NCBI GenBank assembly: GCA_020852835.1 | Contig: JADZAC010000015.1 | Location: 1-64,000 of the forward strand | Direction: 5' to 3' | DNA from: Flavobacteriales bacterium | GTDB taxonomy: Bacteria; Bacteroidota; Bacteroidia; Flavobacteriales_F; PHOS-HE28 | Length of the DNA: 64,000 nt | In this document: positions 1-64,000 of the stretch, piece after piece | How the letters are laid out: every line of letters begins with the position of its first letter | Numbering within the stretch: position 1 is the stretch's first letter | The notes under the pieces: generated by a model | What the model was told of the DNA's origin: nothing | What the model saw: the letters and a program-made list of their open reading frames with translations, nothing else | Database searches by the model: none | Position numbers and translations under genes: made by a program

Positions 1-261
1 ACGCAGGGTCTCCGCTTCGGGACCCTGCGAATCAAGGGATTGCGCATTTCACGTCATTCAGAGTTGATGTCTTTTCGCGCATCCCTTGTCTGATGCGAGC
101 GTCCACGCTCGTGTCTTCACCGCGAAGTCGCCATCTTCACCATCAAGGGCAAACGCTTCAGGTTCGTGGAAGGCAGCGGACGCTTGATCTGGAATAGGCA
201 CGAGCGTAGACCTGCCTTCCGGCAGGCAGGCGTTTGCGCCAGAAATGCCACTCAGGCGGTT
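1..261. other. Intergenic region with palindromes; no gene seen
   Basis: No convincing reading frame is present. The stretch holds a 9-bp-arm hairpin (CGCAGGGTC at 2-10 with GACCCTGCG at 21-29), a copy of a 75-bp dispersed repeat (88-162, listed separately) and a second palindrome (CCTGCC TTCC GGCAGG, 211-226). It lies downstream of the glycosyltransferase gene on the minus strand, so one of these could serve as its terminator, but none has a clear T-run. Confidence 0.6.
88..162. repeat. 75-bp dispersed repeat, copy 1
   Basis: This segment matches 4345-4419 with one mismatch seen by eye. It contains a REP-like hairpin at 95-112 (GCGAGCGT CC ACGCTCGT). The second copy sits exactly where the first antitoxin homolog loses its normal C-terminus, so the unit appears to be a mobile or recombinogenic repeat. 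Related hairpins with the same stem core occur at 8781-8847. Confidence 0.8.
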
Positions 262-1371
262 CTAAGCCATGAGCGGATGGTAAAGCGCCCATAGGCAGAG
301 GCAGAAGAGCTGTAGGCTGATGAACACAGCATACATGAGATAAGGTCGCTTGGACCGTTCTAGATCAGTGCTGACCATCATGATGAGAGGAATGAATGAC
401 AGGGCAAAGCGTGTCATCGAATCCACGGACCCGGACAATAATGGCCCGAGGATACCGAGTACCAGCCAGATCCGGTAGGGCCAAGCAAGCCGCCGCCAAT
501 ACCAAGTGGTGCCGGCAATCAATACCAGGGTGTACCAAGACTCGAATTGCGTGGCGAAGTCACCACTTGCAAAGAAGCCTTGCCAAGGCCATGAAAGTTC
601 CCTGCCCCAGCCGGTTTGGGCCGTATTGAATGCGAACGGATCACCGACAAGCCGCCACAGTACCACACACCAGGCTGAAAATGACAAGGCAGGACAAAGA
701 AGCACGTGGAAGATGCGCCGCCATGCAACGGGGTTCAAGAACAAGGGCGTGCCTCGCCCCTGGGCCTCCTGATGGACAATGAACAGCAACACCACGGGAA
801 TGAAAAAAATGCCATTTGGCCGGGTGACAACAAGCAGGGCCAGGCATATGGTGGCAAGGAAGTCCTGCTTGCACTTCAGAGCTGCCAGCGCCCAAAGCAG
901 AAGTGCGATGTACAAGGCATCGCTGTAGTGGACGAACAGGAAGATGCTGAAGGGCCAAAGGAGGAAGGTCAATGTGCCCTGCCGGGCATTTGCCCCGTTC
1001 TGGGATATAAATAGCCAAGCGCCACACAAACAGAAGAATGCTATGGGAATGGACAGCAACTCCATGGCCCATGGAACCGATAGGTGAAATAGGCTCGATA
1101 TCCCGGAAGCGAGCATGGGGTAGGCGGGAAAGAAGGCAAAGTCGCTTTGGTAGGAACCATCTTGGCTGACGAGGGGATTTTGGTACCCCTGTACAGCAAT
1201 GTTCCCGTACCAGTAACTATCCCACTTATGAAATGCGGAAATCCATGACCAGTCATTCGCACAAGCGCCGCAAGCCACCCAAATGACAAGCTTCGCGAGG
1301 ATGACCAGTGATAGTAAGAATAGTACAGTTGACCATTGGAATGGTCCCAAATCGGTTCTATTATGGTCCAT
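262..1371 (-). CDS. PIG-V/Gpi18-like GT-C glycosyltransferase
   Basis: Multi-pass membrane protein of 369 residues with about ten hydrophobic segments. It resembles the PIG-V/Gpi18 mannosyltransferase-like family: an N-terminal membrane helix is followed by a WDSYWYGNIAVQGY motif and then a FFPAYPML motif, the conserved loop pattern of that GT-C group. Such enzymes transfer a sugar from a polyprenyl-phosphate donor on the outer face of the inner membrane; the acceptor here is unknown. The ATG lies inside the last codons of the preceding FG-GAP gene (11-nt overlap), which suggests translational coupling. Nearby T9SS substrates make a role in cell-surface glycan synthesis possible, but that is inference. 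Confidence 0.7.
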   Translation of the reverse strand: MDHNRTDLGPFQWSTVLFLLSLVILAKLVIWVACGACANDWSWISAFHKWDSYWYGNIAVQGYQNPLVSQDGSYQSDFAFFPAYPMLASGISSLFHLSVPWAMELLSIPIAFFCLCGAWLFISQNGANARQGTLTFLLWPFSIFLFVHYSDALYIALLLWALAALKCKQDFLATICLALLVVTRPNGIFFIPVVLLFIVHQEAQGRGTPLFLNPVAWRRIFHVLLCPALSFSAWCVVLWRLVGDPFAFNTAQTGWGRELSWPWQGFFASGDFATQFESWYTLVLIAGTTWYWRRLAWPYRIWLVLGILGPLLSGSVDSMTRFALSFIPLIMMVSTDLERSKRPYLMYAVFISLQLFCLCLWALYHPLMA

Positions 1372-2701
1372 ATATTAGTTTATATGAGCAGAATCTACCA
1401 TTTTGAAGTCTTATTCTAATGGAATATATTCCGCTTTTTAACTCTTTAAGTCTGATATGAGATGCCTTCACTAAAGGAACGGAAAAATTCGAGCTAGCCA
1501 CTACCCGCCCCATTATATCAATGACTTCATAACCAGTCATGAGATTTGCCTTGGAATAGATGGTCGCCACTTCATCAGAACTTATAGGATTTGGAAATAT
1601 AATAACCTCGCTAGTTGAACGTATATCAAGAGAATCTACAATGTTGTTTGTGTCATTACTTTTCTGAGTTCCAATGGGTTCATATAATGAGGCCAAATAC
1701 CTGCCATTCACACCACAAGGGAATTTCCTCATAGCAAGTAGTCTTTCCGGTCCTGTGGAATTTGTTCGTATCGCAAAATAATTTGTTGAATAACCTGTGT
1801 CATCATTTATCGGCCAATCATCAATAAACGGAATCGAGTATGTGTCATTTGCCACCCAATTAAAATTCCAAGATGGTAGAGCAGGATTGAAGTCTTGACT
1901 TAATGCCCAATGCGCGTATGGACCGGTAGAAACAAATATCAATTCATCTTTTGTGTCAACATCAAAATTGCCAATAATAACCCTGTCATTTATGGGGTCT
2001 AATGGATAATTCCATCCGTTAAATGAGCTGCTTCCATTTGTACTCCATAGCCAATTCCAATTTCCATTATTGAAATCGAATAAAGTAGCCCATGTATCTA
2101 ATCCAAGTAAATCATCCTTCCCATCTCCATTGAAATCACCGACAACGCAGTTGAATCGGTAGGTTTTAATCATAGTTTCCAATCCCATGTCAGACCAATA
2201 GCCCCAGATCCAATTACCGTCAACGTATTGAAAAACGGTAGTCCAGCCATTGGGTAAATCACATCCCAATAGTTCGTCTGTTCCATTCCCGTTAAAATCT
2301 CCGGCATAGAGTCGGTCTTTAAACGGGTGAATGGGATGTCCTGTGGAGCCGTTATCCGACCATGCCCAATCCCAGCCCGTTCCGGTCCATTTGAACAGGG
2401 TTGTCCATGTGTCATTCCCGAGGAGTTCGTCTTGGCCATCTCCGTCAAAATCACCGACAACGAAATTTGAATTATATGGTCGAAGTATACCACCATTGCC
2501 ATAATTGCTCCAAAGCCAGTTCCACTGCCCATTTTCATATTTCAATAGGGCATACCAATCGGTTGGCTGCCCGGCATTGCCCACAGCAAGCAATTCATCG
2601 ATGTCATCCCCGTCAAAATCCCCAGGGAAAAATTTGTCCCAAGGCTGGAGATTCCAACCTCCCAATGTTCCGGATAAAAGGTTGGACCATTCGCGTTGCC
2701 A
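1361..2701 (-). pseudogene. FG-GAP/VCBS repeat protein with T9SS sorting domain, 5'-truncated
   Basis: The frame carries at least four FG-GAP-like repeats with calcium-binding DFDGDG, DFNGNG and DFNGDG motifs. It ends in a type-A T9SS C-terminal sorting domain (IIFPNPISSDE followed by a beta-sandwich of about 75 residues). No signal peptide is present. The frame opens directly after a TGA at 2702-2704, and the first residues (WQREWSN) already fit the repeat pattern, so the 5' part is missing. An IS630-family transposase begins about 70 bp away and is the likely cause. A TTG at 2665 could still start a shorter cytosolic product. The gene is visibly more AT-rich than its neighbours, suggesting foreign origin. 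Its 3' end overlaps the downstream glycosyltransferase by 11 nt. Confidence 0.75.
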
Positions 2702-3850
2702 TCAATTTTGATGAGAAATCTCTTGAGATGTCTTGTTGAGCCTTATTGCTTCGGCCAAGATGTGTTGACATCAGGCGGCGTATTTGACGGAGTCTTTCTG
2801 GAAGAAGTTCTGGACGATCTTGGGGTTGCGCTGCAAATGCCGCAAGTGGTTGGACGCGACCTTTTCCATCTGCCCTTTTCTACGTGCTGGCGCATGTGTG
2901 GTCACGGCATGCTTCAGGGATGCGTTGGCCAGTTCCACGGGATTGAGTTCCGGTGAGTAACTGGGCAGGAAGAAGCACTCGATGGCTTCTTCGTTCTTCT
3001 CCAGCCACGCTTTCACGGGCTTGCTGTGGTGGACCTTTAGATTGTCCAGCACCAGGAAGATCTTGCTCGGTGCATCCTTGATCAGGCGCTTGAGGAACTT
3101 GATCAACAGCTTTGCATTGAGCGCCTTGCGAAAGACCATCCAGCGCATGGCTCCCTTGTTGGTCACCACCGAGATGACCGAGCAGCTATGCCGCCGCTGG
3201 TTGATCCGGATGGCCGGGGTCTTGCCCTTGGGCGCATAGCTGCGGCCTCGGGTGTCATCGCTGCGCAGGCCTGTCTCGTCGCACCAATGGATCGACGCCC
3301 CCTCGGCCTTGGCGCGTTCCTTGATCTCGGGGAATTCCTCCTCGAGCCACTTACGCACGGCCTCGGGCCGCTGCTCATAGGCCTTCTGCAATGGTTGCTG
3401 CGGGGTGTAGCCCCAACGCTTGAGGTAGTTGCCCACCGAGCGCAGGGCCAGCTTGCGGTTGTAGCGCCCCTGGATCATTTCCCGCACGGCCTGCCTGGTC
3501 CACAGGGCATATGGCAACTTCAACTGATCGGGCGTTCTGTCTGCAATGACCTTTTGCGCGTCACGCTCCTGTTCCCTTGTCAGGATCCGGCCCTTCCCCT
3601 GTGGCCGCCCGTCCTTCACCACTTCAACCGCCTTCAGCCCACCGGCATCCAGCTTGCGCTTCACACCCCGCACGGCACCTCGCGACATGCCGCACAGCTC
3701 GGCTGCCGCCTGTTGGGTCATGCCCTTCTGCAAGCAGGCCGCAACCTGCCGCCGACGCTCATTGAGCGCATCGATCTTCAGCTTTCTCGAATCATTCGTT
3801 CTCATGCCGGACCATGATCCAAAGATCGCGCCAAATGGTCATCACATAGT
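2702..3850 (-). mobile_element. IS630-family insertion sequence (borders approximate)
   Basis: One intact DDE transposase frame with short flanks. The exact ends are unresolved. A TGATGA hexamer occurs near both ends in inverted orientation (about 2709 and 3842), as does GACCATT (2684-2690 and on the opposite strand near 3835-3841), but neither gives a long terminal inverted repeat. The expected TA target duplication could not be assigned. The left border probably falls at or just after 2702, because coding sequence of the FG-GAP gene continues up to there. Confidence 0.5.
2771..3805 (-). CDS. IS630-family DDE transposase
   Basis: The 344-residue protein has an N-terminal helix-turn-helix (GMTQQAAAELCGMSRGAV, about residues 28-46) and a second winged-helix region. 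The C-terminal DDE domain shows the triad motifs HWCDETGLR, LVLDNLKVHH and YSPELNPVELANA. Length and motif order are typical of an intact IS630 transposase, which inserts at TA dinucleotides by cut-and-paste. All three acidic residues are present and there is no frameshift, so the enzyme may be active. Its G+C content resembles the host more than that of the truncated gene it adjoins. Confidence 0.93.
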   Translation of the reverse strand: MRTNDSRKLKIDALNERRRQVAACLQKGMTQQAAAELCGMSRGAVRGVKRKLDAGGLKAVEVVKDGRPQGKGRILTREQERDAQKVIADRTPDQLKLPYALWTRQAVREMIQGRYNRKLALRSVGNYLKRWGYTPQQPLQKAYEQRPEAVRKWLEEEFPEIKERAKAEGASIHWCDETGLRSDDTRGRSYAPKGKTPAIRINQRRHSCSVISVVTNKGAMRWMVFRKALNAKLLIKFLKRLIKDAPSKIFLVLDNLKVHHSKPVKAWLEKNEEAIECFFLPSYSPELNPVELANASLKHAVTTHAPARRKGQMEKVASNHLRHLQRNPKIVQNFFQKDSVKYAA

Positions 3851-3999
3851 TGCCGAATCAAATATTGCCTGGGTCGAAGGTAGTTAGTTTTGTGGAACTA
3901 TGAAAAGGGTTCTCACTGCTCTCTGTAGAACCTTTCCACGGCGGCATGAGGCATTTGCGAGCAAGCTCATGGAAGATTGTGACGACCCATAGATACCGG

Positions 4000-4112
4000 A
4001 TGAGCGACGAACCCGAAGAGCAATAGAACAATGACGCGCAGGAAGTGTCCCTGATGACCGATTGGCGTGACTGCTGCGCATTTGCCTAATTTTACAAGCA
4101 GGAACACCGGCC
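4000..4112 (+). repeat. parC 5'-end fragment plus leader, copy 1
   Basis: The first 25 bases repeat those of copy 2 (5167) exactly, and the first 18 also match the true parC start (5957): ATG AGC GAC GAA CCC GAA. Here the frame is broken at codon 9 (CAA TAG). The rest (4046-4112) is a diverged version of the leader in front of the antitoxin at 5281, ending in the shared TTTGCCTAATTTTAC and CCGGCC-ATG. It therefore looks like a decayed duplicate of one unit made of a parC fragment, a leader and an antitoxin gene. Confidence 0.8.
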
Positions 4113-4460
4113 ATGAACACCATTGACTTGCAAACCGAGATCATCCAGTTGCCGCGCGAGGAACGGAACACGGGCGTTCTGGAAGCCATACGCATGCTCC
4201 TTCGCCGAAAGGAAGTGAAAGCAGATGAGGACGTCACAGCTGAGGAGCTGACGGAATTGGACAAACGCCGGGATCGCAGACGGAAAGGAGAGAGTAGGGG
4301 TCATACGGCCGAGGAGTCCATTCGTATGCTGCGTGCTGCCCATAGTCTGACGCGAGCGTCCACGCTCGTGTCTTCACCGCGAAGTCGCCATCTTCACCAT
4401 CAAGGGCAAACGCTTCAGGATCGCCGGGCAGGGCATACTCAGAAATGGGGCCTTGCCTAA
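4113..4460 (+). pseudogene. Degenerate first copy of the antitoxin family
   Basis: Residues 1-75 are closely similar to the antitoxin at 5281, sharing for example MNT.DLQTEIIQL, LEAIRMLLRR and TAEESIRM. After about residue 76 the sequence diverges into translated dispersed repeat (4345-4419) and reads on in an unrelated frame to 4460. No toxin gene follows. It looks like an antitoxin whose 3' end and toxin partner were lost when the 75-bp repeat arrived. The N-terminal two thirds might still bind DNA or a toxin if expressed, but that is speculation. Confidence 0.75.
4345..4419. repeat. 75-bp dispersed repeat, copy 2
   Basis: This copy matches 88-162 with one mismatch and includes the hairpin GCGAGCGT CC ACGCTCGT at 4352-4369. 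It interrupts the C-terminal coding part of the first antitoxin homolog. Confidence 0.8.
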
Positions 4461-4484
4461 CTTTACGGACCAAACAGGCAGGAA

Positions 4485-4724
4485 ATGAGCACCACCGACC
4501 TACAGGCCGAGATCGTGCAGCTGATCAAGGACGAAAGCGACACGAGCATACTGGAAGCGATCCGAACGCTGCTGTACAGGGTGCGGCATCAGCAGGTGGA
4601 CGAAGACTTTACGGCTGAGGAATTGGCTGAATTGGATCAGCGTCGTGCCGAATATATGCGCGGTGAAGGGGTCTCATACACCGCCGAAGAATCGTTACAG
4701 CGATTGCGTTCCGGCAAGCGATGA
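4485..4724 (+). CDS. Type II antitoxin, module A
   Basis: A 79-residue acidic protein of a family commonly paired with ParE/RelE toxins in Bacteroidota. An N-terminal helix (TDLQAEIVQLIKDESD, SILEAIRTLL) is followed by a charged DEDFTAEELAELDQRRAEY segment and a C-terminal TAEESLQRLR, presumably the toxin-binding part. The stop codon overlaps the toxin start as ATGA, so translation is coupled. The short leader (TTGCCTAACTTTAC) resembles those of the two sister copies. Neutralisation and autorepression are inferred from the family pattern. Confidence 0.8.
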   Translation: MSTTDLQAEIVQLIKDESDTSILEAIRTLLYRVRHQQVDEDFTAEELAELDQRRAEYMRGEGVSYTAEESLQRLRSGKR

Positions 4725-5017
4725 CCGGTGGTTACGAGGTGGTCGTTCGCCACCAGGCGCAGCGCGAGGTGGAAGAGATCTATGATTCTCAACACGGAAT
4801 CAGCACGGCGCGGGCCGAGCGCTTCCATGCCGCATGGAAAGCTTGCTTGGAACAGTTGGGAAAGAACCCCTCCCATGCGAAGCGGAGCGGGCCATACGGC
4901 CATGCGATCCTGCACAAGCTGCCTTTCCGTGTTGTGTTTGAGGTGCGGGCGACCAAGGTGATCGTCTACCAAGTGCGGCACACCAGCCGCAAACCCAGTA
5001 AGAAGTTTGGGCCGTAA
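4721..5017 (+). CDS. ParE/RelE-superfamily toxin, module A
   Basis: A 98-residue basic protein with the fold signature of the RelE/ParE toxin superfamily: an N-terminal strand and helix (YEVVVRHQAQREVEEIYD), a central helix, and the C-terminal strands LPFRVVFEV and KVIVYQVRHTSRKP. ParE members poison DNA gyrase, whereas RelE members cleave ribosome-bound mRNA. The lack of obvious RelE catalytic residues and the overall pattern favour the ParE side, but the target is not proven. It overlaps its antitoxin by 4 nt. It is clearly diverged from the module B toxin, although both end in a similar QVRHT(S/K)R-P(S/H)(K/R)K(F/Y)GP tail. Confidence 0.82.
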   Translation: MTGGYEVVVRHQAQREVEEIYDSQHGISTARAERFHAAWKACLEQLGKNPSHAKRSGPYGHAILHKLPFRVVFEVRATKVIVYQVRHTSRKPSKKFGP

Positions 5018-5166
5018 CCTCCTTGCGGACAAGGGCGATGTGGAATTTGCCCGATTTGCCCGAATGTCCACGCCGGTGCGGGGTTGGGGCATCATGTGTT
5101 GCGCCCGTCACGTAGCTTCGCGGCAAGTATCCCGATAATTTCCTTCCGCCACAGGGCGGAGAGCAG

Positions 5167-5280
5167 ATGAGCGACGAACCCGAAGAGCAATTGAACGACG
5201 ACGTGGAGCGAGTGTCCGTGATAAGCGATTGGCCTACCTGCAGTGCATTTGCCTAATTTTACGAACAGGAATACCGGCCA
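5167..5280 (+). repeat. parC 5'-end fragment plus leader, copy 2
   Basis: About 38 of the first 41 bases equal the real parC start at 5957, including the codons for SDEPE and QLNDDV. The frame then departs from parC and stops at a TAA within TTTGCCTAATTTTAC, leaving a 29-codon remnant. The segment aligns through its whole length with 4000-4112 and ends at the start codon of the next antitoxin. No independent function is visible; it may carry the module's promoter. Confidence 0.85.
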
Positions 5281-5519
5281 TGAACACGCTTGACTTGCAA
5301 ACCGAGATCATCCAGTTGCTGCGTGAGGAGCGCAATACCAGCATTCTTGAAGCCATCCGTATGCTGCTGCGCCGGGAAGAAGCGGACATGGACGAGGATT
5401 TCACGCCCGAGGAATTGGCGGAGCTGGATGCCCAGCGGGCCGAACACCTAAAGGGGGAAAGCAAGTCCTATACAGCGGAAGAATCCATCCGGATGATCCG
5501 CGATGGCTTTAATGGATGA
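5281..5519 (+). CDS. Type II antitoxin, module B
   Basis: A 79-residue antitoxin, the best-preserved sister of those at 4113 and 4485 (LDLQTEIIQLLREERN, SILEAIRMLLRREEAD, FTPEELAELDAQRAEH, TAEESIRMIRD). The ATG at 5281 is chosen because the homologs start at the matching position after a conserved CCGGCC; an upstream ATG at 5229 would add residues not seen in the sisters. The stop overlaps the toxin start as ATGA. Presumed to neutralise the ParE-like toxin that follows. Confidence 0.82.
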
Positions 5520-5806
5520 GCTTTAAGTTGGAGGTGAAGGCAGTGGCCATTCGGCAAGCTGCTGAGGCATACAAGTATCACGAGCAGAAGTCGCCGGGCT
5601 TGGGAAAGCGGTATATAGCAGCCTTGGAGGAAGCCTATGCAACTTTGCGCGAGGAGCCATTCTTTCAGGTGCGCAAAGCACCCTATCGTCACCTCAAACT
5701 TCGCAGGTTCCCGTACCGGTTAGTGTACGAGGTACTGAATGAGAGCGTGGTGATCTATCAGGTGCGGCATACGAAACGGAGGCCCCATCGGAAATACGGA
5801 CCATAA
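5516..5806 (+). CDS. ParE/RelE-superfamily toxin, module B
   Basis: A 96-residue basic toxin-like protein. Its LEVKAVAIRQAAEAYKYHEQKSPGLG N-terminal half (strand plus long helix) and its FPYRLVYEV and SVVIYQVRHTKRRP C-terminal strands match the ParE/RelE superfamily. It overlaps its antitoxin by 4 nt. The gene ends 150 bp before parC, whose 5' end has been copied upstream of this module. If it is a true ParE, its target class (type IIA topoisomerase) is encoded by its neighbour; that is suggestive but not evidence of function. Confidence 0.84.
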   Translation: MSFKLEVKAVAIRQAAEAYKYHEQKSPGLGKRYIAALEEAYATLREEPFFQVRKAPYRHLKLRRFPYRLVYEVLNESVVIYQVRHTKRRPHRKYGP

Positions 5807-5956
5807 CACCATGGGATCGAGAATTTTCTTCCCTTCGGCGCGCATGCCCATGTTTGGACGCACCACCAACGGAATGTTCCCATTCGGCACGAACGTGGAG
5901 GTTCGCGCCGGATCTTTGACGTACCATAGAGACCCATCCGCACAGATGGAAGGCCG

Positions 5957-8713
5957 ATGAGCGACGAACCCGAACCGCAATTGAACGACGACGTGGATGA
6001 AACGGGCGGCGGTGGCACCGCCCCAGAAGGCGTCCCCGGCACCGGCCAGGCGGGCACCTTCAGCGTGAGCGGCATGTACCGTGAATGGTTCCTGGACTAC
6101 GCCAGCTACGTGATCCTGGAGCGTGCTGTGCCCGCGCTCTACGACGGCCTGAAACCCGTGCAGCGCCGCATCCTGCACAGCATGAAGGTGCTGGACGACG
6201 GCCGTTACAACAAGGTGGCCAACATCATCGGCCACACCATGCAGTACCACCCGCATGGCGACGCCAGCATCGGCGACGCGCTGGTGCAGCTGGGCCAGAA
6301 GGACCTGCTGATCGACTGCCAGGGAAACTGGGGCAACACCCTCACCGGAGACAGCGCCGCCGCGCCCCGCTACATCGAGGCGCGCCTGAGCAAATTCGCC
6401 AATGATGTCGTCTTCAATCCGAAGACCACCGAATGGCAGAGCAGCTACGACGGCCGCAACAAGGAGCCGGTGTTCCTGCCGGTGAAATTCCCGCTGCTGC
6501 TGGCACAGGGCGGCGAGGGCATCGCCGTGGGCCTGAGCTGCAAGGTGCTGCCGCACAACTTCAACGAGCTCATCGACGCCAGCATCGCCGTGCTCAAGGG
6601 CAAGAACCCCAAGCTGCTGCCCGACTTCCCCACGGGCGGCCTGGCCGATGCCGACAACTACGACGAAGGCCGGCGCGGCGGCCGCATCCGCTGCCGCGCG
6701 CGCATCCGCAAGGAGGACAACAAGACCCTGGTGGTCTCCGAGATCCCCTTCGGCACCACCACCAGCAGCCTCATCGACAGCATTATCAAAGCCAACGACA
6801 AGGGCAAGATCAAGGTGCGCCACATCGAGGACAACACGGCCGCCAACGCGGAGATCGTGGTCCACTTGGCCGCGGGCGTCTCGCCGGACAACACCATCGA
6901 CGCGCTCTTCGCCTTCACCGATTGCGAGCTGAGCATCGCGCCCAACGCCGTGGTGATCGAGAACGACAAGCCACGCTTCGTGAGCGTGAACGAACTGTTG
7001 AAGGCCAGCACGGAGAACACGCTGCGGCTGCTGAAGCTGGAGCTGGATATCAAGCAGCGCGAGCTGGAGGAACAGTGGCACTTCGCCTCCCTGGAGCGCA
7101 TCTTCATCGAGAAGAAGGTCTATCGCAAGATCGAAGAGGCCGAGACCTGGGAACAGGTGATCAGCTTCATCGACAAGGGCTTGAAGCCCTACGTGAAGGA
7201 GCTTCGCCGTGCGGTGACCGAGGAGGACATCGTGCGCTTGACGGAGATCCGCATCAAGCGCATCAGCAAGTTCGACAGCTTCAAGGCCGATGAGCACATC
7301 AAGGGCTTGGAGGAACAGCTTGCAGATGTGAAGGCCAAGCTTGATGCGCTGGTGGACTATGCCATCGACTACTTCAAGGAGTTGAAGCGCAAGTACGGCG
7401 CGGGCCGCGAGCGCAAGACCGAGCTGCGCCCCTTCGACACCATCGTGGCCACGGCGGTGGCCGTGGCCAACCGCAAGCTCTACTTGGACCGGGCCGAAGG
7501 CTTCATCGGCTGGAGCCTGCGCGGCGCCGAGCAGGTGGACGAATGTTCGGAGATCGACGACATCATCGTGTTCCGCGCCGACGGTACCATGCTCGTCACC
7601 AAGGTGGCTGACAAGAAATTCGTGGGCAAGGACGTGCTGCACACCGCCGTGTGGAAGAAGAACGATGAGCGCACCATCTACCACCTGATCTACCAGGACG
7701 GCAGCCAGGGTCCCAGCTACATGAAACGCTTCGCCGTCACCGGCATCACGCGCGACAAGGAGTACGACCTCACCAGCGGCAGCAAGGGCAGCAAGGTGCT
7801 CTACTTCACCGCCAACCCGGACGGTGCCTCCGAGGTGGTGCGCATCAACCTGCGCCCGCGGCCCAACCTGCGCAAAACGCAGTTCGACGTGGACTTCGGC
7901 GCGCTGGCCGTGAAGGGACGCGGCAGCAAAGGCAACCTGCTCACGCGCCACATGGTGCAGAAGGTGGTGCAGAAAGAACGCGGTGGCAGCACGCTCGGCG
8001 CCATCCCCATCTGGTTCGATGACACCGTGCGCCGCCTCAACGAGGCCGGTCACGGGCGCTATTTAGGCCGCTTCAGCGGGGAGGACAAGATCCTCGCGAT
8101 CCTCTCCACCGGCCACTACCAGCTATTCCCCTTCGTGCTGGGCACGCACTTCCCGGACGAGGCGAACACCATCGTGAAGTGGGACCCCGAACTGCCCATC
8201 ACCGCCGTTTACTGGGAAGGGGAGAAGCAGCAGTACAACGTGAAGCGCTTCCTGCCCGAGGCCGCGCGCGACCCCGTGCTGTTCATCACCGAGCACCCGG
8301 AGAGCAAACTGGTGCTGCACACCCTGGTGCCCGGCACCACGCTGCACGTGGCCTTCGACAAGCGCAGCAACGACCGGCCGGACGAGGAGGTCAACCTCAC
8401 CGAATTCATCGCCGTGAAGGGCATCAAAGCCATCGGCAACCGGTTGACGCCCTTCAAGGTGAAGGACCTGAAGCTGAACGGCGACGTGTTCACCGTGATG
8501 ACGCCCGAGCTGGAGGAGCAACAGGCCATGTTGATCAGCGAGGAGGAGATCGGCAATATGGTACCCCCGGAGGAGGAAGGCTTGGAGCGCTCGCCCATGG
8601 AGGAGTACCGCAAAAGCCACAAGGAGGAGAAGCCGGACAAGGAAGATCGCTCACCGGACGATCCCATCATCGGCTACAAGCCCGGGAAGCAGATGGACCT
8701 GGGGCTGGATTGA
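5957..8713 (+). CDS. parC: DNA topoisomerase IV subunit A (ParC type)
   Basis: This is the subunit that breaks and rejoins DNA in type IIA topoisomerase IV, needed to decatenate replicated chromosomes. The 918-residue protein has a breakage-reunion domain starting near residue 36 with the active-site tyrosine (AAAPRYIEAR, Tyr139), and a C-terminal beta-pinwheel region ending in an acidic/lysine tail. Length and the YHPHGDASIGDAL motif fit Bacteroidota ParC rather than GyrA. The position equivalent to E. coli GyrA Ser83 is Ala103. The first 35 residues are an unstructured Gly/Glu-rich extension, and the DNA for the first part of it is duplicated at 4000 and 5167. No parE is adjacent within the window. 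Confidence 0.93.
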   Translation: MSDEPEPQLNDDVDETGGGGTAPEGVPGTGQAGTFSVSGMYREWFLDYASYVILERAVPALYDGLKPVQRRILHSMKVLDDGRYNKVANIIGHTMQYHPHGDASIGDALVQLGQKDLLIDCQGNWGNTLTGDSAAAPRYIEARLSKFANDVVFNPKTTEWQSSYDGRNKEPVFLPVKFPLLLAQGGEGIAVGLSCKVLPHNFNELIDASIAVLKGKNPKLLPDFPTGGLADADNYDEGRRGGRIRCRARIRKEDNKTLVVSEIPFGTTTSSLIDSIIKANDKGKIKVRHIEDNTAANAEIVVHLAAGVSPDNTIDALFAFTDCELSIAPNAVVIENDKPRFVSVNELLKASTENTLRLLKLELDIKQRELEEQWHFASLERIFIEKKVYRKIEEAETWEQVISFIDKGLKPYVKELRRAVTEEDIVRLTEIRIKRISKFDSFKADEHIKGLEEQLADVKAKLDALVDYAIDYFKELKRKYGAGRERKTELRPFDTIVATAVAVANRKLYLDRAEGFIGWSLRGAEQVDECSEIDDIIVFRADGTMLVTKVADKKFVGKDVLHTAVWKKNDERTIYHLIYQDGSQGPSYMKRFAVTGITRDKEYDLTSGSKGSKVLYFTANPDGASEVVRINLRPRPNLRKTQFDVDFGALAVKGRGSKGNLLTRHMVQKVVQKERGGSTLGAIPIWFDDTVRRLNEAGHGRYLGRFSGEDKILAILSTGHYQLFPFVLGTHFPDEANTIVKWDPELPITAVYWEGEKQQYNVKRFLPEAARDPVLFITEHPESKLVLHTLVPGTTLHVAFDKRSNDRPDEEVNLTEFIAVKGIKAIGNRLTPFKVKDLKLNGDVFTVMTPELEEQQAMLISEEEIGNMVPPEEEGLERSPMEEYRKSHKEEKPDKEDRSPDDPIIGYKPGKQMDLGLD

Positions 8714-8720
8714 AGCATCG

Positions 8721-8755
8721 TTCCGCAGGGGTTCGAGGCGGAGCCCCTGCGGGAA
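8721..8755 (+). terminator. Hairpin after parC
   Basis: A strong stem (TTCCGCAGGGG at 8721-8731 with CCCCTGCGGGAA at 8744-8755) starts 8 nt after the parC stop. There is no T-run, so it may act as a processing or pausing hairpin and not as a classical Rho-independent terminator. Confidence 0.55.
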
Positions 8756-8780
8756 GCGCAAAACAACCCGCCTCTCTCTG

Positions 8781-8847
8781 GCGCGAGCGTCCGCGCTCGT
8801 GCCTGGTAAGCAATGCATGGATCCTGGTAACGAGCGTTGACGCTCGT
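8781..8847. repeat. Pair of REP-like hairpins
   Basis: Two palindromes with the same core stand 30 bp apart between the converging parC and usp genes: CGAGCG/CGCTCG within 8781-8800, and ACGAGCGT TG ACGCTCGT at 8830-8847. They share the stem of the hairpin inside the 75-bp repeat at 88 and 4345, so this REP family is scattered through the first 9 kb. Confidence 0.7.
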
Positions 8848-8872
8848 GACAGTTCTTAGATCACGATCAGCC

Positions 8873-9664
8873 CTACACCGCGCACAGCACGGGCACGCCC
8901 AGCTCGTTGGTGATCAGCTCCTGCTTCTCCTTGTCGGCGATCTTCTTGTGCTCGCCGCTGGCCTGTGCCATAATGGCGATGCAGTCCACGTTGTTGTTGC
9001 GTGCGTAACGGATGGTACGCAGCACGAAACCTTCATAGAACTTCTCCACCGGCTCGTTCACCTCGCTGTGGTTGATCCCTGCTTTGGCCAAGTGTTCCAT
9101 CATGAGCACCTTGTTGCGCAACAACTGGTTGCTGGTGCTTTGCCCCTCCACCAATTGCTGGTATACTTCCACCTGTGAACCACAGGAGCGCGCCAAATTG
9201 GTGACGGCGTTCAGCAGGGGCATGATGTCGTCATGGCCGGCCACGGGCATAAGTATCCGGTCCAACCTTACCGTGCGGGGGGAATAGACTTGGACCACCA
9301 GACTGGGCACAGCCACGGAGCGCGCCAGACGCAGCATGTCGGAGCCGAGCAATTCCTGCCGCAAGCCGCGCACGCCATGGGTGCCGGCCACCATCAACCC
9401 ATGGCCATTGGCCGATTCGGCCACGATCTCCTTCATGTATGCCCCTTCACGGAGCACTTCGGCGATCTTCACTCCGTCGCCTGACATGCGGTCCAAGGTT
9501 GTGCCATGCGCCCGTTTCAAGGCTTGGCCGTCAACCGGGGCACCCTTTTTCTCGAAGGCATGGAACATGGTGACCTCCCCGGATGTACGCTTGGCGATAT
9601 GGCCCGCATAGCTCAAGGCGATATCGGCGGCCAGGGTAAGGTCGGTGGGGCAAAGCAGTTTCAT
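8873..9664 (-). CDS. Universal stress protein (tandem UspA)
   Basis: About 263 residues holding two UspA-like alpha/beta halves. The first begins MKLLCPTDLTLAADIALSYA and contains GTHGVRGLRQELLGSD; the second begins RILMPVAGHDD and ends NELGVPVLCAV. The start at 9664 is preferred because it gives the canonical strand directly at the N-terminus; an in-frame ATG at 9688 adds only eight residues. In the first half the usual ATP-binding G-2x-G-9x-G(S/T) pattern is only partly kept. Soluble cytoplasmic stress protein; ligand and trigger unknown. Confidence 0.85.
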   Translation of the reverse strand: MKLLCPTDLTLAADIALSYAGHIAKRTSGEVTMFHAFEKKGAPVDGQALKRAHGTTLDRMSGDGVKIAEVLREGAYMKEIVAESANGHGLMVAGTHGVRGLRQELLGSDMLRLARSVAVPSLVVQVYSPRTVRLDRILMPVAGHDDIMPLLNAVTNLARSCGSQVEVYQQLVEGQSTSNQLLRNKVLMMEHLAKAGINHSEVNEPVEKFYEGFVLRTIRYARNNNVDCIAIMAQASGEHKKIADKEKQELITNELGVPVLCAV

Positions 9665-9727
9665 GGTTGCGTTGGGTACGGACCCCAATAGTACGAAAAG
9701 CCCGTTGATCCTTGGGAAAATGGCGCG

Positions 9728-10681
9728 TTATTGACCGCTGGACCTGCCCGCACAATACTGCTTGACCAGTTCGTCCACTTCCGGGGCGCCGCCCATGGCC
9801 TTGGCCAGGGCAAGGTCGTTGCACGCCTTGTCGCGCTCGCCTTTGCGCAGGTAAAGTTGGGCCCGGGTACGCAGCGCATACGGATTGAGCTTGTCTGCTT
9901 TGAGGCAATGGTTCACTGCGGCGAACGCTTCCTGGTCGCGCCCGAGCTTCAGCAGGGCGTAGGCCTTGTTGCTCAGCACCACGGGTTCGTCCTTGTCCAA
10001 TTTCAGGGCCGTGTCCAGTGCTTGCAAGGCTTCCTCATAGCGCTCCAGCCGGTTCAGTTCAAAACCTTTGTTGCTCCAGTTGCCGAGGTCCGCGGGCTCC
10101 AGTTGGCAGAGCAGCTCCAGTACGGCCAGACTGGCGGCGGGGTTGTTGCCGGCATCGTGCAGCCGGGCCAAGGTTTTCAATGCTTCGGCATCTTCCCGCC
10201 CACTGTTCACCAAGGCTGCGGTCAGATCTTCAATGGCTTGGCTGTTCAGGCCCAAGGCAGCGCGGGCTTCGCCCCGCGCCACCAAAGCCTGCTTGTGCCC
10301 CATGCCTTGGTCCCCGCTGCCCAACGCGCGGTTGGCATAGCGGATGGCTCCGTGGTGGTCGTTCATGCGCAAGGCGTGTAGGGCGCGTTGGCTGTTGGCC
10401 GGCACATGCAGGCTGTCCATGCCCAGTGCCGTTTGTACATCCTGAAGGCTTTTGTCGTACTTGCCCAAGGCGAAGGAGGCGCGGGCGCGTGCCGCGAAGG
10501 CGTCGGCCGAAGGTGCCAATACCACGGCGGCGTTGTACTTTTCCATGGCCTGCACCGCATCCTTCAGCGCCAGTAGGCTGTCCCCTTGCGCGATCAGCGC
10601 GGGGGCATGTTGGGCCCGTGCAGGGAAGGCCAGGCAAAGGCTGAAGAGGGCGGGGAGAAGCAACGGATGCGTGGTGGGCAT
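9728..10681 (-). CDS. Exported tetratricopeptide repeat protein
   Basis: About 317 residues. An N-terminal signal peptide (LLLPALFSLCLAFPARAQ) is followed by roughly seven TPR motifs, for example YEEALQALDTALKLDKDEP and LGRDQEAFAAVNHCLKADKLNP. The start at 10681 is chosen because it puts the signal peptide at the N-terminus; an upstream ATG at 10714 overlaps the end of tsaD by 4 nt and would precede the signal peptide with 11 extra residues. TPR proteins in the Bacteroidota periplasm usually scaffold envelope complexes; no specific partner can be named. It lies directly downstream of tsaD on the same strand. Confidence 0.8.
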   Translation of the reverse strand: MPTTHPLLLPALFSLCLAFPARAQHAPALIAQGDSLLALKDAVQAMEKYNAAVVLAPSADAFAARARASFALGKYDKSLQDVQTALGMDSLHVPANSQRALHALRMNDHHGAIRYANRALGSGDQGMGHKQALVARGEARAALGLNSQAIEDLTAALVNSGREDAEALKTLARLHDAGNNPAASLAVLELLCQLEPADLGNWSNKGFELNRLERYEEALQALDTALKLDKDEPVVLSNKAYALLKLGRDQEAFAAVNHCLKADKLNPYALRTRAQLYLRKGERDKACNDLALAKAMGGAPEVDELVKQYCAGRSSGQ

Positions 10682-10710
10682 GTACAGGCAAAGGTAGCGG
10701 GCCGCCCGGG

Positions 10711-11724
10711 TCAATGGCTGCGCGGTACCGGTACCACGTCCAGGGCAGCATGGCGGCCAGCGAGGAAGAGATGGTGGCCGGCCATGGCGATCATGGCGGC
10801 ATTGTCCGTGCAGTAGGCCATGGGCGGGGTGAACACGTGCACCCCTTCGCGCCGGCCCAGTTCCGCCAGGCGTTGCCTCAGGGCGCTGTTGGCGGCAACA
10901 CCGCCGGCCATGCCGATGTGGGCCACGCCTGTTTGGCGGATGGCCCGCCGCACTTTGGCCAGCAAGTGGTCGATGATGGCCGCCTGGAGGGAGGCGCAGA
11001 GGTCATTGCGTTCCGCTTCCTTGAAACCGGGCTGATCCCGTTCCTCCCGGTTCACGAGCGCGACAAAGGCTGTTTTGATGCCGCTGAAGCTGAGGTCAAG
11101 CCCTTCAATGGCGGGCTTGGGCAGCGGAAACCTGTTCGGATCGCCCAGTTGGGCATAGCGGTCCACCAAGGGCCCGCCGGGGTAGGGCAGGCCCAGCACC
11201 TTGGCACCCTTGTCGAAGGCTTCACCGGCTGCATCATCCAAGGTGGTGCCGATCACCTGCATGTCCAGCGGTGAGCGCACCAGCACCAGTTGGGAGTGCC
11301 CGCCGCTCACCGTCAGGTTGAGGAACGGGAAATCAGGCTGGGGCCGGTCTTCGCCGTCACGGATGAAGTGTGCCATGACATGGGCCTGCACATGGTCCAC
11401 GGCGAGCAGCGGGAGGTGCAATGCCTGGGCCAGGGAGCGTGCAAAGCAGGTGCCCACCAGTAAAGCACCGATGAGCCCCGGCCCGCGGGTGAAGGCCACC
11501 GCATGCAAACGCTCCTTGGCCACCCCGGCCTTGTCCAGCGCTTCGCGCACCACGGGCACGATGTGTTCCTGGTGGGCCCGGCTGGCCAACTCGGGCACCA
11601 CGCCGCCCCATTTGGCATGCACCTCCTGTGAGGCCACCACATTGGAGCGCAGCACGCCCCCGGCGATGACCGCAGCGGCGGTTTCATCGCAGGAGCTTTC
11701 AATACCGAGGATCAACGGGTGCAC
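10711..11724 (-). CDS. tsaD: tRNA N6-adenosine threonylcarbamoyltransferase TsaD
   Basis: Transfers the threonylcarbamoyl group from TC-AMP to A37 of ANN-decoding tRNAs, together with TsaB and TsaE. The 337-residue length is standard for the Kae1/TsaD family. Hallmarks seen are the N-terminal ILGIESSCDET, the metal-binding HVQAH region (about residues 111-115), the VSGGHSQLVLV phosphate loop and MAGGVAANSALR. Divergently oriented from the TamB-like gene, with about 75 bp between the chosen starts. Essential in most bacteria; nothing unusual in the sequence. Confidence 0.97.
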   Translation of the reverse strand: MHPLILGIESSCDETAAAVIAGGVLRSNVVASQEVHAKWGGVVPELASRAHQEHIVPVVREALDKAGVAKERLHAVAFTRGPGLIGALLVGTCFARSLAQALHLPLLAVDHVQAHVMAHFIRDGEDRPQPDFPFLNLTVSGGHSQLVLVRSPLDMQVIGTTLDDAAGEAFDKGAKVLGLPYPGGPLVDRYAQLGDPNRFPLPKPAIEGLDLSFSGIKTAFVALVNREERDQPGFKEAERNDLCASLQAAIIDHLLAKVRRAIRQTGVAHIGMAGGVAANSALRQRLAELGRREGVHVFTPPMAYCTDNAAMIAMAGHHLFLAGRHAALDVVPVPRSH

Positions 11725-11799
11725 GGGAGGCTGGCGGCAAGGTTAATTTGGCCGCGATCAGGCACGAAGATCGCAGGGATCGGGCCAAGCCGGGCAAAC

Positions 11800-14700
11800 A
11801 TGGCACGAAAAAGGACGCGGGCAACCAGGCCGTGGCGCACCAGCCGCCGGGTGATCCGCGTACTGATCGCCATGGTGGCCTTGCTGGCAGGAGCAGTGGT
11901 GGCCTTGCTGCTGCCTTCGGTGCAGACCGCCTTGGCCAAGCGGCTCAGTGCCAAGCTCAGCGCGGAACTGGGGACGGAGCTGCACATCGGGCGGGTGGAA
12001 TTGCGGCTATTCGGCCCGCACCGCCTCCATGGGGTGTTCATCGCCGACCTGCGCGGCGATACCCTGATCGCGGCCGATGAGATCTGGCTCCGCGGATTGG
12101 CCGTGCTGCCCAAGGCCCGCGTGGTGCAGGTGCGCAGGTTGGAGCTGCACCGCTCGCGCTTCGCCCTGAAGCGCGATGCCGATGATCCCTGCAGCAATTT
12201 CACCAACCTGCTCAACAAGATCGCCCCACCGTCGGCTGCGGATACAGCGGCTTCCGCACCTTGGACCCTGCGCTGCTCCCAGGTGGACATCCGTGCGTTC
12301 CATTTTTCCTTCGATGACGGCCATTACGCCCCATTGCCCTTCGGTGTGGACGTGAACCATGTGGACATTCCATCGGCGGACATCCTCGGCAGGGACCTGC
12401 TGGTGGTGGGCGATTCCGTGCGCTTCAACATCGACCTGCTCGCCTTCAGCGACCGCAGCGGCCTGGTGGTGGATACCATGAGCGGCCGGGCACGCGTGTC
12501 GCCCAGCGGTGTTCGGGTCAAGGGCCTGCACCTGGTCACCGGGCCGCAGCGCCGCGGCAGTGCGGGCAGCGATATCCGCGGCGACATCGAGCTGCGCACG
12601 GAGAGCTACGACGATTTCTCCGACTTCACCTCCAACGTGTTCATGGAAGGGCGCTTTGACAGCACCCGGTTGCAGTTCGCCGATGTGGCGCTCTTTGCGC
12701 CCGAGCTGCAAGGGGTGGATCTAGCCTTGGAACTCGGCGGGCGGGTGCAGGGCCGGGTGAACGGCCTCAAAGGGCGCGGCGTGCACCTGCGGTTCGGCAC
12801 GCGTTCGGAATTCCGTGGGGATGTGGAGATGACCGGCTTGCCTGACATCACCAACACCTTCATTGTGCTGCACGCGGAACGGATCGCCACCAACCCCGCT
12901 GACCTGGCGGCGCTGCCAATACCCCCCTTCACGGCCGGAGGTCGGCTTGAAGTGCCCGATGAAGTCAAGCGGCTCGGTGATATGGTTTTCGAAGGGAACT
13001 TCACCGGGTTCATCAATTCCTTCACCACCTATGGCGTGGCCACCACGGCGGCCGGCGCGCTGCGCAGCGACATATCCTATGAGCGCGATACGGTTTCCGG
13101 AGTGTTCGACCTCAGCGGGCACTTGGCTTCCACAGGCTTTCATCTGGGGCGGGTGCTGGGAACTACCGCCATTGGGCTGATCTCGGCGGATGCCAAGGTG
13201 GAAGCCCGTGGCAAGGACCCGGCTTCCATGGAAGCGGTGATCCAGGGCATGGTGCCGCAATTGGGCTTGGAGCATTATACCCTCAACAACATCACCATCA
13301 ACGGCAAGCTGGAGAAGAACCTCTTCAACGGCGCCCTGCAATGCAACGATCCCAAGGCCTTGCTCGACTTCAAGGGACTGGCGGACCTGCGCGGGCGCTG
13401 GCCCAAGGTGGACTTCTCCGCCGACGTGCACCGGCTGGACCTGCGTGCCTTGGGCTTCATGGGCGGTACGGGCTACAGCGACCTCCAGCTGCAGGTGCAG
13501 GCACAAGGCGTGTTGGCGCCGGACAGCCTGCAAGGACGCGTGCGCATGCAGCACGTGAGCTATTGCCAGGATTCTGTGGAAGTGGACCTGGGGGCGATCG
13601 CCTTGGATGCCGCCCGGGAGGCAGGCGTGCCGGTGGTGGAACTGCGCAGTTCCGTGGCTGACGTGCAGGTGCGCGGCACCTTCCTGCCCACGTTGTTGCC
13701 CGGTGCGCTACAGAGCACGGTGTTCAGTGTTTTCCCCGCATTGCAGGAGCAGGTGCAGTATGCACAGGCCGTGCAGGACTTTGAGTTCACCGCTACCTTG
13801 GGCCGACCCCAACCGCTGCTGGACGTGATATTGCCGGGCATGCAACTGGGCCCTGGCGCTGAAGTCACCGGCCATTTCGACAGCCGCAACCTCGATCTGG
13901 CCATGGATGCACGGCTGCCGCATTTCACCTACGCGGGGTTCGCTGCGGATTCCATGCGGATCACCTTGGGCAAAACCATGGACCTGCTCGCCTTCAGCCT
14001 GGAGGGCATGGGCCGCGTGGCCAAGGACAGCATTGCGCTCGACGGCCTCTACATCACCGGAAAGGCCTACCAGGATGAAGTGGGCTTCATGGCCCGCTGG
14101 GCGGCCAAAGAGGCGGGCATGAGCGGCACGGTGAACGTGAACGCCCTGGTGCAGGGGCCTGGTTCCCTATCGATCGACCTTGAGCCCAGCAGCATAGACC
14201 TGGGCCAAGGCGTTTGGCACAACGACCATGCTGCGCACATCCAGGTGGACAGCACCACCATCACCATCGACAGCTTGCTGCTGCACAATGGGGAACAGCA
14301 TATCGTGCTGGCCGGCAGCATGGGCAAAGACCCCACCATGGCCCTGGCCTTCGAATTGCTCAACGTGCGCTCGGAAAACCTGGAACCCTTGTACGAGGGG
14401 CCGGTGGTGCATGGCTTCATCAGCGGTGACGGGCGCTTGTTCAACCTCTATGGCGATCCCTATCTGGTGAGCTACCTCTGCGTGGACAGCTTGGCGGTGG
14501 AGGACCGGCCAGTGGGCGACCTGCGCTTTGCAGCCTCCTTCAGCGAGGAAAGCAAGGCCATCGAGGTCAACGGCTTCCTGCAGCGCGGGCCGTTGCGGGC
14601 ATTTGACTTTTCAGGCACCATCATGCCCGGCAAGGAGCAGGAATTGGACCTGTTGCTGCGCATGGACCGCTTCGACCTGCGCTTCATAGACCCGTACATG

Positions 14701-16254
14701 CCGGAGGCCATCCGCGACATCCAAGGCAAGGTCACCGGAAGGATCGCGGTATCGGGCCGCCTGGCCGACCCGCAGATCAATGGCTATGCCGAGCTCGAGC
14801 AGGCCGGGTTGCGCATAGCCTACCTGAACACCTACTATTCCTTCAGCCACCGGGTGAACATCCTGCCGGACATGTTCGCCTTGGACCAGGTGCGCATCCA
14901 CGATGATGAGGGCCACACGGCGTTGGCCAATGGAACCATCATCCACCATGGCCTGAAGGACTGGAACTTCGACCTGAGCATGGAGATGGACGGGTTGAAG
15001 GTGTTGGACACCGATGCCAACAACAATGAACTCTACTACGGCAAGGCCTACGCCCAGGGCATGCTGGGCATCAGCGGCTATGCGGACAATCTGGAGGTGA
15101 ACGTGGATGCCGCCACCGGCGAGGGCACCGATGTGCACTTCCCGCTCGGCGCCAGCCAGGAAGTCAGCGGCATCTCTTTCGTGCACTTCACCGAGCTGGG
15201 CAAAGAGGGCGGCGCGGCGGACCAGGAGGTGGACCTCAGCGGCATCCGGCTGGACATGAAGGTGGCCGTTACCCCCCAGGCCCGCTTCGAGCTCATCTTC
15301 GACCCCACGGTGGGCGACATCATGCGCGGGCGCGGCAGCGGCAACATCGCCATGACGGTGACGCCTTCGGGCGACTTCAGCATGAAGGGCGATGTGGAGC
15401 TCGTGGACGGCGACTACCTTTTCACCTTGCGCAATTTGGTGAACAAGCGGTTCAGCGTGGAACCCGGCGGGCACATCACCTGGTACGGCTCGCCCTTTGA
15501 TGCGATCCTGAACGTGGATGCCGTGTACCGCTTGCGCACCAGCCTGTACGACGTGATCCCCGCGGCCTTGCGCACCGAAGCCTACAAAAAGCGCTTTCCC
15601 GTGGAAGTGCACATGCACCTTTCGCGCAACCTGATGAACCCGGACGTGGGCTTCGATGTGAAACTGCCCACGGTGGACGAAGGCGTGCGCACCCAGGTGC
15701 GCAGCGCGCTGGCCACGCAGGATGACATGAACAAGCAGGTATTTGCCTTGATCGTGCTCAACCGGTTCCTGCCCAGCGATGCAACGGCGACCTCCGGTGA
15801 GGGCAGCGGTTTCGGCGGGGCCACGGCCGCCACGAGCACCGAGCTGCTGAGCAACCAGCTGAGCAACTGGCTCAGTTCCTTCAGCAGCAACATCGACCTG
15901 GGGGTGAATTGGCGCACCGGAGACCTGATCTCGCAGGATGAAGTGGAGCTGGCCGTATCCACCGCCGTGTTCAACGACCGCCTGCAGCTGAACACGAACC
16001 TGGGCCTGGCCTATGGTTCCGGCGGCACCGAACAGGGGGCCAATTCGCTCATCGGCGATTTTTCCGCCGAGTACAGCATTACCCAGGATGGCAAGCTGCG
16101 CCTGAAGGCCTTCAGCCAAAGCAATGACCGCAACCTCAACCAGGCGGATCAGGCGCTGACCACACAAGGCGTTGGCCTGGCCTACCGCGAGGAGTTCAAT
16201 ACCCTGGGCGAGTTCCTGCGCAAGTTGTCACGCTTGATCACCGGCAAGAAATAG
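11800..16254 (+). CDS. tamB: TamB-like translocation and assembly protein (DUF490)
   Basis: A 1484-residue AsmA/TamB-type protein thought to bridge inner and outer membrane and to take part in outer-membrane protein assembly or lipid transport. It has one N-terminal membrane anchor (RVIRVLIAMVALLAGAVVALLLP), long beta-rich repeats and a C-terminal DUF490-type region (about the last 350 residues, including IAMTVTPSGDFSMKGDVELVDGDYLFTLRN). The ATG at 11800 (MARKRTRATRP) places a short basic segment before the anchor; the upstream in-frame ATG at 11719 overlaps tsaD and is less likely. Bacteroidota homologs are also very long. No TamA gene is adjacent. Confidence 0.88.
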   Translation: MARKRTRATRPWRTSRRVIRVLIAMVALLAGAVVALLLPSVQTALAKRLSAKLSAELGTELHIGRVELRLFGPHRLHGVFIADLRGDTLIAADEIWLRGLAVLPKARVVQVRRLELHRSRFALKRDADDPCSNFTNLLNKIAPPSAADTAASAPWTLRCSQVDIRAFHFSFDDGHYAPLPFGVDVNHVDIPSADILGRDLLVVGDSVRFNIDLLAFSDRSGLVVDTMSGRARVSPSGVRVKGLHLVTGPQRRGSAGSDIRGDIELRTESYDDFSDFTSNVFMEGRFDSTRLQFADVALFAPELQGVDLALELGGRVQGRVNGLKGRGVHLRFGTRSEFRGDVEMTGLPDITNTFIVLHAERIATNPADLAALPIPPFTAGGRLEVPDEVKRLGDMVFEGNFTGFINSFTTYGVATTAAGALRSDISYERDTVSGVFDLSGHLASTGFHLGRVLGTTAIGLISADAKVEARGKDPASMEAVIQGMVPQLGLEHYTLNNITINGKLEKNLFNGALQCNDPKALLDFKGLADLRGRWPKVDFSADVHRLDLRALGFMGGTGYSDLQLQVQAQGVLAPDSLQGRVRMQHVSYCQDSVEVDLGAIALDAAREAGVPVVELRSSVADVQVRGTFLPTLLPGALQSTVFSVFPALQEQVQYAQAVQDFEFTATLGRPQPLLDVILPGMQLGPGAEVTGHFDSRNLDLAMDARLPHFTYAGFAADSMRITLGKTMDLLAFSLEGMGRVAKDSIALDGLYITGKAYQDEVGFMARWAAKEAGMSGTVNVNALVQGPGSLSIDLEPSSIDLGQGVWHNDHAAHIQVDSTTITIDSLLLHNGEQHIVLAGSMGKDPTMALAFELLNVRSENLEPLYEGPVVHGFISGDGRLFNLYGDPYLVSYLCVDSLAVEDRPVGDLRFAASFSEESKAIEVNGFLQRGPLRAFDFSGTIMPGKEQELDLLLRMDRFDLRFIDPYMPEAIRDIQGKVTGRIAVSGRLADPQINGYAELEQAGLRIAYLNTYYSFSHRVNILPDMFALDQVRIHDDEGHTALANGTIIHHGLKDWNFDLSMEMDGLKVLDTDANNNELYYGKAYAQGMLGISGYADNLEVNVDAATGEGTDVHFPLGASQEVSGISFVHFTELGKEGGAADQEVDLSGIRLDMKVAVTPQARFELIFDPTVGDIMRGRGSGNIAMTVTPSGDFSMKGDVELVDGDYLFTLRNLVNKRFSVEPGGHITWYGSPFDAILNVDAVYRLRTSLYDVIPAALRTEAYKKRFPVEVHMHLSRNLMNPDVGFDVKLPTVDEGVRTQVRSALATQDDMNKQVFALIVLNRFLPSDATATSGEGSGFGGATAATSTELLSNQLSNWLSSFSSNIDLGVNWRTGDLISQDEVELAVSTAVFNDRLQLNTNLGLAYGSGGTEQGANSLIGDFSAEYSITQDGKLRLKAFSQSNDRNLNQADQALTTQGVGLAYREEFNTLGEFLRKLSRLITGKK

Positions 16255-16346
16255 CCGGCCCGCTCTGGCCGGAGGGATCTGGGCAACGCCCCTTCCATGG
16301 TGGGCGTCGGCTTGGCCCGCTGGATCCCCGCCCATGCGACCGGCTT

Positions 16347-17561
16347 TTACACGTCCAGCTCGTGGCCCATCTTCAGCTTCTTGGTGAGCAGGTAGCCGTG
16401 GTTGTGCTTGTTCGGGGCAACCTGGATGGGGACGTTCGCGGTGATCTGCAGCCCGTAGCCGATCAGGCCGGAGCGTTTCTTCGGGTTGTTGGTGAGCAGT
16501 TGGATCCTCCGTACGCCCAGGTCATGCAGGATCTGTGCACCCACGCCATAGTCTCGGGCATCCATGTCGAAGCCCAGCATGAGGTTGGCTTCCACGGTAT
16601 CGGCGCCTTGCTCTTGCAGTTTGTAGGCTTTGAGCTTGTTCACCAGGCCGATGCCGCGCCCTTCCTGCTGCATGTACACCACCACGCCCTTGCCTGCCCG
16701 GTGCACCATTTCCATGGCGGCGTGAAGTTGGGGGCCGCAATCACAGCGGCAGCTGCCGAAGATGTCGCCCGTAAGGCAACTGCTGTGCATGCGCACCAGT
16801 ACCGGTTCATCCGGGGCCCACGTGCCTTTCACCAGGGCCAGGTGCTCTTCGCCGGTATCCTTTTGGCGGTAGGCGAACAGGCGGAAATCGCCGTGCACGG
16901 TGGGCATCTCCACTTCCACCACGCGTTCCACGGAGCGCTCGGTGCGCATGCGGTAGGCCACCAGGTCGGCGATGGAGATGAGCTTGAGGTTGAACTTGCG
17001 GGCCACCTCGCGCAGCTGCGGCAAGCGGGCCATGGTACCATCCTCGTTGAGGATCTCCACCAGCACCCCTGCGGGTTCCATGCCGGCCAAGCGGGCCAGG
17101 TCCACGGTGGCTTCGGTGTGGCCGGCGCGGCGCAGCACCCCGCCGTTGCGGGCCTTCAGCGGGAAGATATGGCCGGGGCGGCCGAGGTCGGTGGCGGTGG
17201 TGGCCGGATCGATCAGGGCCAGGATGGTCTTGCTGCGGTCGCTGGCGCTGATGCCCGTGGTGGTGCCCTGCCCGCGCAGGTCGATGCTTACGGTGAAGGG
17301 CGTTTGGTGCAGCGCGGTGTTGTCCTGCACCATCAGGTCCAGGCCCAGGTGCGCGCAGCGCTCCTCGGTGAGCGGGGTGCAGATGAGGCCGCGCCCGTGG
17401 GTGGCCATGAAGTTGACCACCTCCGGGGTGGCATTTCGGGCGGCGGTGATGAAGTCGCCTTCGTTTTCACGGTCTTCGTCGTCCACCACGATCACCAGTT
17501 TGCCGGCCTTGATGTCGGCAATGGCGCTTTCAATGCTGTCGAACTGCGGCTGGTTCACCAT
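16347..17561 (-). CDS. ribBA: Bifunctional riboflavin biosynthesis protein RibBA
   Basis: Supplies both precursors of riboflavin. The N-terminal half (about 1-205) is 3,4-dihydroxy-2-butanone-4-phosphate synthase with [11 protein letters not shown] and the HTEATVDL histidine motif. The C-terminal half is GTP cyclohydrolase II with the zinc cysteines in [16 protein letters not shown] and the catalytic EGRGIGL loop. At 404 residues both domains are full length and all key residues are present. It is the last gene of a same-strand run with two glycosyltransferases and an LptF/G permease; the gap to the upstream gene is 51 bp. Confidence 0.96.
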
Positions 17562-17612
17562 GGGGATGCATGCAAGAAGGATACGGGCGCAAATTTACAC
17601 CCGTGATGCCGG

Positions 17613-18827
17613 TCAGGGTGCAAGGGGCGCGGCGGGCTGCCGGGCATCCTGCAGGCGGGAGGCGTCCATCAGCTCGCTGAGCCGGTTGGCGGCCACATCC
17701 CAGTTGAAGCTGTTGCGCACGAACTGCTGCCCGTTGCGGGCCAGCCGGCTGCGTTCCCCGGCATCCTGGAGCAGGTGCAGGATGTGGTCGGCATATTCCT
17801 GGGGTTCATGGCCGATGAGGATGGCCTGGCCCGGTGCGGCGCCCACGGCGTTGTTGGCCAGGTCGGAGGATACGCAGGGCATGCCCATGGCCATGGCTTC
17901 GAGCAGCTTGTTCTGCAGGCCGGTGCCGATCTGCATGGGTGCCACGAACACCTGCGCGGCGGCATAGGCCTCACGGATGTCCTTCATCCACCCGGTGACG
18001 GTGACCTCCGGATGGTCGTGGGCCAGTTTGCGCACGCGCTGGTCGGGGTCGGCCCCGGCGATGAGCAGGGTGGTGCCGGGCCGCCGGGCGTGCACCAAGG
18101 GCATCACATGGTGCACCAGGAAGAGCACGCTGTCGATGTTCGGCGGATAGTTCATGTTGCCGGTAAAGAGCAGGTCGTGCGTCTTTTCGGCCACACGCGG
18201 GGTGAAGTATTCGGTATCCACGCCGTTGGGCACCACGAGCATGTTGCCGCGGTCGGGGTGGTAGAGCAGGTCGCGGTCCTGGGCACTGATGATCACTTGG
18301 TTGTCGAACAGGTCGAACATGAGGTTCTCGTAACCGATCAAGCGCCGCGTTTCGGTTTTAAGCAGGATGCGCAAGGGCAGGGAGGCGTTGCGCGCGCGGC
18401 GCTCCATGCCCTTGCTCAAGGTGTCCATATAGTCCAGGGTCTTGGGCAGGCGGTAGCGGTGGCGCACATATTCGGTGGTGCGCACCAGCTGGCACAGCAC
18501 ATGGTCGGGCCGGAAGGAATCGATCACCTGGTCGATGGCGTGCTGGGCGTGGCGGTGGTGGAAGTAGCTCACCTGGTAGGGCAGGCGGGAGAAGGGTGCT
18601 GCGGCCATGCGCCACAGGATCCTCCACCAGGGGATGTGCACCACGCGCAGGTGGGCGCAAATGGTGCGCAGGTGCTCCTCATCGGCGCGCTTCAGGCGCT
18701 GGTCGCTCAGGCAGAAGAGGAAGATCTCATGCTTGTCGGCAAGGCGCTTCACCAGGTGGTAGGCGCGGAGCTTGTCGCCCTTTTCCAGCGGATAGGGCGG
18801 GCGGGAAAGGACCACCAGCAATTTCAT
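17613..18827 (-). CDS. GT4-family glycosyltransferase
   Basis: A 404-residue GT-B fold enzyme. The N-terminal acceptor domain opens with VVLSRPPYPLEKGDKLRAY. The C-terminal nucleotide-sugar domain contains VVPNGVDTEYF, LLFTGNMNYPPN and the E-x7-E type segment QNKLLEAMAMGMPCVSS. It resembles glycosyltransferases of exopolysaccharide clusters (PEP-CTERM/EpsH-type). Its start overlaps the previous glycosyltransferase by 4 nt (ATGA), so the two are translationally coupled. Donor and acceptor unknown; cytoplasmic face of the inner membrane likely. Confidence 0.88.
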   Translation of the reverse strand: MKLLVVLSRPPYPLEKGDKLRAYHLVKRLADKHEIFLFCLSDQRLKRADEEHLRTICAHLRVVHIPWWRILWRMAAAPFSRLPYQVSYFHHRHAQHAIDQVIDSFRPDHVLCQLVRTTEYVRHRYRLPKTLDYMDTLSKGMERRARNASLPLRILLKTETRRLIGYENLMFDLFDNQVIISAQDRDLLYHPDRGNMLVVPNGVDTEYFTPRVAEKTHDLLFTGNMNYPPNIDSVLFLVHHVMPLVHARRPGTTLLIAGADPDQRVRKLAHDHPEVTVTGWMKDIREAYAAAQVFVAPMQIGTGLQNKLLEAMAMGMPCVSSDLANNAVGAAPGQAILIGHEPQEYADHILHLLQDAGERSRLARNGQQFVRNSFNWDVAANRLSELMDASRLQDARQPAAPLAP

Positions 18828-20023
18828 TTCGGCGGCAGGCCGTGGTAGAAGGCCAGCAGATCTTGGATGATCAAGGTGTTGTTGTGGTACTGGCGTACCA
18901 AGGCCATGGACTGCATGCCGATCTGCTCCGCGCGGATGGGTTCGGCCAGCACGAGGTCGATCTGTTCAATGAACGCCTGGGCCGTGTCCGCCAGCAGGAT
19001 GTTGTGGCCGGGGCTGCAGGGGATGCCTTCGGCGCCCATGGTGGTGCTGATCACGCATTTGCCCATGGCCATGCCCTCGATGATCTTCACGCGCATGCCC
19101 CCGGCGCTGAACAAGGGAACGAGCATCACATGGCGCTGTGCGAGGTAGCGCAGGGCATCGGGCACGCGGCCGGTAACGGTGGTGCCCGGTAGGCGCGTGC
19201 GGATCAGGTCCTTGGGCATGCGTATACCTGCCAAGTGCAATTGGGCCCCGGGGTGTTTCTGGATCACCGAAGGCCATACGTTGCGCAGCAGCCAACGTAT
19301 TCCTTCCTCGTTGGGCAGCCAGTCCATGCTGCCCAGGTGGAAAAAGATGAGCGGCCCCGGCGGCCAGGCGGCCTCGAACTCCGCGGGCCACACGCCGAAG
19401 GGAATGGTGGCGATGGGCGTGCCGCTGCCATGGCTTTCCAGATGCAGGGCATCGGCCGCAGTGATGGCGGCCACGCCGTCCACCTGTTTGAGCACGGCCT
19501 GCTCGTACTGCTTGAGCTGGCGTGCGAGGAACTTGCGGTAGGGGCGCTTGAGGAAGTTGCGCTCACCTTGGGCGATGCGCTCCTGGATCACGTGCTCCAG
19601 GTTGTGCGAGCGCAGCACGATCTTGGCCTTGGAGTAACGGCGCAGGGTGGGGATGTAGGGCGTAACGAAGAGGCTCTCCAGGTGGATGATGTCGAATTCC
19701 TCCTGGGAGAGGAGCTGGATCAGCCGGATGTCCATGTCCGGGGAGAAAAAGCGGCTGATGTTGTAGTTGTCGGCGGTGACCAGGTCGGTGAAGGCGTCCA
19801 CGATGTTGAGCCCGGTGTCCACAAACACGCCTTCAATGGCGGTTTGCGCGCGGTAGTCCTCGGGGATGGAGGCCACCCGGAGGGGATGTTTGGGGGTGCT
19901 GATGCACACCACCTTCACTTGGTGGCCGGCCTCCAACAAGCCTCGGGTGATGTTGTGCATGGCCTTGGCGCCGCCGTCCATCGGCGGGTAAGGCGGCTTA
20001 TTGCACAGCTGGAGGATGCGCAT
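18824..20023 (-). CDS. GT4-family glycosyltransferase
   Basis: About 399 residues. The start at 20023 (MRILQLCNKPPYPPMDGG) gives the normal first strand of the fold; a longer frame to 20074 adds 17 residues with no homology signal. A Gly-rich N-terminal motif and KIIEGMAMGKCVISTTMGAEGI near the C-terminus identify the GT4 type. It overlaps the upstream LptF/G gene by 26 nt and the downstream glycosyltransferase by 4 nt, so the three are probably one transcript. Probably works in sequence with its partner on a surface polysaccharide or glycolipid; substrates unknown. Confidence 0.87.
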   Translation of the reverse strand: MRILQLCNKPPYPPMDGGAKAMHNITRGLLEAGHQVKVVCISTPKHPLRVASIPEDYRAQTAIEGVFVDTGLNIVDAFTDLVTADNYNISRFFSPDMDIRLIQLLSQEEFDIIHLESLFVTPYIPTLRRYSKAKIVLRSHNLEHVIQERIAQGERNFLKRPYRKFLARQLKQYEQAVLKQVDGVAAITAADALHLESHGSGTPIATIPFGVWPAEFEAAWPPGPLIFFHLGSMDWLPNEEGIRWLLRNVWPSVIQKHPGAQLHLAGIRMPKDLIRTRLPGTTVTGRVPDALRYLAQRHVMLVPLFSAGGMRVKIIEGMAMGKCVISTTMGAEGIPCSPGHNILLADTAQAFIEQIDLVLAEPIRAEQIGMQSMALVRQYHNNTLIIQDLLAFYHGLPPK

Positions 20024-21446
20024 GGCGGGGCTTGAAGGTGGAACGGAACCTGCTCCACGCGCGATCATACGCATCGCGGTCGAACAGGGGGCTGTCGGTT
20101 GCTGCTTTCCAGGTGATGAACATGCCGATGGGCAGGAGCACCATGGTGCTGATCCACATGCCGGGCCAAGGGGGGAGAGTTCCCGCCTTCACCATTTGCT
20201 CGGTGGAATAGCTGATGATGTGGAAGACCAGGAAGAAGAGGATGGAGATCACGGCGGGCAGGCCCATGCCGCCCTTGCGGACGATGGCGCCCAGCGGTGC
20301 GCCGATGAAGAAGAACACCACGCAGGCAAAGGCCAGCATGAGCTTGCGGTGCCACTCCACCTGGAATTTGGCGATCTGCTCGCCGCGTTCAGCGCGCTCC
20401 AAGGCCATATGCTCCAATTCATTGATGGCGGCGCGTGCCTTGTCCATGGCCACGGGGTACCATACGGCAGGCTCGGCAGGGGCGGTGCGCAGGGCGCCGC
20501 CGGGCGGGGCCCTGCGGGTGCGCGGCCCTGGATCCGTATTGCGGCGGAAGGGGAACAGGGTGTTGCGGATGTTGCCGTCCTGTTCGGAAGCCCGTTCCCG
20601 CAGGCGGCGCTGCAGGCTGTCCTGCGCATAGTCCAGCTGGCCCAGGGTAAGCATTTTGTAGTGGTCCTTGAACAGGTCTTCATCGGTGCGCTTCATGCCC
20701 AGCCCGGAGAGGTCGATGTGGATTTCTTCGCGTTGGAAGCGGCCTTGCAGCAAGGGCAGGTTGCCGCTGCTGCGGGGGGCGGTGCCGCTTTGCTCGTCAT
20801 AGATGCGGCCATTTTCCAGCACCAGCACCAGGAACCGGTTGTCGGGACTGCGGCCCATGGTGCCTTTCTCGGCGCGGATCACCGTTTTGTTGGCTTGGAA
20901 GGGCTTGCGGTGGTCATAGATGAGCACGTCGCGCAGTTCGCCGCTTTGGTCGTTCTTGCTGCCCACGCGTATGGAAAAGCCGTCGAGCCCGCCTTGGAAC
21001 ACGCCCGGTCGCAGGTTCAATGCGGGCTTGGTGCGGGTAACGTCCCAGAGCAGGCTCTGGAACTTCAGGTTGGCCAGGGGCAGCACGTTGTTGCTGAAGT
21101 AGAAGGAGAAGCAAGCCAGGCCCAGCACGAACACCAGCAGCGGCGCCAGGATCTTGAAGAGGCCCAGTCCGGCGGAACGCATGGGGGTCAGCTCGGAACG
21201 TTCGCCCAAGCCGCCCATGGTCATGATGGAACTGAGCAGCACGGCCAGGGGGAGCACGGCGGGCACGAATGCCGAAGTGGCGAAGGCGATCAGCTTGGCC
21301 AGCACATCCCACGGGAGCCCTTTGCCGATGAGGTCTTCCAGCCATTTCCAAAGCCATTGCATGCTGAACAGGAAGAGCACGATCAGGAACGTGACGAACA
21401 AGGGCCCCCAGTAGGCCCCGATGATCATGCGGTGCAGTCGCTTCAT
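19998..21446 (-). CDS. LptF/LptG-family permease
   Basis: Inner-membrane subunit of the LptB2FG transporter that extracts lipopolysaccharide and feeds it to LptC. The 482-residue protein has the family layout: three N-terminal membrane helices (MIIGAYWGPLFVTFLIVLFLF and the following ones), a large periplasmic beta-jellyroll (about 120-330) and three C-terminal helices (LMLAFACVVFFFIGAPLGAIV onward). A low-complexity Arg/Pro/Ala insertion (about 305-325) lies within the periplasmic domain. F and G cannot be told apart from one copy. It is co-oriented with the START-like gene 64 bp upstream. Confidence 0.9.
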   Translation of the reverse strand: MKRLHRMIIGAYWGPLFVTFLIVLFLFSMQWLWKWLEDLIGKGLPWDVLAKLIAFATSAFVPAVLPLAVLLSSIMTMGGLGERSELTPMRSAGLGLFKILAPLLVFVLGLACFSFYFSNNVLPLANLKFQSLLWDVTRTKPALNLRPGVFQGGLDGFSIRVGSKNDQSGELRDVLIYDHRKPFQANKTVIRAEKGTMGRSPDNRFLVLVLENGRIYDEQSGTAPRSSGNLPLLQGRFQREEIHIDLSGLGMKRTDEDLFKDHYKMLTLGQLDYAQDSLQRRLRERASEQDGNIRNTLFPFRRNTDPGPRTRRAPPGGALRTAPAEPAVWYPVAMDKARAAINELEHMALERAERGEQIAKFQVEWHRKLMLAFACVVFFFIGAPLGAIVRKGGMGLPAVISILFFLVFHIISYSTEQMVKAGTLPPWPGMWISTMVLLPIGMFITWKAATDSPLFDRDAYDRAWSRFRSTFKPRHAHPPAVQ

Positions 21447-21510
21447 GCGCGGGGCGCAAAGATCGCGCGATCCAGCGGCTGTACGGTGGCCGCAACCTCA
21501 GGCCCTGGAC

Positions 21511-22578
21511 TCAGGCCCCCAGCACCCGGATCAAGGTGTGGATCTGGGCTTCCCACAAGGCGCGTTCCTCCTCCACATCTTTCGGCCAGGCATGGTCGGT
21601 CACCACCAGGCAGGTCTCATTGGTCATGCTGTCCACTCGGATGCGCAGTTCAAAGAAGGCACCGGGATCTTCCAGCTGGTCTTCGGCCCAACGGAACCGC
21701 ATGTATTCCCCCGGGAACTGGGCAATGCACCGGGCGGCTTCGGTATCATCGCCCCATTTAAAGGTGTACAGCCCGTCGGAGACGTTCACATCATCGCAGA
21801 ACCATTCGCTGAACCCGCTGGGGGTGCTGATCAGTTCGAAGAGCGAGGCCACCGAGGCGTTGAGGTAGAATTCGAGCTGGAAGCGCTGCTTCAACGCGGG
21901 CCTTGCGGGCTGGGGAGGCAATGCTTCCACCGTTTGGCCATGGCCTTGCACCGCGGGCTCCGGCGGCGCAGCAGGCAGCGGGGAAGGGCTTTTAGCGGCG
22001 CCTTTGGGAACCGGGCCGGCCGCTTTCTTGTTTACCGCCTTCTTGATCGCGGGCCTTGGTTTGGCGTTGCTGCCGGGTTTGTCCTTCCCTGCCTTGGCCT
22101 GTGGGGAAGGCGCCTTGGGCGCGGCCCTTTTCAGCAGCGGCTGCTTTTTCGCTGCGGCTTTTTTCTTGGCAGCTGGTGGCTTGGCGATAGATCCTTTGCC
22201 CACGGGCCTCCTTGCCACCAACTTGTTTTTGCCCCCGGGCTTCTTGGTACCGGCCGCTTTCTGCACCACCTTCCTGCCGGGCGGCTTGGTCGCTTTGCCG
22301 CCCTTGGCATTGCCTTTGGCCACCTGTTTTTTGGTCGGGTGATTGCTGTTCTTGCTTACCGGCTTGGCGGCAGGTTTCACGGGTTTTTTCTTTGCAACGG
22401 CTTTCGGTCGCGCCACGGCCTTCACCTGCTTGGCGGGCTTGGCTTTGCGCTCCTTCGCGGGCGGCTTTCCGGTGGCTGCCGGGCGTTTACGGACCTTGGG
22501 CGTGGCGGATGTCTTTGGCGCCCGCCTCTTGGCAGGTGCGGCCTTCTTTGCACGGGATCTTGTAGTAGGTCTCGCCAT
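21511..22578 (-). CDS. START-like domain protein with a histone-H1-like N-terminal tail
   Basis: The last about 125 residues (FQLEFYLNASVASLFELISTP, SGFSEWFCDDVNV, CLVVTDHAWPKDVEEE) match the small START/AHSA1-like protein that Bacteroidota commonly carry near LptF/G. Here it is preceded by about 225 residues made almost only of Lys, Ala, Pro, Arg and Gly (KKAAPAKRRAPK, KKKAAAKKQPLLKRAAPKAP), resembling bacterial histone-H1-like tails. The frame is open and in register through both parts, so the fusion appears real. The tail would be expected to bind nucleic acid. Homologs as I know them are about 130 residues with no such extension. Confidence 0.8.
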   Translation of the reverse strand: MARPTTRSRAKKAAPAKRRAPKTSATPKVRKRPAATGKPPAKERKAKPAKQVKAVARPKAVAKKKPVKPAAKPVSKNSNHPTKKQVAKGNAKGGKATKPPGRKVVQKAAGTKKPGGKNKLVARRPVGKGSIAKPPAAKKKAAAKKQPLLKRAAPKAPSPQAKAGKDKPGSNAKPRPAIKKAVNKKAAGPVPKGAAKSPSPLPAAPPEPAVQGHGQTVEALPPQPARPALKQRFQLEFYLNASVASLFELISTPSGFSEWFCDDVNVSDGLYTFKWGDDTEAARCIAQFPGEYMRFRWAEDQLEDPGAFFELRIRVDSMTNETCLVVTDHAWPKDVEEERALWEAQIHTLIRVLGA

Positions 22579-22694
22579 GTTGTCGTCTGCAAGGCTGATG
22601 GGGTGTGGGGAAAGGTAAGCAGGCAGGCATTTCTTGCAAGGAGAATTTTGGATTTTACAGGCTCGCGCATCGTACTATATTCGCGGCCCGAATT

Positions 22695-22768
22695 GGCGCG
22701 GTAGCTCAGCTGGTTAGAGCGCAGGATTCATAATCCTGAGGTCGAGAGTTCAAGTCTCTCCCGCGCTA
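22695..22768 (+). tRNA. tRNA-Met (anticodon CAT)
   Basis: A complete 74-nt cloverleaf. The acceptor strand GGCGCGG pairs with CCGCGCT (first pair G-U), the D arm is AGCTCAGCTGGTTAGAGC, the anticodon stem CAGGA/TCCTG encloses loop TTCATAA, and the T arm is GAGAG TTCAAGT CTCTC. CCA is not encoded. The CAT anticodon could also belong to a lysidine-modified tRNA-Ile2, but the overall sequence fits elongator tRNA-Met. TATATTCG about 20 bp upstream (near 22675-22682) is a weak -7-like element. Confidence 0.93.
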
Positions 22769-22778
22769 CACCTTTCGC

Positions 22779-22816
22779 AACATGCCCTCCGGATCATGCC
22801 GGGGGGCATGTTTTTT
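22779..22816 (+). terminator. Rho-independent terminator after the tRNA
   Basis: Stem AACATGCCC (22779-22787) with GGGCATGTT (22804-22812), extended by CCGG pairs in the loop and followed by a run of T residues to 22816. It starts 10 nt after the tRNA 3' end. Confidence 0.85.
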
Positions 22817-22886
22817 CAAGCGGTGCCAGGTTCTACGGGCCAAGGCCTTGTAGCTTCGTGGCGGCCAGCGGCTGGCCACCGCCCCC

Positions 22887-23312
22887 ATGAACATGCTCCA
22901 ACGCAGCCGTGCTTGGTTGCCGATGGCCCTGCTGTTGGGCTGCGGTGCACCACGGGCACCGGAGCCTGCGGTTCGGGCGGCCATGGATCGCCAAGTGCAG
23001 GCGTGGAACACCGGGGACATTCCCGGGTTCATGGAAGCTTATGCGGAAGACGTATGCTTCATCAGCGGGGAGGAACGCACCTGCGGCAAGGCCGTGGTGA
23101 CGCAGCGCTATCAGGCCCGCTATCCGGATGCCGCGGCCATGGGGCGATTGGATTTCGGGCAGCTCGAGGTGCTGGCCGTCGGCAAAGATCATGCGTGGTG
23201 CACCGGCCGTTGGCGTTTGGCGCGTGCCGCGGATACGCTCGCCGGGGGCTTCAGCCTGCTGTGGTATCGCACACCGGCCGGGTGGCGCATCGTGCGTGAC
23301 CATACTTACTGA
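22887..23312 (+). CDS. SnoaL/NTF2-like (DUF4440-type) lipoprotein
   Basis: A 141-residue protein. The N-terminus carries a lipobox-like LLLGC (about residues 15-19), suggesting a lipid-anchored periplasmic protein. The rest has the NTF2-like cone pattern: a first helix (VRAAMDRQVQAWNTGDIPGFMEAYAEDVCFI), then strands ending in LLWYRTPAGWRIVRDHTY. DUF4440/SnoaL-like domains serve as small-ligand pockets or stand-alone enzymes, so no function can be assigned. The gene stands alone between the tRNA and the rhomboid gene. Confidence 0.8.
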   Translation: MNMLQRSRAWLPMALLLGCGAPRAPEPAVRAAMDRQVQAWNTGDIPGFMEAYAEDVCFISGEERTCGKAVVTQRYQARYPDAAAMGRLDFGQLEVLAVGKDHAWCTGRWRLARAADTLAGGFSLLWYRTPAGWRIVRDHTY

Positions 23313-23568
23313 CCAAGGCCGCGATGCGGTGCGGCGAGCAGGCCATGGCCGTTCAGCAAGGCCGGTGCGCCCAGGAGCACGGCGGTCGGCCCACCTGCCC
23401 GGTACCAAACCATGCGGGGCAATGCTCCAAGGGCAAACATCGGATAGCATCAGTGGTGGCCCTGCATGTTGCCCATTTCCATCAAGCCAGTTCAATTGCG
23501 GTCATGTTGGATGCAGTTGCCATGGCAATGCTCCCGGCACCATGGCGGGCGGGGGCTAACTTGCGCCC

Positions 23569-24180
23569 ATGTCCATCACCTTGGTGATCATTGCGCTTAC
23601 CGTGCTGGTATCGCTGGCCGCGTTGAGGAATTCGGCCCTTTTCGAGAGCCTCCTGTTCCAGCCGTTCGTGATCCAGGCCCGGCGGGATTGGTTCCGCTTC
23701 CTGTCGCACGGCTTCGTGCATGGCAGCATCATGCACCTGCTGGTGAACATGTATGTGTTGTGGATGTTCGGCACGGCCGTGGAAGAAGCGTTCGGGGAGC
23801 TGCTGGGGCGGCAGGCCCGGGTGGCTTATGTGGTCCTTTACTTGGGCGGCATCGTGCTCAGTTCGCTGCCGGGCTATTACCAGCACCGCCATGATCCGGC
23901 CTACCGCGCCGTGGGCGCATCGGGCGCCACATCGGCCGTGGTCTTCTCCTTCATCCTGCTGCATCCGGACACCAAGCTGATGCTGATCTTCCTGCCCATC
24001 CCCATGTCCGCCTGGATCTTCGGGGCCTTGTACCTGGCCTATGAATGGTACATGAGCAAGCGGGGCGGAGACGGTATCGCGCATGATGCGCACTATTTCG
24101 GCGCACTGTTCGGCATCGCCTTCACGGCCTTGGTGGATCCCGGCGCGGTTCCCCATTTTTTCAGCACCATGGGTCTTTGA
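23569..24180 (+). CDS. Rhomboid-family intramembrane serine protease
   Basis: A 203-residue, six-helix rhomboid that cleaves membrane-protein helices within the bilayer. The GASGATSAVVFS motif carries the catalytic serine in TM4 and the HDAHYFGALFGIAF motif carries the catalytic histidine in TM6. The family HGFVHGSIMHLLVNMYVLW signature (TM2) is also intact. Length is that of the minimal bacterial form. It is followed 1 bp later by a HAD phosphatase gene on the same strand, so they probably share a transcript; a functional link is not evident. Confidence 0.93.
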   Translation: MSITLVIIALTVLVSLAALRNSALFESLLFQPFVIQARRDWFRFLSHGFVHGSIMHLLVNMYVLWMFGTAVEEAFGELLGRQARVAYVVLYLGGIVLSSLPGYYQHRHDPAYRAVGASGATSAVVFSFILLHPDTKLMLIFLPIPMSAWIFGALYLAYEWYMSKRGGDGIAHDAHYFGALFGIAFTALVDPGAVPHFFSTMGL

Positions 24181-24181
24181 C

Positions 24182-24688
24182 ATGCAGCAGGGCAGAGCGG
24201 CGCTATTCCTTGACCGTGACGGGGTGATCAACCGCGAACGGGGCGTGCATACCTGGCGCCTGGAGGACTTTGAAGTGCTGCCGGGCGTGGCCGCATGCGT
24301 GAACGCCGCGCGTGCATCGGGGCTGGTGGTGGTGGTGATCACCAACCAGAGCGGCATCGGCCTGGGGCTTTACGGGCACGCGGATGTGGACCGCCTGCAT
24401 GCCGCCCTGCGCGCGCGGCTGGCTGAACAGGGCGCAATGCTGGATGCCATTTACTATTGTCCGCATCATCCCTCACAGGGGCGGTGCCTGTGCCGCAAGC
24501 CCGGCAGCTTGTTGCTGGAGCGCGCCATGGCGCGGTGGGGCATCGATCCGGCGCGGTCGTTGATGGTGGGCGACCGCCCCCGCGACGTGGAGGCCGCCCG
24601 CGCCGCCGGGGTGCGGGGCGTGCTGGTGGAGGCCAATGCTTTTTTGCCGTCCGTATTGAAATCCGAGGGATCGATCCAATGGAAGTGA
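24182..24688 (+). CDS. GmhB-like HAD-IIIA phosphatase
   Basis: About 168 residues. The HAD nucleophile motif FLDRDGVINRE lies at the N-terminus, then VVVVITNQSGIG (motif II) and SLMVGDRPRDVEAARAAG (acidic motif). A zinc-site loop CPHHPSQGRCLC is typical of D,D-heptose 1,7-bisphosphate 7-phosphatase and histidinol-phosphatase relatives. A role in ADP-heptose synthesis for LPS core is likely, but the rest of the pathway is not in the window. The start at 24182 is used because upstream in-frame sequence overlaps the rhomboid gene. The 3' end overlaps the aminotransferase gene by 10 bp. Confidence 0.85.
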   Translation: MQQGRAALFLDRDGVINRERGVHTWRLEDFEVLPGVAACVNAARASGLVVVVITNQSGIGLGLYGHADVDRLHAALRARLAEQGAMLDAIYYCPHHPSQGRCLCRKPGSLLLERAMARWGIDPARSLMVGDRPRDVEAARAAGVRGVLVEANAFLPSVLKSEGSIQWK

Positions 24689-25515
24689 ACTTGAACGGTG
24701 TGCTGTATCCGGCCGACGGGCCGGTGTTGCCCATGGACAACCGCGCATTCCATTACGGCGATGGCCTGTTTGAAACGATCAGGATCGTCAACGGCCGTGC
24801 CTGCTTTCTGGATGCCCACTGGTCGCGGTTGACCGAAGGCTTGCGTGCCTTGCGCATTGATCAACCGGAAGGACTGGACCGCGGGCGGCTGGAACAGTCC
24901 ATCGGCGAACTGCTCGGACGCAACGGGCTGAAGGATGCGCGCTGCCGCCTTACCGTGTACCGCGATTCCCCGGGATACTACCGGCCGCATGGCAACAAGG
25001 GCGCCTATGCCTTGGAGCTGTTCGCGGTGGAGCATGGCAACTACATCCTCAACGAACGCGGCTTCACGGTAGACCTATACCCCGCCATGCGCAAGCCGGT
25101 GAACATGCTATCGGTGCACAAGACCCTCGGTGCGCAATTGTATGTGATGGCCAGCCTTTGGTGCATCGACCACCACTTGGACAACTGCCTGCTGCAGAAC
25201 GACCGGGGCAACATCATTGAGAGCAGCTCGGGCAACATGTTCATTGTGAGCAATGGTGTGCTGTACACGCCCCCGCTGAGCGACGGCTGCATCGGAGGCG
25301 TCATGCGCATGCAGGTGGTGAACCTTGCGCTGGAGAACAAGATCAAGGTGTACGAGAGCTCGCTGAACCCGCAGAACCTGCTGGTGGCGGATGAGCTCTT
25401 CTTCACCAATGCGGCCACCGGTGTGCAGTGGGTGGGCACCTACCGCACCAAGCGCTATGGTCACCGCATGGCGTTGCGGTTGCAGGACCTGCTGGTGGAA
25501 AAGGTGCGGCGCTAG
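24679..25515 (+). CDS. Class IV aminotransferase (PabC/BCAT-like)
   Basis: A 278-residue PLP enzyme of fold type IV. Visible motifs are AFHYGDGLFETIRIVNG near the N-terminus, the PLP lysine in SVHKTLGAQLYVMA, and the C-terminal ESSSGNMFIV and TNAATGVQWVG. The family includes 4-amino-4-deoxychorismate lyase (folate), D-amino acid and branched-chain aminotransferases; sequence alone favours a PabC-like or broad enzyme, since a dedicated IlvE is encoded at 32380. It overlaps the HAD phosphatase gene. It converges on yqgE, and both genes end in the same CTAG (25512-25515). Confidence 0.88.
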   Translation: MEVNLNGVLYPADGPVLPMDNRAFHYGDGLFETIRIVNGRACFLDAHWSRLTEGLRALRIDQPEGLDRGRLEQSIGELLGRNGLKDARCRLTVYRDSPGYYRPHGNKGAYALELFAVEHGNYILNERGFTVDLYPAMRKPVNMLSVHKTLGAQLYVMASLWCIDHHLDNCLLQNDRGNIIESSSGNMFIVSNGVLYTPPLSDGCIGGVMRMQVVNLALENKIKVYESSLNPQNLLVADELFFTNAATGVQWVGTYRTKRYGHRMALRLQDLLVEKVRR

Positions 25516-26099
25516 TTGAGCGAGGGGTCCTCGGGGAAGTTGGCCAGCGGCGCGTAGGTCGGCCCCATGGCGCGCAGGGTATCGGCCCACAGGCTGGAGG
25601 GGTGCACCTGCATCACGGATCTTTTATTGGCCGGATGGATCAACCAGGACCGTTGCTCGATCTCCTTGTGCAGCTGTTCCTCGCCCCAACCGCTGTAGCC
25701 CACGAAGAAGCGCACGTGGCGTGCGAGGTTGGGCGCCGAGGTGAGGATCTCGCGCAGCTGCGCGTAGTCGCCGCCCATGTACACATCTTCCAACACGGGC
25801 AGCGAACCCTCAATGCGCGGCCCAAGGGTATGCAGGAAGAACAAGTTGCCGCTTTGCACCGGTCCGCCGATGCCCACGGGTGAAGAGAGCTTGGGCATAT
25901 CGTCCATCAGGTCGTCCACGCCCATGCCGGTGGGACGGTTGAGCACCAGGCCGAAACTGCCTTGTTGATCGTGCATGCACAACAGCACCACCGTGCGGCG
26001 GAAGTACGGGTCGGGCAAGTACGGGCCGCTCACCAGCAAGGTGCCTTGTTGGGGAGGCATGGGGTTGGGCGGGTCGAACTCCAGCGGGTCTGATGCCAT
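25512..26099 (-). CDS. yqgE: YqgE/AlgH family protein
   Basis: A 195-residue soluble protein of the UPF0301 family. Characteristic are GTLLVSGPYLPDPYFRRTVVLLC, GSFGLVLNRPTG, the LGPRIEGS and VYMGGDYAQL segments and FFVGYSGWGEEQL. The biochemical role of the family is unsettled. The start at 26099 (MASDP) leaves the canonical N-terminus; longer in-frame sequence to 26816 is antisense to pdxH and not coding. The stop codon is read from the palindromic CTAG shared with the aminotransferase. Confidence 0.92.
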   Translation of the reverse strand: MASDPLEFDPPNPMPPQQGTLLVSGPYLPDPYFRRTVVLLCMHDQQGSFGLVLNRPTGMGVDDLMDDMPKLSSPVGIGGPVQSGNLFFLHTLGPRIEGSLPVLEDVYMGGDYAQLREILTSAPNLARHVRFFVGYSGWGEEQLHKEIEQRSWLIHPANKRSVMQVHPSSLWADTLRAMGPTYAPLANFPEDPSLN

Positions 26100-26177
26100 G
26101 GTGGATGGCTTAAAGATAATGGATCCCTTGCATGGCATAGGCACAGGTAACTTCGGCCCATCGAACAACCAGCACAC

Positions 26178-26822
26178 ATGGCAGCGGAACGCATCGTATC
26201 GGCACGCACGGATTATGGCAAACGGACCTTGGGTGAAGCAGAGGCGGGGATGGACCCGGTGCAACTTTTTGCCGCGTGGTTGGATGAGGCGGAGCAGAGC
26301 GGGCTGCCGGACCATAACGCCATGGTGCTGTCCACGGTGGGCAGCGTGAGCTTGAGCAGCCGGGTGGTGTTGTTGCGGCAGGTGGATGAACGCGGGTTCT
26401 CGTTCTTCACCAACTACAACAGCCGCAAGGCCATGGACCTGGAGCGCGACCCGCGTGCCACGCTGCTCTTCTACTGGCCTGCACTGGAGCGGCAGGTGCG
26501 CGTGGAAGGAAGGGCGGAGCTGTTGCCCGAGGACGAAAGCGATGCCTACTTCGCAAGCCGCCCGCGTGAAAGCCAGATCGGCGCCTGGTGCAGCGACCAA
26601 AGCCGCATGGTGGAGAACCGGGAAGCGATCGAGGAGCGGTTCACGCGTTGGAGCGAACGCTTTGCGGGCATGGAAGTGCCGCGGCCTGAACATTGGGGCG
26701 GCATTCTGGTACGGCCCGTGCGCATGGAACTGTGGCAAGGCCGTGCCAATCGGTTGCATGATCGGTTGGCCTACGAGCGCTTCGGTGATGGCAGTTGGCA
26801 GCGCATGCGCTTGCAACCGTGA
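26178..26822 (+). CDS. pdxH: Pyridoxamine 5'-phosphate oxidase PdxH
   Basis: FMN enzyme that oxidises pyridoxine or pyridoxamine 5'-phosphate to PLP. The 214 residues show the family order: RTDYG near the N-terminus, SSRVVLLRQVDERGFSFFTN (FMN/PLP binding), NYNSRKAMDL, then ASRPRESQIGAWCSDQS and the C-terminal WQGRANRLHDRLAYER. Divergently oriented from yqgE with 78 bp between. A bidirectional terminator follows. Confidence 0.95.
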   Translation: MAAERIVSARTDYGKRTLGEAEAGMDPVQLFAAWLDEAEQSGLPDHNAMVLSTVGSVSLSSRVVLLRQVDERGFSFFTNYNSRKAMDLERDPRATLLFYWPALERQVRVEGRAELLPEDESDAYFASRPRESQIGAWCSDQSRMVENREAIEERFTRWSERFAGMEVPRPEHWGGILVRPVRMELWQGRANRLHDRLAYERFGDGSWQRMRLQP

Positions 26823-26860
26823 TCGGACCGCATGCTGCGCATGGTAGGGCCCTGATGCAG

Positions 26861-26887
26861 AAGACCCCCGATCGCTCGGGGGTCTTT
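26861..26887. terminator. Bidirectional terminator between pdxH and the H1-like gene
   Basis: A perfect 11-bp stem (AAGACCCCCGA with TCGGGGGTCTT) around a TCGC loop. T-rich flanks on the plus strand and matching A residues at its start suit termination of both converging genes. Confidence 0.85.
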
Positions 26888-26909
26888 GCTTCTGTAGCGG
26901 TCAAGTCGC

Positions 26910-27128
26910 TTACTTCTTCTTGGCAGCGGCCTTCTTCTTGGGCGCAGCCTTCTTGGCGGCAGCCTTTTTCTTGGGCGCAGCCTTCTTGGCAGCGGCCTTC
27001 TTCTTGGGCGCAGCCTTTTTCGCAGCGGCTTTCTTGGCAGTGGCTACCGTGCGCTTGGCAGGACGGGCCTTGCCTTTGCTACCGGCGGTACGCTTGCCTT
27101 TCTTCGTCTTCATATCACCTTTACCCAT
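26910..27128 (-). CDS. Histone-H1-like DNA-binding protein
   Basis: 72 residues, almost entirely Lys and Ala with Pro, built on a repeated KKAAPKKKAAA unit (three copies) after an N-terminal KTKKGKRTAGSKGKARPAKR. It resembles the Hc1-like and algal-virus-type H1 C-terminal tails found in some bacteria. It should bind DNA without sequence specificity; a nucleoid role is inferred from composition only. The frame starts at 27128, with an alternative ATG at 27113. A good Bacteroidota promoter lies upstream. Similar K/A/P-rich sequence forms the tail of the START-like protein at 21511. Confidence 0.82.
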   Translation of the reverse strand: MGKGDMKTKKGKRTAGSKGKARPAKRTVATAKKAAAKKAAPKKKAAAKKAAPKKKAAAKKAAPKKKAAAKKK

Positions 27129-27153
27129 TGTCTGGAGTGTTTAGGATTTGTGC

Positions 27154-27180
27154 CAAATCTATCGGCGTGCTGTAACGCAA
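27154..27180 (-). promoter_or_regulatory. Promoter for the H1-like gene
   Basis: On the minus strand TAGATTTG (27154-27161) matches the Bacteroidota -7 consensus TAnnTTTG. A TTG (27178-27180) stands 16 bp upstream, slightly shorter than the usual -33 spacing. Confidence 0.65.
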
Positions 27181-27712
27181 TGCAGCAATGCATGGTTTCA
27201 TTTCTCCACGTATGCCTGTTAAGAACCTGGTGCATGCGCTCACTCCCCAACGCATGCAACAAGGTTGCACGCAGGTGTTGCCATCCTTCTGGAAGCCGCG
27301 TGGGCACTACTGTTTTTGACAGGCATTGGATCGATCTCATGCAAGCGCGGCAGGTGCCGGGAGCATTGGTCCAACACGTTGGTTGATGCTTGTTGCCGTA
27401 TGATCAAGCAGGAGGTCGCGATCATTTTTTTCTCCTTTGATCACCGGTCCGGCCATGCGATGCCGGTTGCCTGCCATGTTGCTGTCGATGGTTTGGGGTT
27501 CTTTCAATTGCTGCAGCCGCCATCGATAAGGCCTTGGTTCGATCATGCCGTGGCGCCATCGGTCCATCGCTGCATCGTTGCGGAAGGCATTCAGTGGTGC
27601 AATGAAGTCTCTGCATCAGCTGATCGATCCATGCCATGCGCCTGCATGCCTTGGTGCCGGCGCGGGCGAACGGCCACTTCGAACACGGGCCGTCAGCAAC
27701 GTCCGTTGGTGC
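27181..27712. other. Intergenic region, no gene recognised
   Basis: About 530 bp between the H1-like promoter and trmH. The frames that cross it have no recognisable motif, no homology to known families and mixed composition. No clear repeat or hairpin with a T-run was found by eye. The base composition is somewhat less G+C-rich than the flanking genes. Confidence 0.5.
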
Positions 27713-28393
27713 TCACGTTCCTTCTTCCTGGTTGAAGCGTGCTTCCAGGTGCTTGGCCGAATGCACGGTCTTGCGTGCCCAGGAGAGCTTGAGGGCATCG
27801 AGCTCTTCGGGGCGCAGGTGCCAGGGAACGTCGCTGCTGCGCAAGCGTTGCATCACGGTATAGAGCACGATGGCGGCGGACACGGAGATGTTGAAGCTTT
27901 CGGTGAAGCCGTGCATGGGGATGCGCAGGAAGAGGTCGGCGTGCTTCATCATGCCATCGCCCAGCCCGGTGAGTTCGGTGCCGAAGCAGAACGCCAGAGG
28001 TTTGTCCAACGGGATGGATTCGGGCGTAACACTGTCGGCGCGGGGCGAGGTGGCCACGATCAAGTAGCCCTGCTGCTTCAGTGCGGCAATGCAACGCGCC
28101 GAGTTGTCGGCACCTGGTTCGCGGTAGCGGATCATGTCGATCCATTTCGACGACCCCAGGGTAACGTCGGGGTTCACCGTGTACTTGTTCCTGTTCTCTA
28201 TGATGTGCACGTCCTGCACGCCCACCAGGTCGGCGGTGCGCACCACGGCGCTGGCGTTGTGCGGTTGGTAGATGTCTTCGAGCACCACGGTGAGGTGCCT
28301 GGTGCGCCCGGGTGCGATGCGGTCGAAAAGCGCGCGTTTGTGATCGGTGATGAAGGGGGCGAGTTGCGCGTAGCGTTCAGCGTCGGTGGCCAT
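27713..28393 (-). CDS. trmH: TrmH-family tRNA (guanosine-18) 2'-O-methyltransferase
   Basis: A 226-residue SPOUT methyltransferase. The N-terminal region includes VVLEDIYQPHNASAVVRTAD (motif I). The trefoil-knot SAM site is formed by CFGTELTGL (motif II) and IPMHGFTESFNISVSAA (motif III). Lengths and motifs match TrmH acting on G18 of tRNA; an rRNA target cannot be excluded. The C-terminal extension of about 45 residues is charged, as in TrmH. Single gene downstream of HU on the same strand. Confidence 0.9.
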   Translation of the reverse strand: MATDAERYAQLAPFITDHKRALFDRIAPGRTRHLTVVLEDIYQPHNASAVVRTADLVGVQDVHIIENRNKYTVNPDVTLGSSKWIDMIRYREPGADNSARCIAALKQQGYLIVATSPRADSVTPESIPLDKPLAFCFGTELTGLGDGMMKHADLFLRIPMHGFTESFNISVSAAIVLYTVMQRLRSSDVPWHLRPEELDALKLSWARKTVHSAKHLEARFNQEEGT

Positions 28394-28422
28394 GGTGGCA
28401 GGAGTGTAAGGGGCTACAAAAG

Positions 28423-28452
28423 AAAAGGTCCCCCATGGATGGAGGACCCTTT
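28423..28452 (-). terminator. Terminator downstream of HU
   Basis: Arms AAAAGGTCCCCC (28423-28434) and GGAGGACCCTTT (28441-28452). Read on the minus strand the hairpin is followed by CTTTTG, giving a plausible Rho-independent stop for the HU gene. Confidence 0.75.
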
Positions 28453-28469
28453 CGGAATGTGGTCGGTGA

Positions 28470-28748
28470 TCACTTCACCTTCTTGCTCAGGTCGGCACCG
28501 GCTTTGAACTTCACCACCTTCTTGGCAGCGATCTTGATCTCTTTGCCGGTTTGGGGGTTGCGTCCCTTGCGGGCGGCGCGCTTGGCAATGCTGAAGGTGC
28601 CGAAGCCGACGAGGGCCACGCGATCACCTTTTTTGAGGGCCTTGGTGGTGTTGTTCACGAAGGCGTCCAGGGCGCGCTTGGCGTCAGCCTTGGAGATCTT
28701 CGCCTCGGCGGCGATGGATTCGATCAGTTCTGCTTTGTTCAGTCCCAT
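28470..28748 (-). CDS. HU-family DNA-binding protein
   Basis: 92 residues, a full-length HU/IHF-family nucleoid protein. The N-terminal helices are [27 protein letters not shown], and the beta arm contains [24 protein letters not shown] with the intercalating proline. The ATG at 28748 is chosen over upstream in-frame extension to 28970, which lacks homology and crosses the promoter. It has its own near-consensus promoter and terminator, so it is probably monocistronic. Confidence 0.95.
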
Positions 28749-28787
28749 GTTGTGCGTTGGTTTAGAGTGTTTGTTTGAGGACACTGG

Positions 28788-28817
28788 CAAATGTATCCGC
28801 GAATGCCCTGCTGTCAA
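28788..28817 (-). promoter_or_regulatory. Promoter for the HU gene
   Basis: On the minus strand a TTG at 28815-28817 and TACATTTG at 28788-28795 are separated by 19 bp, an excellent fit to the Bacteroidota TTG / TAnnTTTG promoter. The start codon is 40 nt downstream. Confidence 0.85.
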
Positions 28818-28924
28818 GGGTTTCAGACGGCCCCTCCGGAAAATGTTGATAAATGGGGGTGTTTGTTCATAAGTAGCCCGCAATCGCCCTGATAGCAAGG
28901 GTTTCAGCACATGGCGGCATCGGC

Positions 28925-28962
28925 GCACCCGGTGGCGCACCGGCTGGTGCGCCACCGGGTGC
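28925..28962. repeat. Perfect 17-bp stem hairpin after fmt
   Basis: GCACCCGGTGGCGCACC (28925-28941) pairs fully with GGTGCGCCACCGGGTGC (28946-28962) around a 4-nt loop. It starts 18 nt past the fmt stop codon on the minus strand. There is no T-run on either side, so it could be a strong 3'-end-protecting hairpin or a REP-like element, and less likely a simple terminator. Confidence 0.75.
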
Positions 28963-28979
28963 ACGTGCACGCAAGGTGT

Positions 28980-29936
28980 TCAGCGCAGCACCACCGCAGC
29001 GCGTTGCTGCAGGCCGCGCAGGAAGGATGCGGTGTCCATGGGGCGCTTGTCCTGCAGTTGCAGCTGCAGCACTTCGATCGCTCCGCTGCCGCATGGCACC
29101 ACAAGTTGATCGCGCATGAAGATCACGGTGCCGGGAGCGTGCCGTTCCGCAGGTGGAGGAACCAGGCGCGTTGCCAGCACTTTCAATTGGCGTTCTGCCT
29201 GTCCTTCCATGTTCCAGGTGGTCCATGCCCCGGGTGCGGGCGCAAGGCCGCGGACCAGGTTGTGCACGTGCCGGGCATCCTTGTGCCAGTCTATGCGGCA
29301 GTTCGCCGGGGTGAGCTTGGGCGCTTCGTTGCGATCGTCGCCGGCGTATTGCTCCTGGGGGATGGGGAAGGCTGTGCCATCGAAAAGGTTCTTGGCCGTG
29401 CGCACGAGGAGCTCCGCACCCGTGGCCATCAACCGGTCGTGCAGGGTACCGGCGGTATCGGCGGGTCCGATGTGCTCGGTTTCGCGCAGCAGGATGTCGC
29501 CCGTATCGATCTGCTCATTGATCAGGAAGGTGGTGGCCCCGGTGCGCTCCTCGCCATTGATGATGGCCCAGTTGATGGGTGCGGCTCCCCGGTAGTTGGG
29601 CAGCAGGGAGGCATGCAGGTTCACGGTGCCGAGTGCGGGCCGTTGCCACACCACTTTGGGCAACATGCGGAAGGCGACCACTATATATAAGGAAGCATCG
29701 AGCGCGTCGAGCTGTTCGTGGAAGGCGGGGTCCTTGAGGTTGGCGGGCTGCAATACGGGAAGGCCGAGTTGCAGGGCGCGCTCCTTCACGGCGCTCATGC
29801 GCAGCTGGCGCCCTCTTCCTGCGGGGCGGTCGGGCGCGGTGACCACGCCCGCCACGTGCATGCCGGCATGGATAAGCGCGTTGAGCGATGCCACGGCGAA
29901 AGGAGGCGTGCCCATAAATAGGATGCGATGGTTCAT
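28980..29936 (-). CDS. fmt: Methionyl-tRNA formyltransferase
   Basis: Formylates initiator Met-tRNA using 10-formyl-THF. The 318 residues show the N-terminal RILFMGTPPFAVASLNALI, the catalytic-loop ASLLPNYRGAAPINWAI with the conserved Asn/His/Pro pattern (NLHASLLP), and a C-terminal OB-like domain. The start at 29936 is within the ATGA that ends mpg. It is the last gene of the recQ-mpg-fmt run, followed by a 17-bp hairpin. Confidence 0.95.
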   Translation of the reverse strand: MNHRILFMGTPPFAVASLNALIHAGMHVAGVVTAPDRPAGRGRQLRMSAVKERALQLGLPVLQPANLKDPAFHEQLDALDASLYIVVAFRMLPKVVWQRPALGTVNLHASLLPNYRGAAPINWAIINGEERTGATTFLINEQIDTGDILLRETEHIGPADTAGTLHDRLMATGAELLVRTAKNLFDGTAFPIPQEQYAGDDRNEAPKLTPANCRIDWHKDARHVHNLVRGLAPAPGAWTTWNMEGQAERQLKVLATRLVPPPAERHAPGTVIFMRDQLVVPCGSGAIEVLQLQLQDKRPMDTASFLRGLQQRAAVVLR

Positions 29937-30520
29937 GGCAGGATGCGTGGATCGAAATGAAAGCGGTAGGGAAGCAGGGCATCGTCGCCGGCATAGTCCA
30001 CGCCGATCCGCGGGCCGGTGACAATGGCAGCGTCGGGCACGGCAATGCGCCGGTCCTCGATCCAGATCAGGTCGCCGAGCAGATCGCATCCGTTGTGGCT
30101 GGTGCGGATGCCCAAGGCTTGTGCAAGGGTGCCGGGCCCTCCGGTGGACAGGTGCCGGCTGTTCCTTCGGCGCCGCATCAGCTCCACCCCGTCCACCGGA
30201 TGCAGCGCGCGCACGAGCACGGCGTGGGCCACGCCCGGTTTGTTGGTCACTACATTGAAGAGGTGATGGATGCCGTAGCACAGGTAGATGTAGGCAAAGC
30301 CGGGCGGGCCGTACATGATGCGGTTGCGCGGGGTCACCTTTCCGCCATGGGCGTGCGAGGCGCGGTCACCGGCCCCGTTGTACGCTTCGGTTTCGGTGAT
30401 GATGCCGGCGGTGATCCGGCCGTTGAAATGTGTGGCGAGGACCTTTCCGAGCAGGTCGCGGGCCACGGCCGTCACGTCGGCCCGGTCGTAGAAGGTTCGG
30501 GGAAGCTTGTGCGGCCTCAT
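29933..30520 (-). CDS. mpg: DNA-3-methyladenine glycosylase (AAG/MPG type)
   Basis: Base-excision enzyme that removes alkylated purines, such as 3-methyladenine, and hypoxanthine. 195 residues of the MPG family: LPRTFYDRADVTAVARDLLGKVL, the catalytic GIITETEAYNGAGDRASHA (E is the general base), GFAYIYLCYGIHHLFNVVT and TGGPGTLAQALGI. It overlaps recQ at its start and fmt at its end, each by an ATGA, so all three are translationally coupled. Pairing with RecQ suggests a DNA-maintenance unit. Confidence 0.93.
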   Translation of the reverse strand: MRPHKLPRTFYDRADVTAVARDLLGKVLATHFNGRITAGIITETEAYNGAGDRASHAHGGKVTPRNRIMYGPPGFAYIYLCYGIHHLFNVVTNKPGVAHAVLVRALHPVDGVELMRRRRNSRHLSTGGPGTLAQALGIRTSHNGCDLLGDLIWIEDRRIAVPDAAIVTGPRIGVDYAGDDALLPYRFHFDPRILP

Positions 30521-32301
30521 GGGTTGCCGGCCGGTGTGCGCCCGCCCTCGTCCTGGCTCCAGCGCATGGGCGGTTCGGAAACGGTGCTCGGATGGTCCAT
30601 GGCCTTGCAATTGTCGCAGCGTCCGCATCGCTCCATCGAAGGCTGGCCAAAGTAGCGCAGCACGGCGGATTCGCGGCAGCCGGTATCGCGGAAGGTGAAT
30701 TGCAGCATGGTTTCCAAGCGGGTGCGTGCGCGCTCGTGGCGGAGTTGCAGCGCTTGCGGCTCCAGGGCCAGGCGCATGGCATCCTGGCGCGGGGTGAGCA
30801 GGGTGGCCGTGGGCAGGTCCTTGCGCGGGAAGTGGAAGATCACCTGGTCGCGGGCCATCTCCTTCAACAAGGAGCGCACGTGGTCCACCGGGCACTTGAG
30901 TTGTTGGGCGAGCCGCTCCTCGTCGATGATGGCGGGTTCCTCGAAGAGCCCTCCGTAGTTGCGCAGCATGGCCTCGAGCAAAGGCCCGCAGCGTTGGTTG
31001 GTGATGCAGAGGCCGTGCACGGTGGTGCCGTCGGCGCGCATCATCACGCGGGTGGGGCTGTGGGCCCCGTCGGAAAGCGCCAGCAGCCCGCCGAGCTCCA
31101 GGGCTTTCATGGCGTTGTGCACCGTGGAGGTGTGCAGCGCGGTGCGTTTCGCCAAGGCGGGCAGGTCCAGGTCGTAGGCTTCAAACGCACCGGCTCCCAT
31201 GGCAATGCGGTGCTGGTCGGCGAAAGCCTGGTACACGCGTCTCACTTCGGCCAAGGAGGGAAAGGAGGCTTCGAGGCGTTCGCGCAGCTGCTGCTCGTCA
31301 GAAGCATGGGCCAGCAGAAAGGCGTAGGCCGGTCGGCCGTCGCGCCCGGCACGCCCTGCTTCCTGATAGTAGCTTTCCATGTCGGGCGGGGGTTCCAGGT
31401 GCACCACGCAGCGCACGTCGGCCTTGTCGATGCCCATGCCGAACGCATTGGTGGCGGCCACGAAACGCAGGGCGCCAGTGGCCCACAGTTGCTGCACCCG
31501 GTCGCGTTCTTCCACGGGCAGGCCGGCGTGGTAGGCTTCGGCAGGGATGCCGTGCTGCTGGAGGAATTGGGCGGTTTGCACGGTGCCACGGCGGTTGCGC
31601 AGGTACACGATGCCGCTGCCGGGCACCTTGCCGGCGATGCGCAGCAGCCGCCCGAGCTTGTCTTCGCCACGGCTGGCCCAGAAGGTGAGCTCGGGCCGGC
31701 GGAAGGAGCCTTGCATCAGGTTGGGCACGCGGAAGGCCAGGCGCTGCATGATGTCGTCCGCCACTTCGGGAGTGGCGGAGGCGGTGAGCGCAAGCACCGG
31801 CACCGCAGGGTGCACCTCGCGGAGCTTGCCCACCAGCAGGTACGCCGGGCGGAAGTCGTAGCCCCACTGGCTGATGCAGTGCGCCTCGTCCACGGCGATC
31901 AGCCCCACGGGCATGCGCGGCAGCCGCGCGGCGAAGAGCTCCGAGCCGAGGCGCTCGGGTGAGACGTAGAGGAAATCCAGCCGACCGTGGGCGGCACTGT
32001 CCAACGTGTTGTCGATCTCCCGGTGCGCCATGCCGCTGGTGATGGCCTTGGCCCGTACGCCCAGCTGCTGCAGGCGCTGCACCTGGTCCTTCATCAGGGC
32101 GATCAACGGGGACACCACGATGCACAGCTTTCCCATGGCCAGCGCAGGCACCTGGAAGCAAAGGCTTTTCCCCCCGCCGGTGGGCAGCAGCGCCAGCGTA
32201 TCACGCCCGTCCATCACGGCCCGCACTACCTCCTCCTGCACGGGCCGGAAGCCGGTGAAGCCCCAGACCTCCTTGAGCACCCTATGGACATCCTGCGGCA
32301 T
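30517..32301 (-). CDS. recQ: ATP-dependent DNA helicase RecQ
   Basis: A 594-residue 3'-5' superfamily 2 helicase in recombination and repair. Walker A is TGGGKSLCF, the DEAH box is VDEAHCISQWGYDFR, motif III is LTASAT, and the C-terminal motifs include GIVYLRNRRG and YYQEAGRAGRDG. An RQC-like region follows, with the zinc cysteines C-RESAVLRYFGQ-x-ERCGRCDNC near the end. No HRDC domain is seen, and the protein is shorter than E. coli RecQ. The start at 32301 is chosen for MPQDVHRVLKEVWGF; the frame to 33483 is antisense to ilvE. Confidence 0.94.
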   Translation of the reverse strand: MPQDVHRVLKEVWGFTGFRPVQEEVVRAVMDGRDTLALLPTGGGKSLCFQVPALAMGKLCIVVSPLIALMKDQVQRLQQLGVRAKAITSGMAHREIDNTLDSAAHGRLDFLYVSPERLGSELFAARLPRMPVGLIAVDEAHCISQWGYDFRPAYLLVGKLREVHPAVPVLALTASATPEVADDIMQRLAFRVPNLMQGSFRRPELTFWASRGEDKLGRLLRIAGKVPGSGIVYLRNRRGTVQTAQFLQQHGIPAEAYHAGLPVEERDRVQQLWATGALRFVAATNAFGMGIDKADVRCVVHLEPPPDMESYYQEAGRAGRDGRPAYAFLLAHASDEQQLRERLEASFPSLAEVRRVYQAFADQHRIAMGAGAFEAYDLDLPALAKRTALHTSTVHNAMKALELGGLLALSDGAHSPTRVMMRADGTTVHGLCITNQRCGPLLEAMLRNYGGLFEEPAIIDEERLAQQLKCPVDHVRSLLKEMARDQVIFHFPRKDLPTATLLTPRQDAMRLALEPQALQLRHERARTRLETMLQFTFRDTGCRESAVLRYFGQPSMERCGRCDNCKAMDHPSTVSEPPMRWSQDEGGRTPAGNP

Positions 32302-32354
32302 TCGCACCACAAGGATACGCGACGTGGGGCTGGACCCATCCCGTGCACTTGGGT

Positions 32355-32362
32355 TACCTTTG
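32355..32362 (+). promoter_or_regulatory. -7-like element before ilvE
   Basis: TACCTTTG matches TAnnTTTG and lies 18 bp before the ilvE ATG, implying a very short untranslated leader. No exact TTG stands at the expected upstream distance. Confidence 0.5.
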
Positions 32363-32379
32363 GCACAAACCGCTATGCC

Positions 32380-33450
32380 ATGATCAGAACAGCATCGGCC
32401 ATTGATATCCAGCGAGTGAAAAGATCCCGCCTTCCGGAAACCGATCTCGAACACCTCAAGTTCGGCCGCGTCTTCACCGACCACATGTTCGTGATGGACT
32501 ATGCCGATGGTGCCTGGCAACAGCCCAAGATCATGCCCTACGGCGATCTGGAGCTGAGCCCGGCCACCTTGGTGCTGCACTACGCGCAGACCATCTTCGA
32601 GGGCATGAAAGCCTACCGCGACGACCAGGGCCGGGTGAATCTGTTCCGCCCCCAGGCCAACATTGCCCGCATGGCGCGCAGCGCCGTACGCATGTGCATG
32701 CCGCCGGTTCCCGAAGACACCTTCCTGGAGGGCTTGAAGGAACTGGTGCGCATGGATGCCGCCTGGATCCCACAGGGCGCGGACGCCGCCCTTTACATCC
32801 GGCCCTTCCTGTTCGCCAGCGATGAATACATCGGCGTGAAGCCCAGTGAAGGCTACCGCTTCATGATCTTCATCTGCCCGGTGCGCGGATATTACCAGGA
32901 GCCGCTGCGCGTGAAGCTGGAGCTCGAGTACAGCCGCGCATTTCCCGGCGGCACCGGCGAGGTGAAATGCGGAGGCAACTACGCCGGCGGCCTCTACCCC
33001 TCCAAGATGGGACAGGACATCGGCTACCACCAGAACCTGTGGACGGATGCCATGGAGCACAAGTACATCGAGGAGAGCGGCACCATGAACGTGTTCTTCA
33101 TCATTGATGGTGTGCTCACCACGCCCAGCCTGGACGGCACGATCCTCGCGGGCATCACGCGGGACAGCATCCTTACCCTGGCCAGGGAGAAAGGATTGAA
33201 GACGGCCGAGCGCAAGATCACCGTGGATGAAGTGGTCACCGGCATCCGCAACGGCAGGGTGAGTGCGGCCTTCGGTGCGGGCACTGCCGCCACCATCGCC
33301 CCGATCAAGGTGGTGGGATACAAAGGTGAAGACCTGCAATTGCCCGACCTGGGCGCGGACAGCGAGGTGAACCTCATCGGCAAGATGCTCGATGACATTC
33401 GCCGCGGGCACAAGCCGGACACGCACGGCTGGGTGGTCGGCACGGAATAG
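32380..33450 (+). CDS. ilvE: Branched-chain amino acid aminotransferase
   Basis: Fold-type IV PLP enzyme performing the last step of Leu/Ile/Val synthesis and the first of their breakdown. At 356 residues it is the longer type of BCAT common in Bacteroidota and eukaryotes: FGRVFTDHMFVMDY, LHYAQTIFEGMKAYR, the PLP lysine region GGNYAGGLYPSKMGQD, and EESGTMNVFFIIDG. The ATG at 32380 (MIRTASAID) is preferred over the longer frame from 31987, which overlaps recQ antisense. Confidence 0.95.
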   Translation: MIRTASAIDIQRVKRSRLPETDLEHLKFGRVFTDHMFVMDYADGAWQQPKIMPYGDLELSPATLVLHYAQTIFEGMKAYRDDQGRVNLFRPQANIARMARSAVRMCMPPVPEDTFLEGLKELVRMDAAWIPQGADAALYIRPFLFASDEYIGVKPSEGYRFMIFICPVRGYYQEPLRVKLELEYSRAFPGGTGEVKCGGNYAGGLYPSKMGQDIGYHQNLWTDAMEHKYIEESGTMNVFFIIDGVLTTPSLDGTILAGITRDSILTLAREKGLKTAERKITVDEVVTGIRNGRVSAAFGAGTAATIAPIKVVGYKGEDLQLPDLGADSEVNLIGKMLDDIRRGHKPDTHGWVVGTE

Positions 33451-33519
33451 GATCGCCGCACACAAGGATCCACAAGCTTGCATCGTTCACCGTTAGATCC
33501 CCGTGCAGGGGAAGCGGCG

Positions 33520-34248
33520 ATGAACAAACATCCATCACCAAGGACTTTTGGGGCGGTGTGGCCATGGGCAACGGCCTTTGCCGTGGCCATGGGCTTCCTG
33601 GAAGCGGCGGTAGTGGTGTACTTGCGGGCCGTGGCCTACCCGGACGGCTTCACATTTCCGCTGCAACCGCTGGACGGGAAATTGGTGTTGACGGAGCTGC
33701 TGCGCGAAGCCGCAACACTGGTGATGCTGCTGGCTCCGGGCGCGCTGCTCGGCCGCAAGCGCTTGGAACGCTTCGCCTGGTTCTGCTGGTCGTTCGCCGT
33801 GTGGGACATCTTCTACTACGTGTTCCTGAAACTGCTGTTGGACTGGCCCGCGAGCTTCCTTACCTGGGACGTGCTCTTTCTGTTGCCCACGGTTTGGGTG
33901 GGACCGGTGCTGGCGCCGTGCCTGGTTTCGGCGGGATTGATGGTGCTTGCCGTTGCGATCCTGCGCCGCAGGGAACGCGACCAGCACTTTCAACTGCGCC
34001 GTTGGCAATGGATGCTGCTGGTGCTCTCTGGCGCCACCATGCTGTTCACCTTCATGGAGGAACCTGTGCGCTACCTGATCGCCACGGCACCTGGCCGGAC
34101 CGTTGGCGCACCCGCCATGACCGCGCTGGAAGGCTATGTTCCGCAGGTGTTCCAATGGCCGCTGTTTCTTCTGGCATGTGCGGCGGCCACGGTACCGATG
34201 GCGGCCATTTTCCGTGCACCTGGCGGTGGCAAGGTTGAAAGGGCATAG
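33520..34248 (+). CDS. Six- to seven-helix membrane protein of unknown function
   Basis: About 242 residues with six to seven hydrophobic segments. The conserved-looking first helix MGFLEAAVVVYLRAVAYPDGFTFPL resembles an uncharacterised membrane protein I recall from other Bacteroidota, but I cannot name a family. Charged loops are short; a cytoplasmic RRRERDQHFQLRRW segment separates the last two groups of helices. The start at 33520 places 14 residues of non-homologous leader outside the gene. No operon partner is apparent. Confidence 0.72.
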   Translation: MNKHPSPRTFGAVWPWATAFAVAMGFLEAAVVVYLRAVAYPDGFTFPLQPLDGKLVLTELLREAATLVMLLAPGALLGRKRLERFAWFCWSFAVWDIFYYVFLKLLLDWPASFLTWDVLFLLPTVWVGPVLAPCLVSAGLMVLAVAILRRRERDQHFQLRRWQWMLLVLSGATMLFTFMEEPVRYLIATAPGRTVGAPAMTALEGYVPQVFQWPLFLLACAAATVPMAAIFRAPGGGKVERA

Positions 34249-34344
34249 CCATTGCGGACTTCAGGGTGCAGCAGAAGTGAAACTGCGGCAAGCGGGGAGG
34301 CTGCGCTGTGCATTTCACCCGGTTGTTGCATCTTACGGCTGGGA

Positions 34345-35688
34345 ATGGGCGGGAATCAAATTCACCGGCTGCTGGCCTTGGCAGGTGCATGCGCATGGGC
34401 CTGCTGGTGCATCGCGCAACGGCAGGACTGCATGGTGCTGGTGAAGGACAGCGTGAGCAGTGCCCCCATTGCCGGTGTGGCCATATCGCTGGAAGGAGCA
34501 GTGCTGTGGATCACCGATGAGCAAGGCCGGGCGCTGGTTTCCTGGGAAGGGCAGGCGGCCGTGCGGTTGCGCTTTGCGCATACGGGTTACATGCCCCATG
34601 AGCAACGCGTGCCCGCCCTGCATGACGGCGCACCAATTGAGGTGCGCCTGGTGCAACGCGACGAGTTGCTGCCACCGATCACCGTTGGGCGTGCCGCTCC
34701 GGAGGAAGTGTTCCGCCGCACCGACCTGCATGCCGCGGACTTGTTGGTCAACGATGCGGGCCTGTGGGTGCTGGCCTACGAACACCCGCGGCTGTTGCGG
34801 ACGGAAGGCGACGCCGGCAAGGAGATCCTGCGCGAGGTGCGCTTGGTGCTGCTTGACACGAGCTTCCTCGAGATCGCTTCATGTGCAGTGCCGGAGGATG
34901 TGTTCGGATTGCGCCATGACCTGCGCAACCAAGTGGTGATCGAAGGCACGCGGCAGGCCTTCGGCGTGGCGGTGGGCACCCAAGGTTTGGAACTGCGGCC
35001 GTTCAGTTTGGAGGACCTGCGGGCCAAGGTGCTCCCATGGACGGACAGCATTCCCGGTTGGGTGCTGGGTTCCAACGCCAACGCGGAGTACCCTGCACTG
35101 GATCACTTGGCCTACGGCCCTGCTGAAGATACCCTGCGGCGCATATGCTCCGTGGTGGACAGCTTCATGATGGACCTGTTCCGGAGCGCGTACAAATACA
35201 TGAAAGGCCCCGACAAGGTATTGGCCATGAACCTGGCAACGGATCTTGGCGTGGACAAGGAAACCGTGGCGGGCTTCATGTCCGGTTTCAGCCACAACCT
35301 CTGGTACCGGCCCTTGTATGCGCCCTTGTTCGTGGAGGGTGACACCTTGCTCGTGTTCGATCATGCGCGCGGCAGCTTGCGGAAGTTCACGCGGTCGTTC
35401 ACGGAGCTGCCTTCCGTGCAACTGGCCTACCGGGACGGGGAAGAAGCGCGCTGCTGGAGCGGGCGCCTGGTGCAGGACCGAGTTACCCGGCAGGTATTCG
35501 CGGAATTCCAACGGAACGGGAACACCTGGTTGCGGCGCATCGACCCGGTGACGGGACAACTGGGCACCGCTCTCCGCTTGAGCGTTCCGTGGCCGCAACG
35601 GGTGCAGGTGCACGCCGGGCAGGTGTATTACATCTGGCGGCCAACGGGCTCCTTGCAGAAGCGGAGCATCTACCGGGAGCGGCTGTGA
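34345..35688 (+). CDS. Secreted protein with carboxypeptidase-like beta domain
   Basis: About 447 residues. A short hydrophobic N-terminus (LLALAGACAWACWCIAQ) acts as signal peptide. Residues about 25-100 (VLVKDSVSSAPIAGVAISLEGA, DEQGRALVSWEG, VRLRFAHTGYMPHEQRVP) look like the CarboxypepD_reg/CNA-B-type beta-sandwich that often starts Bacteroidota surface proteins. The remainder has no recognisable domain and no TonB plug or barrel signature. The start at 34345 is the first ATG before the signal peptide. Function unknown. Confidence 0.7.
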   Translation: MGGNQIHRLLALAGACAWACWCIAQRQDCMVLVKDSVSSAPIAGVAISLEGAVLWITDEQGRALVSWEGQAAVRLRFAHTGYMPHEQRVPALHDGAPIEVRLVQRDELLPPITVGRAAPEEVFRRTDLHAADLLVNDAGLWVLAYEHPRLLRTEGDAGKEILREVRLVLLDTSFLEIASCAVPEDVFGLRHDLRNQVVIEGTRQAFGVAVGTQGLELRPFSLEDLRAKVLPWTDSIPGWVLGSNANAEYPALDHLAYGPAEDTLRRICSVVDSFMMDLFRSAYKYMKGPDKVLAMNLATDLGVDKETVAGFMSGFSHNLWYRPLYAPLFVEGDTLLVFDHARGSLRKFTRSFTELPSVQLAYRDGEEARCWSGRLVQDRVTRQVFAEFQRNGNTWLRRIDPVTGQLGTALRLSVPWPQRVQVHAGQVYYIWRPTGSLQKRSIYRERL

Positions 35689-35692
35689 TCGG

Positions 35693-36178
35693 CTAGCGCC
35701 GCTCCGGTGCTTGCCACCACACCATCGAGCCGGTATCGCTTGCTGCTTCCTTCCAGCTGCCTATATGCAGGTCGGCACGCACGGTGGTGCATGGATCAAT
35801 GGTTCCGAGGTTGCCGCCGGTGAGGTGCTCCACCAGTTCGCTCAGGCCGGGGTTGTGGCCGAAGAGCATCACGCTCTTGGCTTCAGCCGGCAAGCGTTCC
35901 ACCGCTTCCATCAGCAATTCCAGCGATGCATGGTACAGAGAAGGTTGCTCCATGATCGGCACCCCTCCCAATGCCTTGGCAAAGGCCCGGGCCGTGGTGA
36001 TCGCGCGGTTGGCCGTGCTGCTCACCAGCAAGGGCACTGGTTCACCCCGCTCGGCGAACTGCCGTGCCATGAGCGGGGCATCGCGCAGTCCGCGCTCGTT
36101 CAAGGGCCGGTCGAAATCATCCTGTCCGGGGGCGGCCCACGAACTTTTCGCGTGGCGCGTGATGTACAGCGTGTACAT
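35693..36178 (-). CDS. SixA-like histidine phosphatase
   Basis: 161 residues of the histidine phosphatase superfamily. The RHAKSSW motif near the N-terminus holds the phospho-accepting histidine, with a second histidine in LFGHNPGLSEL. Small family members such as SixA dephosphorylate phosphohistidine on signalling proteins; the actual substrate here is unknown. It is followed on the same strand by nothing relevant, and preceded 15 bp upstream by an uncharacterised gene (36194-36640), which may be co-transcribed. Confidence 0.88.
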   Translation of the reverse strand: MYTLYITRHAKSSWAAPGQDDFDRPLNERGLRDAPLMARQFAERGEPVPLLVSSTANRAITTARAFAKALGGVPIMEQPSLYHASLELLMEAVERLPAEAKSVMLFGHNPGLSELVEHLTGGNLGTIDPCTTVRADLHIGSWKEAASDTGSMVWWQAPERR

Positions 36179-36193
36179 GCCAGGCAGGGCGCT

Positions 36194-36640
36194 TCAGCCC
36201 TTCTTGGAGAATTCCTTCAGCCCGCCGATGATGGAGAAGAGCAGCGCGTGGGGGTCGTTGCTCACGCGCAGGGGGACTTGAATGGCCTGGGCGTCGCTAA
36301 ACTGGTTCTTGTTGGCCATGGTCTTGGAAACGTGCAGATGCAGCGTTTCGGGGTAGCTGCCGGTGAAGAGCAGGTCGAGCTTGGCACCGCCGCGCACACG
36401 CAGCTCAAAACGCGGGTAGTGGCTCACGGGGTCTTTCCACGAGCTGATCTCCTCGAGCGCATGGCCCTCCTTCAACAGGTCGGCCTTCCATTCATCCATC
36501 ACGTATTGCAATACGTCTTCAACAAAGATCTCGGGGTCGGAGGGCAGCAGCAATTGCTGGTGGTCCATCGGTGCCAGCAGCCGCGCATGGGTTTGGCGCA
36601 GGGCCACCAGCATCTCGTCCAATTGGGAGGTCAGGGTCAT
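36194..36640 (-). CDS. Conserved-looking protein of unknown function
   Basis: 148 residues, no signal peptide or membrane segment. The middle part (EIFVEDVLQYVMDEWKADLLKEGHALEEISSW) is helical and the later part (RFELRVRGGAKLDLLFTGSYPETLHLHVSK) beta-rich. I recognise no family. It sits directly upstream of the SixA-like phosphatase with a 15-bp gap, which suggests one transcript. Composition matches the neighbours, supporting a real gene. Confidence 0.65.
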   Translation of the reverse strand: MTLTSQLDEMLVALRQTHARLLAPMDHQQLLLPSDPEIFVEDVLQYVMDEWKADLLKEGHALEEISSWKDPVSHYPRFELRVRGGAKLDLLFTGSYPETLHLHVSKTMANKNQFSDAQAIQVPLRVSNDPHALLFSIIGGLKEFSKKG

Positions 36641-36757
36641 TTCACATCATGTGGATCGATCGCAAACTATCCTTCACATCCATGCCTGGAACATCTCCCG
36701 GGGACGGGTTTTGCACGATCGATCCAACGATCGGGGGAAATGGTTCGCAGTTCGCAG

Positions 36758-36878
36758 GTGCAGCAGCCCTTCGGCAAGCTCAGGGGCAGTAGGCAGCAGG
36801 TAGTAGGCAGCAGGCAGTGGGCAGCCGTTCTTCCGGTTCACCACCACCAACTACGAACTGTGTCCTGCGGACTACTCC
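36758..36878. repeat. Short interspersed GGCAGTAGGCAG-type repeat
   Basis: Contains four near-repeats of a GGCAGCAGGTAGTA/GGCAGTGGGCAG unit (36784-36822), preceded by GCCCTTCGGCAAGCTCAGG and followed by an ACTACGAACTGTG segment of the interspersed repeat class also seen at 37030-37140, 40562-40615, 43266-43340 and 62272-62360. No gene is visible here. Confidence 0.55.
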
Positions 36879-36998
36879 TCAATTGCACGTCCCCAATAAC
36901 CAATACAAAATGAGGAAGATCACCACGGTGCTGACGCATCCGCCGCCGAGCTTCTTGGCGCCGTAGCCGGCGATGAGGGCGCGGAGGAATTTGTTCAT
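36879..36998 (-). CDS. 39-residue small membrane protein
   Basis: A short frame coding for 39 residues: a basic N-terminal turn (MNKFLRALIAGYGAKKLGGG) and a single hydrophobic helix (CVSTVVIFLILYWLLG) ending in TCN. I recall very similar 'AGYGAKKLGGGC...WLLG' mini-proteins from other Bacteroidota, unannotated or labelled hypothetical. The Gly-Gly-Gly-Cys turn before the helix is characteristic. It lies between two repeat tracts and has no obvious partner. Function unknown; inner-membrane location likely. Confidence 0.7.
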   Translation of the reverse strand: MNKFLRALIAGYGAKKLGGGCVSTVVIFLILYWLLGTCN

Positions 36999-37029
36999 GG
37001 GGCTGTGGGCGAAAGGTATGGCAGGTGCC

Positions 37030-37129
37030 CGGTTGTCAGTTGTTAGTTGTTGGGGCAGCCCATTGACAGGCTCAGGGCAGCGGGCTCATGGTTACCTGCG
37101 GTACACCACGAAAAACTGACAACTGCGCC
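37030..37129. repeat. Interspersed repeat tract (TTGTCAGTTGTTAGTTGTT type)
   Basis: A GTTGTCAGTTGTTAGTTGTT segment at 37032-37052 and a reverse-complement-like AACTGACAACTGCGCCCTACGAACTA at 37114-37139 enclose GCCCATTGACAGGCTCAGGGCAG. The second part touches the 3' end of the HIRAN gene. The same motifs flank clpB on both sides. Confidence 0.55.
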
Positions 37130-37669
37130 CTACGAACTAGGCCCTGCATCTTCTGCACCCTCCCCTCCATAATGCCTGTGCCGCTTGTACCCCGCATCGG
37201 GCCGCTCCATGTAATCATCGAGGTAGCGCTGAAAGGAAGGGTTGGAGGGCACGATGAGCTGCACGCCGATGAAGCACTGCACCCAGGGGTCCTCATCCGG
37301 CTGAGTGTAGATCACGTAGGCGGCGAGCTTCATGCCGTGGTCGATCAGGTTGGCCAGGGTGCGGTTCTCCATCATGGGCAGGAAGCCCAGCTTGCGCCCT
37401 TGCCAGTACACGGCCACGGCATCGGGGTCGTGCTCGTTGTCGTACTCGCGCAACAGGTCCAGCTCGTCCTCGTCCTTGATCTGCTCCAGCACTTGCGGCC
37501 CATCATGGAAGCGGAAGCCTTTTACGTAGCCGTCCCAGGCGTGGAGCAGTTCGCATTCCTCGGTCCAGTCCAGCAGGCCGGGCTGGTGCTCGGCAAGCAG
37601 TTCGCGCGGGGGCAGAGTAAGGAGCGCTGCGGAGCCGAGGAGATTGCGGAGGAAGGAGAGGCGGTCCAT
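37130..37669 (-). CDS. HIRAN-domain protein with N-terminal signal
   Basis: 179 residues. A hydrophobic N-terminus (FLRNLLGSAALLTLPPRELLA) resembles an export signal. The remainder is a HIRAN domain (about residues 45-150): YVKGFRFHDG, the conserved LDLLREYDNEHDPDAVAVYW, GRKLGFLPMMENRTLANLIDHGMKLAAYV. HIRAN domains bind single-stranded DNA 3' ends in eukaryotic helicases, but stand-alone bacterial members occur in Bacteroidota with unknown role; an exported form suggests a different function. The gene diverges from the SatD-like regulator. Confidence 0.85.
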   Translation of the reverse strand: MDRLSFLRNLLGSAALLTLPPRELLAEHQPGLLDWTEECELLHAWDGYVKGFRFHDGPQVLEQIKDEDELDLLREYDNEHDPDAVAVYWQGRKLGFLPMMENRTLANLIDHGMKLAAYVIYTQPDEDPWVQCFIGVQLIVPSNPSFQRYLDDYMERPDAGYKRHRHYGGEGAEDAGPSS

Positions 37670-37718
37670 GAGGGCAAGGTAAAGGGAAATGGCGAGGCGC
37701 CATCCGCGGTGGTGAAAA

Positions 37719-37784
37719 GGTTATATGGAACATATATAACCGCAGGAGGTTATTTAGTGCCCATATAACGACGGGAGGTTATTT
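37719..37784. promoter_or_regulatory. Regularly spaced palindromic operators before the SatD-like gene
   Basis: GGTTATAT-N7-ATATAACC at 37719-37741, GGTTATTT-N7-ATATAACG at 37748-37770 and a GGTTATTT half-site at 37777-37784. The left ends are exactly 29 bp apart, and two of the three sites have both arms. They sit 17-82 bp before the start of a HTH-containing gene. Regulation by that protein is an inference. Confidence 0.75.
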
Positions 37785-37800
37785 CAGCTACATTCGGCCC

Positions 37801-38511
37801 ATGGCTCAACGATCGGTAGCCGTGCTCACCGGGGATATTGTGGGCAGTACGTCCGTGGGGAGCAGGGCGCAATTGCGCAAGGCGATGCTCGAAGCGTTCG
37901 CGGCCCTGGCCAAGAAAGGCGGGGGGCTGGTGCGGCCGTTCGAGGTGTACCGCGGCGACAGCTTCCAAGGCGTGATGGACCCGGTGCAGGCCCTGCATGC
38001 GGCGTTATTGATCCGTGCCCGGCTGCGCCAGGGTTTTTTGCCTGTGCCGAAATCGGTTTCCAAGGGAAAGTCCAAAGGGCCTGCCCGTGCAGCAAGCGCA
38101 TTGGCAAGCCTGCCGGATGCGCGCATCTCCATCGGCGTCGGCACGGTGTCCTTCCGGTCGGCCAAGGTGATCGAATCCGACGGGGAGGCCTTCCGTGCCT
38201 CGGGCCGGGAGCTGGATGCCTTGGCGCGCACCGGCGGGCGGTTGGCCATCAGCACGCCCTGGGAGGACGTGGACAAGGAGTTCGCGGCCACGGGGAAACT
38301 GCTGGATACGCTGGTGGGCTCTTGGTCCGCGGCATCGGCACAGGCCATGTTCCTCCATCTGTCCAAGGGCCTCAACCAGGTGGAAATTTCAGCGAAGCTG
38401 GGCATCTCGCAGCCCGCCGTACACAAGCGCATGGCCGCAGCCGGCCTGGATGCCGTGAATGCCGCTTTGCACCGCTATGCGGACCGCATCGCGCAACACC
38501 TGGCCCAATGA
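37801..38511 (+). CDS. SatD-like regulator: cyclase-like domain plus HTH
   Basis: 236 residues. The N-terminal half starts SVAVLTGDIVGSTSVGSRAQL, the first strand and loop of the adenylate/guanylate cyclase-like SatD family. The C-terminal HTH (GLNQVEISAKLGISQPAVHKRMAAAG) would bind DNA. A low-complexity KSVSKGKSKGPARAAS linker lies between. Family members are not known to make cyclic nucleotides. The gene overlaps DUF3307 by 4 nt (ATGA), a pairing I recall from other Bacteroidota. The palindromes just upstream are the obvious candidate for autoregulation. Confidence 0.82.
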   Translation: MAQRSVAVLTGDIVGSTSVGSRAQLRKAMLEAFAALAKKGGGLVRPFEVYRGDSFQGVMDPVQALHAALLIRARLRQGFLPVPKSVSKGKSKGPARAASALASLPDARISIGVGTVSFRSAKVIESDGEAFRASGRELDALARTGGRLAISTPWEDVDKEFAATGKLLDTLVGSWSAASAQAMFLHLSKGLNQVEISAKLGISQPAVHKRMAAAGLDAVNAALHRYADRIAQHLAQ

Positions 38512-39236
38512 TCCCCGGCGTGGACGTGCTGCTGCGCCTGTTCATTGCCCAAGTGCTGGGCGATTTCCTGCTGCAGCCGCGCCGCTGGGTGGAGGACCGC
38601 AAGGTGCGGCACCTGCGTTCGCCCGGCTTGTGGTGGCATGGCGCGGTGCATGGGCTGTTGGCGCTGCTGGCCATCGGCGACCTGCAATGGTGGTTCCTGG
38701 CCTTGCTGGTGGCCCTTGCGCACGTGGCCATCGATGCGTTCAAGTCTTACCAGATCGGTGCGGACACCAAGTGGTTCGTGCTGGACCAGATGCTGCATGC
38801 CGCCGTGCTGGTGGCCGCCTGGTGGTGGGTGGTGCGCCCGGAGGGCATGGCGGCGCCGGGCGAGCTTCTCACCGACCCCGGCATACTGCTGGTGCTGCTG
38901 GCGATTCTACTGGTAACGCTGCCGACAGCCTTCTTCATCGCCCTCTTCACAAAGCGTTGGACCAGCCACCTGGGCGATCAAGCGGACAACCTGCCCAACG
39001 CGGGCCTGTGGATCGGCATCCTCGAGCGGACGTTGGTGCTGTTGTTCATCCTAGTGGGGCATTTGGAAGCGGTGGGCTTCGTGCTTGCTGCCAAGAGCGT
39101 GTTCCGCTTCGGCGACCTGCGCAACAGCCCCGACCGCATGCGCACCGAGTACGTGCTGATCGGCACGCTGCTCAGCTTCGGGGTGGCCATAGGCATCGGG
39201 CTGCTGGCGCGGGTTGGCCTGGATGCATGGGCCTAA
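38508..39236 (+). CDS. DUF3307 membrane protein
   Basis: About 242 residues with roughly six membrane segments. Family features are LFIAQVLGDFLLQPRRWVEDR at the N-terminus, LWWHGAVHGLLALLAIG, and HVAIDAFKSYQIGADTKWFVLDQMLHAAVLV. DUF3307 proteins are inner-membrane proteins of unknown biochemical role, often encoded with a SatD-like regulator. The ATG at 38508 overlaps the stop of that regulator, so the two are probably expressed together. Confidence 0.88.
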   Translation: MIPGVDVLLRLFIAQVLGDFLLQPRRWVEDRKVRHLRSPGLWWHGAVHGLLALLAIGDLQWWFLALLVALAHVAIDAFKSYQIGADTKWFVLDQMLHAAVLVAAWWWVVRPEGMAAPGELLTDPGILLVLLAILLVTLPTAFFIALFTKRWTSHLGDQADNLPNAGLWIGILERTLVLLFILVGHLEAVGFVLAAKSVFRFGDLRNSPDRMRTEYVLIGTLLSFGVAIGIGLLARVGLDAWA

Positions 39237-39275
39237 GCCCGGTGAGTACTCAAGCCATCGCACCTGTTCCTCTTG

Positions 39276-39342
39276 CAAAGTAGCACACACTGGGTGCTGC
39301 CGGACTCCAGTCCGGCGAGAAAACCCGTTGTGTGCTACTTTG
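39276..39342. repeat. Nested palindrome upstream of the RAYT gene
   Basis: An outer perfect 14-bp stem (CAAAGTAGCACACA at 39276-39289 with TGTGTGCTACTTTG at 39329-39342) encloses GGGT/ACCC pairs and an inner perfect palindrome GCCGGACT CC AGTCCGGC (39299-39316). It lies 38 bp before the transposase start and is the type of structure such enzymes cut. Confidence 0.88.
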
Positions 39343-39379
39343 GGCTACTGCCCGGATCGGTGCGTGATGACAAAGGAAA

Positions 39380-40135
39380 ATGGACGATGCTTCTGATATA
39401 TCGGGAACTGGTGGGGATGCCAGGCCATCAGCCCGAAGGCTGAAGGAGAAGAAGGCACCCGGCTATGGCCGCTTGGGCAAGGGCTTGAAAGCAGCCGGAA
39501 ACTCCGGCGACCCGGTCTGGTGGGACCGCGGCTACCATCCGCATGTGGAAAGCCCGCGCTTGATCCAGCACGTGACGTTCCATTTGGCCGATAGCCTGCC
39601 GAGGGAAGTAGTGGAGAAGATGGCCGCGGAACTGGAACGTATTCCGCCATCGCTTCGTGACACGGAGAAGGAAAAACGGGTTGCGGCATACTTGGATGCG
39701 GGCATTGGCAGTTGCGTGCTGCGCATTCCGGAATTGGGTGAACTGGTGCAGCGGACCATTCTGCACTTCCATGGCGAGCGCTATACGCTGCATGCGTGGT
39801 GCGTGATGCCGAACCACGTACACGTGCTCTTCCATGTTGCAGAAGGCTGGACGATGGGCAGCATCATAGGCTCGTGGAAGAAGTTCACGGCGCGGAGGAT
39901 CAACAGCTACTTGAAGGAACAAGGGATGGGTGCGGTGCCAACGGGTGCTTCTGCCAGACTGGAGTCTGGCTTACCGCCGGTATGGCACCGCGACTACTTC
40001 GACCGCTTCATCCGCGATGCCGGGCACTACACCAACGCGGTGGACTATATTCACAACAACCCGGTGAAGGCGGGGTTGGTGCGGAAGGCTGAAGATTGGC
40101 GGTGGTCTTCGGGGTTTGGAGGGAAGGCGGGGTAG
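39380..40135 (+). CDS. REP-associated tyrosine transposase (RAYT)
   Basis: A 251-residue Y1/HUH transposase of the TnpA-REP family, which nicks single-stranded REP DNA. It carries the HUH motif in MPNHVHVLF (about residues 143-151) and the helix HYTNAVDYIHNNPVKAGLV (about 217-235) with the catalytic tyrosine region. The N-terminal 40 residues are unusual (Lys/Gly-rich, no homology seen), so the true start may lie further in. REP palindromes stand before, after and inside the gene; the inner one (39953-39970) is read as SARLESGL. The gene looks intact and may still be active. Confidence 0.92.
   Translation: MDDASDISGTGGDARPSARRLKEKKAPGYGRLGKGLKAAGNSGDPVWWDRGYHPHVESPRLIQHVTFHLADSLPREVVEKMAAELERIPPSLRDTEKEKRVAAYLDAGIGSCVLRIPELGELVQRTILHFHGERYTLHAWCVMPNHVHVLFHVAEGWTMGSIIGSWKKFTARRINSYLKEQGMGAVPTGASARLESGLPPVWHRDYFDRFIRDAGHYTNAVDYIHNNPVKAGLVRKAEDWRWSSGFGGKAG
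39953..39970 (+). repeat. REP palindrome inside the RAYT reading frame
   Basis: GCCAGACT GG AGTCTGGC, followed by TTACCG. The same 24 bases, palindrome plus TTACCG, recur at 40185-40208 outside the gene. It is in frame (about residues 192-197) and adds residues not expected for the family at that point. Confidence 0.85.
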
Positions 40136-40160
40136 GGTGGTTCAACAACCGGGTTTTTCG

Positions 40161-40202
40161 CCAGGCTGGAGTCTGGATTATGGTGCCAGACTGGAGTCTG
40201 GC
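40161..40202. repeat. Pair of REP palindromes downstream of RAYT
   Basis: CCAGGCTGGAGTCTGG (40161-40176) and GCCAGACTGGAGTCTGGC (40185-40202), the latter with TTACCG attached. They lie between the RAYT stop and the cut-off end of the Bro-N gene, forming a BIME-like cluster. Confidence 0.9.
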
Positions 40203-40218
40203 TTACCGACGGGTCTGT

Positions 40219-40479
40219 TCAGCCCAGTGTGTCGGTCAAGTATTTCTTCCCGTCCGCTGCGGTCAATTTCAGTCTGTGAGCGCCACTCACGAACTGCACG
40301 TTCTCCTTCAGGATCTTGCGTTTGAGCCATCGCCAATAATTCCCGGCTTTGGTATGATCGCGCTCTTCGTTCAAGATGCCAACGATGTCCACCACGCTGA
40401 ACCACCACTTGGCATGCTCCTCATCCCACACGGCGCGCACCTCGCGGTCGTCGAAGAAGCGGATGGAGATCTTGCTCAT
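40219..40479 (-). pseudogene. Truncated Bro-N domain (phage antirepressor-like) gene
   Basis: 86 residues beginning MSKISIRFFDDREVRAVWD and containing KWWFSVVDIVGILNEERDHTK and NYWRWLKRKILKENVQFV, the Bro-N/antirepressor N-terminal domain. Relatives continue past KKYLTD for more than 100 residues. Here the frame ends at 40219, 17 bp short of a REP palindrome (40185-40202). The C-terminal part is missing from the window, suggesting truncation when the REP cluster arrived. The start at 40479 is chosen because upstream in-frame sequence has no homology. Confidence 0.8.
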
Positions 40480-40561
40480 GCCGGAGTGTTGGCCTGCCTG
40501 GTGAAGGTGGAGCCAAGATAGGGGAGACCGGACATGAGCAGCGGGCCGATGGTCACTTGGC

Positions 40562-40615
40562 GATCTCCACGGGCAACTGACAACGAACAACCACGCCCTA
40601 CGCCCTACGAACTAT
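40562..40615. repeat. Interspersed repeat tract 3' of clpB
   Basis: GGGCAACTGACAACGAACAACCAC followed by CGCCCTACGCCCTACGAACTA, with the opposite strand of the same units (GTTGTCGGTTGTCAGTTGTC) on the 5' side of clpB. Together they bracket clpB as a long, imperfect inverted repeat pair. Confidence 0.6.
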
Positions 40616-40620
40616 CACCC

Positions 40621-43263
<2,643 letters not shown>

Positions 43264-43796
43264 GGGTGGAATCAGTTGTCGGTTGTCAGTTGTCGGTTGT
43301 TAGTCGTGCGGTCCTGACAACGGACAACTAACAACTTCTCGCGCGCCATCATCAATCCCCGCACCGTGAAGATACAACGGAACAAATGGCAGCACAGTGC
43401 AGTTCGCCAACGCCAAAAAGTCCAGCAGGGGCGGGGCGTTGCGGACGAAATGGCGGAAATGGGATGATGTTCCTTTGGCCGCCTTAACGGGCTGTCCGCT
43501 GTGGTGTCCTTGTCCCGTCCAGCGGTCGCGGGGCTGCGGGGGCTCCTTCGTCGCCTCCTCGCTCCACGCGTCCGCAAGGCCGGGCCTGCGGCCAGCCGCC
43601 GCTCCCATCCCTGGCGGAGACCTGGATACTTGGTCGGAAGCTTCGGTGCCCTGCCGGATACCATGCTGTTCGTCTTTTTTCTACCTTGTCCAAAGAAGTT
43701 CGGTGTGGAAATGCCTGTTGGAAAGGGGGGAGGCCCCCAGGCAGCGTTTCTGGTCGGTGGGGTGTCTTCCACTTGGTTTGCTATTGATCTCGGTGT
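43264..43796. other. Repeat-filled gap between clpB and the T9SS giant
   Basis: About 530 bp without a convincing gene. Next to clpB come TTGTCGGTTGTCAGTTGTCGGTTGT and an inverted GACAACGGACAACTAACAAC (43266-43340), then copy A of a 130-bp dispersed repeat (43488-43620). Long frames here are Ala/Arg/Pro-rich shadows produced by the repeat. The last 150 bp are less repetitive and must contain the promoter of the following gene; no clear TAnnTTTG was found. Confidence 0.6.
43488..43620. repeat. Dispersed repeat of about 130 bp, copy A
   Basis: Shares GTGGTGTCCTTGTCCCGTCC and, most strongly, a core of about 65 bp (CCTCCTCGCTCCACGCGTCC, CAAGGCCGGGCCTGCGGCC, ATCCCTGGCGG) with copies at 49007-49143 and 57047-57200. 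Confidence 0.85.
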
Positions 43797-46700
43797 ATGG
43801 TAGGGATGATGGATCGATTACTTCTCACTGTTGCTGTTGCGCTTTCGGCTCTGGGAAGCGTACGTGCCCAAACCTATTGGTCAAAGGACGTGGGCGGCCC
43901 CGGCAATGATCATGTGGCGGACGTGAAGACCGATGCCGCCGGGAACATCTATGCCACAGGGGAGTTCAGCGGGAGCATTACGTTCGGCGGGTCCACCTAT
44001 TTGTCACAGGGCAGCATCGACATGTTCCTGGCCAAGCTCACGCCCGCAGGTCAGGTGGTGTGGTTCGTGCAAGGGGGCGGGCCGGGCATCGATCGCGGCA
44101 TCAAACTGGCGGTACGCGGCGGGCAGGTGGCGGTAGTGGGCGAGTTCACCCAAACGGCCACCTTTCAAGGGCAATCCCTGACTTCGGCGGGCGGGGCGGA
44201 CATCTTCCTGGCGGTGCACGATGCCGCCACCGGCCAGCAGCAATGGATCGCCAGCGGGGGAGGCCCCTTGGCGAGCGACCGCCCGTACGGCGTGGCCATT
44301 TCGCCCTCGGGCCAGGTGACCATGGCGGGCGAGTTCAGCGGCACGGTGAACATCGGCGGCACCGTGATGACCAGCATGCCCGACCCGATCACCGCCGTGC
44401 CCAGCGTGGACGTGTTCATCGCCAGCTACTCCGCGGCCGGTGCACCGCTGTGGGCAAGGCAAGGCGCGGCCAAGTACACCGACCGCGCCATTGATCTGGT
44501 GACGGACCCTGCGGGCAACATCTACGTCACCGGCCAGTACAGCGATACCATTCAGTTCGCGGCCAGCTATCCCAACGCGATGTACAACGCCACCTTCCTG
44601 CTGAAGCTGGACGGTGGGGGCAACGAGCAATGGTTCCGCCGCACGGGCGGCGCGACCTACAACGAAGTGCGCGACATGCAGTGGAGCAGCGCCAACGACC
44701 TGCTGCTGGTGGGCGATCTGCGGGGCACGATGATCTTCTTGGACAGCGTGCCCGACTTCATTTCCAGCGTGGATGCCTATGCCTATTACCTCTTGCGCGT
44801 CAACGGCAACGGGGAGTTGGTCGCCGACACGGTGGTGACCTCCGCCAACGAGGTCAGCGGCCGGGCACTGGATGAACGCAACGGCATGATCACCGTGCTG
44901 GGGCAGTTCAAGTGCCAGTTTACCTCCATGGTGGACAGCGCACATGCCGGGCTTTGGATGGCAACGGGCATCCAGGACCTGTTCATCACGCAGCATTACA
45001 TGGACAGCCTGTACGTGATCAAAGAGGCGCAGCAGTTTGGCGGCAGGCAGGAGAAGCTAGCAGGCCAAGTGGCCACCCTCCTGGACGGTTCACCGATCTT
45101 CTGCGGCAGCTTCGAGGACATGCTGGTGTTCCCCTGCATGAACGATTTTTCGGCGGACCTGGCCTCCACGTTCGCGCCCTGGGACCTCATGGCGCCCAAC
45201 ACGGCCGGCTTTTGCGGCAACAGCTACTACGGGGCCTTCGCTGCCGATACCAGCAACGGTCTCAAGGACGGCTTCATCGCGCACGGCCTCGTGCCGGGCA
45301 GGGCACCATACGATTGGTGGGACCGCAGCCAAGACAACTGTTCCTTCCTTCCCCACATGCTTTGCCTGGGGCAAGGCGAAATGGCCTACGCCTGTCCTGA
45401 CACCGTTGAGTTCTGCGGCCCGGGCATCATCGGCATCAAGCCCGAGTTCTCCTTCAGCATCAACCAGCACAACCACTTCATCGGGCCGGAGCTCGATTTC
45501 CTGTGGAACACCGGTGCCACCACGGATTCGTTGGCTGTCACGGCATCCGGTACCTACTGGGTGACCTGCACGGCCATCAACGGTTGCTGGCAATGGACCG
45601 ATACCATCGTGGTGCTCGTCCATCCCTTCCCGCCCCAACCGCTGCTCTCCGACGATGTGGTGGTGGCCACCAATTCCCCCAACCAGTACTTCATCGACAT
45701 CTGCGACCCGCAGCAGGTATGGCTCTGGTGCAGCAACGCGGACACGGCTTCCACCTTCTACTGGACCACTTCCGGCGCTTCGTTGTACAATGATTCCATC
45801 TTGGTGGACACTTCGGGATATTACCATTTCATCATGGTGAATGAGTTCGGCTGCAGCCGGTATAACCAGATCACCCTGACCGACCATCCCCATGCGCCCA
45901 TCCCCGAGGTGGAAGTCAGCTTGGCCATTACCTACCCGCAGGACGTGGACCAGAACGACACCTTGAACCTTTGCCCCGACATGGACAGGACCGTTCGGGT
46001 TGTGCCCATTTTCACATTGAACGGCGCGCCATACTCCTTTCCCGTTACCGATCCGCCCTCGTTCCAATTCGGATTCACGGTCAATGGCATTTTATCCGTC
46101 CTGGATTTTCCCGGATATGAAAGTGGTTTCATGGTGTATGGGGATCAATGGTATGTGGACGAAGCGTCCATGTTCATCACCAACGCTCCTTGCGGCACGG
46201 ACACGCTCTGGCTGCCAACGGTGGTGTCGGACAGCATTTATGTCCATGTTTTTCCGGCCGTGAATGTGAACATTGCGCTCACGGGTCCTTCGGTGATCTG
46301 CCCCGGTGATACGGCACAGTTGGTTGCGGATTGCCCGAATTGCGACCAGGTCAGCTGGTTGGGCATGGGCATCATGGCCACGAACGGCGATACGGTATGG
46401 ACCGGCGGAGGCGACTTTACGGCAACAGGCTTCGCACTGGACACAAACGGTTGCTCCTTCAGCCATACCGCCTTCATTCACGTCTCTTATCCCGGAGTGC
46501 CGGAGCTGGACGTGCTGCCATCGGATGGCGTGATCTGCCCGGATTCAAGCGCGCTGATCTTCACCTCGGCGGAAGGGAGCTACACTTGGTTCGGCCCGCA
46601 AGGCGAGATCGCGGTGAACAATGATTCCATCGTGATCTCCATTCCCGGTGAGTACTACCTCTCGCTGGTGGACCCGAACGGTTGCCACCTTACCTCCGAC

Positions 46701-48815
46701 CCGATCCTGATCACGGGCTATTCCACGCCCTACCTCAATGTGCTTCCCGATGGCGTGATCTGCATGGGTGAAGACCCCGTGCTGCTCCAAGTGGTCACCA
46801 CGGGCTATTCCTCGCTGGCATGGGGGGCGCCGTTGTCCGGCAACAGCCTCACCCAAACGGTTTCACAGCCCGGCACCTACAGTTGCACGGTACAGGCCTG
46901 CGGCATCACCACCGAGCTCAGCACGGAGATCATTGTGGGTGCGGCGCACGCGGAGGTGGTGGATCCCGGTCCTTTTTCCATCTGCCCCGGCGACACGTTG
47001 CAACTGGCGGCTACCGGTGGGCAAGCCGTGTACATCTGGGATCCCGGGCAAGCGGTGGGTGATTCGCTGGTGGTGACCCAAGCGGGCGTGTACACGCTCA
47101 CCGCGCTGGATGGCAACGGATGCAGCGATACCGCTGCGGCCGTAGTGGTCACGGAACATGATTTTGGCGGCCCGCTGGGGAACTTGGACCAAACCGGTTG
47201 CAGCGGCACGCCGGTACAGTTGCAGGCTGATGCACCCGGCAACTACACGTGGTACACGGACAGCGCCTTGACCAACGAGCTGGCCACCGGCCCGGTGCTT
47301 GATCTGGGCTCGCCAACGGACAGCATGGTGGTGTACTTGGTGCGCTCGGACAGTGTTTGCACCGGATCACCGGTCGGCGTGGCCGTGAATGTGGTGGATC
47401 CACCTGCGGCCGTGCTGTACGGTGGCACCGGTATGGTATGCGTAGGAACGGAGGTTCAGTTGGTGGCGAACGTTTCCCCGCCTTTCCAAGCGTACTGGAC
47501 AACACCCGCCGGGGAAGCCCTTGGGGACACCTTGGTCATGGATCCGGTCGCGGTTTCGGATGCCGGATGGTACGTGGTGGCGGCGACCTCCTCCGGATGC
47601 ATGGGCCTTGCGGACAGCCTGTTGCTTGCGGTGGTGGAGCCGGCAGTCCTTGATCTGGGGCCGGACACGGTGTTCTGCGGGGGGGATTCGCTGTTGTTCA
47701 CGGTGCCGGCGGGCTTCGTGGATCCGGTATGGCAACAAGCGGACAGCAGTACCACGTTTACCACGGACCAAACGGGATCCGTCACCTTGCAGGCCACGGA
47801 CATGAACGGGTGCTTGGTGCAGGATGAAGTCCAGGTCGTGGAAATCTTCCCCGATCTTCCGGTCACGGGCGGGGAAGTCACCATCTGCCTGGGTGAGGAT
47901 GTGTTGCTGCTGGCCGCAGGCAGCGGCAATCTGAGCTGGTATGCCGATTCCCTCCTGCAGGTGTTGTTGGCCTCCGGCGATTCCGTGACGATCACCGCAC
48001 CGCTGGACAGCCTCACGCTCTATGTGCTGCAGGAACAATTTGGTTGCACCACCGGGCCGGTGACGATCCATGTAAACGTGGTGCCTGAGCCGGTGAACAT
48101 CACCTTGGCCGGCACGGAACCCTTCTGCATCGGTGGCATGGGAACCCTTACCGCCTCCGGCCCGCCCGGCCTGGAGGGAGCATGGTCCACGCCTTCCGGA
48201 TATTTCATCGGAACCAGTTTGACCTTGGACCCGGTGCAGGCCACGGATCAGGGATGGTACACCATGGTTCCATCATTGGCCGGCTGCATCGGTGCCCCGG
48301 ACAGCATCTTCGTTTCCGTGCATCAGCCCGTGCCGCTCAACCTCGGTCCGGATACGCTCTTTTGCGCAGGTGGCCTGTTCACGTTGATGCTGCCAGCCGG
48401 CTTTTCCGATCCCGTGTGGAGCACGGGTGCCACCGGCCAGAGCATCACCATTGCGCAAGGCGGTGTGTACAGCGTTGCCGCCACGGATACGAACGGCTGC
48501 CCGGTAGGCGACATCATTCTCATCAACGCCGTGGATTGCACACCGGTGATGCCGAATGTCTTTTCGCCCAACGGCGACGGCACCAACGATGTGTTTGCGC
48601 CCGGCGCCGTGGGCGCGGTGGAAGCGGACGTGCAGATCTACGATCGCTGGGGCAAGCTGGTGCACAGCGGCGATCTGTTGAAACAACCATGGAACGGAAC
48701 GGATGATCGGACCAATGAGCCCGTGCCCAACGGAACCTACTACTATGTGCTCCGGTTGGTGGACAGCAGCAGGGAGGGAAGGGAGCTGTCCGGCTATTTC
48801 ACCGTATTGCGCTGA
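43797..48815 (+). CDS. Large T9SS-secreted surface protein (SBBP and Ig-like repeats)
   Basis: 1672 residues. The N-terminal signal peptide ends LGSVRAQT. Residues about 30-400 repeat an SBBP-type beta-propeller pattern (DAAGNIYATGEFSGSITFGG, DPAGNIYVTGQYSDTIQFA). Then come many Ig/PKD-like domains with a recurring (D/N)LGPDT(V/L)FC.GG motif at intervals. The final about 85 residues (NVFSPNGDGTNDVF, YDRWGKLVHSGD, PNGTYYYVLRL) form a type-B T9SS sorting domain of the CHU_C/gliding-motility family. It is therefore expected to be exported and attached to the surface as an adhesin or filament-like protein. No catalytic motif seen. Confidence 0.9.
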   Translation: MVGMMDRLLLTVAVALSALGSVRAQTYWSKDVGGPGNDHVADVKTDAAGNIYATGEFSGSITFGGSTYLSQGSIDMFLAKLTPAGQVVWFVQGGGPGIDRGIKLAVRGGQVAVVGEFTQTATFQGQSLTSAGGADIFLAVHDAATGQQQWIASGGGPLASDRPYGVAISPSGQVTMAGEFSGTVNIGGTVMTSMPDPITAVPSVDVFIASYSAAGAPLWARQGAAKYTDRAIDLVTDPAGNIYVTGQYSDTIQFAASYPNAMYNATFLLKLDGGGNEQWFRRTGGATYNEVRDMQWSSANDLLLVGDLRGTMIFLDSVPDFISSVDAYAYYLLRVNGNGELVADTVVTSANEVSGRALDERNGMITVLGQFKCQFTSMVDSAHAGLWMATGIQDLFITQHYMDSLYVIKEAQQFGGRQEKLAGQVATLLDGSPIFCGSFEDMLVFPCMNDFSADLASTFAPWDLMAPNTAGFCGNSYYGAFAADTSNGLKDGFIAHGLVPGRAPYDWWDRSQDNCSFLPHMLCLGQGEMAYACPDTVEFCGPGIIGIKPEFSFSINQHNHFIGPELDFLWNTGATTDSLAVTASGTYWVTCTAINGCWQWTDTIVVLVHPFPPQPLLSDDVVVATNSPNQYFIDICDPQQVWLWCSNADTASTFYWTTSGASLYNDSILVDTSGYYHFIMVNEFGCSRYNQITLTDHPHAPIPEVEVSLAITYPQDVDQNDTLNLCPDMDRTVRVVPIFTLNGAPYSFPVTDPPSFQFGFTVNGILSVLDFPGYESGFMVYGDQWYVDEASMFITNAPCGTDTLWLPTVVSDSIYVHVFPAVNVNIALTGPSVICPGDTAQLVADCPNCDQVSWLGMGIMATNGDTVWTGGGDFTATGFALDTNGCSFSHTAFIHVSYPGVPELDVLPSDGVICPDSSALIFTSAEGSYTWFGPQGEIAVNNDSIVISIPGEYYLSLVDPNGCHLTSDPILITGYSTPYLNVLPDGVICMGEDPVLLQVVTTGYSSLAWGAPLSGNSLTQTVSQPGTYSCTVQACGITTELSTEIIVGAAHAEVVDPGPFSICPGDTLQLAATGGQAVYIWDPGQAVGDSLVVTQAGVYTLTALDGNGCSDTAAAVVVTEHDFGGPLGNLDQTGCSGTPVQLQADAPGNYTWYTDSALTNELATGPVLDLGSPTDSMVVYLVRSDSVCTGSPVGVAVNVVDPPAAVLYGGTGMVCVGTEVQLVANVSPPFQAYWTTPAGEALGDTLVMDPVAVSDAGWYVVAATSSGCMGLADSLLLAVVEPAVLDLGPDTVFCGGDSLLFTVPAGFVDPVWQQADSSTTFTTDQTGSVTLQATDMNGCLVQDEVQVVEIFPDLPVTGGEVTICLGEDVLLLAAGSGNLSWYADSLLQVLLASGDSVTITAPLDSLTLYVLQEQFGCTTGPVTIHVNVVPEPVNITLAGTEPFCIGGMGTLTASGPPGLEGAWSTPSGYFIGTSLTLDPVQATDQGWYTMVPSLAGCIGAPDSIFVSVHQPVPLNLGPDTLFCAGGLFTLMLPAGFSDPVWSTGATGQSITIAQGGVYSVAATDTNGCPVGDIILINAVDCTPVMPNVFSPNGDGTNDVFAPGAVGAVEADVQIYDRWGKLVHSGDLLKQPWNGTDDRTNEPVPNGTYYYVLRLVDSSREGRELSGYFTVLR

Positions 48816-49221
48816 GCGGGGAAGGGCGTATGGTCCAAGCAGGGCGGGAGTTCGCGTTGGTCAATAATACCGGCAGGAGCGGGGCGTTGGGAGCGTGGCC
48901 TGAAGTTCTTTTGGCCGCCCCGGGTGCCCGTGTGCTTGGCCTTCGGCAAGAATTTCGGCTGGGCACCCGTCGGGCTGGGAGTTTATCCCGGCCTTGAGCC
49001 GGGGCTGTGGTGTCCTTGTCCCGTCCTGCGGTCGCGGGGCTGCAGGGGCTCCGATGCCCTGAGGCTCTCGAAGGGCGCCTCCTCGCTCCACGCGTCCGCA
49101 AGGCCAGGCCTGCGGCCAGCCGCCGCTCCCATCCCTGGCGGGAGGCAGCACGCATGGTTGTGCCGATAGTTCCGGACCCTTCGTTCGGGGCTTTGATCGT
49201 CTTGCCACAGGAATCAACTCC
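48816..49221. other. Gap with dispersed repeat copy B
   Basis: About 400 bp between the T9SS giant and the DUF2141 gene, both reading toward the gap. It contains copy B of the 130-bp repeat (49007-49143) and no convincing gene. No clear terminator was recognised. Confidence 0.6.
49007..49143. repeat. Dispersed repeat of about 130 bp, copy B
   Basis: The same core as copies A and C, with an extra 15-bp GAGGCTCTCGAAGGG segment in the middle that the other copies lack or replace. Copies A and B are the most alike, both opening with GTGGTGTCCTTGTCCCGTCC. Confidence 0.85.
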
Positions 49222-49704
49222 TCACAAGTACACCACCTTCACTCGCACCCGCATCTCTCCCTCCACCACAAAGCTGGCTTTGTTGAAGTTGGGCCGGTTC
49301 ATCGGCCCTACCGAGGTGTAGTTGGAGAAACCGATGCCTTCCTTGGGCAGGAAGAGGCCCTTGTCGACCCTGCCGTTCGCATTCTCATCGTGCAGGATGT
49401 TCACGGCGTAGCGCCCAGGCGGCAGGTTGGTGAAGGTGTGGGTGGCCTTGCCATCGGTGATCGGTGCGGTGCCCAGCTTGCACCAGTGCTCGTAGTGTTC
49501 ATCGGGGATGGTGCCGTCTCGATCATACAGGGCGAACTGCACCCTGCCCTTGGTATTGCGCAGATGTTCCACTTCCACGGTGAGCGTTGCGGTGCGATCC
49601 GCCGGGATCACCGGTGAGGCAGGGTCAACGGGGAACGAGGTACCGGTTTGCATTGTGGCCATGCACAAGGCCAAGGCCGCCACGGTGTTTGTGATCAGGT
49701 CCAT
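49222..49704 (-). CDS. DUF2141 exported protein
   Basis: 160 residues. A signal-peptide-like N-terminus (ITNTVAALALCMATMQ) is followed by a DUF2141 beta-sandwich: TLTVEVEHLRNTKGRVQFALYD, then the hallmark YAVNILHDENANGRVDKG and FLPKEGIGFSNY. Family members are periplasmic or outer-membrane proteins of unknown role in Bacteroidota. It is the last of six same-strand genes and starts 22 bp after lpxR. Confidence 0.88.
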   Translation of the reverse strand: MDLITNTVAALALCMATMQTGTSFPVDPASPVIPADRTATLTVEVEHLRNTKGRVQFALYDRDGTIPDEHYEHWCKLGTAPITDGKATHTFTNLPPGRYAVNILHDENANGRVDKGLFLPKEGIGFSNYTSVGPMNRPNFNKASFVVEGEMRVRVKVVYL

Positions 49705-49726
49705 GGTTGATCCGTTGTTCCGGGGT

Positions 49727-50695
49727 TCAAAGGTTGAAGGCCACGGTCACGCTTCCGTATTCCAAGGCACTGCCCCCCTTGAAGGGAGCGGTACGCATCT
49801 TTTGGGCGAGTTTGACGGCCAGCTTGGGCCGCTCGTACACCAGGCCCACTTCGGTGAAGGCACTGATCCGCTCCAGCCGGTCCTTGCCAAGGGTGTAGCC
49901 CTCCTCCGAGGCGGTGATGTGATGAATGATCCCGCCTTGCAACAGGGCGTTGTAGTAGATCACCCGGGCGGTGGGCCGCATCAACAGGTAGAGCTGGTAC
50001 TTTCTTCCGCCATTGCTTCCTTCGGAAGCAGCATCATACGGGCTGCGCACGCGGCCCATCCGCAGACTGAATCCCGCGCCCATGGCATCGTACAGCGTGC
50101 CAACGAAGGCATCCATGATGCCCGACACGATGAACTTGCCCGGTACGTTCACCACTTCGCGCTCCACCTGCAGGTTGTAGTTGAGAATGATATCGTTCGG
50201 TACCTGATTGTCCCAGCCTTCGGGAATGGTGTAACCGATGGCGCCATGCACCCAGGTCTGGGCCTGGTCGGCCAAGCTCAGCGGCCCCATCACGCCGATG
50301 TTCATCTCGGTGGCCACGGTGATCCGCTTTGCTCGGTCCATGGAACGGAGCGAGTGGATGGCGAATAGCGCTCCTGCGTATGGCCGGTCTTCGGGCTGCA
50401 CCTCTGCGATGTCGATCCTTGAGGGTGTGAACATGTGCTGTGCGAGCCCCCAACCGTACAGGTTGTCGTCATCCGCCACGTGCAGCAGCAGGCGTTGCAG
50501 GAAGTTGCGCTTCTCCCTGCGGAAGAAGTACTCCACCCGCACCCCGTTGGTGTAGTAGCGGTCGGTGCCGTCGCCCTTGAAAACAAGGTAGTCGTTGTCC
50601 CACACCACCTGCAGCGATGGACCCACTTGTGTTTGGGCACTTGCAGCCAACGGCAGCAGTGCTGCGAGCAATGCAGCGGCGATGATCCCGTTCAT
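49727..50695 (-). CDS. lpxR: LpxR-family lipid A deacylase
   Basis: About 322 residues; a cleavable signal peptide (AAALLAALLPLAASAQ) precedes an outer-membrane beta-barrel of the DUF2219/LpxR family. Conserved features include VVWDNDYLVFKGDGTDRYYTNGVR, the AQHMFTPSRIDI strand and EDRPYAGALFAIHS. LpxR removes the 3'-acyloxyacyl chain of lipid A in a calcium-dependent way. A DND near the N-terminus fits the Asn/Asp active-site pair, but I did not verify all catalytic residues. The start at 50695 is chosen for the signal peptide; it follows the RND gene by 17 bp. Confidence 0.85.
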   Translation of the reverse strand: MNGIIAAALLAALLPLAASAQTQVGPSLQVVWDNDYLVFKGDGTDRYYTNGVRVEYFFRREKRNFLQRLLLHVADDDNLYGWGLAQHMFTPSRIDIAEVQPEDRPYAGALFAIHSLRSMDRAKRITVATEMNIGVMGPLSLADQAQTWVHGAIGYTIPEGWDNQVPNDIILNYNLQVEREVVNVPGKFIVSGIMDAFVGTLYDAMGAGFSLRMGRVRSPYDAASEGSNGGRKYQLYLLMRPTARVIYYNALLQGGIIHHITASEEGYTLGKDRLERISAFTEVGLVYERPKLAVKLAQKMRTAPFKGGSALEYGSVTVAFNL

Positions 50696-50712
50696 GGCCT
50701 GCTGTCCGGTTT

Positions 50713-53700
50713 TCACGCGGTGCGTGTCCGCTTGGTGAAGCGCTCCTTCAGCCGGTCCACCACGTAGTACACCAAAGGCACTAAGAACACGGTAAGTGCC
50801 AGCGAGGAGAGCAGGCCTCCGATGATCACCCAGGCCAGGCCGTTCTTCCATTCGGCAGCGGTGCCGGTGGCCAGGGCGATGGGCAGCATGCCGATGGCCA
50901 TGGAGAGGGTGGTCATCAGGATGGGGCGCATGCGTTCCTTGCCAGCCACCACCAGCGCTTCGGCGTAGTGCTTGCCTTCGGCCTTCAGCTGGTTGGTGAA
51001 GTCCACGATGAGGATGGCGTTCTTGGTGACCAAGCCCATGAGCATGATGAGGCCCAGCAGGGCGAAGAGGCTGAGCTGGCTCATGGAGAGATTGAGGGCG
51101 AGAAAGGCTCCGATGGCCGCCACCGGGATGGCGAAGAGCGCCACGAAGGGGTAGATGTAGCTATCGTAGAGGGCCACCAGGATGAGGTAGATGAGGATGA
51201 AGGAGATGAGCAGCACCGAGCCGAGCGCGCCGAAGCTTTCGTCCTGCCGCTTGATGTCGCTGCCCCAGGCCATGCCCATGCCCTCGGGCAGCGGGTGGCC
51301 CTTGATGTAGGCCACCACGTCATCGGCTACCGAGCCGGAGGGCCTTCCCAGTGCATCGGCGGTGAGTGTAACGGCTGGCTGGCGGTCCTTGCGTTCCAGC
51401 AGCGATGGCGCGTTGCCGCGTTGGATGTCGGCGAACTGGGCCACTTGCAGGGGCATGCCCATGGGGTTCACCACGGTGAGCTGCTGTACGTCGGCGAAGT
51501 TGCGCCGGTCGAAGCGGTCCAGGCGGATGCGCACGGGGTATTCGGTGCCGGCCTCGGTGAGGGTGGCATCGTCGTTGCCGGTGAAGGCGGTGCGCAGGGC
51601 CATGCCCGTGTAGGCGGTGTTGAGGCCGAGGCGCTGCATCTTGTCCGCATCGGGCACCACCATCCATTCGGGGCTTCCTTCCTCCACGGAAAGCCGCACG
51701 TTGTCCGCGCCGGGGATGGATTGCACCACGCCTTTGAGGCTGTTGGCGGTGGCCATCACCTCCTGGCGGCTGCGGCCGCTGAGGGTGATCTCGATCGGTG
51801 CGGTGCGCGGCACTAAGCCCAAGGCCATCATGGAGAAGTTGATGCCGCTGTAATCCTTGGCGAGCGCTTCGCGGAGCTTGCGCATGAAGGCTTCGGTGGC
51901 CACGTTGCCGATCTCCTTCTTGGGCTTTAGCTGCACGGTGAACTCGCTCTTGTTGGCCGCGCCCACGCCCAGGCTGCCGATGCCGGTGCTGGGGCCGCCC
52001 ACGTTGCTGAACACAGTGGCCACTTCGGGCTGGGCCATGATGGATGCCCCGATCACCCTGGAAACCGAATCATTGCGGGCCAGGGCGGTGGCCTTGTCAA
52101 ATTCCAGCGCCAGGCGGAACTTGCCTTGGTCGCCGGTGGTGATCAGTTCCTTGCCGATGATGTTCTGCTTCATCATGGCGGCGGTGCCCACAAAAAGCAG
52201 CAGCACGAAGCCGGTGAACAGGAGCTTGCGGCCCAGCACCCATTGGAGCGCGCGCCCGTACCATTGGATGAAGGCTTCCAGGCCGCCTTCGAACCACAGC
52301 AGGAAGCGGTTGAAGGCATTGGAGGGCCGCAAATCTTCTTTGATGCCGATGCGCGAAGCCAGCCATGGCGTAAGGGTGAAGCCGACCAGCAGGCTGGTGA
52401 GCGTGGAAGTGACCACCACCACGGAGAACTGCTTGAGCATGTCGGCCACGAAGACCTGCAGGAAGAGGATGGGCAGGAACACCACCACGTCCACCAAGGT
52501 GATGGAGAGGGCGGCAAAGCCGATCTCCATGCGGCCGTCGAACGCGGCAGTGCGTTTCTCCTTGCCCATGTCCAGATGGCGTTGGATGTTCTCCAGCACC
52601 ACGGTGGCATCGTCCACCAGGATGCCGATGATGAGCGACATGGCCAACAGGGTCATCAGGTTGAGGGTATAGCCCAGCAACCACATCACGGCGAACGCGG
52701 TGATGAGCGAGGTGGGGATGGCCACGGCCACGATGAAGGCGTTGCGGAAGCTGCGCAGGAAGAGCAGCATCACCAAGGAAACGAGGATCACGGCGAGGAT
52801 GAGGTCGAAGACGACGGAGTTCACCGCGGCGATGGTGTTGTCGGTGCTGTCATCGGCGATCACGAACTGCACGCCCGCTTCGCGGTTTTCACGCTCCATT
52901 TCCTGGAATTTCGCCCGCACGGCCTTGGAGACATCAACGGCATTGGCATCGCCTTGCTTCTTGATCAGCAGCCCGATGCCTTGTTGGCCGTTGTAGTAGC
53001 TCACGGAGGTGGCTTCCTTGGTGCCGTCCACCACTTCGGCAAGGTCCTTCACATACACCGGACTGCCCGGTACGGGCATGGCGACCTGCACGTTGCGGAT
53101 GTCTTGGAGCGATGTGAATTTGCCTAACAGGCGCACGGTGCTGCTCTGGTCGTCGGTCTCCACGCGCCCTGCGGGCAGGTCGATGCCGGCGCGCTTGATG
53201 GCCTCCACCACTTGCTGCAACGGCACCCGGTACAGGCGCAGCTTGTCGCGGTCCACCTTCACCTGCACTTCACGCTGCTCGCCGCCCAGCACGGTGATCT
53301 CGGCCACGCCCTTGATCTGCTGCACCTGCGGCAGGAAGTCGTCCTTCATGCGCTGGAAGAACACGGTGGGCGGCAAGGTGCTCATGGCGCTCACGGACAT
53401 GATGGGCAGGTCGTTGGGCGATACCTTGCTCATCACGGGGTTGAGGATGTCGGCGGGCAGGTCTTTGCGGATGTTGTCGATGTAGCGCTGGGCATCCTGC
53501 ATGGTGCGGTCCAGGTCGGTGCCGTACTTCAGGTTGGCGATGATCACCGAGGCATCAGGCAAGGACTTGGTGACCAGATAATCCACGCCCTCCAGGTTGG
53601 AGAGGGCGTCCTCGATCTTGCGCGACACGGAGGTCTCCACCTCGTTGGGCTCGGCACCGGGGTAGCCGGTGCGGATCACCACCACGGGTTGGTTGAAGTC

Positions 53701-53814
53701 GGGCATGAGCTCATAACCGAGGTTCATGTAGCCGATGATGCCCAACAAGGCGAACACGCTGAAGAGCACGATGATCAGCGACGGGCGCCGGATCGATAGT
53801 TCGGTGATGTTCAT
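50713..53814 (-). CDS. RND multidrug efflux permease (HAE1/AcrB type)
   Basis: 1033 residues, the proton-driven inner-membrane pump of a tripartite efflux system. A first transmembrane helix (SLIIVLFSVFALLGIIGYM) is followed by porter and docking domains, the TM4 proton-relay Asp pair in IIGILVDDATVVLENI, and five more helices in each half (e.g. LILVALYDSYIYPFVALFAIP). Length and signatures match the HAE1 clade, not heavy-metal CzcA. It works with the adjacent MFP and TolC proteins; substrates unknown. Confidence 0.94.
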   Translation of the reverse strand: MNITELSIRRPSLIIVLFSVFALLGIIGYMNLGYELMPDFNQPVVVIRTGYPGAEPNEVETSVSRKIEDALSNLEGVDYLVTKSLPDASVIIANLKYGTDLDRTMQDAQRYIDNIRKDLPADILNPVMSKVSPNDLPIMSVSAMSTLPPTVFFQRMKDDFLPQVQQIKGVAEITVLGGEQREVQVKVDRDKLRLYRVPLQQVVEAIKRAGIDLPAGRVETDDQSSTVRLLGKFTSLQDIRNVQVAMPVPGSPVYVKDLAEVVDGTKEATSVSYYNGQQGIGLLIKKQGDANAVDVSKAVRAKFQEMERENREAGVQFVIADDSTDNTIAAVNSVVFDLILAVILVSLVMLLFLRSFRNAFIVAVAIPTSLITAFAVMWLLGYTLNLMTLLAMSLIIGILVDDATVVLENIQRHLDMGKEKRTAAFDGRMEIGFAALSITLVDVVVFLPILFLQVFVADMLKQFSVVVVTSTLTSLLVGFTLTPWLASRIGIKEDLRPSNAFNRFLLWFEGGLEAFIQWYGRALQWVLGRKLLFTGFVLLLFVGTAAMMKQNIIGKELITTGDQGKFRLALEFDKATALARNDSVSRVIGASIMAQPEVATVFSNVGGPSTGIGSLGVGAANKSEFTVQLKPKKEIGNVATEAFMRKLREALAKDYSGINFSMMALGLVPRTAPIEITLSGRSRQEVMATANSLKGVVQSIPGADNVRLSVEEGSPEWMVVPDADKMQRLGLNTAYTGMALRTAFTGNDDATLTEAGTEYPVRIRLDRFDRRNFADVQQLTVVNPMGMPLQVAQFADIQRGNAPSLLERKDRQPAVTLTADALGRPSGSVADDVVAYIKGHPLPEGMGMAWGSDIKRQDESFGALGSVLLISFILIYLILVALYDSYIYPFVALFAIPVAAIGAFLALNLSMSQLSLFALLGLIMLMGLVTKNAILIVDFTNQLKAEGKHYAEALVVAGKERMRPILMTTLSMAIGMLPIALATGTAAEWKNGLAWVIIGGLLSSLALTVFLVPLVYYVVDRLKERFTKRTRTA

Positions 53815-53826
53815 GGCTCCTGGAGG

Positions 53827-54903
53827 TTACTTCACCAGCACGTTGGCCCCGTCGCGCAGATCAATGAACCCACTGGTGACGACCACATCGCCGGGGCTGA
53901 GGCCATCGGTGACCACCACGTTGGGCCCCACGTGCCTGCCCAGGGTTACGCCGTGCAACACAGCCTTGCCGTTGTTCACTAAATACACCTGGGCCTTGCC
54001 CTGGTCCGCCAATACGGCGGTGGAAGCCATCAGTACGCCTTGTTGTTCCTCGCCTTCCTGCACATGTACACGGCCGAACATGCCCGCCTTGATGGCGTTG
54101 CCGGCCGTGTTGCGCAAACGCAATTGCACGGGGTAGCTGTTGGCCTGGTTGGCCTTGGCCCCCACCACCACCACAGTGCCCACCAGCGCAACATCGGGCA
54201 GCACATCCACGTCCACCCGCCATTGCTGGCCTTCCCTGAACCTGCCGATATCGGATTCGGGCACGCTCACGGTGAAGCGCAACGTGGCGATGTCGGTGAG
54301 CTGCACCAAGGGCACACCCGGCGCGGCAAAGGCACCTTCCTCATTGAATTTGGCCGTGACCACTCCGGTAAAAGGGGCCCGGATGGTGGTCTTGGCCAGC
54401 TGCTCGCGCAACTGGTCGCGCTGCACCTCGGCGGCGCGCAGGCCGAGCTGGGCCTTTTCCAGCTGCACGCCTTGCACGGCATCGGCCTGGGCCAATACGG
54501 TATAGCGGTCCACATCGCTTTGCAGGCCGCCGATCTGCACTTCCACGCCTTGCAATTGCAGGCGCAGCAAGGAGTTGTCCAGTTGCACCAGGGGTTGGCC
54601 TTGCGCCACGTGGCTGCCCACGTCCACCAGCACATTGGCGATCCTGCCCTGCAATTCGGCGCTCACCTTGGTCTCCTTGTCCGGTTCGAACGTGCCGGCG
54701 TAGGAGATCCCTGCGGTCAAGGGCTTCAGGCGAACGGTGTCCACGTGCACGGTTACGGGTTGTTCGCTGTCGTAGTGGTACACGATGCTTTCGGCCGCCC
54801 GCTTGTTGTGGGCCAGGCGTACGAACACCAACGCCACCACCGCAACCGTGAGCGCGATGACGATCCACCGGGCCTTGTTGTTCTTCTGTTTCGTGTGCAT
54901 CAT
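53827..54903 (-). CDS. RND periplasmic adaptor (MFP/AcrA type)
   Basis: 358 residues. An N-terminal membrane helix (WIVIALTVAVVALVFVRLA) anchors the protein. The lipoyl/barrel-sandwich part (ELQGRIANVLVDVGSHVAQGQPLVQLD) encloses a coiled-coil hairpin of about 60 residues, and IRAPFTGVVTAKFNEEGAFAAPG closes it. It bridges pump and TolC. It starts 3 nt after tolC and ends 12 nt before the RND gene, consistent with a single transcript. Confidence 0.93.
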   Translation of the reverse strand: MMHTKQKNNKARWIVIALTVAVVALVFVRLAHNKRAAESIVYHYDSEQPVTVHVDTVRLKPLTAGISYAGTFEPDKETKVSAELQGRIANVLVDVGSHVAQGQPLVQLDNSLLRLQLQGVEVQIGGLQSDVDRYTVLAQADAVQGVQLEKAQLGLRAAEVQRDQLREQLAKTTIRAPFTGVVTAKFNEEGAFAAPGVPLVQLTDIATLRFTVSVPESDIGRFREGQQWRVDVDVLPDVALVGTVVVVGAKANQANSYPVQLRLRNTAGNAIKAGMFGRVHVQEGEEQQGVLMASTAVLADQGKAQVYLVNNGKAVLHGVTLGRHVGPNVVVTDGLSPGDVVVTSGFIDLRDGANVLVK

Positions 54904-54906
54904 CGG

Positions 54907-56244
54907 TCAGTTGTTCGTTTGCATGAGGTTGCCCGTGGCTGCTTTGAGTTCGAGGTCGGCCTTGAGGTAGTCCACCATGGCGGCCAAGTGGTCCTGCTGG
55001 GCGGTGCGCAACGCTTGGTCGGCCAGCAGCACATCGGTGAGCGCGGCCGTGCCTTGGGACTGCTGCAGCACGGTCTGTTCGTAGATCGTACGGGCCAAGC
55101 CCAGTTGCTCGCCCGTATTGGCCACGTTGGTGAGGGCTACCGCACGCAACCTTTCGGCGTTGGCCCTTCGCATGGCCTGCTGGTCGTCCAGCAGCTTCAG
55201 CTGCAATTCATTGTTGCGCAACTCCAGCCGCTTGCGTACCATCTGCCGGTTGATGGCCGTTCCATTGAACAGGGGCCAGGACACTTGCAGGCCGGCCATG
55301 CTTACCGTTCGGAAGGTCAGAAAGTCGTTCGGTGCCTTGCTGTAACCGAATCCCATGGTGCCGTAGCTGCCCATGAGGCCCACCGAGGGCAGGAAGCGGG
55401 AGCGCCCCAGGGTGCCCAGCTCGGTGCGCAACAAGGCGGACCGCGCCTGCGCCAGCCGGTGTTCCACGGTGGTGGCAGGCAGGTACTGCGCTTCGCGGCC
55501 AAAGGCGATGGTGGTGTCGATGTGCAAGTCCCGCCCCAAGGGCATGCCCATGGCCAATTTGAGCGCATCAAGGACCTGTGCGTACCGGCTCTCGGCCTGC
55601 GCGTGTTGGCTGGCGAGCTGTGCGGCTTGCAGTTCCACCCGGTCCACATCGGTGCCCTTGGCCAACAATTGCCCGCGCAGCAGCTGTACGTTGCGCAGCA
55701 GCTTTTCGGTGTTCAGCCGGTTGCTGTCCAAGTAGGCCAACTGGTGGTGGAGCACTTGCGCGTTGTAGTACAGCGTGGTCACTTCCTGCACCACTTGCTC
55801 GGCAGCCCTTTGCACTTGCATGCCCTGGATGCCGGCCGCCACCTCGGCACCCTGGATGCCGCCGTACAGCTGCGGACTGTACAGGGGCATGGTCAGCTGA
55901 ACGTTGGCGTTGATGTTGTGCGGCACCCCGAACTGCACCTCCTTGAACTGCCCTTCCGGGGCCATGGGATTGAAGGTGGACAGGGGCATGAACTGGTAGG
56001 GCAGGTCGCCGTAGTAGCGGTAGTCGCCATTGGCGGTGAGCTTGGGGAGGCGGTTGGCCCGGGCCTCCTGCAGGCGCCCCTGGCCGACCTCGGCGTTGTT
56101 GCGCTCGATCAGCAGCGTGGCGTTGTGCGCCAAGGCGGTATCCACGCATTGTTGCAGGGAAAGCGGGGCCTGGCCGGCTGCTGTGCCCCATGCCAGGATC
56201 AAGAGGGGAAGCAGTCCGCGTTTGTGAATGTTCACTAACTTCAT
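54907..56244 (-). CDS. TolC-family outer-membrane channel
   Basis: 445 residues with a signal peptide (LLPLLILAWGTAAGQ) and two OEP repeats, each with long coiled-coil helices (LQQCVDTALAHNATLLIERNNAEVG, TIYEQTVLQQSQGTAALTDVLLADQALRTAQ). It is the outer-membrane exit duct of the efflux system. Its first codons contain a near-copy of the TetR-type operator (56224-56239), so repressor binding could block transcription or initiation here. Start at 56244. Confidence 0.93.
   Translation of the reverse strand: MKLVNIHKRGLLPLLILAWGTAAGQAPLSLQQCVDTALAHNATLLIERNNAEVGQGRLQEARANRLPKLTANGDYRYYGDLPYQFMPLSTFNPMAPEGQFKEVQFGVPHNINANVQLTMPLYSPQLYGGIQGAEVAAGIQGMQVQRAAEQVVQEVTTLYYNAQVLHHQLAYLDSNRLNTEKLLRNVQLLRGQLLAKGTDVDRVELQAAQLASQHAQAESRYAQVLDALKLAMGMPLGRDLHIDTTIAFGREAQYLPATTVEHRLAQARSALLRTELGTLGRSRFLPSVGLMGSYGTMGFGYSKAPNDFLTFRTVSMAGLQVSWPLFNGTAINRQMVRKRLELRNNELQLKLLDDQQAMRRANAERLRAVALTNVANTGEQLGLARTIYEQTVLQQSQGTAALTDVLLADQALRTAQQDHLAAMVDYLKADLELKAATGNLMQTNN
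56224..56239 (-). promoter_or_regulatory. Operator-like near-copy over the start of tolC
   Basis: On the minus strand GTTAGTGAACATTCAC starts four nt into tolC. It matches the tetR operator (GTTAGTGAACACTAAC) at 14 of 16 positions, including 11 in a row. Confidence 0.65.
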
Positions 56245-56339
56245 GGGGCAAAAAAATTGATCCTTAATTCAGTTGGTCACGGCCACCCGTTTCCGTTGGT
56301 TCCCTGCATGTGTGGTGGTCTCCATGTCCTGCGTTCTGC

Positions 56340-56933
56340 TCATTTATTGGTCTCTGCCATTTTCAGGATGCCCTCCAGCACGGCCTTGCCGTCCTTCACC
56401 AAATTGGCCTTGTGCCCGCCCAGTTTCCATTTCAACACGGCCAGCCGCATGCTGCCCAAGATGATGGTGGTGAGCGTGGAAGCACCCACCAGCTTGCCGT
56501 AATGCCCTGCTGCCTGTCCCGCCTCCACGTTGCGCCTCACGTGGCCTTGCATCAGGTCCATGATCTCGGCCACCTTCGCGCTCAGCGCCTCGTCGAAGTG
56601 GAAGATGCTCTCGGCGAAGATCACGCTCACCACGGCGGGCTTGGCCGCAAAGGCATTCAGCTGTGAATTGAAAACGGCGCGGAGTTCGGCGCCCTGGTCC
56701 GCATACGGCTTGGCAAGCACGGCTTCCAATCGCGTCCTCATCTCGCCCATGAAGTACGCCAGCAGGCCTAGCAGGATCTCGTTCTTCCCCTTGAAGTGCC
56801 TGTATAGCGCGGGTTCCGAAAGCCCAAGGTCCGCCGCCAGGTTCTTGATCGTGAGCTGCTGGATGCCATGCGCATCGATCCGCGCGGTGGCGGCTTCCAT
56901 GATCTCGATCTGGCGTTCAGTGAAGGGTTCCAT
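56340..56933 (-). CDS. TetR/AcrR-family transcriptional regulator
   Basis: 197 residues. The N-terminal HTH (IQQLTIKNLAADLGLSEPALYRHFKGKNEIL, residues about 23-53) is canonical TetR. The C-terminal half is the helical ligand-binding/dimerisation domain. It stands first in the efflux operon and is likely to repress it from the palindrome in its own promoter. The inducer is unknown. Its stop is about 95 bp before tolC. Confidence 0.93.
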   Translation of the reverse strand: MEPFTERQIEIMEAATARIDAHGIQQLTIKNLAADLGLSEPALYRHFKGKNEILLGLLAYFMGEMRTRLEAVLAKPYADQGAELRAVFNSQLNAFAAKPAVVSVIFAESIFHFDEALSAKVAEIMDLMQGHVRRNVEAGQAAGHYGKLVGASTLTTIILGSMRLAVLKWKLGGHKANLVKDGKAVLEGILKMAETNK

Positions 56934-56968
56934 GTGGAAGAAGGGAGCGGTGACCTTGGATCCGGGTA

Positions 56969-56992
56969 CAAAGATAGTTAGTGAACACTAAC
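56969..56992 (-). promoter_or_regulatory. tetR promoter -7 element and TetR operator
   Basis: On the minus strand TATCTTTG (56969-56976) fits TAnnTTTG. Immediately upstream lies GTTAGTG-AA-CACTAAC (56977-56992 on the plus strand), a 7-bp-arm palindrome placed between the -7 and -33 positions, ideal for repression. Confidence 0.8.
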
Positions 56993-57046
56993 ATCGATAA
57001 AAATATTTCGAGCCATGGCTTCAGGGCGTATTCCAGGGAGGTTCCA

Positions 57047-57200
57047 TGGACGGGCTGTCCGCCGTGGTTGTTTCGGCTCAGCGGCCGTTGTTGCCGCTGC
57101 GGGGGCTAATCCCGGCTTGCCCCGGGACGGGCGCCTCCTCGCTCCACGCGTCCGCAAGGCCGGGCCTGCGGCCAGCCGCCGCTTCCATCCCTGGCGGAGA
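57047..57200. repeat. Dispersed repeat of about 130 bp, copy C
   Basis: Has the same 65-bp core as copies A and B, but its left part differs (GGTTGTTTCGGCTCAGCGGCC and CTAATCCCGGCTTGCCCCGG). It lies between the tetR promoter and the PIN-domain toxin gene and ends within 5 bp of the latter's stop. Confidence 0.85.
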
Positions 57201-57204
57201 GCCG

Positions 57205-57591
57205 TTACGCCATGATCAGCGGCACATCATAGGCGCTGAACTGCGGGTCCGCAGTCAGCAGGTGCATGCCTTCGTGCTTCGCTTGGGCAATGAGCATGCG
57301 ATCGAACGGGTCGCAGTGGTGCTGGCGAAGGGCATGGATAAGGAGGACATGTTCCATGCGAAGCGACAATAAGCTCAAATGGAATTCCGCAAAGGAACCG
57401 ATAAGTTCATCGAGTGGAGCTCGAAGTTCAAGCTTGCCCAACGATGATTTGATCGCGATCTCCCAAACCGAAACGATGCTTACGTGGGCGTTCACATCCT
57501 TCGCTGCCAACAGGTCCCGGTCCGCTCGGGTGAGCCGCTTATCCCCCGCCCACGCCCATAGCAGGACATGGGTGTCCACTAGGATGTCCAT
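57205..57591 (-). CDS. VapC-like PIN-domain toxin
   Basis: 128 residues of the PIN ribonuclease fold. Acidic residues of the active site are in ILVDTHVLLWAW (first Asp), SVWEIAIKSSLGK (Glu) and DPFDRMLIAQAK with the later LLTADPQF (Asp). Such proteins cleave specific RNAs when released from the antitoxin. The ATG at 57591 overlaps the last base of the antitoxin stop (TGATG). A GTG three nt upstream is an alternative start. Confidence 0.9.
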   Translation of the reverse strand: MDILVDTHVLLWAWAGDKRLTRADRDLLAAKDVNAHVSIVSVWEIAIKSSLGKLELRAPLDELIGSFAEFHLSLLSLRMEHVLLIHALRQHHCDPFDRMLIAQAKHEGMHLLTADPQFSAYDVPLIMA

Positions 57592-57797
57592 CACATGTAG
57601 TCCTTGAGGTCATCCAACGGCGCGTCGAAATCATCCCCAATGCGGATCTTCCCCTTGAATTTTCCAAAGGGGATCGGCTTGCGATCGGGCTTCTTTTGCG
57701 AACCACGCTTCAATAAGGCATCTATGAATGCTTCCGCTTCCTTGCGCAACTCGGCGGGCAAGGATTCGATCTTTACGAAGAGGTCGGCGGTGGACAT
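57591..57797 (-). CDS. DUF2281-like antitoxin
   Basis: 68 residues with LFVKIESLPAELRKEAEAFIDALL at the N-terminus (a helix-turn-helix-like DNA-binding/dimer region seen in DUF2281 antitoxins), then a basic linker and an acidic C-terminal FKGKIRIGDDFDAPLDDLKDY that would wrap the PIN toxin. It directly precedes and touches the toxin gene; together they form a type II module. Confidence 0.87.
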   Translation of the reverse strand: MSTADLFVKIESLPAELRKEAEAFIDALLKRGSQKKPDRKPIPFGKFKGKIRIGDDFDAPLDDLKDYM

Positions 57798-57940
57798 GGC
57801 CCGGTGTTCTTGTCCGCTAAGTTAAGGGTACCGCTCAGTGTCCCATCAAGGCCTCGCGCAGCAGATCTTGCTGCTCATGGCACTCATCCTGTCCATCCTG
57901 TCCAAAGAACTTCCTGCCTTCCCCCGCTACTTTCGCCGCC

Positions 57941-58507
57941 ATGGATTTCGCGCCCATCGCCGCCGGTGACCGCACCGCCTTTGAGGCGCTCTTCCGCCTG
58001 CACTACAGGCCGCTATGCGCCTTCGCCATGGGCTACCTCAAGGATGGCGACCAGGCCGAGGACTTGGTGCAGGACCTCTTCTTCCGCCTGTGGCTGGACC
58101 GCGAAAAGGTGAACATCACCACCAGTGTGAAGGCCTACCTCTACGCGTCGGTGCGCAACCGCTGCCTCAACGCCGTGAAGGCCGGGGTCCGCATGCGCGT
58201 GGTGAACGAGGAGACCGAAGACCTCGCCGCTTCGGATGAACGCAGCGAGGATGAGCACACCGAGCGAATCGCCCGGGTGCAGGCCGCCATCGAAGCACTG
58301 CCCGAGGAGCGGCGAAAGGTGTTCAAATTGAGCCGATATGAGGGACTGAAGTACCACGAGATCGCCCAGCGGTTAGGCATCTCCGCCAAGACCGTGGAGA
58401 ACCAGATGGGCAAGGCCCTCAAGACCCTCCGCGAGGAACTGGCCGACCTGGTGCCGCTGCTGCCCTGGCTTTTTTGGATCAGTGATAAGGGAGGATGGGG
58501 GAATTGA
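57941..58507 (+). CDS. ECF-type RNA polymerase sigma factor
   Basis: 188 residues. Region 2 is FEALFRLHYRPLCAFAMGYLKDGDQAEDLVQDLFFRLW and region 4 is ALPEERRKVFKLSRYEGLKYHEIAQRLGISAKTVENQM. It belongs to the ECF group that Bacteroidota pair with FecR-like anti-sigma factors. It is presumed to direct transcription of the surface-repeat protein downstream. A CATCCTGTCCATCCTGTCCAAAG tract, a type of direct repeat common in Bacteroidota spacers, lies about 35-55 bp before the ATG. Confidence 0.94.
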   Translation: MDFAPIAAGDRTAFEALFRLHYRPLCAFAMGYLKDGDQAEDLVQDLFFRLWLDREKVNITTSVKAYLYASVRNRCLNAVKAGVRMRVVNEETEDLAASDERSEDEHTERIARVQAAIEALPEERRKVFKLSRYEGLKYHEIAQRLGISAKTVENQMGKALKTLREELADLVPLLPWLFWISDKGGWGN

Positions 58508-58544
58508 GCGGGATGATTGTCAGAATGAGAGAGCGATGGGAGAT

Positions 58545-58608
58545 TGTCTTATGTCCGATGTCCTATGCGTCATGCCGCAATCCTTCATAGGACATGGGAC
58601 ATAGGACA
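58545..58608. repeat. Long hairpin between sigma factor and FecR
   Basis: Arms of 23 nt (58545-58567 and 58586-58608) pair at 21 positions around an 18-nt loop; each arm carries repeated (C/T)CTATGTCC-like words. It has no T-run and could terminate, attenuate or protect the mRNA between sigma and anti-sigma genes. Confidence 0.85.
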
Positions 58609-58637
58609 GTCGTGGATCCAATGAACCACACGCACTA

Positions 58638-59606
58638 ATGGCCCGCACGCCCCACATCCCCAGCGAGCTCCTCGCGCTTTACCTCTCCGGCGAAGCCGAC
58701 GGGGCGCAGCGCCGTGCCGTGGAGGCTTGGGCGGCGGAAGCTCCTGCGAACGCCGATGAGCTGCGGCGCATGCGTGCCGTATGGGACTTGGGCGGCCAGG
58801 CAGCCGACCTGCCTGAGGTGGATGTGGACCGCGCTTGGGCCAAGCTTGAAGGGCGCATCGCCGACGCCGAAGGAAAAGGGCGCGTGCGCACCATCGGTGC
58901 GCGCACCTGGACCCGCTGGCTTTCCGCAGCGGCCATGGTGGCCATGCTGGTGCTCGCCACCCGCTGGTTCTTCCAGCCTTCAAGCACCACCTACCTCGCC
59001 CAAGCGCAGCCCAAGCAGATCGTCCTGGCCGACAGCAGCCGCACCGTGCTCTTCCCCGGCTCCACGTTGAAGGAAAGCCTAGGGAAGCAACGCGCCATGC
59101 AGTTGGAAGGACGCGCCTACTTCGTGGTGCGGCGAGATGAGCAACGGCCCTTCACCGTAGATGCCGGTGATCTGCGAGTGACCGTATTAGGCACCGCCTT
59201 CGAAGTGGCCGACTATGACACGGCTGCCTTCGCCACCGTGCGCGTGCGCACCGGCCATGTGCGCGTGGTGGCCGGCACCGATACCGTGGAGCTGCTGGCG
59301 GGCGACCACCTGCGCTACGACAAGCAGCGCCATCTCTTGGAACGCCGCCCGGCACCACCCATGGAGGTCTATGGCCTGCGCGTGCTGAAGTTCGAGGGTG
59401 CGCCCATGGCGCGTGTGGTGGAGCAGTTGGAGAACCTCTACCAGGTGCGCATCACCATGGGCAACGAGCGCATCGCTGATTGCCGCCTCACCGCCGAGTT
59501 CAACGATGAGCCCATCGCCGGTATCCTGGATGTGATCGCACAAACCTTCGGCCTGCAATTGACCAAGGATGCCGGCACCTATAAACTGGATGGCGATGGC
59601 TGCTGA
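58638..59606 (+). CDS. FecR-family anti-sigma factor
   Basis: 322 residues. The cytoplasmic N-terminal part (about 1-90) binds sigma. One membrane helix (WLSAAAMVAMLVLATRWFF, about 94-112) follows, then the periplasmic FecR domain (VLADSSRTVLFPGSTLKESLG, VDAGDLRVTVLGTAFEVAD) and a C-terminal DUF4974 domain (YGLRVLKFEGAPMARVVEQLENLYQVRI). In the classical system the STN domain of an outer-membrane receptor signals to this protein. It is 130 bp from the sigma gene with a hairpin between. Confidence 0.93.
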   Translation: MARTPHIPSELLALYLSGEADGAQRRAVEAWAAEAPANADELRRMRAVWDLGGQAADLPEVDVDRAWAKLEGRIADAEGKGRVRTIGARTWTRWLSAAAMVAMLVLATRWFFQPSSTTYLAQAQPKQIVLADSSRTVLFPGSTLKESLGKQRAMQLEGRAYFVVRRDEQRPFTVDAGDLRVTVLGTAFEVADYDTAAFATVRVRTGHVRVVAGTDTVELLAGDHLRYDKQRHLLERRPAPPMEVYGLRVLKFEGAPMARVVEQLENLYQVRITMGNERIADCRLTAEFNDEPIAGILDVIAQTFGLQLTKDAGTYKLDGDGC

Positions 59607-59901
59607 GGCTCGTGAACATGCCGCCCAGGTCCGCTGTGCTGAACTGCCGATGCGCAGCACTTGCCGAAGCTCCGAGGGGCCTGTTCAGGCCAGTGCTCAG
59701 CACCTGTTGCGCCTGCAGTCGAATTCGGTGTGCAAGGCCATGTGCAACGCCCTTCGGGGTCGAACGGCTTCTTCGTTGGTTGCAACGTTCTGTGACCCCT
59801 CCGGGGTCAAGCTTTTCAATTGGACCGTACTGTATCAGAGGACTTCCCCTGTCGTTGTACGTTCTCATGAAGACGTTGATATCACCGTGCACAGCGCACC
59901 A
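59607..59901. other. Gap with palindromic GACCCC repeats
   Basis: About 295 bp before the STN-repeat gene with no convincing start. It carries two members of a short palindromic family, at 59743-59763 and 59793-59809; two more follow at 59903-59924 and 59953-59974. Frames extending through it lack homology. Confidence 0.65.
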
Positions 59902-59974
59902 TTGCGACCCCGGAGGGCGTCGCACAGCGTTGAACATTGCATTCAGGGTATTACGACCCCGAAGGGTGTCGCAC
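59743..59974. repeat. Cluster of four GACCCC palindromes
   Basis: Units at 59743-59763, 59793-59809, 59903-59924 and 59953-59974. The first two read on the minus strand, the last two on the plus strand. Each has the form CGACCCC-GAA/GGA-GGG-GTCGCA or close to it. They overlap the place where the start codon of the STN gene should be. Confidence 0.8.
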
Positions 59975-62262
59975 ATGGCCGTTTTTCCATACAGCGCTTC
60001 TTCTTCTTCACCCTTATCACCTTCTTCACCTCTTCCGCTTTCGCGCAATCCGCGCTGGACCGCCGCGTCACCATCCATGCCGAACAGGTGCGCCTCTCCC
60101 AAGCCTTGGAGCTGGTGGCCAAGGACGCCGCCTTCAAGCTCAGCTACAACGCGGCCGTGGTGCCCATGGACAGCGTGGTCTCCATAAACGCGGTGGAACA
60201 GCCCGTGGACCGCGTGCTGCGCGGCCTGTTGCCCAAGCGCACCCAGTGGAAAATGAGCGGCCAGCATCTCATCATCACCGGTGAAGCCGGGGCGCGGCAC
60301 CGCTTCAACAGCAGGGGCCGCGTGGTGGATGCCAGCAGCGGCGCACCCATCCCGCGCGCCAGCATCCTCGATGTGCAACGCGGCAACGTGGCAGGCAGCG
60401 GCCCCAGCGGTGATTTCAGCGTGGAGATCTCCGGGGAGTTGGAGCGCACGCCGCTGCGCATCGCTCGCCAAGGTTACCGCGATACGGTGGTGTACGTGCC
60501 GCGCAACGGCGATGCGGGCCGCGTGGCCTTGAGCCCGTTGACGCGCTTGGAATACATTGAACCGATCTGCCTTTACGACCGCTGTGGCGTGGAAGACCTG
60601 GGCGTGGCCAAACTGCTGGTGCCGGAAGACCGCCTGCAGCAGAACGCCAACCTTGGGGGCGGTGAACGGCGCAACGTACAGCTGTCGCTCGTTCCCACAG
60701 CGAGCACCAACGGCGCGCTGGCCGCCTCCATCGTGAACCGTGCATCCTTCAACGTGGTAGGCGGCTACGCCCGCGGCGTGGACGGTGCCGAGATCAGCGG
60801 CGGCTTCAGCCTGCTTTCCGAGAACATGACCGGCGCACAGATCAGCGGGGCCGTGAACCTGGTGGGGGGGCGGACACGCGGCGTGCAGGTCTCCGGCGGT
60901 ATCAACCATACCATGGGCTCGCTGTATGGACTGCAGTTCGCCGGGGCTGCCAACACCGTGTGGGACACGCTGAGCGGTGTGCAGGTGGCCGGTGGCGTGA
61001 ACGTGGTGAAGCGCGGCATGCACGGCACCCAGATGGCCGGCGCGGTGAACGTCACGCTCGGCGATATGGACGGTGTGCAGGTGGCCGGCGGGGTGAACGT
61101 GGCCCACGGCGCAGTGCGCAGATCACAGGTGTCCGGCGGGGCGAACTACGCCCGCAGCGTGCAGGGTGCGCAGGTCTCCGCCGGGGCCAACGTCTCCCTG
61201 GGTGATGTGGGCGGCGGCCAAGTAGGTTTCGGCGCGAATTACGCGGGTTCGGTGAGCGGCGGACAGGTCTCCTTCGGTGCCAACGTGGTGCCCGGTGAGG
61301 TCAGTGGCGGCCAGGTGGGCTTTGGCCTCAATTACGCGCACCGCGTCACCGGAGGGCAGTTCAGCTTCGGCGCCAACGTGGTGCCCGGTGCGGTGAGTGG
61401 TGGCCAAGTGGCCTTCGGCCTGAACTATGCGCACCGCGTCACCAAGGGCCAGTTCAGCTTCGGAGCGAACATCGTTCCGGGCACTGTGGAGGCGGGCCAG
61501 GTGGCCTTCGGGCTGAACTATGCGCACCACGTCACAAATGGCCAATTCAGTTTCGGCGCAAACATCGTTCCGGGCAAGGCCGAAGGCGGACAGGTGGGCT
61601 TCGGCCTGAATTACGCCAACAACGTGAAGGGTGGGCAGTTCACTTTCGGGGCCAATGTGGTGGCCGATACCGCTGAAGGCGGCCAAGTGGGCGTGCTCAA
61701 CTACGCACGGCGTGCCCTCGGCGTGCAAGTGGGCATCCTCAACCTCAGCGACACCTTGGCCGCCGGGGCCGTGGGCCTGCTCACCATCTCACGCACGGGC
61801 TACCACCGCGCCGATGTGGTCGCCAATGATGTGATGCCCTTCGGCATCCAGGTGCGCACCGGCACCCGTGGCTTCCACAATATCCTCGGTTTTTCACCGC
61901 CCACCACGCCCGATGGCCGCTGGGGCTTTCTCTACGGCTTCGGCAGCGAGCCGCGCCTGGGCAAACGTTGGGTGCTGAACATCGACCTCACCGGCGAGCA
62001 AGTGATAGAGCAGCGCGACTGGGTGGATGCCGTGAACATCCTGGGCCGCTTCAGCATCAGCCCCGGCGTGTACTTCGGCGATCGGTTCATCCTCTCCGCC
62101 GGGCCGGTGCTGAACACGCTCGTCAGCGACCTGCGCGATCGCGACACCGGCACCTACACCAGCACCTTGCCCCCGGGCGATCCGCTCTTCACCGGTCGCA
62201 TGGACGTGGCCCGCATCAGCGGCTGGCTGGGCTGGAAGGCAGGGGTGGGGGTGAGGTTTTGA
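59902..62262 (+). CDS. STN-domain surface protein with LA_2272-type repeats
   Basis: Up to 786 residues. The signal peptide FFFFTLITFFTSSAFAQ is followed by an STN domain (VTIHAEQVRLSQALELVAKDAAFKLSYN, residues about 55-110), a carboxypeptidase-like linker (GRVVDASSGAPIPRASILD) and a long repeat region of the LA_2272 surface-repeat type (GGQVGFGLNYAHRVTGGQFSFGANVVPG). A beta-barrel-like C-terminal part ends GVGVRF. The start is uncertain: the ATG at 59975 is out of frame, and the nearest in-frame starts are TTG 59902 and GTG 59887, both giving an oddly long leader. It lies third in the sigma/anti-sigma locus; STN domains normally contact FecR. Confidence 0.75.
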   Translation: MRPRRASHSVEHCIQGITTPKGVAHGRFSIQRFFFFTLITFFTSSAFAQSALDRRVTIHAEQVRLSQALELVAKDAAFKLSYNAAVVPMDSVVSINAVEQPVDRVLRGLLPKRTQWKMSGQHLIITGEAGARHRFNSRGRVVDASSGAPIPRASILDVQRGNVAGSGPSGDFSVEISGELERTPLRIARQGYRDTVVYVPRNGDAGRVALSPLTRLEYIEPICLYDRCGVEDLGVAKLLVPEDRLQQNANLGGGERRNVQLSLVPTASTNGALAASIVNRASFNVVGGYARGVDGAEISGGFSLLSENMTGAQISGAVNLVGGRTRGVQVSGGINHTMGSLYGLQFAGAANTVWDTLSGVQVAGGVNVVKRGMHGTQMAGAVNVTLGDMDGVQVAGGVNVAHGAVRRSQVSGGANYARSVQGAQVSAGANVSLGDVGGGQVGFGANYAGSVSGGQVSFGANVVPGEVSGGQVGFGLNYAHRVTGGQFSFGANVVPGAVSGGQVAFGLNYAHRVTKGQFSFGANIVPGTVEAGQVAFGLNYAHHVTNGQFSFGANIVPGKAEGGQVGFGLNYANNVKGGQFTFGANVVADTAEGGQVGVLNYARRALGVQVGILNLSDTLAAGAVGLLTISRTGYHRADVVANDVMPFGIQVRTGTRGFHNILGFSPPTTPDGRWGFLYGFGSEPRLGKRWVLNIDLTGEQVIEQRDWVDAVNILGRFSISPGVYFGDRFILSAGPVLNTLVSDLRDRDTGTYTSTLPPGDPLFTGRMDVARISGWLGWKAGVGVRF
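61217..61640 (+). repeat. 93-nt tandem repeats within the surface-repeat gene
   Basis: The GG(Q/K)...NYAHRVT...GGQFSFGAN(V/I)VPG unit recurs every 93 nt (for example CCAGGTG at 61311, then matching positions 61404, 61497 and 61590), so each 31-residue unit equals one full period. More diverged copies extend on both sides (about 60750-61790). Confidence 0.85.
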
Positions 62263-62271
62263 GGGATAGTT

Positions 62272-62360
62272 CAATGTACGTCGTTCGTAGTTCGTAGGGC
62301 GTAGTTCGTAGGCGTGACTCACTACGCCCTACACCCTACGAACTACGCCCTACAAACAAC
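62272..62360. repeat. Inverted GTTCGTAGGGCGTAG repeats
   Basis: GTTCGTAGTTCGTAGGGCGTAGTTCGTAG (62283-62311) faces CTACGCCCTACACCCTACGAACTACGCCC (62322-62354), making an imperfect hairpin. The units are the same as CGCCCTACGAACTA in the tracts near 37.1, 40.6 and 43.3 kb. It fills the gap after the STN-repeat gene. Confidence 0.75.
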
Positions 62361-62433
62361 ACCAACAAAAATCTTTCCCCCCAATAGGGGTATCCCGCCC
62401 CCGCATTGTCATAGCGGAAACAAACCCGCAACA

Positions 62434-63114
62434 ATGCCCTTCAGGAACCTCTTTGCTCTGCTGCTCCTCGCTCTGGTCGCCACACCGAATTTCGCGCAGG
62501 ACACCACCGACGCCCCCATCCGCACCCTGCTGGGCGATGGCCGGAAGCAGCACAACGGCGGCTGGGGCGCGCCCACCGCGCACTACACCCGCATCCTCGA
62601 CCACGACGCGCTCTTAGTGGGTGCGCGCGGCGGCTGGCTCATCGACCACCGCGTCACCATCGGCTTTGCCGGGCACGGCTTGGTGACCAACGTGCCCAAC
62701 ACCGCCTACGACCAGCACCTGATCGACCAAGGCGTGCAATTGCGCCGCCGAAGCAGCCTCTACATGGGCTATGGCGGCCTCTTCATCGAGCCGATCATCG
62801 CCTACCGCTCGCCGGTACACGTATCGCTGCCTATCCTCATCGGTGCCGGTGGCGTTACCTACGGCTACAACCACGGCTATGATCCCGCCGACCACACCGG
62901 TGCGCCGCAGCGCATGGACGATCGCGACTGGGATGCACAGGCCTTCTTCGTGGTGGAGCCGGGCATCGAGCTGGAGCTGAACGTGATCCGCTTGGTGCGC
63001 CTCGGCATCGGCGCCAGCTACCGCTACACCAGCGACCTGGACCTGCCCGCCACGCCCAAGGACGCGCTGCACGGCATCAACGCCGGGGTGAGCATCAAAG
63101 TGGGCTGTTTCTGA
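62434..63114 (+). CDS. Outer-membrane beta-barrel-like protein of unknown function
   Basis: 226 residues. The signal peptide is NLFALLLLALVATPNFAQ. The body is rich in alternating strands with Gly/Tyr/aromatic residues (MGYGGLFIEPIIAYRSPVHVSLPILIGAGGVTYGYN, LVRLGIGASYRYTSDL), as in small outer-membrane barrels. The final IKVGCF fits a C-terminal strand with a terminal aromatic residue. No named family was recognised. The start at 62434 (MPFRNLF) is preferred over upstream frames through the repeats. Confidence 0.72.
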   Translation: MPFRNLFALLLLALVATPNFAQDTTDAPIRTLLGDGRKQHNGGWGAPTAHYTRILDHDALLVGARGGWLIDHRVTIGFAGHGLVTNVPNTAYDQHLIDQGVQLRRRSSLYMGYGGLFIEPIIAYRSPVHVSLPILIGAGGVTYGYNHGYDPADHTGAPQRMDDRDWDAQAFFVVEPGIELELNVIRLVRLGIGASYRYTSDLDLPATPKDALHGINAGVSIKVGCF

Positions 63115-63181
63115 AGTGAACACCACCGTTCCCTGCCGCGATTGACCGGCGGACAACGGCCCACTGCCGTGCACGCGTCTC

Positions 63182-64000
63182 ATGGCGCAGATGCACTTGT
63201 TTCGTTGGACCGGTTTATGGGCATGCTTCGCCATCGGTGCGGGGCATGCCCAGCAGTTGGTGCCCAACCCCGGCTTCGAGGAGGTCACTTCATGCCCCAC
63301 CTTCGCCAGCATGCTGGGCCATGCGGCACCGTGGTTCAATCCCACAGTGGGCACCCCCGAACTCTACCATGCCTGTGCAGGCAGCGGGACCTATGCCGGA
63401 GTTCCGGCCAACATGTCGGGTGGTTACCAACAACCCCGATCAGGGCAGGGTTTTGCAGGGATCTACACGTACCGGACGGACCTCGCCGATTTCCGCGAGT
63501 ACATCGAGGTGCCGCTGCTGGCCCCGCTGGAGGCCGGTCGTTGCTACAGCTTCTCCATGTTCGTGAACATGCCCAACGAATTCGAACTGGCCTGTGACGC
63601 CGTGGGCGCCTACTTCAGCACAGGCCCGATCACGGCCACCAATGCCAGCGTATTGCCGGTGGCCGCCGCGATCGAACATCCGGCGGGTGCGTTGATCACC
63701 GACACGGTGGGGTGGACCGAGGTGGCGGGCAACTACACGGCCATCGGCGGTGAGGACCACTTGGTCATCGGCAACTTCCGCACGGATGCCGCAACCAATA
63801 TCCTGCTGTTCCACCCGGGCACGTGGTACCTGGGGCAGGCCTATCTGCTCGTAGACGATGTTTCGCTCCTGCCTGTGGAAAACAGCTTGGACCTTGGGCC
63901 CGATGCGGCGATCTGCGAGGGCGCTTCCCACCAGCTCGACGCTACCGTGCCGGGCATGTCGGGCGTGCTTTGGAATGACGGTCTGACCACCCCGGTGCGC
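63182..64000 (+). CDS. Secreted T9SS-type surface protein, incomplete at window end
   Basis: The frame is open to the last base (273 codons visible). After a signal peptide (LWACFAIGAGHAQ) it begins QLVPNPGFEEVTSCPTF, the 'LVPNPSFE' opening seen in Bacteroidota surface and OmpA-linked proteins. A carbohydrate-binding-like jellyroll (GVPANMSGGYQQPRSGQGF, EYIEVPLLAPLEAGRCYSFSMFVNMP) follows. The last residues (LDLGPDAAICEGASHQLDATVPG) start an Ig-like domain like those in the large protein at 43797. A T9SS sorting domain is expected beyond the window. Confidence 0.8.
   Translation, partial: MAQMHLFRWTGLWACFAIGAGHAQQLVPNPGFEEVTSCPTFASMLGHAAPWFNPTVGTPELYHACAGSGTYAGVPANMSGGYQQPRSGQGFAGIYTYRTDLADFREYIEVPLLAPLEAGRCYSFSMFVNMPNEFELACDAVGAYFSTGPITATNASVLPVAAAIEHPAGALITDTVGWTEVAGNYTAIGGEDHLVIGNFRTDAATNILLFHPGTWYLGQAYLLVDDVSLLPVENSLDLGPDAAICEGASHQLDATVPGMSGVLWNDGLTTPVR

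Follow-up and report, generated by a model that had tools for sequence, protein, structure and literature searches.

A START_2 protein with an N-terminal histone-H1-like tail in the class Bacteroidia

Histone-H1-like tails rich in lysine, alanine and proline (KAP tails) that tie other modules to the nucleoid are known from PhaF and AlgP. PhaF of Pseudomonas is described as a binding module joined to a K/A/P tail that is disordered, histone-like and highly positive and shows non-specific DNA binding (PMC5658603), and AlgP of Pseudomonas aeruginosa as a DNA-binding protein with a 154-amino acid (aa), H1-like, KPAA-rich tail that acts on polyphosphate granules (PMC9239181). In the accounts drawn on here, the KPAA/AAKP tails of both proteins bind DNA and place polyphosphate or PHA granules (PMC9239181, PMC5658603, PMC13052382). 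A like composition, rich in K, A and P and poor in acidic residues, is found in the Hc1 histone (PF07432) and in eukaryotic linker histone H1. The START_2 domain (PF19569) is represented in the PDB by 2lio (BfR322 of Bacteroides fragilis), and many members of its family, such as those at the named Flavobacteriaceae loci and those of family f39, consist of the bare domain, about 128 aa long.

Here, we describe a START_2 protein from a Flavobacteriales bacterium that adds a cationic tail of 227 aa to this domain. Its gene lies in the window, by which we mean the whole 64,000-nucleotide stretch of DNA that was analysed (GC content 62%). The initial annotation had proposed one in-frame polypeptide made of an H1-like tail and a START-like domain, a proposal borne out by the 355-aa open reading frame, its Pfam START_2 match and the composition of the tail. 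The features of the locus are as follows:

21511..22578, minus strand: whole gene of the tailed START_2 protein, 355 aa, with its ATG at 22578 (from Pfam and orthologues of like architecture)
21898..22578, minus strand: N-terminal K/A/P/R-rich, acid-poor, H1-like tail, 227 aa (from composition, stop-free frame and selection)
21514..21897, minus strand: START_2 (PF19569) domain of START/SRPBCC/AHSA1 fold (from the profile match, AlphaFold2, PDB 2lio and 2m89)
22612..22639, minus strand: promoter-like element TTG-N19-TACCTT of the Bacteroidota -33/-7 type, its end 33 nt upstream of the tail ATG
19998..21446, minus strand: LptF/LptG-type permease gene, downstream of the START_2 gene (from Pfam and synteny)
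22695-22769, on the strand opposite to the START_2 gene: tRNA-Met, upstream of that gene

The tail (K22 R7 A21 P17, with D+E 2%) carries a net charge of +61 against -12 for the START_2 domain. It is presumed from this composition to be disordered; a full-length AlphaFold2 model built without an alignment was poor throughout (mean pLDDT 46.7), and the missing tail structure in it proves little. Fourteen overlapping [KR][AP][AP] words can be found in the tail, with no regular AAKP/KPAA array discernible by eye. The likeness to PhaF is one of module plus K/A/P tail. In PhaF, the PHA-binding domain is N-terminal and the tail, in which eight AAKP-like repeats are found, is C-terminal, whereas in our protein the tail is N-terminal and START_2 C-terminal; a phasin domain is absent from the protein, as is a PHA synthase from its host genome. 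AlgP likewise shares the H1-like K/A/P tail, and a polyphosphate kinase is present in the window's genome as well. However, the other part of AlgP is predicted to be helical, is of unknown structure and is not a START fold, and no homology is claimed; the tails of AlgP and PhaF are moreover both C-terminal and repeat-like, and the START_2 tail is N-terminal. The resemblance to Hc1 and H1 is one of tail composition, as the START_2 protein matches neither profile and its folded part is START_2, not a winged helix.

Pfam START_2 covers residues 230-355 (E 1.4e-30; 106.2 bits, where the cut-off is 23.6; profile positions 4-126 of 126), and no other Pfam match was found in the 355-aa protein at E <= 0.1, a search that would include phasin, Hc1, linker-histone (winged-helix) and RNA-related domains. 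An AlphaFold2 model of the domain from 36 sequences (mean pLDDT 95.2) has the START/SRPBCC/AHSA1 helix-grip fold, and PDB 2lio, the same domain by profile, sequence and fold, is matched with E 1e-34 by sequence and E 6.7e-10 in Foldseek. The Aha1 domain protein 2m89, of like fold and low sequence identity, gives a weak profile match (E 7e-4) and the highest row in VIA-align (Z 16.0, rmsd 2.3, 123 aligned, 14% identity), where rows within Z 1 are to be read as tied. Aha1, ARO/CYC, PYL and PR-10 proteins all appear in the structure-comparison lists, and no single family stands out. A literature search found no known function for START_2; the domain probably binds a small, hydrophobic ligand or else a partner protein.

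START_2 occurs in 342 of 396 genomes of the class Bacteroidia, nearly always as a single copy, and in a phylum-wide sample of 148 genomes all 37 matches fell within the class. One match each was found in 55 of the 58 genomes searched, and the frames from the window's genus were nearly all long. We scored a tail where the extension had a length of at least 40, K+R of at least 22% and D+E of at most 15%; a stricter rule of K of at least 20% drops 7 of 33 same-genus loci, which are less K-rich. The search of homologues for the extension, as the initial annotation had suggested, found it in 75 of 155 uncut loci (160 examined less 5 cut by an end), that is, in 33 of 33 from the same genus, at 122-289 aa, and in 42 of 122 from other families, the latter not a frequency since these loci were partly picked for long open frames. 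Like sequence was seen at 4 further same-genus loci truncated at the end of a contig or stretch, and the START_2 match of G030, 49 residues at a contig end, was kept outside the tail counts. Counting the window's own genus, tailed START_2 was found in 17 of the 55 families and 27 of the 90 genera examined, and the K-rich tails of the 16 further families span 47-420 aa. In an unpicked sample of one genome from each of 23 other families, START_2 was present in 21, and 6 of these 21 (G037, G039, G040, G048, G051 and G053) have a K-rich tail of at least 47 aa; 17 of the 21 were scored by tail sequence, and G047, G049, G050 and G054 by their short open frames (127-157 aa). Among 80 named loci, K-rich tails are carried by 6 of the window's genus (L084-L089) and 5 others (L098, L113, L124, L130, L143), and by none of the Flavobacteriaceae loci, which have the bare domain. 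The tailed protein therefore recurs across the class and is no oddity of the window's genome.

What could such a tail do? On balance, the probable answer is that it would serve as a disordered, non-specific polyanion anchor (for DNA, RNA or polyphosphate) for a domain of START/AHSA1 fold. Its binding to polyanions would be independent of sequence, with nucleoid DNA or RNA as the most likely partners and polyphosphate as a possible one, and START_2 would be concentrated or anchored at that site in the way that the modules of PhaF and AlgP are by their KAP tails. Non-specific binding is suggested by a composition kept without conservation of sequence, by the scarcity of acidic and aromatic residues, and by KAP tails on the topoisomerase and the bS31/Thx-like protein described below, each a partner of nucleic acids; disorder in vivo, polyanion binding and anchoring are inferred. 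More specific roles were considered and rejected. A PHA-granule tether as in PhaF is contradicted by 0 matches to PhaC (PF07167) in a genome that is 99.27% complete. A tail standing in for a missing Hc1 histone does not fit the distribution of PF07432, which scores above its cut-off in 8 of the 50 tailed genomes and in 3 of the 30 bare ones (the 3 all of one family) and has 0 matches in the window's genome. Nor is the tail paired with a more acidic domain, the family means of domain net charge being -9.9 for tailed and -11.5 for bare proteins (p 0.066).

The alternative that survives best, although we consider it unlikely, is that not DNA but RNA or the ribosome is the target of the tail, which would make START_2 a translation- or RNA-linked factor. 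It draws on the other KAP-tailed small protein of the window, a 72-aa product encoded 4 kb from the START_2 gene (26910-27128, minus strand). The first 26 aa of this protein resemble 30S ribosomal protein Thx/bS31 (PF17070, E 0.0069, below the cut-off), the remaining 46 aa form a tail of KKAAAKKAAPKKK repeats, and a tailed counterpart is present in 8 of 12 same-genus stretches. However, a short C-terminal K/A/P tail is also found on a DNA enzyme of the same genome (L083/L248, contig C54), which we take from its sequence to be DNA topoisomerase I (TopA), and the START_2 protein has no RNA-related domain by Pfam. A HU-type DNA-binding protein (28470-28745, minus strand; PF00216, E 1.4e-33) is also encoded nearby, so that HU, the KAP-tailed bS31-like protein and tailed START_2 all lie within about 7 kb. 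A genome-wide habit of adding KAP tails was not found: the patterns KKA[AP]KK and KKA[AP]K gave only TopA as a KAP tail, and they are a weak screen that missed both the START_2 tail and the Thx-like protein. A composition screen of about 369 kb of the genome (a 305-kb sample and the window together) found a comparable 60-aa K/A/P window in 5 of 3095 stop-to-stop frames of at least 60 aa; the START_2 tail is among these 5, and one of the four others led to the Thx-like protein.

Alternatively, the tail could be a peripheral membrane anchor on anionic lipids or LPS phosphate; START_2 would then bind lipids and be kept at the inner membrane, close to the LptF/LptG-type permease of the adjacent gene. 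Lipid binding is common among START folds, and the permease adjoins START_2 in the window and at 21 of 80 named loci. We nonetheless regard a membrane anchor as quite unlikely. The permease is adjacent with or without a tail, and its adjacency hence gives no account of the tail; the Flavobacteriaceae have a different neighbour, an aminotransferase class IV gene directly downstream of START_2; and the tail is nearly free of aromatic and bulky hydrophobic residues, unlike MARCKS, which has a membrane-inserting basic patch. Gene order is informative in another respect. The arrangement START_2, LptF/G, glycosyltransferase is common to several tail-less flavobacterial loci, which implies that the tail sits on an orthologous gene and was gained or lost in place.

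Returning to the polyanion anchor, substitutions indicate what selection acts on. Codon positions 1/2/3 differ 7/5/25 in the only gapless pair, and third positions are the most divergent in 12 of 12 close pairs, which are partly non-independent. Exchanges between K and R in related tails number 26 against 4 between K and E. For the unsaturated closer pairs, dN/dS is 0.12-0.43 in the tail and 0.00-0.06 in the domain where computable, values for which the protein-guided alignment somewhat lowers dN. In pooled composition, the tails (K22.8 R5.6 A24.4 P16.3 E0.9 D0.3) are nearly devoid of aromatics and bulky hydrophobics (F 0.1, Y 0.1, W 0.0, L 1.5%). Identity between same-genus species can be, for example, 45-70% in the tails against 81-98% in the domains, and gap runs divisible by three in DNA alignments number 2 of 8 (L013/L014) and 13 of 25 (another pair), the non-triplet runs being put down to the aligning of low-complexity sequence. 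Because the tail drifts so fast and so many gap runs are non-triplet, the constraint would be on composition only; as far as sequences can tell, charge and composition of the tail are conserved, and sequence and length are not. In 11 of the 37 same-genus tails (e.g., at loci L011-L019), the short conserved word AVM[MT]G recurs some 18 residues ahead of the domain. The wide variation of length (122-289 aa in the genus) and sequence could also be expected of a functionless, slippage-prone, GC-rich 5' extension tolerated before the domain, and a low-complexity codon set does give few stops in some other frames too. Such drift is very unlikely, however, given that the tails of other families are built from a different codon make-up, that acidic residues stay near zero even though K to E is one transition, with the bias toward K/R exchange noted above, and that the third-position excess is joined by retention of the tail at every uncut same-genus locus. 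The initial annotation had allowed for a fortuitous extension, and this idea fails on the same retention, the stop-free frame and the coding-type substitutions. Its other test, that homologues might always lack the extension, is answered by the tails at 33 of 33 uncut same-genus loci and 42 of 122 loci of other families.

Translation of the tail from the upstream ATG is strongly indicated by its frame and by promoter placement. Across the 33 uncut same-genus tails, which together have 6736 codons, stop codons number 0 in the coding frame and 220, 50, 28, 12 and 116 in the other five. A motif TTG-N17-20-TA[CT]nTT lies at most 120 nt from the tail ATG at 32 of 33 same-genus loci and within the 120 nt before the domain at 0 of 33, against a mean of 0.22 of 33 in shuffled sequence. 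A looser motif in other tailed families was found in 29 of 40 at the tail start and 0 of 40 before the domain; it precedes only 22 of 74 bare START_2 homologues, and its absence thus means little. The motif recalls the Bacteroidota promoter consensus TAnnTTTG/TTTG (PMC2483708, PMC7366714), and its -33 part is the less certain, as that part is described as not identifiable in Flavobacterium johnsoniae (PMC7366714). It is because of this placement that a translation start near the domain, the outcome by which the annotation could have fallen, is made unlikely. In-frame GTG codons at residues 210 and 217 and TTG codons at 220 and 229 do lie near the domain, yet the idea that one of them is the true start and the upstream frame spurious is extremely unlikely in light of the promoter-like element at the tail ATG, the coding-type substitutions and the stop-free codons of the tail.

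Across families, the tail comes and goes. Tailed and bare genera stand side by side in families f22, f27 and f28, and some sister genera have bare START_2. A poorly resolved tree of 122 START_2 domains, drawn without L201, L077 and most f1 and f39 loci, requires 10 changes of tail label, and strongly supported branches force at least 2 of these; this count uses a looser tail rule under which L044 (an upstream ATG, probably no tail) and L192 (acid-mixed) pass as tailed. With so little resolution, gains and losses are indistinguishable, and the tree and gene order together show repeated gain or loss of the tail on an orthologous gene. At some loci, namely L045, L164 and L167 (f20), L078 (f28) and L171 (f27), a short acidic stretch (DDDEP or a similar one; EEDGFDTDP in L171) interrupts the K-rich tail before the START_2 linker. 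The comparisons thus depict a recurrent, fast-drifting, charge-selected module, and it would be dispensable for the core role of the protein because many families carry the bare domain.

The initial annotation knew of no obvious precedent for a ligand-binding fold with such a tail. For the exact pairing this holds, as our literature search found no paper on a tailed START_2; for the tail it does not, in view of PhaF and AlgP. What is new is the combination of a known domain with a known kind of tail, found in no paper. A far bolder extension, which we consider quite improbable, is that START_2 across the Bacteroidia is a ligand-responsive organiser repeatedly wired, by H1-like tails of parallel origin, to the nucleoid or to polyphosphate/RNA condensates, so that one protein would connect a signal derived from membrane or lipid with the organisation of chromosome or condensates. 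More modestly, the tailed orthologues suggest that the site of action may be a polyanion, and tailed and bare START_2 orthologues offer a simple handle for comparison. An orthologous gene that gains or loses an H1-like tail, with selection apparently acting mainly on charge, would also provide a tractable case for the evolution of cationic disordered tails.

Follow-up and report, generated by a model that had tools for sequence, protein, structure and literature searches.

A REP palindrome lies in frame within the RAYT gene of the window (the whole 64,000-nt stretch of Flavobacteriales DNA analysed here). We propose that it is probably a member of the REP family of its own locus, tolerated in a disordered loop of the protein between helix alphaC and strand beta4, and homogenised with the REPs that flank the gene. 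Its position in the gene, the pairing of its stem, its match to local REPs and its turnover were each observed directly, the last three by comparison with genes from the same genus.

A REP unit within the RAYT reading frame

The gene at positions 39380-40135 (+ strand) encodes a 251-aa REP-associated tyrosine transposase (RAYT, or TnpAREP; Y1_Tnp family). The predicted protein matches Pfam PF01797 (Y1_Tnp; E 2e-7) and scores 92.7 bits against the NCBIfam model NF047646 (REP_Tyr_transpos), above the cut-off of 80. E. coli TnpAREP (4er8) is the best solved structure when compared with an AlphaFold2 (AF2) model of the window RAYT (pLDDT 80), with Z 14.4 and rmsd 2.7 over 140 residues. The HUH motif, N145-H146-V147-H148 (39812-39823, + strand), is invariant across 46 homologs, as is the presumed catalytic tyrosine, Y223 (40046-40048, + strand), which belongs to a YIHNNP motif and lines up with the tyrosine of YIYINP in 4er8. 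As a RAYT, it would be expected to bind and cleave its REP as single-stranded DNA, and the hairpin of which the gene carries a copy is probably one that it recognises.

The in-gene palindrome, GCCAGACTGGAGTCTGGC, is at 39953-39970 (+ strand) and is followed by TTACCG. As originally predicted, these 24 bases are in frame with the ORF, reading GCC AGA CTG GAG TCT GGC TTA CCG (A192 R L E S G L P199, codons 192-199; translated context …PTGASARLESGLP…), and recur outside the gene at 40185-40208. The coordinates first given for the palindrome are correct, but the REP unit extends beyond it: CAACGGGTGCTTCT, the palindrome and TTACCG together form a unit of about 37 nt at 39940-39976 (+ strand), as indicated by the difference in loop length among relatives described below, and by an inverted match between 39939-39970 and an upstream copy at 39299-39330 (32 nt, 78% complementarity).

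The unit falls within a loop comprising residues 181-201 (39920-39982, + strand), which the AF2 model places between helix alphaC (159-180) and strand beta4 (207-210). The loop has no regular structure in the model, with pLDDT below 50 at residues 191-195, and corresponds to a gap in the alignment to 4er8. It precedes Tyr223 and is away from the conserved motifs. The downstream helix that carries Y223 (residues 214-230) is intact in the AF2 model and in the alignment of 46 homologs, as had been predicted. Since the REP-encoded residues are in a disordered loop and the Y223 helix is intact, the conserved core of the protein is undisturbed by the REP.

Three further REP copies flank the reading frame. 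The downstream copy at 40185-40208 (+ strand) has the same orientation as the in-gene copy, with GCCAGACTGGAGTCTGGC at 40185-40202 followed by TTACCG, and a degenerate copy, GCCAGGCTGGAGTCTGGA, was found by mismatch search at 40160-40177 (+ strand). The upstream copy, GCCGGACTCCAGTCCGGC, is in the opposite orientation (39299-39316, - strand), with its foot, CTGGGTGCT, on the 5' side when read on the + strand. The upstream and downstream copies thus have their feet on opposite sides, the inverted arrangement of flanking REPs that is used to recognise RAYTs. The loop and downstream copies have an AGA stem and share the exact 24-mer, and the upstream copy has a GGA stem. Four sites in the window match GCCAGACTNNAGTCTGGC with three or fewer mismatches, as compared to a mean of 0.35 in shuffled sequence; none of 100 shuffles reached four.

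The upstream REP is enclosed by 20-nt outer arms that are 90% complementary, so that the region from 39276 to 39342 forms one long hairpin before the RAYT gene, with a predicted RNA folding energy of -43.8 kcal/mol (z -10.7). This hairpin could affect RAYT expression or terminate the upstream transcript; a scan for intrinsic terminators between 38900 and 40500 found none. Directly after the RAYT locus, on the minus strand, a short ORF (40219-40590) resembles a truncated Bro-N/antirepressor-like domain.

Pairing, local match and turnover among relatives

We compared 16 RAYT genes from one uncultured Flavobacteriales genus, including the window gene (genome G000). Thirteen of the 16 have a loop REP, with one to three copies each; nine have intact or nearly intact loop palindromes, and four (G018a, G011, G035a and G043) have decayed remnants. 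The other three (G019, G024 and G035b) lack a loop REP. Comparison with homologs lacking the insert had been suggested as a check on the original prediction, and such relatives do exist: at 63 nt, the loop of the window gene is 36 nt (12 codons) longer than the 27-nt loop of the REP-less G019 and G024, and a tandem unit in the G018b loop is likewise 36 nt. When the loop was left out of the tree, the three REP-less genes formed one clade (94/90); presence and absence require two changes on this tree. Two of the relatives have damaged reading frames, with a TAG near codon 240, close to the C-terminus, in the G031 RAYT (L009), and a frameshift at the loop, which carries a decayed REP, in the G043 RAYT (L183); hence, some RAYT copies look inactive.

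The stems of the loop REPs vary widely, with AGA/TCT, GGA/TCC, GGG/CCC, GCG/CGC, ACG/CGT and AAG/CTT all represented. Nonetheless, across 14 loop palindromes, 92.9% of cells are paired, and 15 cells have changed on both sides; none of 500 shuffles gave pairing as high. The foot, GG[TC]NN and usually CTGGG[TC]NN, is kept in 10 of 13 loop copies. The shuffle counts and the covariation rule out a chance palindrome. We also considered the possibility that ARLESG is kept for protein reasons and is palindromic by accident, given that a motif, A-x-L-[EV]-x-G, recurs in the loops. This is barely credible, because pairing persists while residues differ among relatives, an identical sequence is found outside genes, and some relatives are without the segment entirely. 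A conserved protein motif that merely looks palindromic is likewise ruled out by the loop codons, the REP-less relatives and the covariation. The original prediction would have failed had close homologs encoded the same residues with different codons; instead, residues and codons both differ and the palindrome persists, as expected for a genuine REP rather than an accident of codon choice.

Between G000 and G031, the in-gene palindrome and adjacent bases are identical (0 of 24 bases differ, as compared to 7.6% elsewhere), although 24 bases is a small sample; stronger conservation of the in-gene REP than of its background is therefore suggestive only. This identity, and the perfect pairing of the palindrome, could reflect selection for function rather than tolerance, with the same caution that only 24 bases are involved. 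In G004, the second loop unit mostly matches the window copy, with its palindrome one base off and one pair lost.

Loop REPs resemble the REPs beside the same gene. In seven of nine loci, the loop stem triplet is the same as that of a flanking REP, as compared to 2.7 loci expected. The mean match between loop and same-locus flank is 0.93, versus 0.60 when loci are permuted (p 0.0003), and p is 0.001 with the three closest genomes collapsed; these p values are a guide rather than exact, since the permutation takes loci as exchangeable and counts N-terminal in-frame copies as flanks. In L178 and L179, N-terminal tails in the RAYT frame are built of several in-frame REP units (AKLELGEPSG...) with a spacing of 48 nt or 33 nt. 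In related RAYTs from Solimonas, Polycyclovorans and an Acidobacteria MAG (L018, L019 and L020), REP pairs lie on or close to the first codons and recur after the core, with none in the loop.

In G004, G032 and the window genome, the RAYT locus is orthologous, since the genes to its left and right are shared, and by this comparison it is vertically inherited in these nearest relatives. The loop at this locus contains one AGA-type REP in the window genome, two tandem units in G004, and two inverted GGG-type REPs in G032. Since the loop REPs at an orthologous locus differ, REP content has turned over within an inherited gene.

We propose that the loop of an ancestral RAYT in the genus gained a REP unit of ~36 nt, or 12 codons, and that there was later a loss in one subclade or a second gain. 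The in-gene copy would since have been replaced, tandem-duplicated or homogenised with neighbouring REPs, through either recombination or strand transfer mediated by the RAYT, and exchange of this kind would allow it to track the current cognate variant. Insertions that break the frame, or that fall in structured parts of the protein, would be purged by selection. The local match is what homogenisation with the flanks would be expected to produce; independent re-insertion would leave a similar pattern.

An alternative possibility is that the in-gene copy serves as a template carried by the gene itself, keeping a cognate REP linked to the transposase during moves or erosion of the flanks, and able to reseed those flanks. 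The 24-mer and AGA stem common to the loop and downstream copies, but not to the upstream copy, would fit this idea, as would the scarcity of REPs away from the RAYT in a number of genomes. Nonetheless, we consider it very unlikely: the direction of copying is unreadable from the sequences compared, flanking copies outnumber in-gene copies at many loci, and vertical inheritance in the nearest relatives makes linkage unnecessary there.

REPs in other genes and the possibility of self-recognition

We found only four intact REP copies in the window genome, three at the RAYT locus and one at C71:290, and rejected an abundant, dispersed REP family in this genome for that reason; several genomes have hardly any REPs beyond the RAYT locus. 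The fourth copy, GCCGGACTCCAGTCCGGC at positions 290-307 of L224 (G000:C71), is itself read in frame and falls within an NRPS/PKS-like gene, where it is part of an interdomain linker (…RAGLESGGTKVDIAIIGMSGRFPG…). It is also present in G004, is decayed in G028, and is absent from 17 other aligned orthologs. In addition, an in-frame REP is found early in an HsdM-like reading frame in G010, G011 and G025 (L225, L226 and L214), which in G010 and G011 is close to the RAYT; the names of both genes come from our reading of the sequence. We suggest that insertion in frame into flexible linkers is a general habit of these REPs that extends beyond RAYT genes.

These insertions bear on the feedback loop of the original prediction. 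In the form considered here, the RAYT would curb its own expression by binding or nicking the REP carried in its gene or mRNA, with the palindrome under selection for this. Several observations are compatible with such feedback: the in-gene copy fits the REP family of its own locus, pairing survives double changes, the foot is usually kept, and the palindrome is unchanged between G000 and G031. However, in-frame REPs in the NRPS/PKS-like and HsdM-like genes mean that a RAYT-specific function is not required; they speak for insertions being tolerated in flexible linkers rather than for a feedback device particular to the RAYT. Together with decay of the loop REP in four relatives and its absence from three close relatives, they make a conserved control device unlikely. 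As regards mRNA, we know of no RNA activity of TnpAREP. The substrate on which TnpAREP acts is single-stranded DNA (PMC8266576), a further argument against feedback, and we consider self-recognition feedback, whether at the gene or at the mRNA, quite unlikely. It is unlikely, too, that the REP in the loop works as a functional element of either kind, recognised by its own RAYT and kept matched as a substrate for self-limitation or for reseeding of the flanks. Tolerated insertion with local homogenisation would account for the loop REP without a regulatory role, and any function that it has would be dispensable.

Relationship to known in-gene REPs

The window RAYT appears to behave like the TnpAREP proteins of subclass 2.4, with which we compared it by described features and to which we do not assign it. 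Subclass 2.4 is said to be equivalent to Bertels RAYT group 4. In-frame REPs inside tnpAREP genes of this subclass, between the HuH and Y motifs, have been described previously (Quentin et al., 2018; PMC6006769). According to the accessible text of that study, the likeness extends to the presence of flanking REPs in addition to the in-frame REP between HuH and Y, to the NH[IFV]H and YIxNNP motifs (NHVH and YIHNNP in the window RAYT), to the inclusion of Bacteroidetes hosts, and to a long REP whose stem has three G-C pairs at its base (PMC6006769). There are also differences. The insert is between alphaC and beta4 in the window RAYT, whereas the variable domain of subclass 2.4 is described as lying between beta3 and alphaC, although helix naming may differ; and the foot in the genus of the window is (CT)GGG[TC]NN, as compared to GT[AG]G at the stem base in subclass 2.4 (PMC6006769). 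None of the 13 loop copies and none of the 16 downstream copies has GT[AG]G at its stem base. A conserved tryptophan is followed by H in the window RAYT (W202-H203) and by M or Q in relatives; the pattern given for subclass 2.4 is WQ, in which Q may or may not be a defining residue.

Intragenic GTAG/CGTC REPs have been surveyed in DNA-repair and other genes (PMC3733652). These are likewise short palindromic repeats, in frame and in flexible parts of proteins, and our NRPS/PKS-like and HsdM-like cases are of this kind; the difference is that the survey covers other genes, whereas here the repeat is hosted by the transposase gene. Rickettsia palindromic elements (RPEs), which we compare only for their mode of residence, are also in-frame palindromic insertions tolerated in proteins, although RPE-1 is longer and RPEs belong to another lineage. 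We know of no RAYT as part of the RPE description.

The in-gene RAYT REP as a phenomenon was therefore already described in 2018 (PMC6006769, on the basis of its accessible text), and the window provides an unusually well-resolved new example rather than a new kind of element. What the present comparison seems to add is the covariation of the stems, the agreement of loop REPs with those nearby, their turnover where the site is orthologous, and the accompanying insertions into genes other than the RAYT; we ran tests of covariation and locus matching, and none is reported in the accessible text of Quentin et al. (PMC6006769). Our search of the openly accessible literature found no experiments on in-gene REPs of RAYTs.

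These loci bear on how REPs spread and remain matched to their transposase. The set is small and tractable, and within it the in-gene REP shifts in step with flanking REPs at one inherited site, such that REP turnover and the matching of transposase to REP become directly measurable; it also permits a clean test of whether the in-gene REP has any effect, by synonymous recoding. These loci also carry a warning for annotation, in that the variable loops and N-terminal tails of these RAYTs are translated repeats, and not conserved protein domains.
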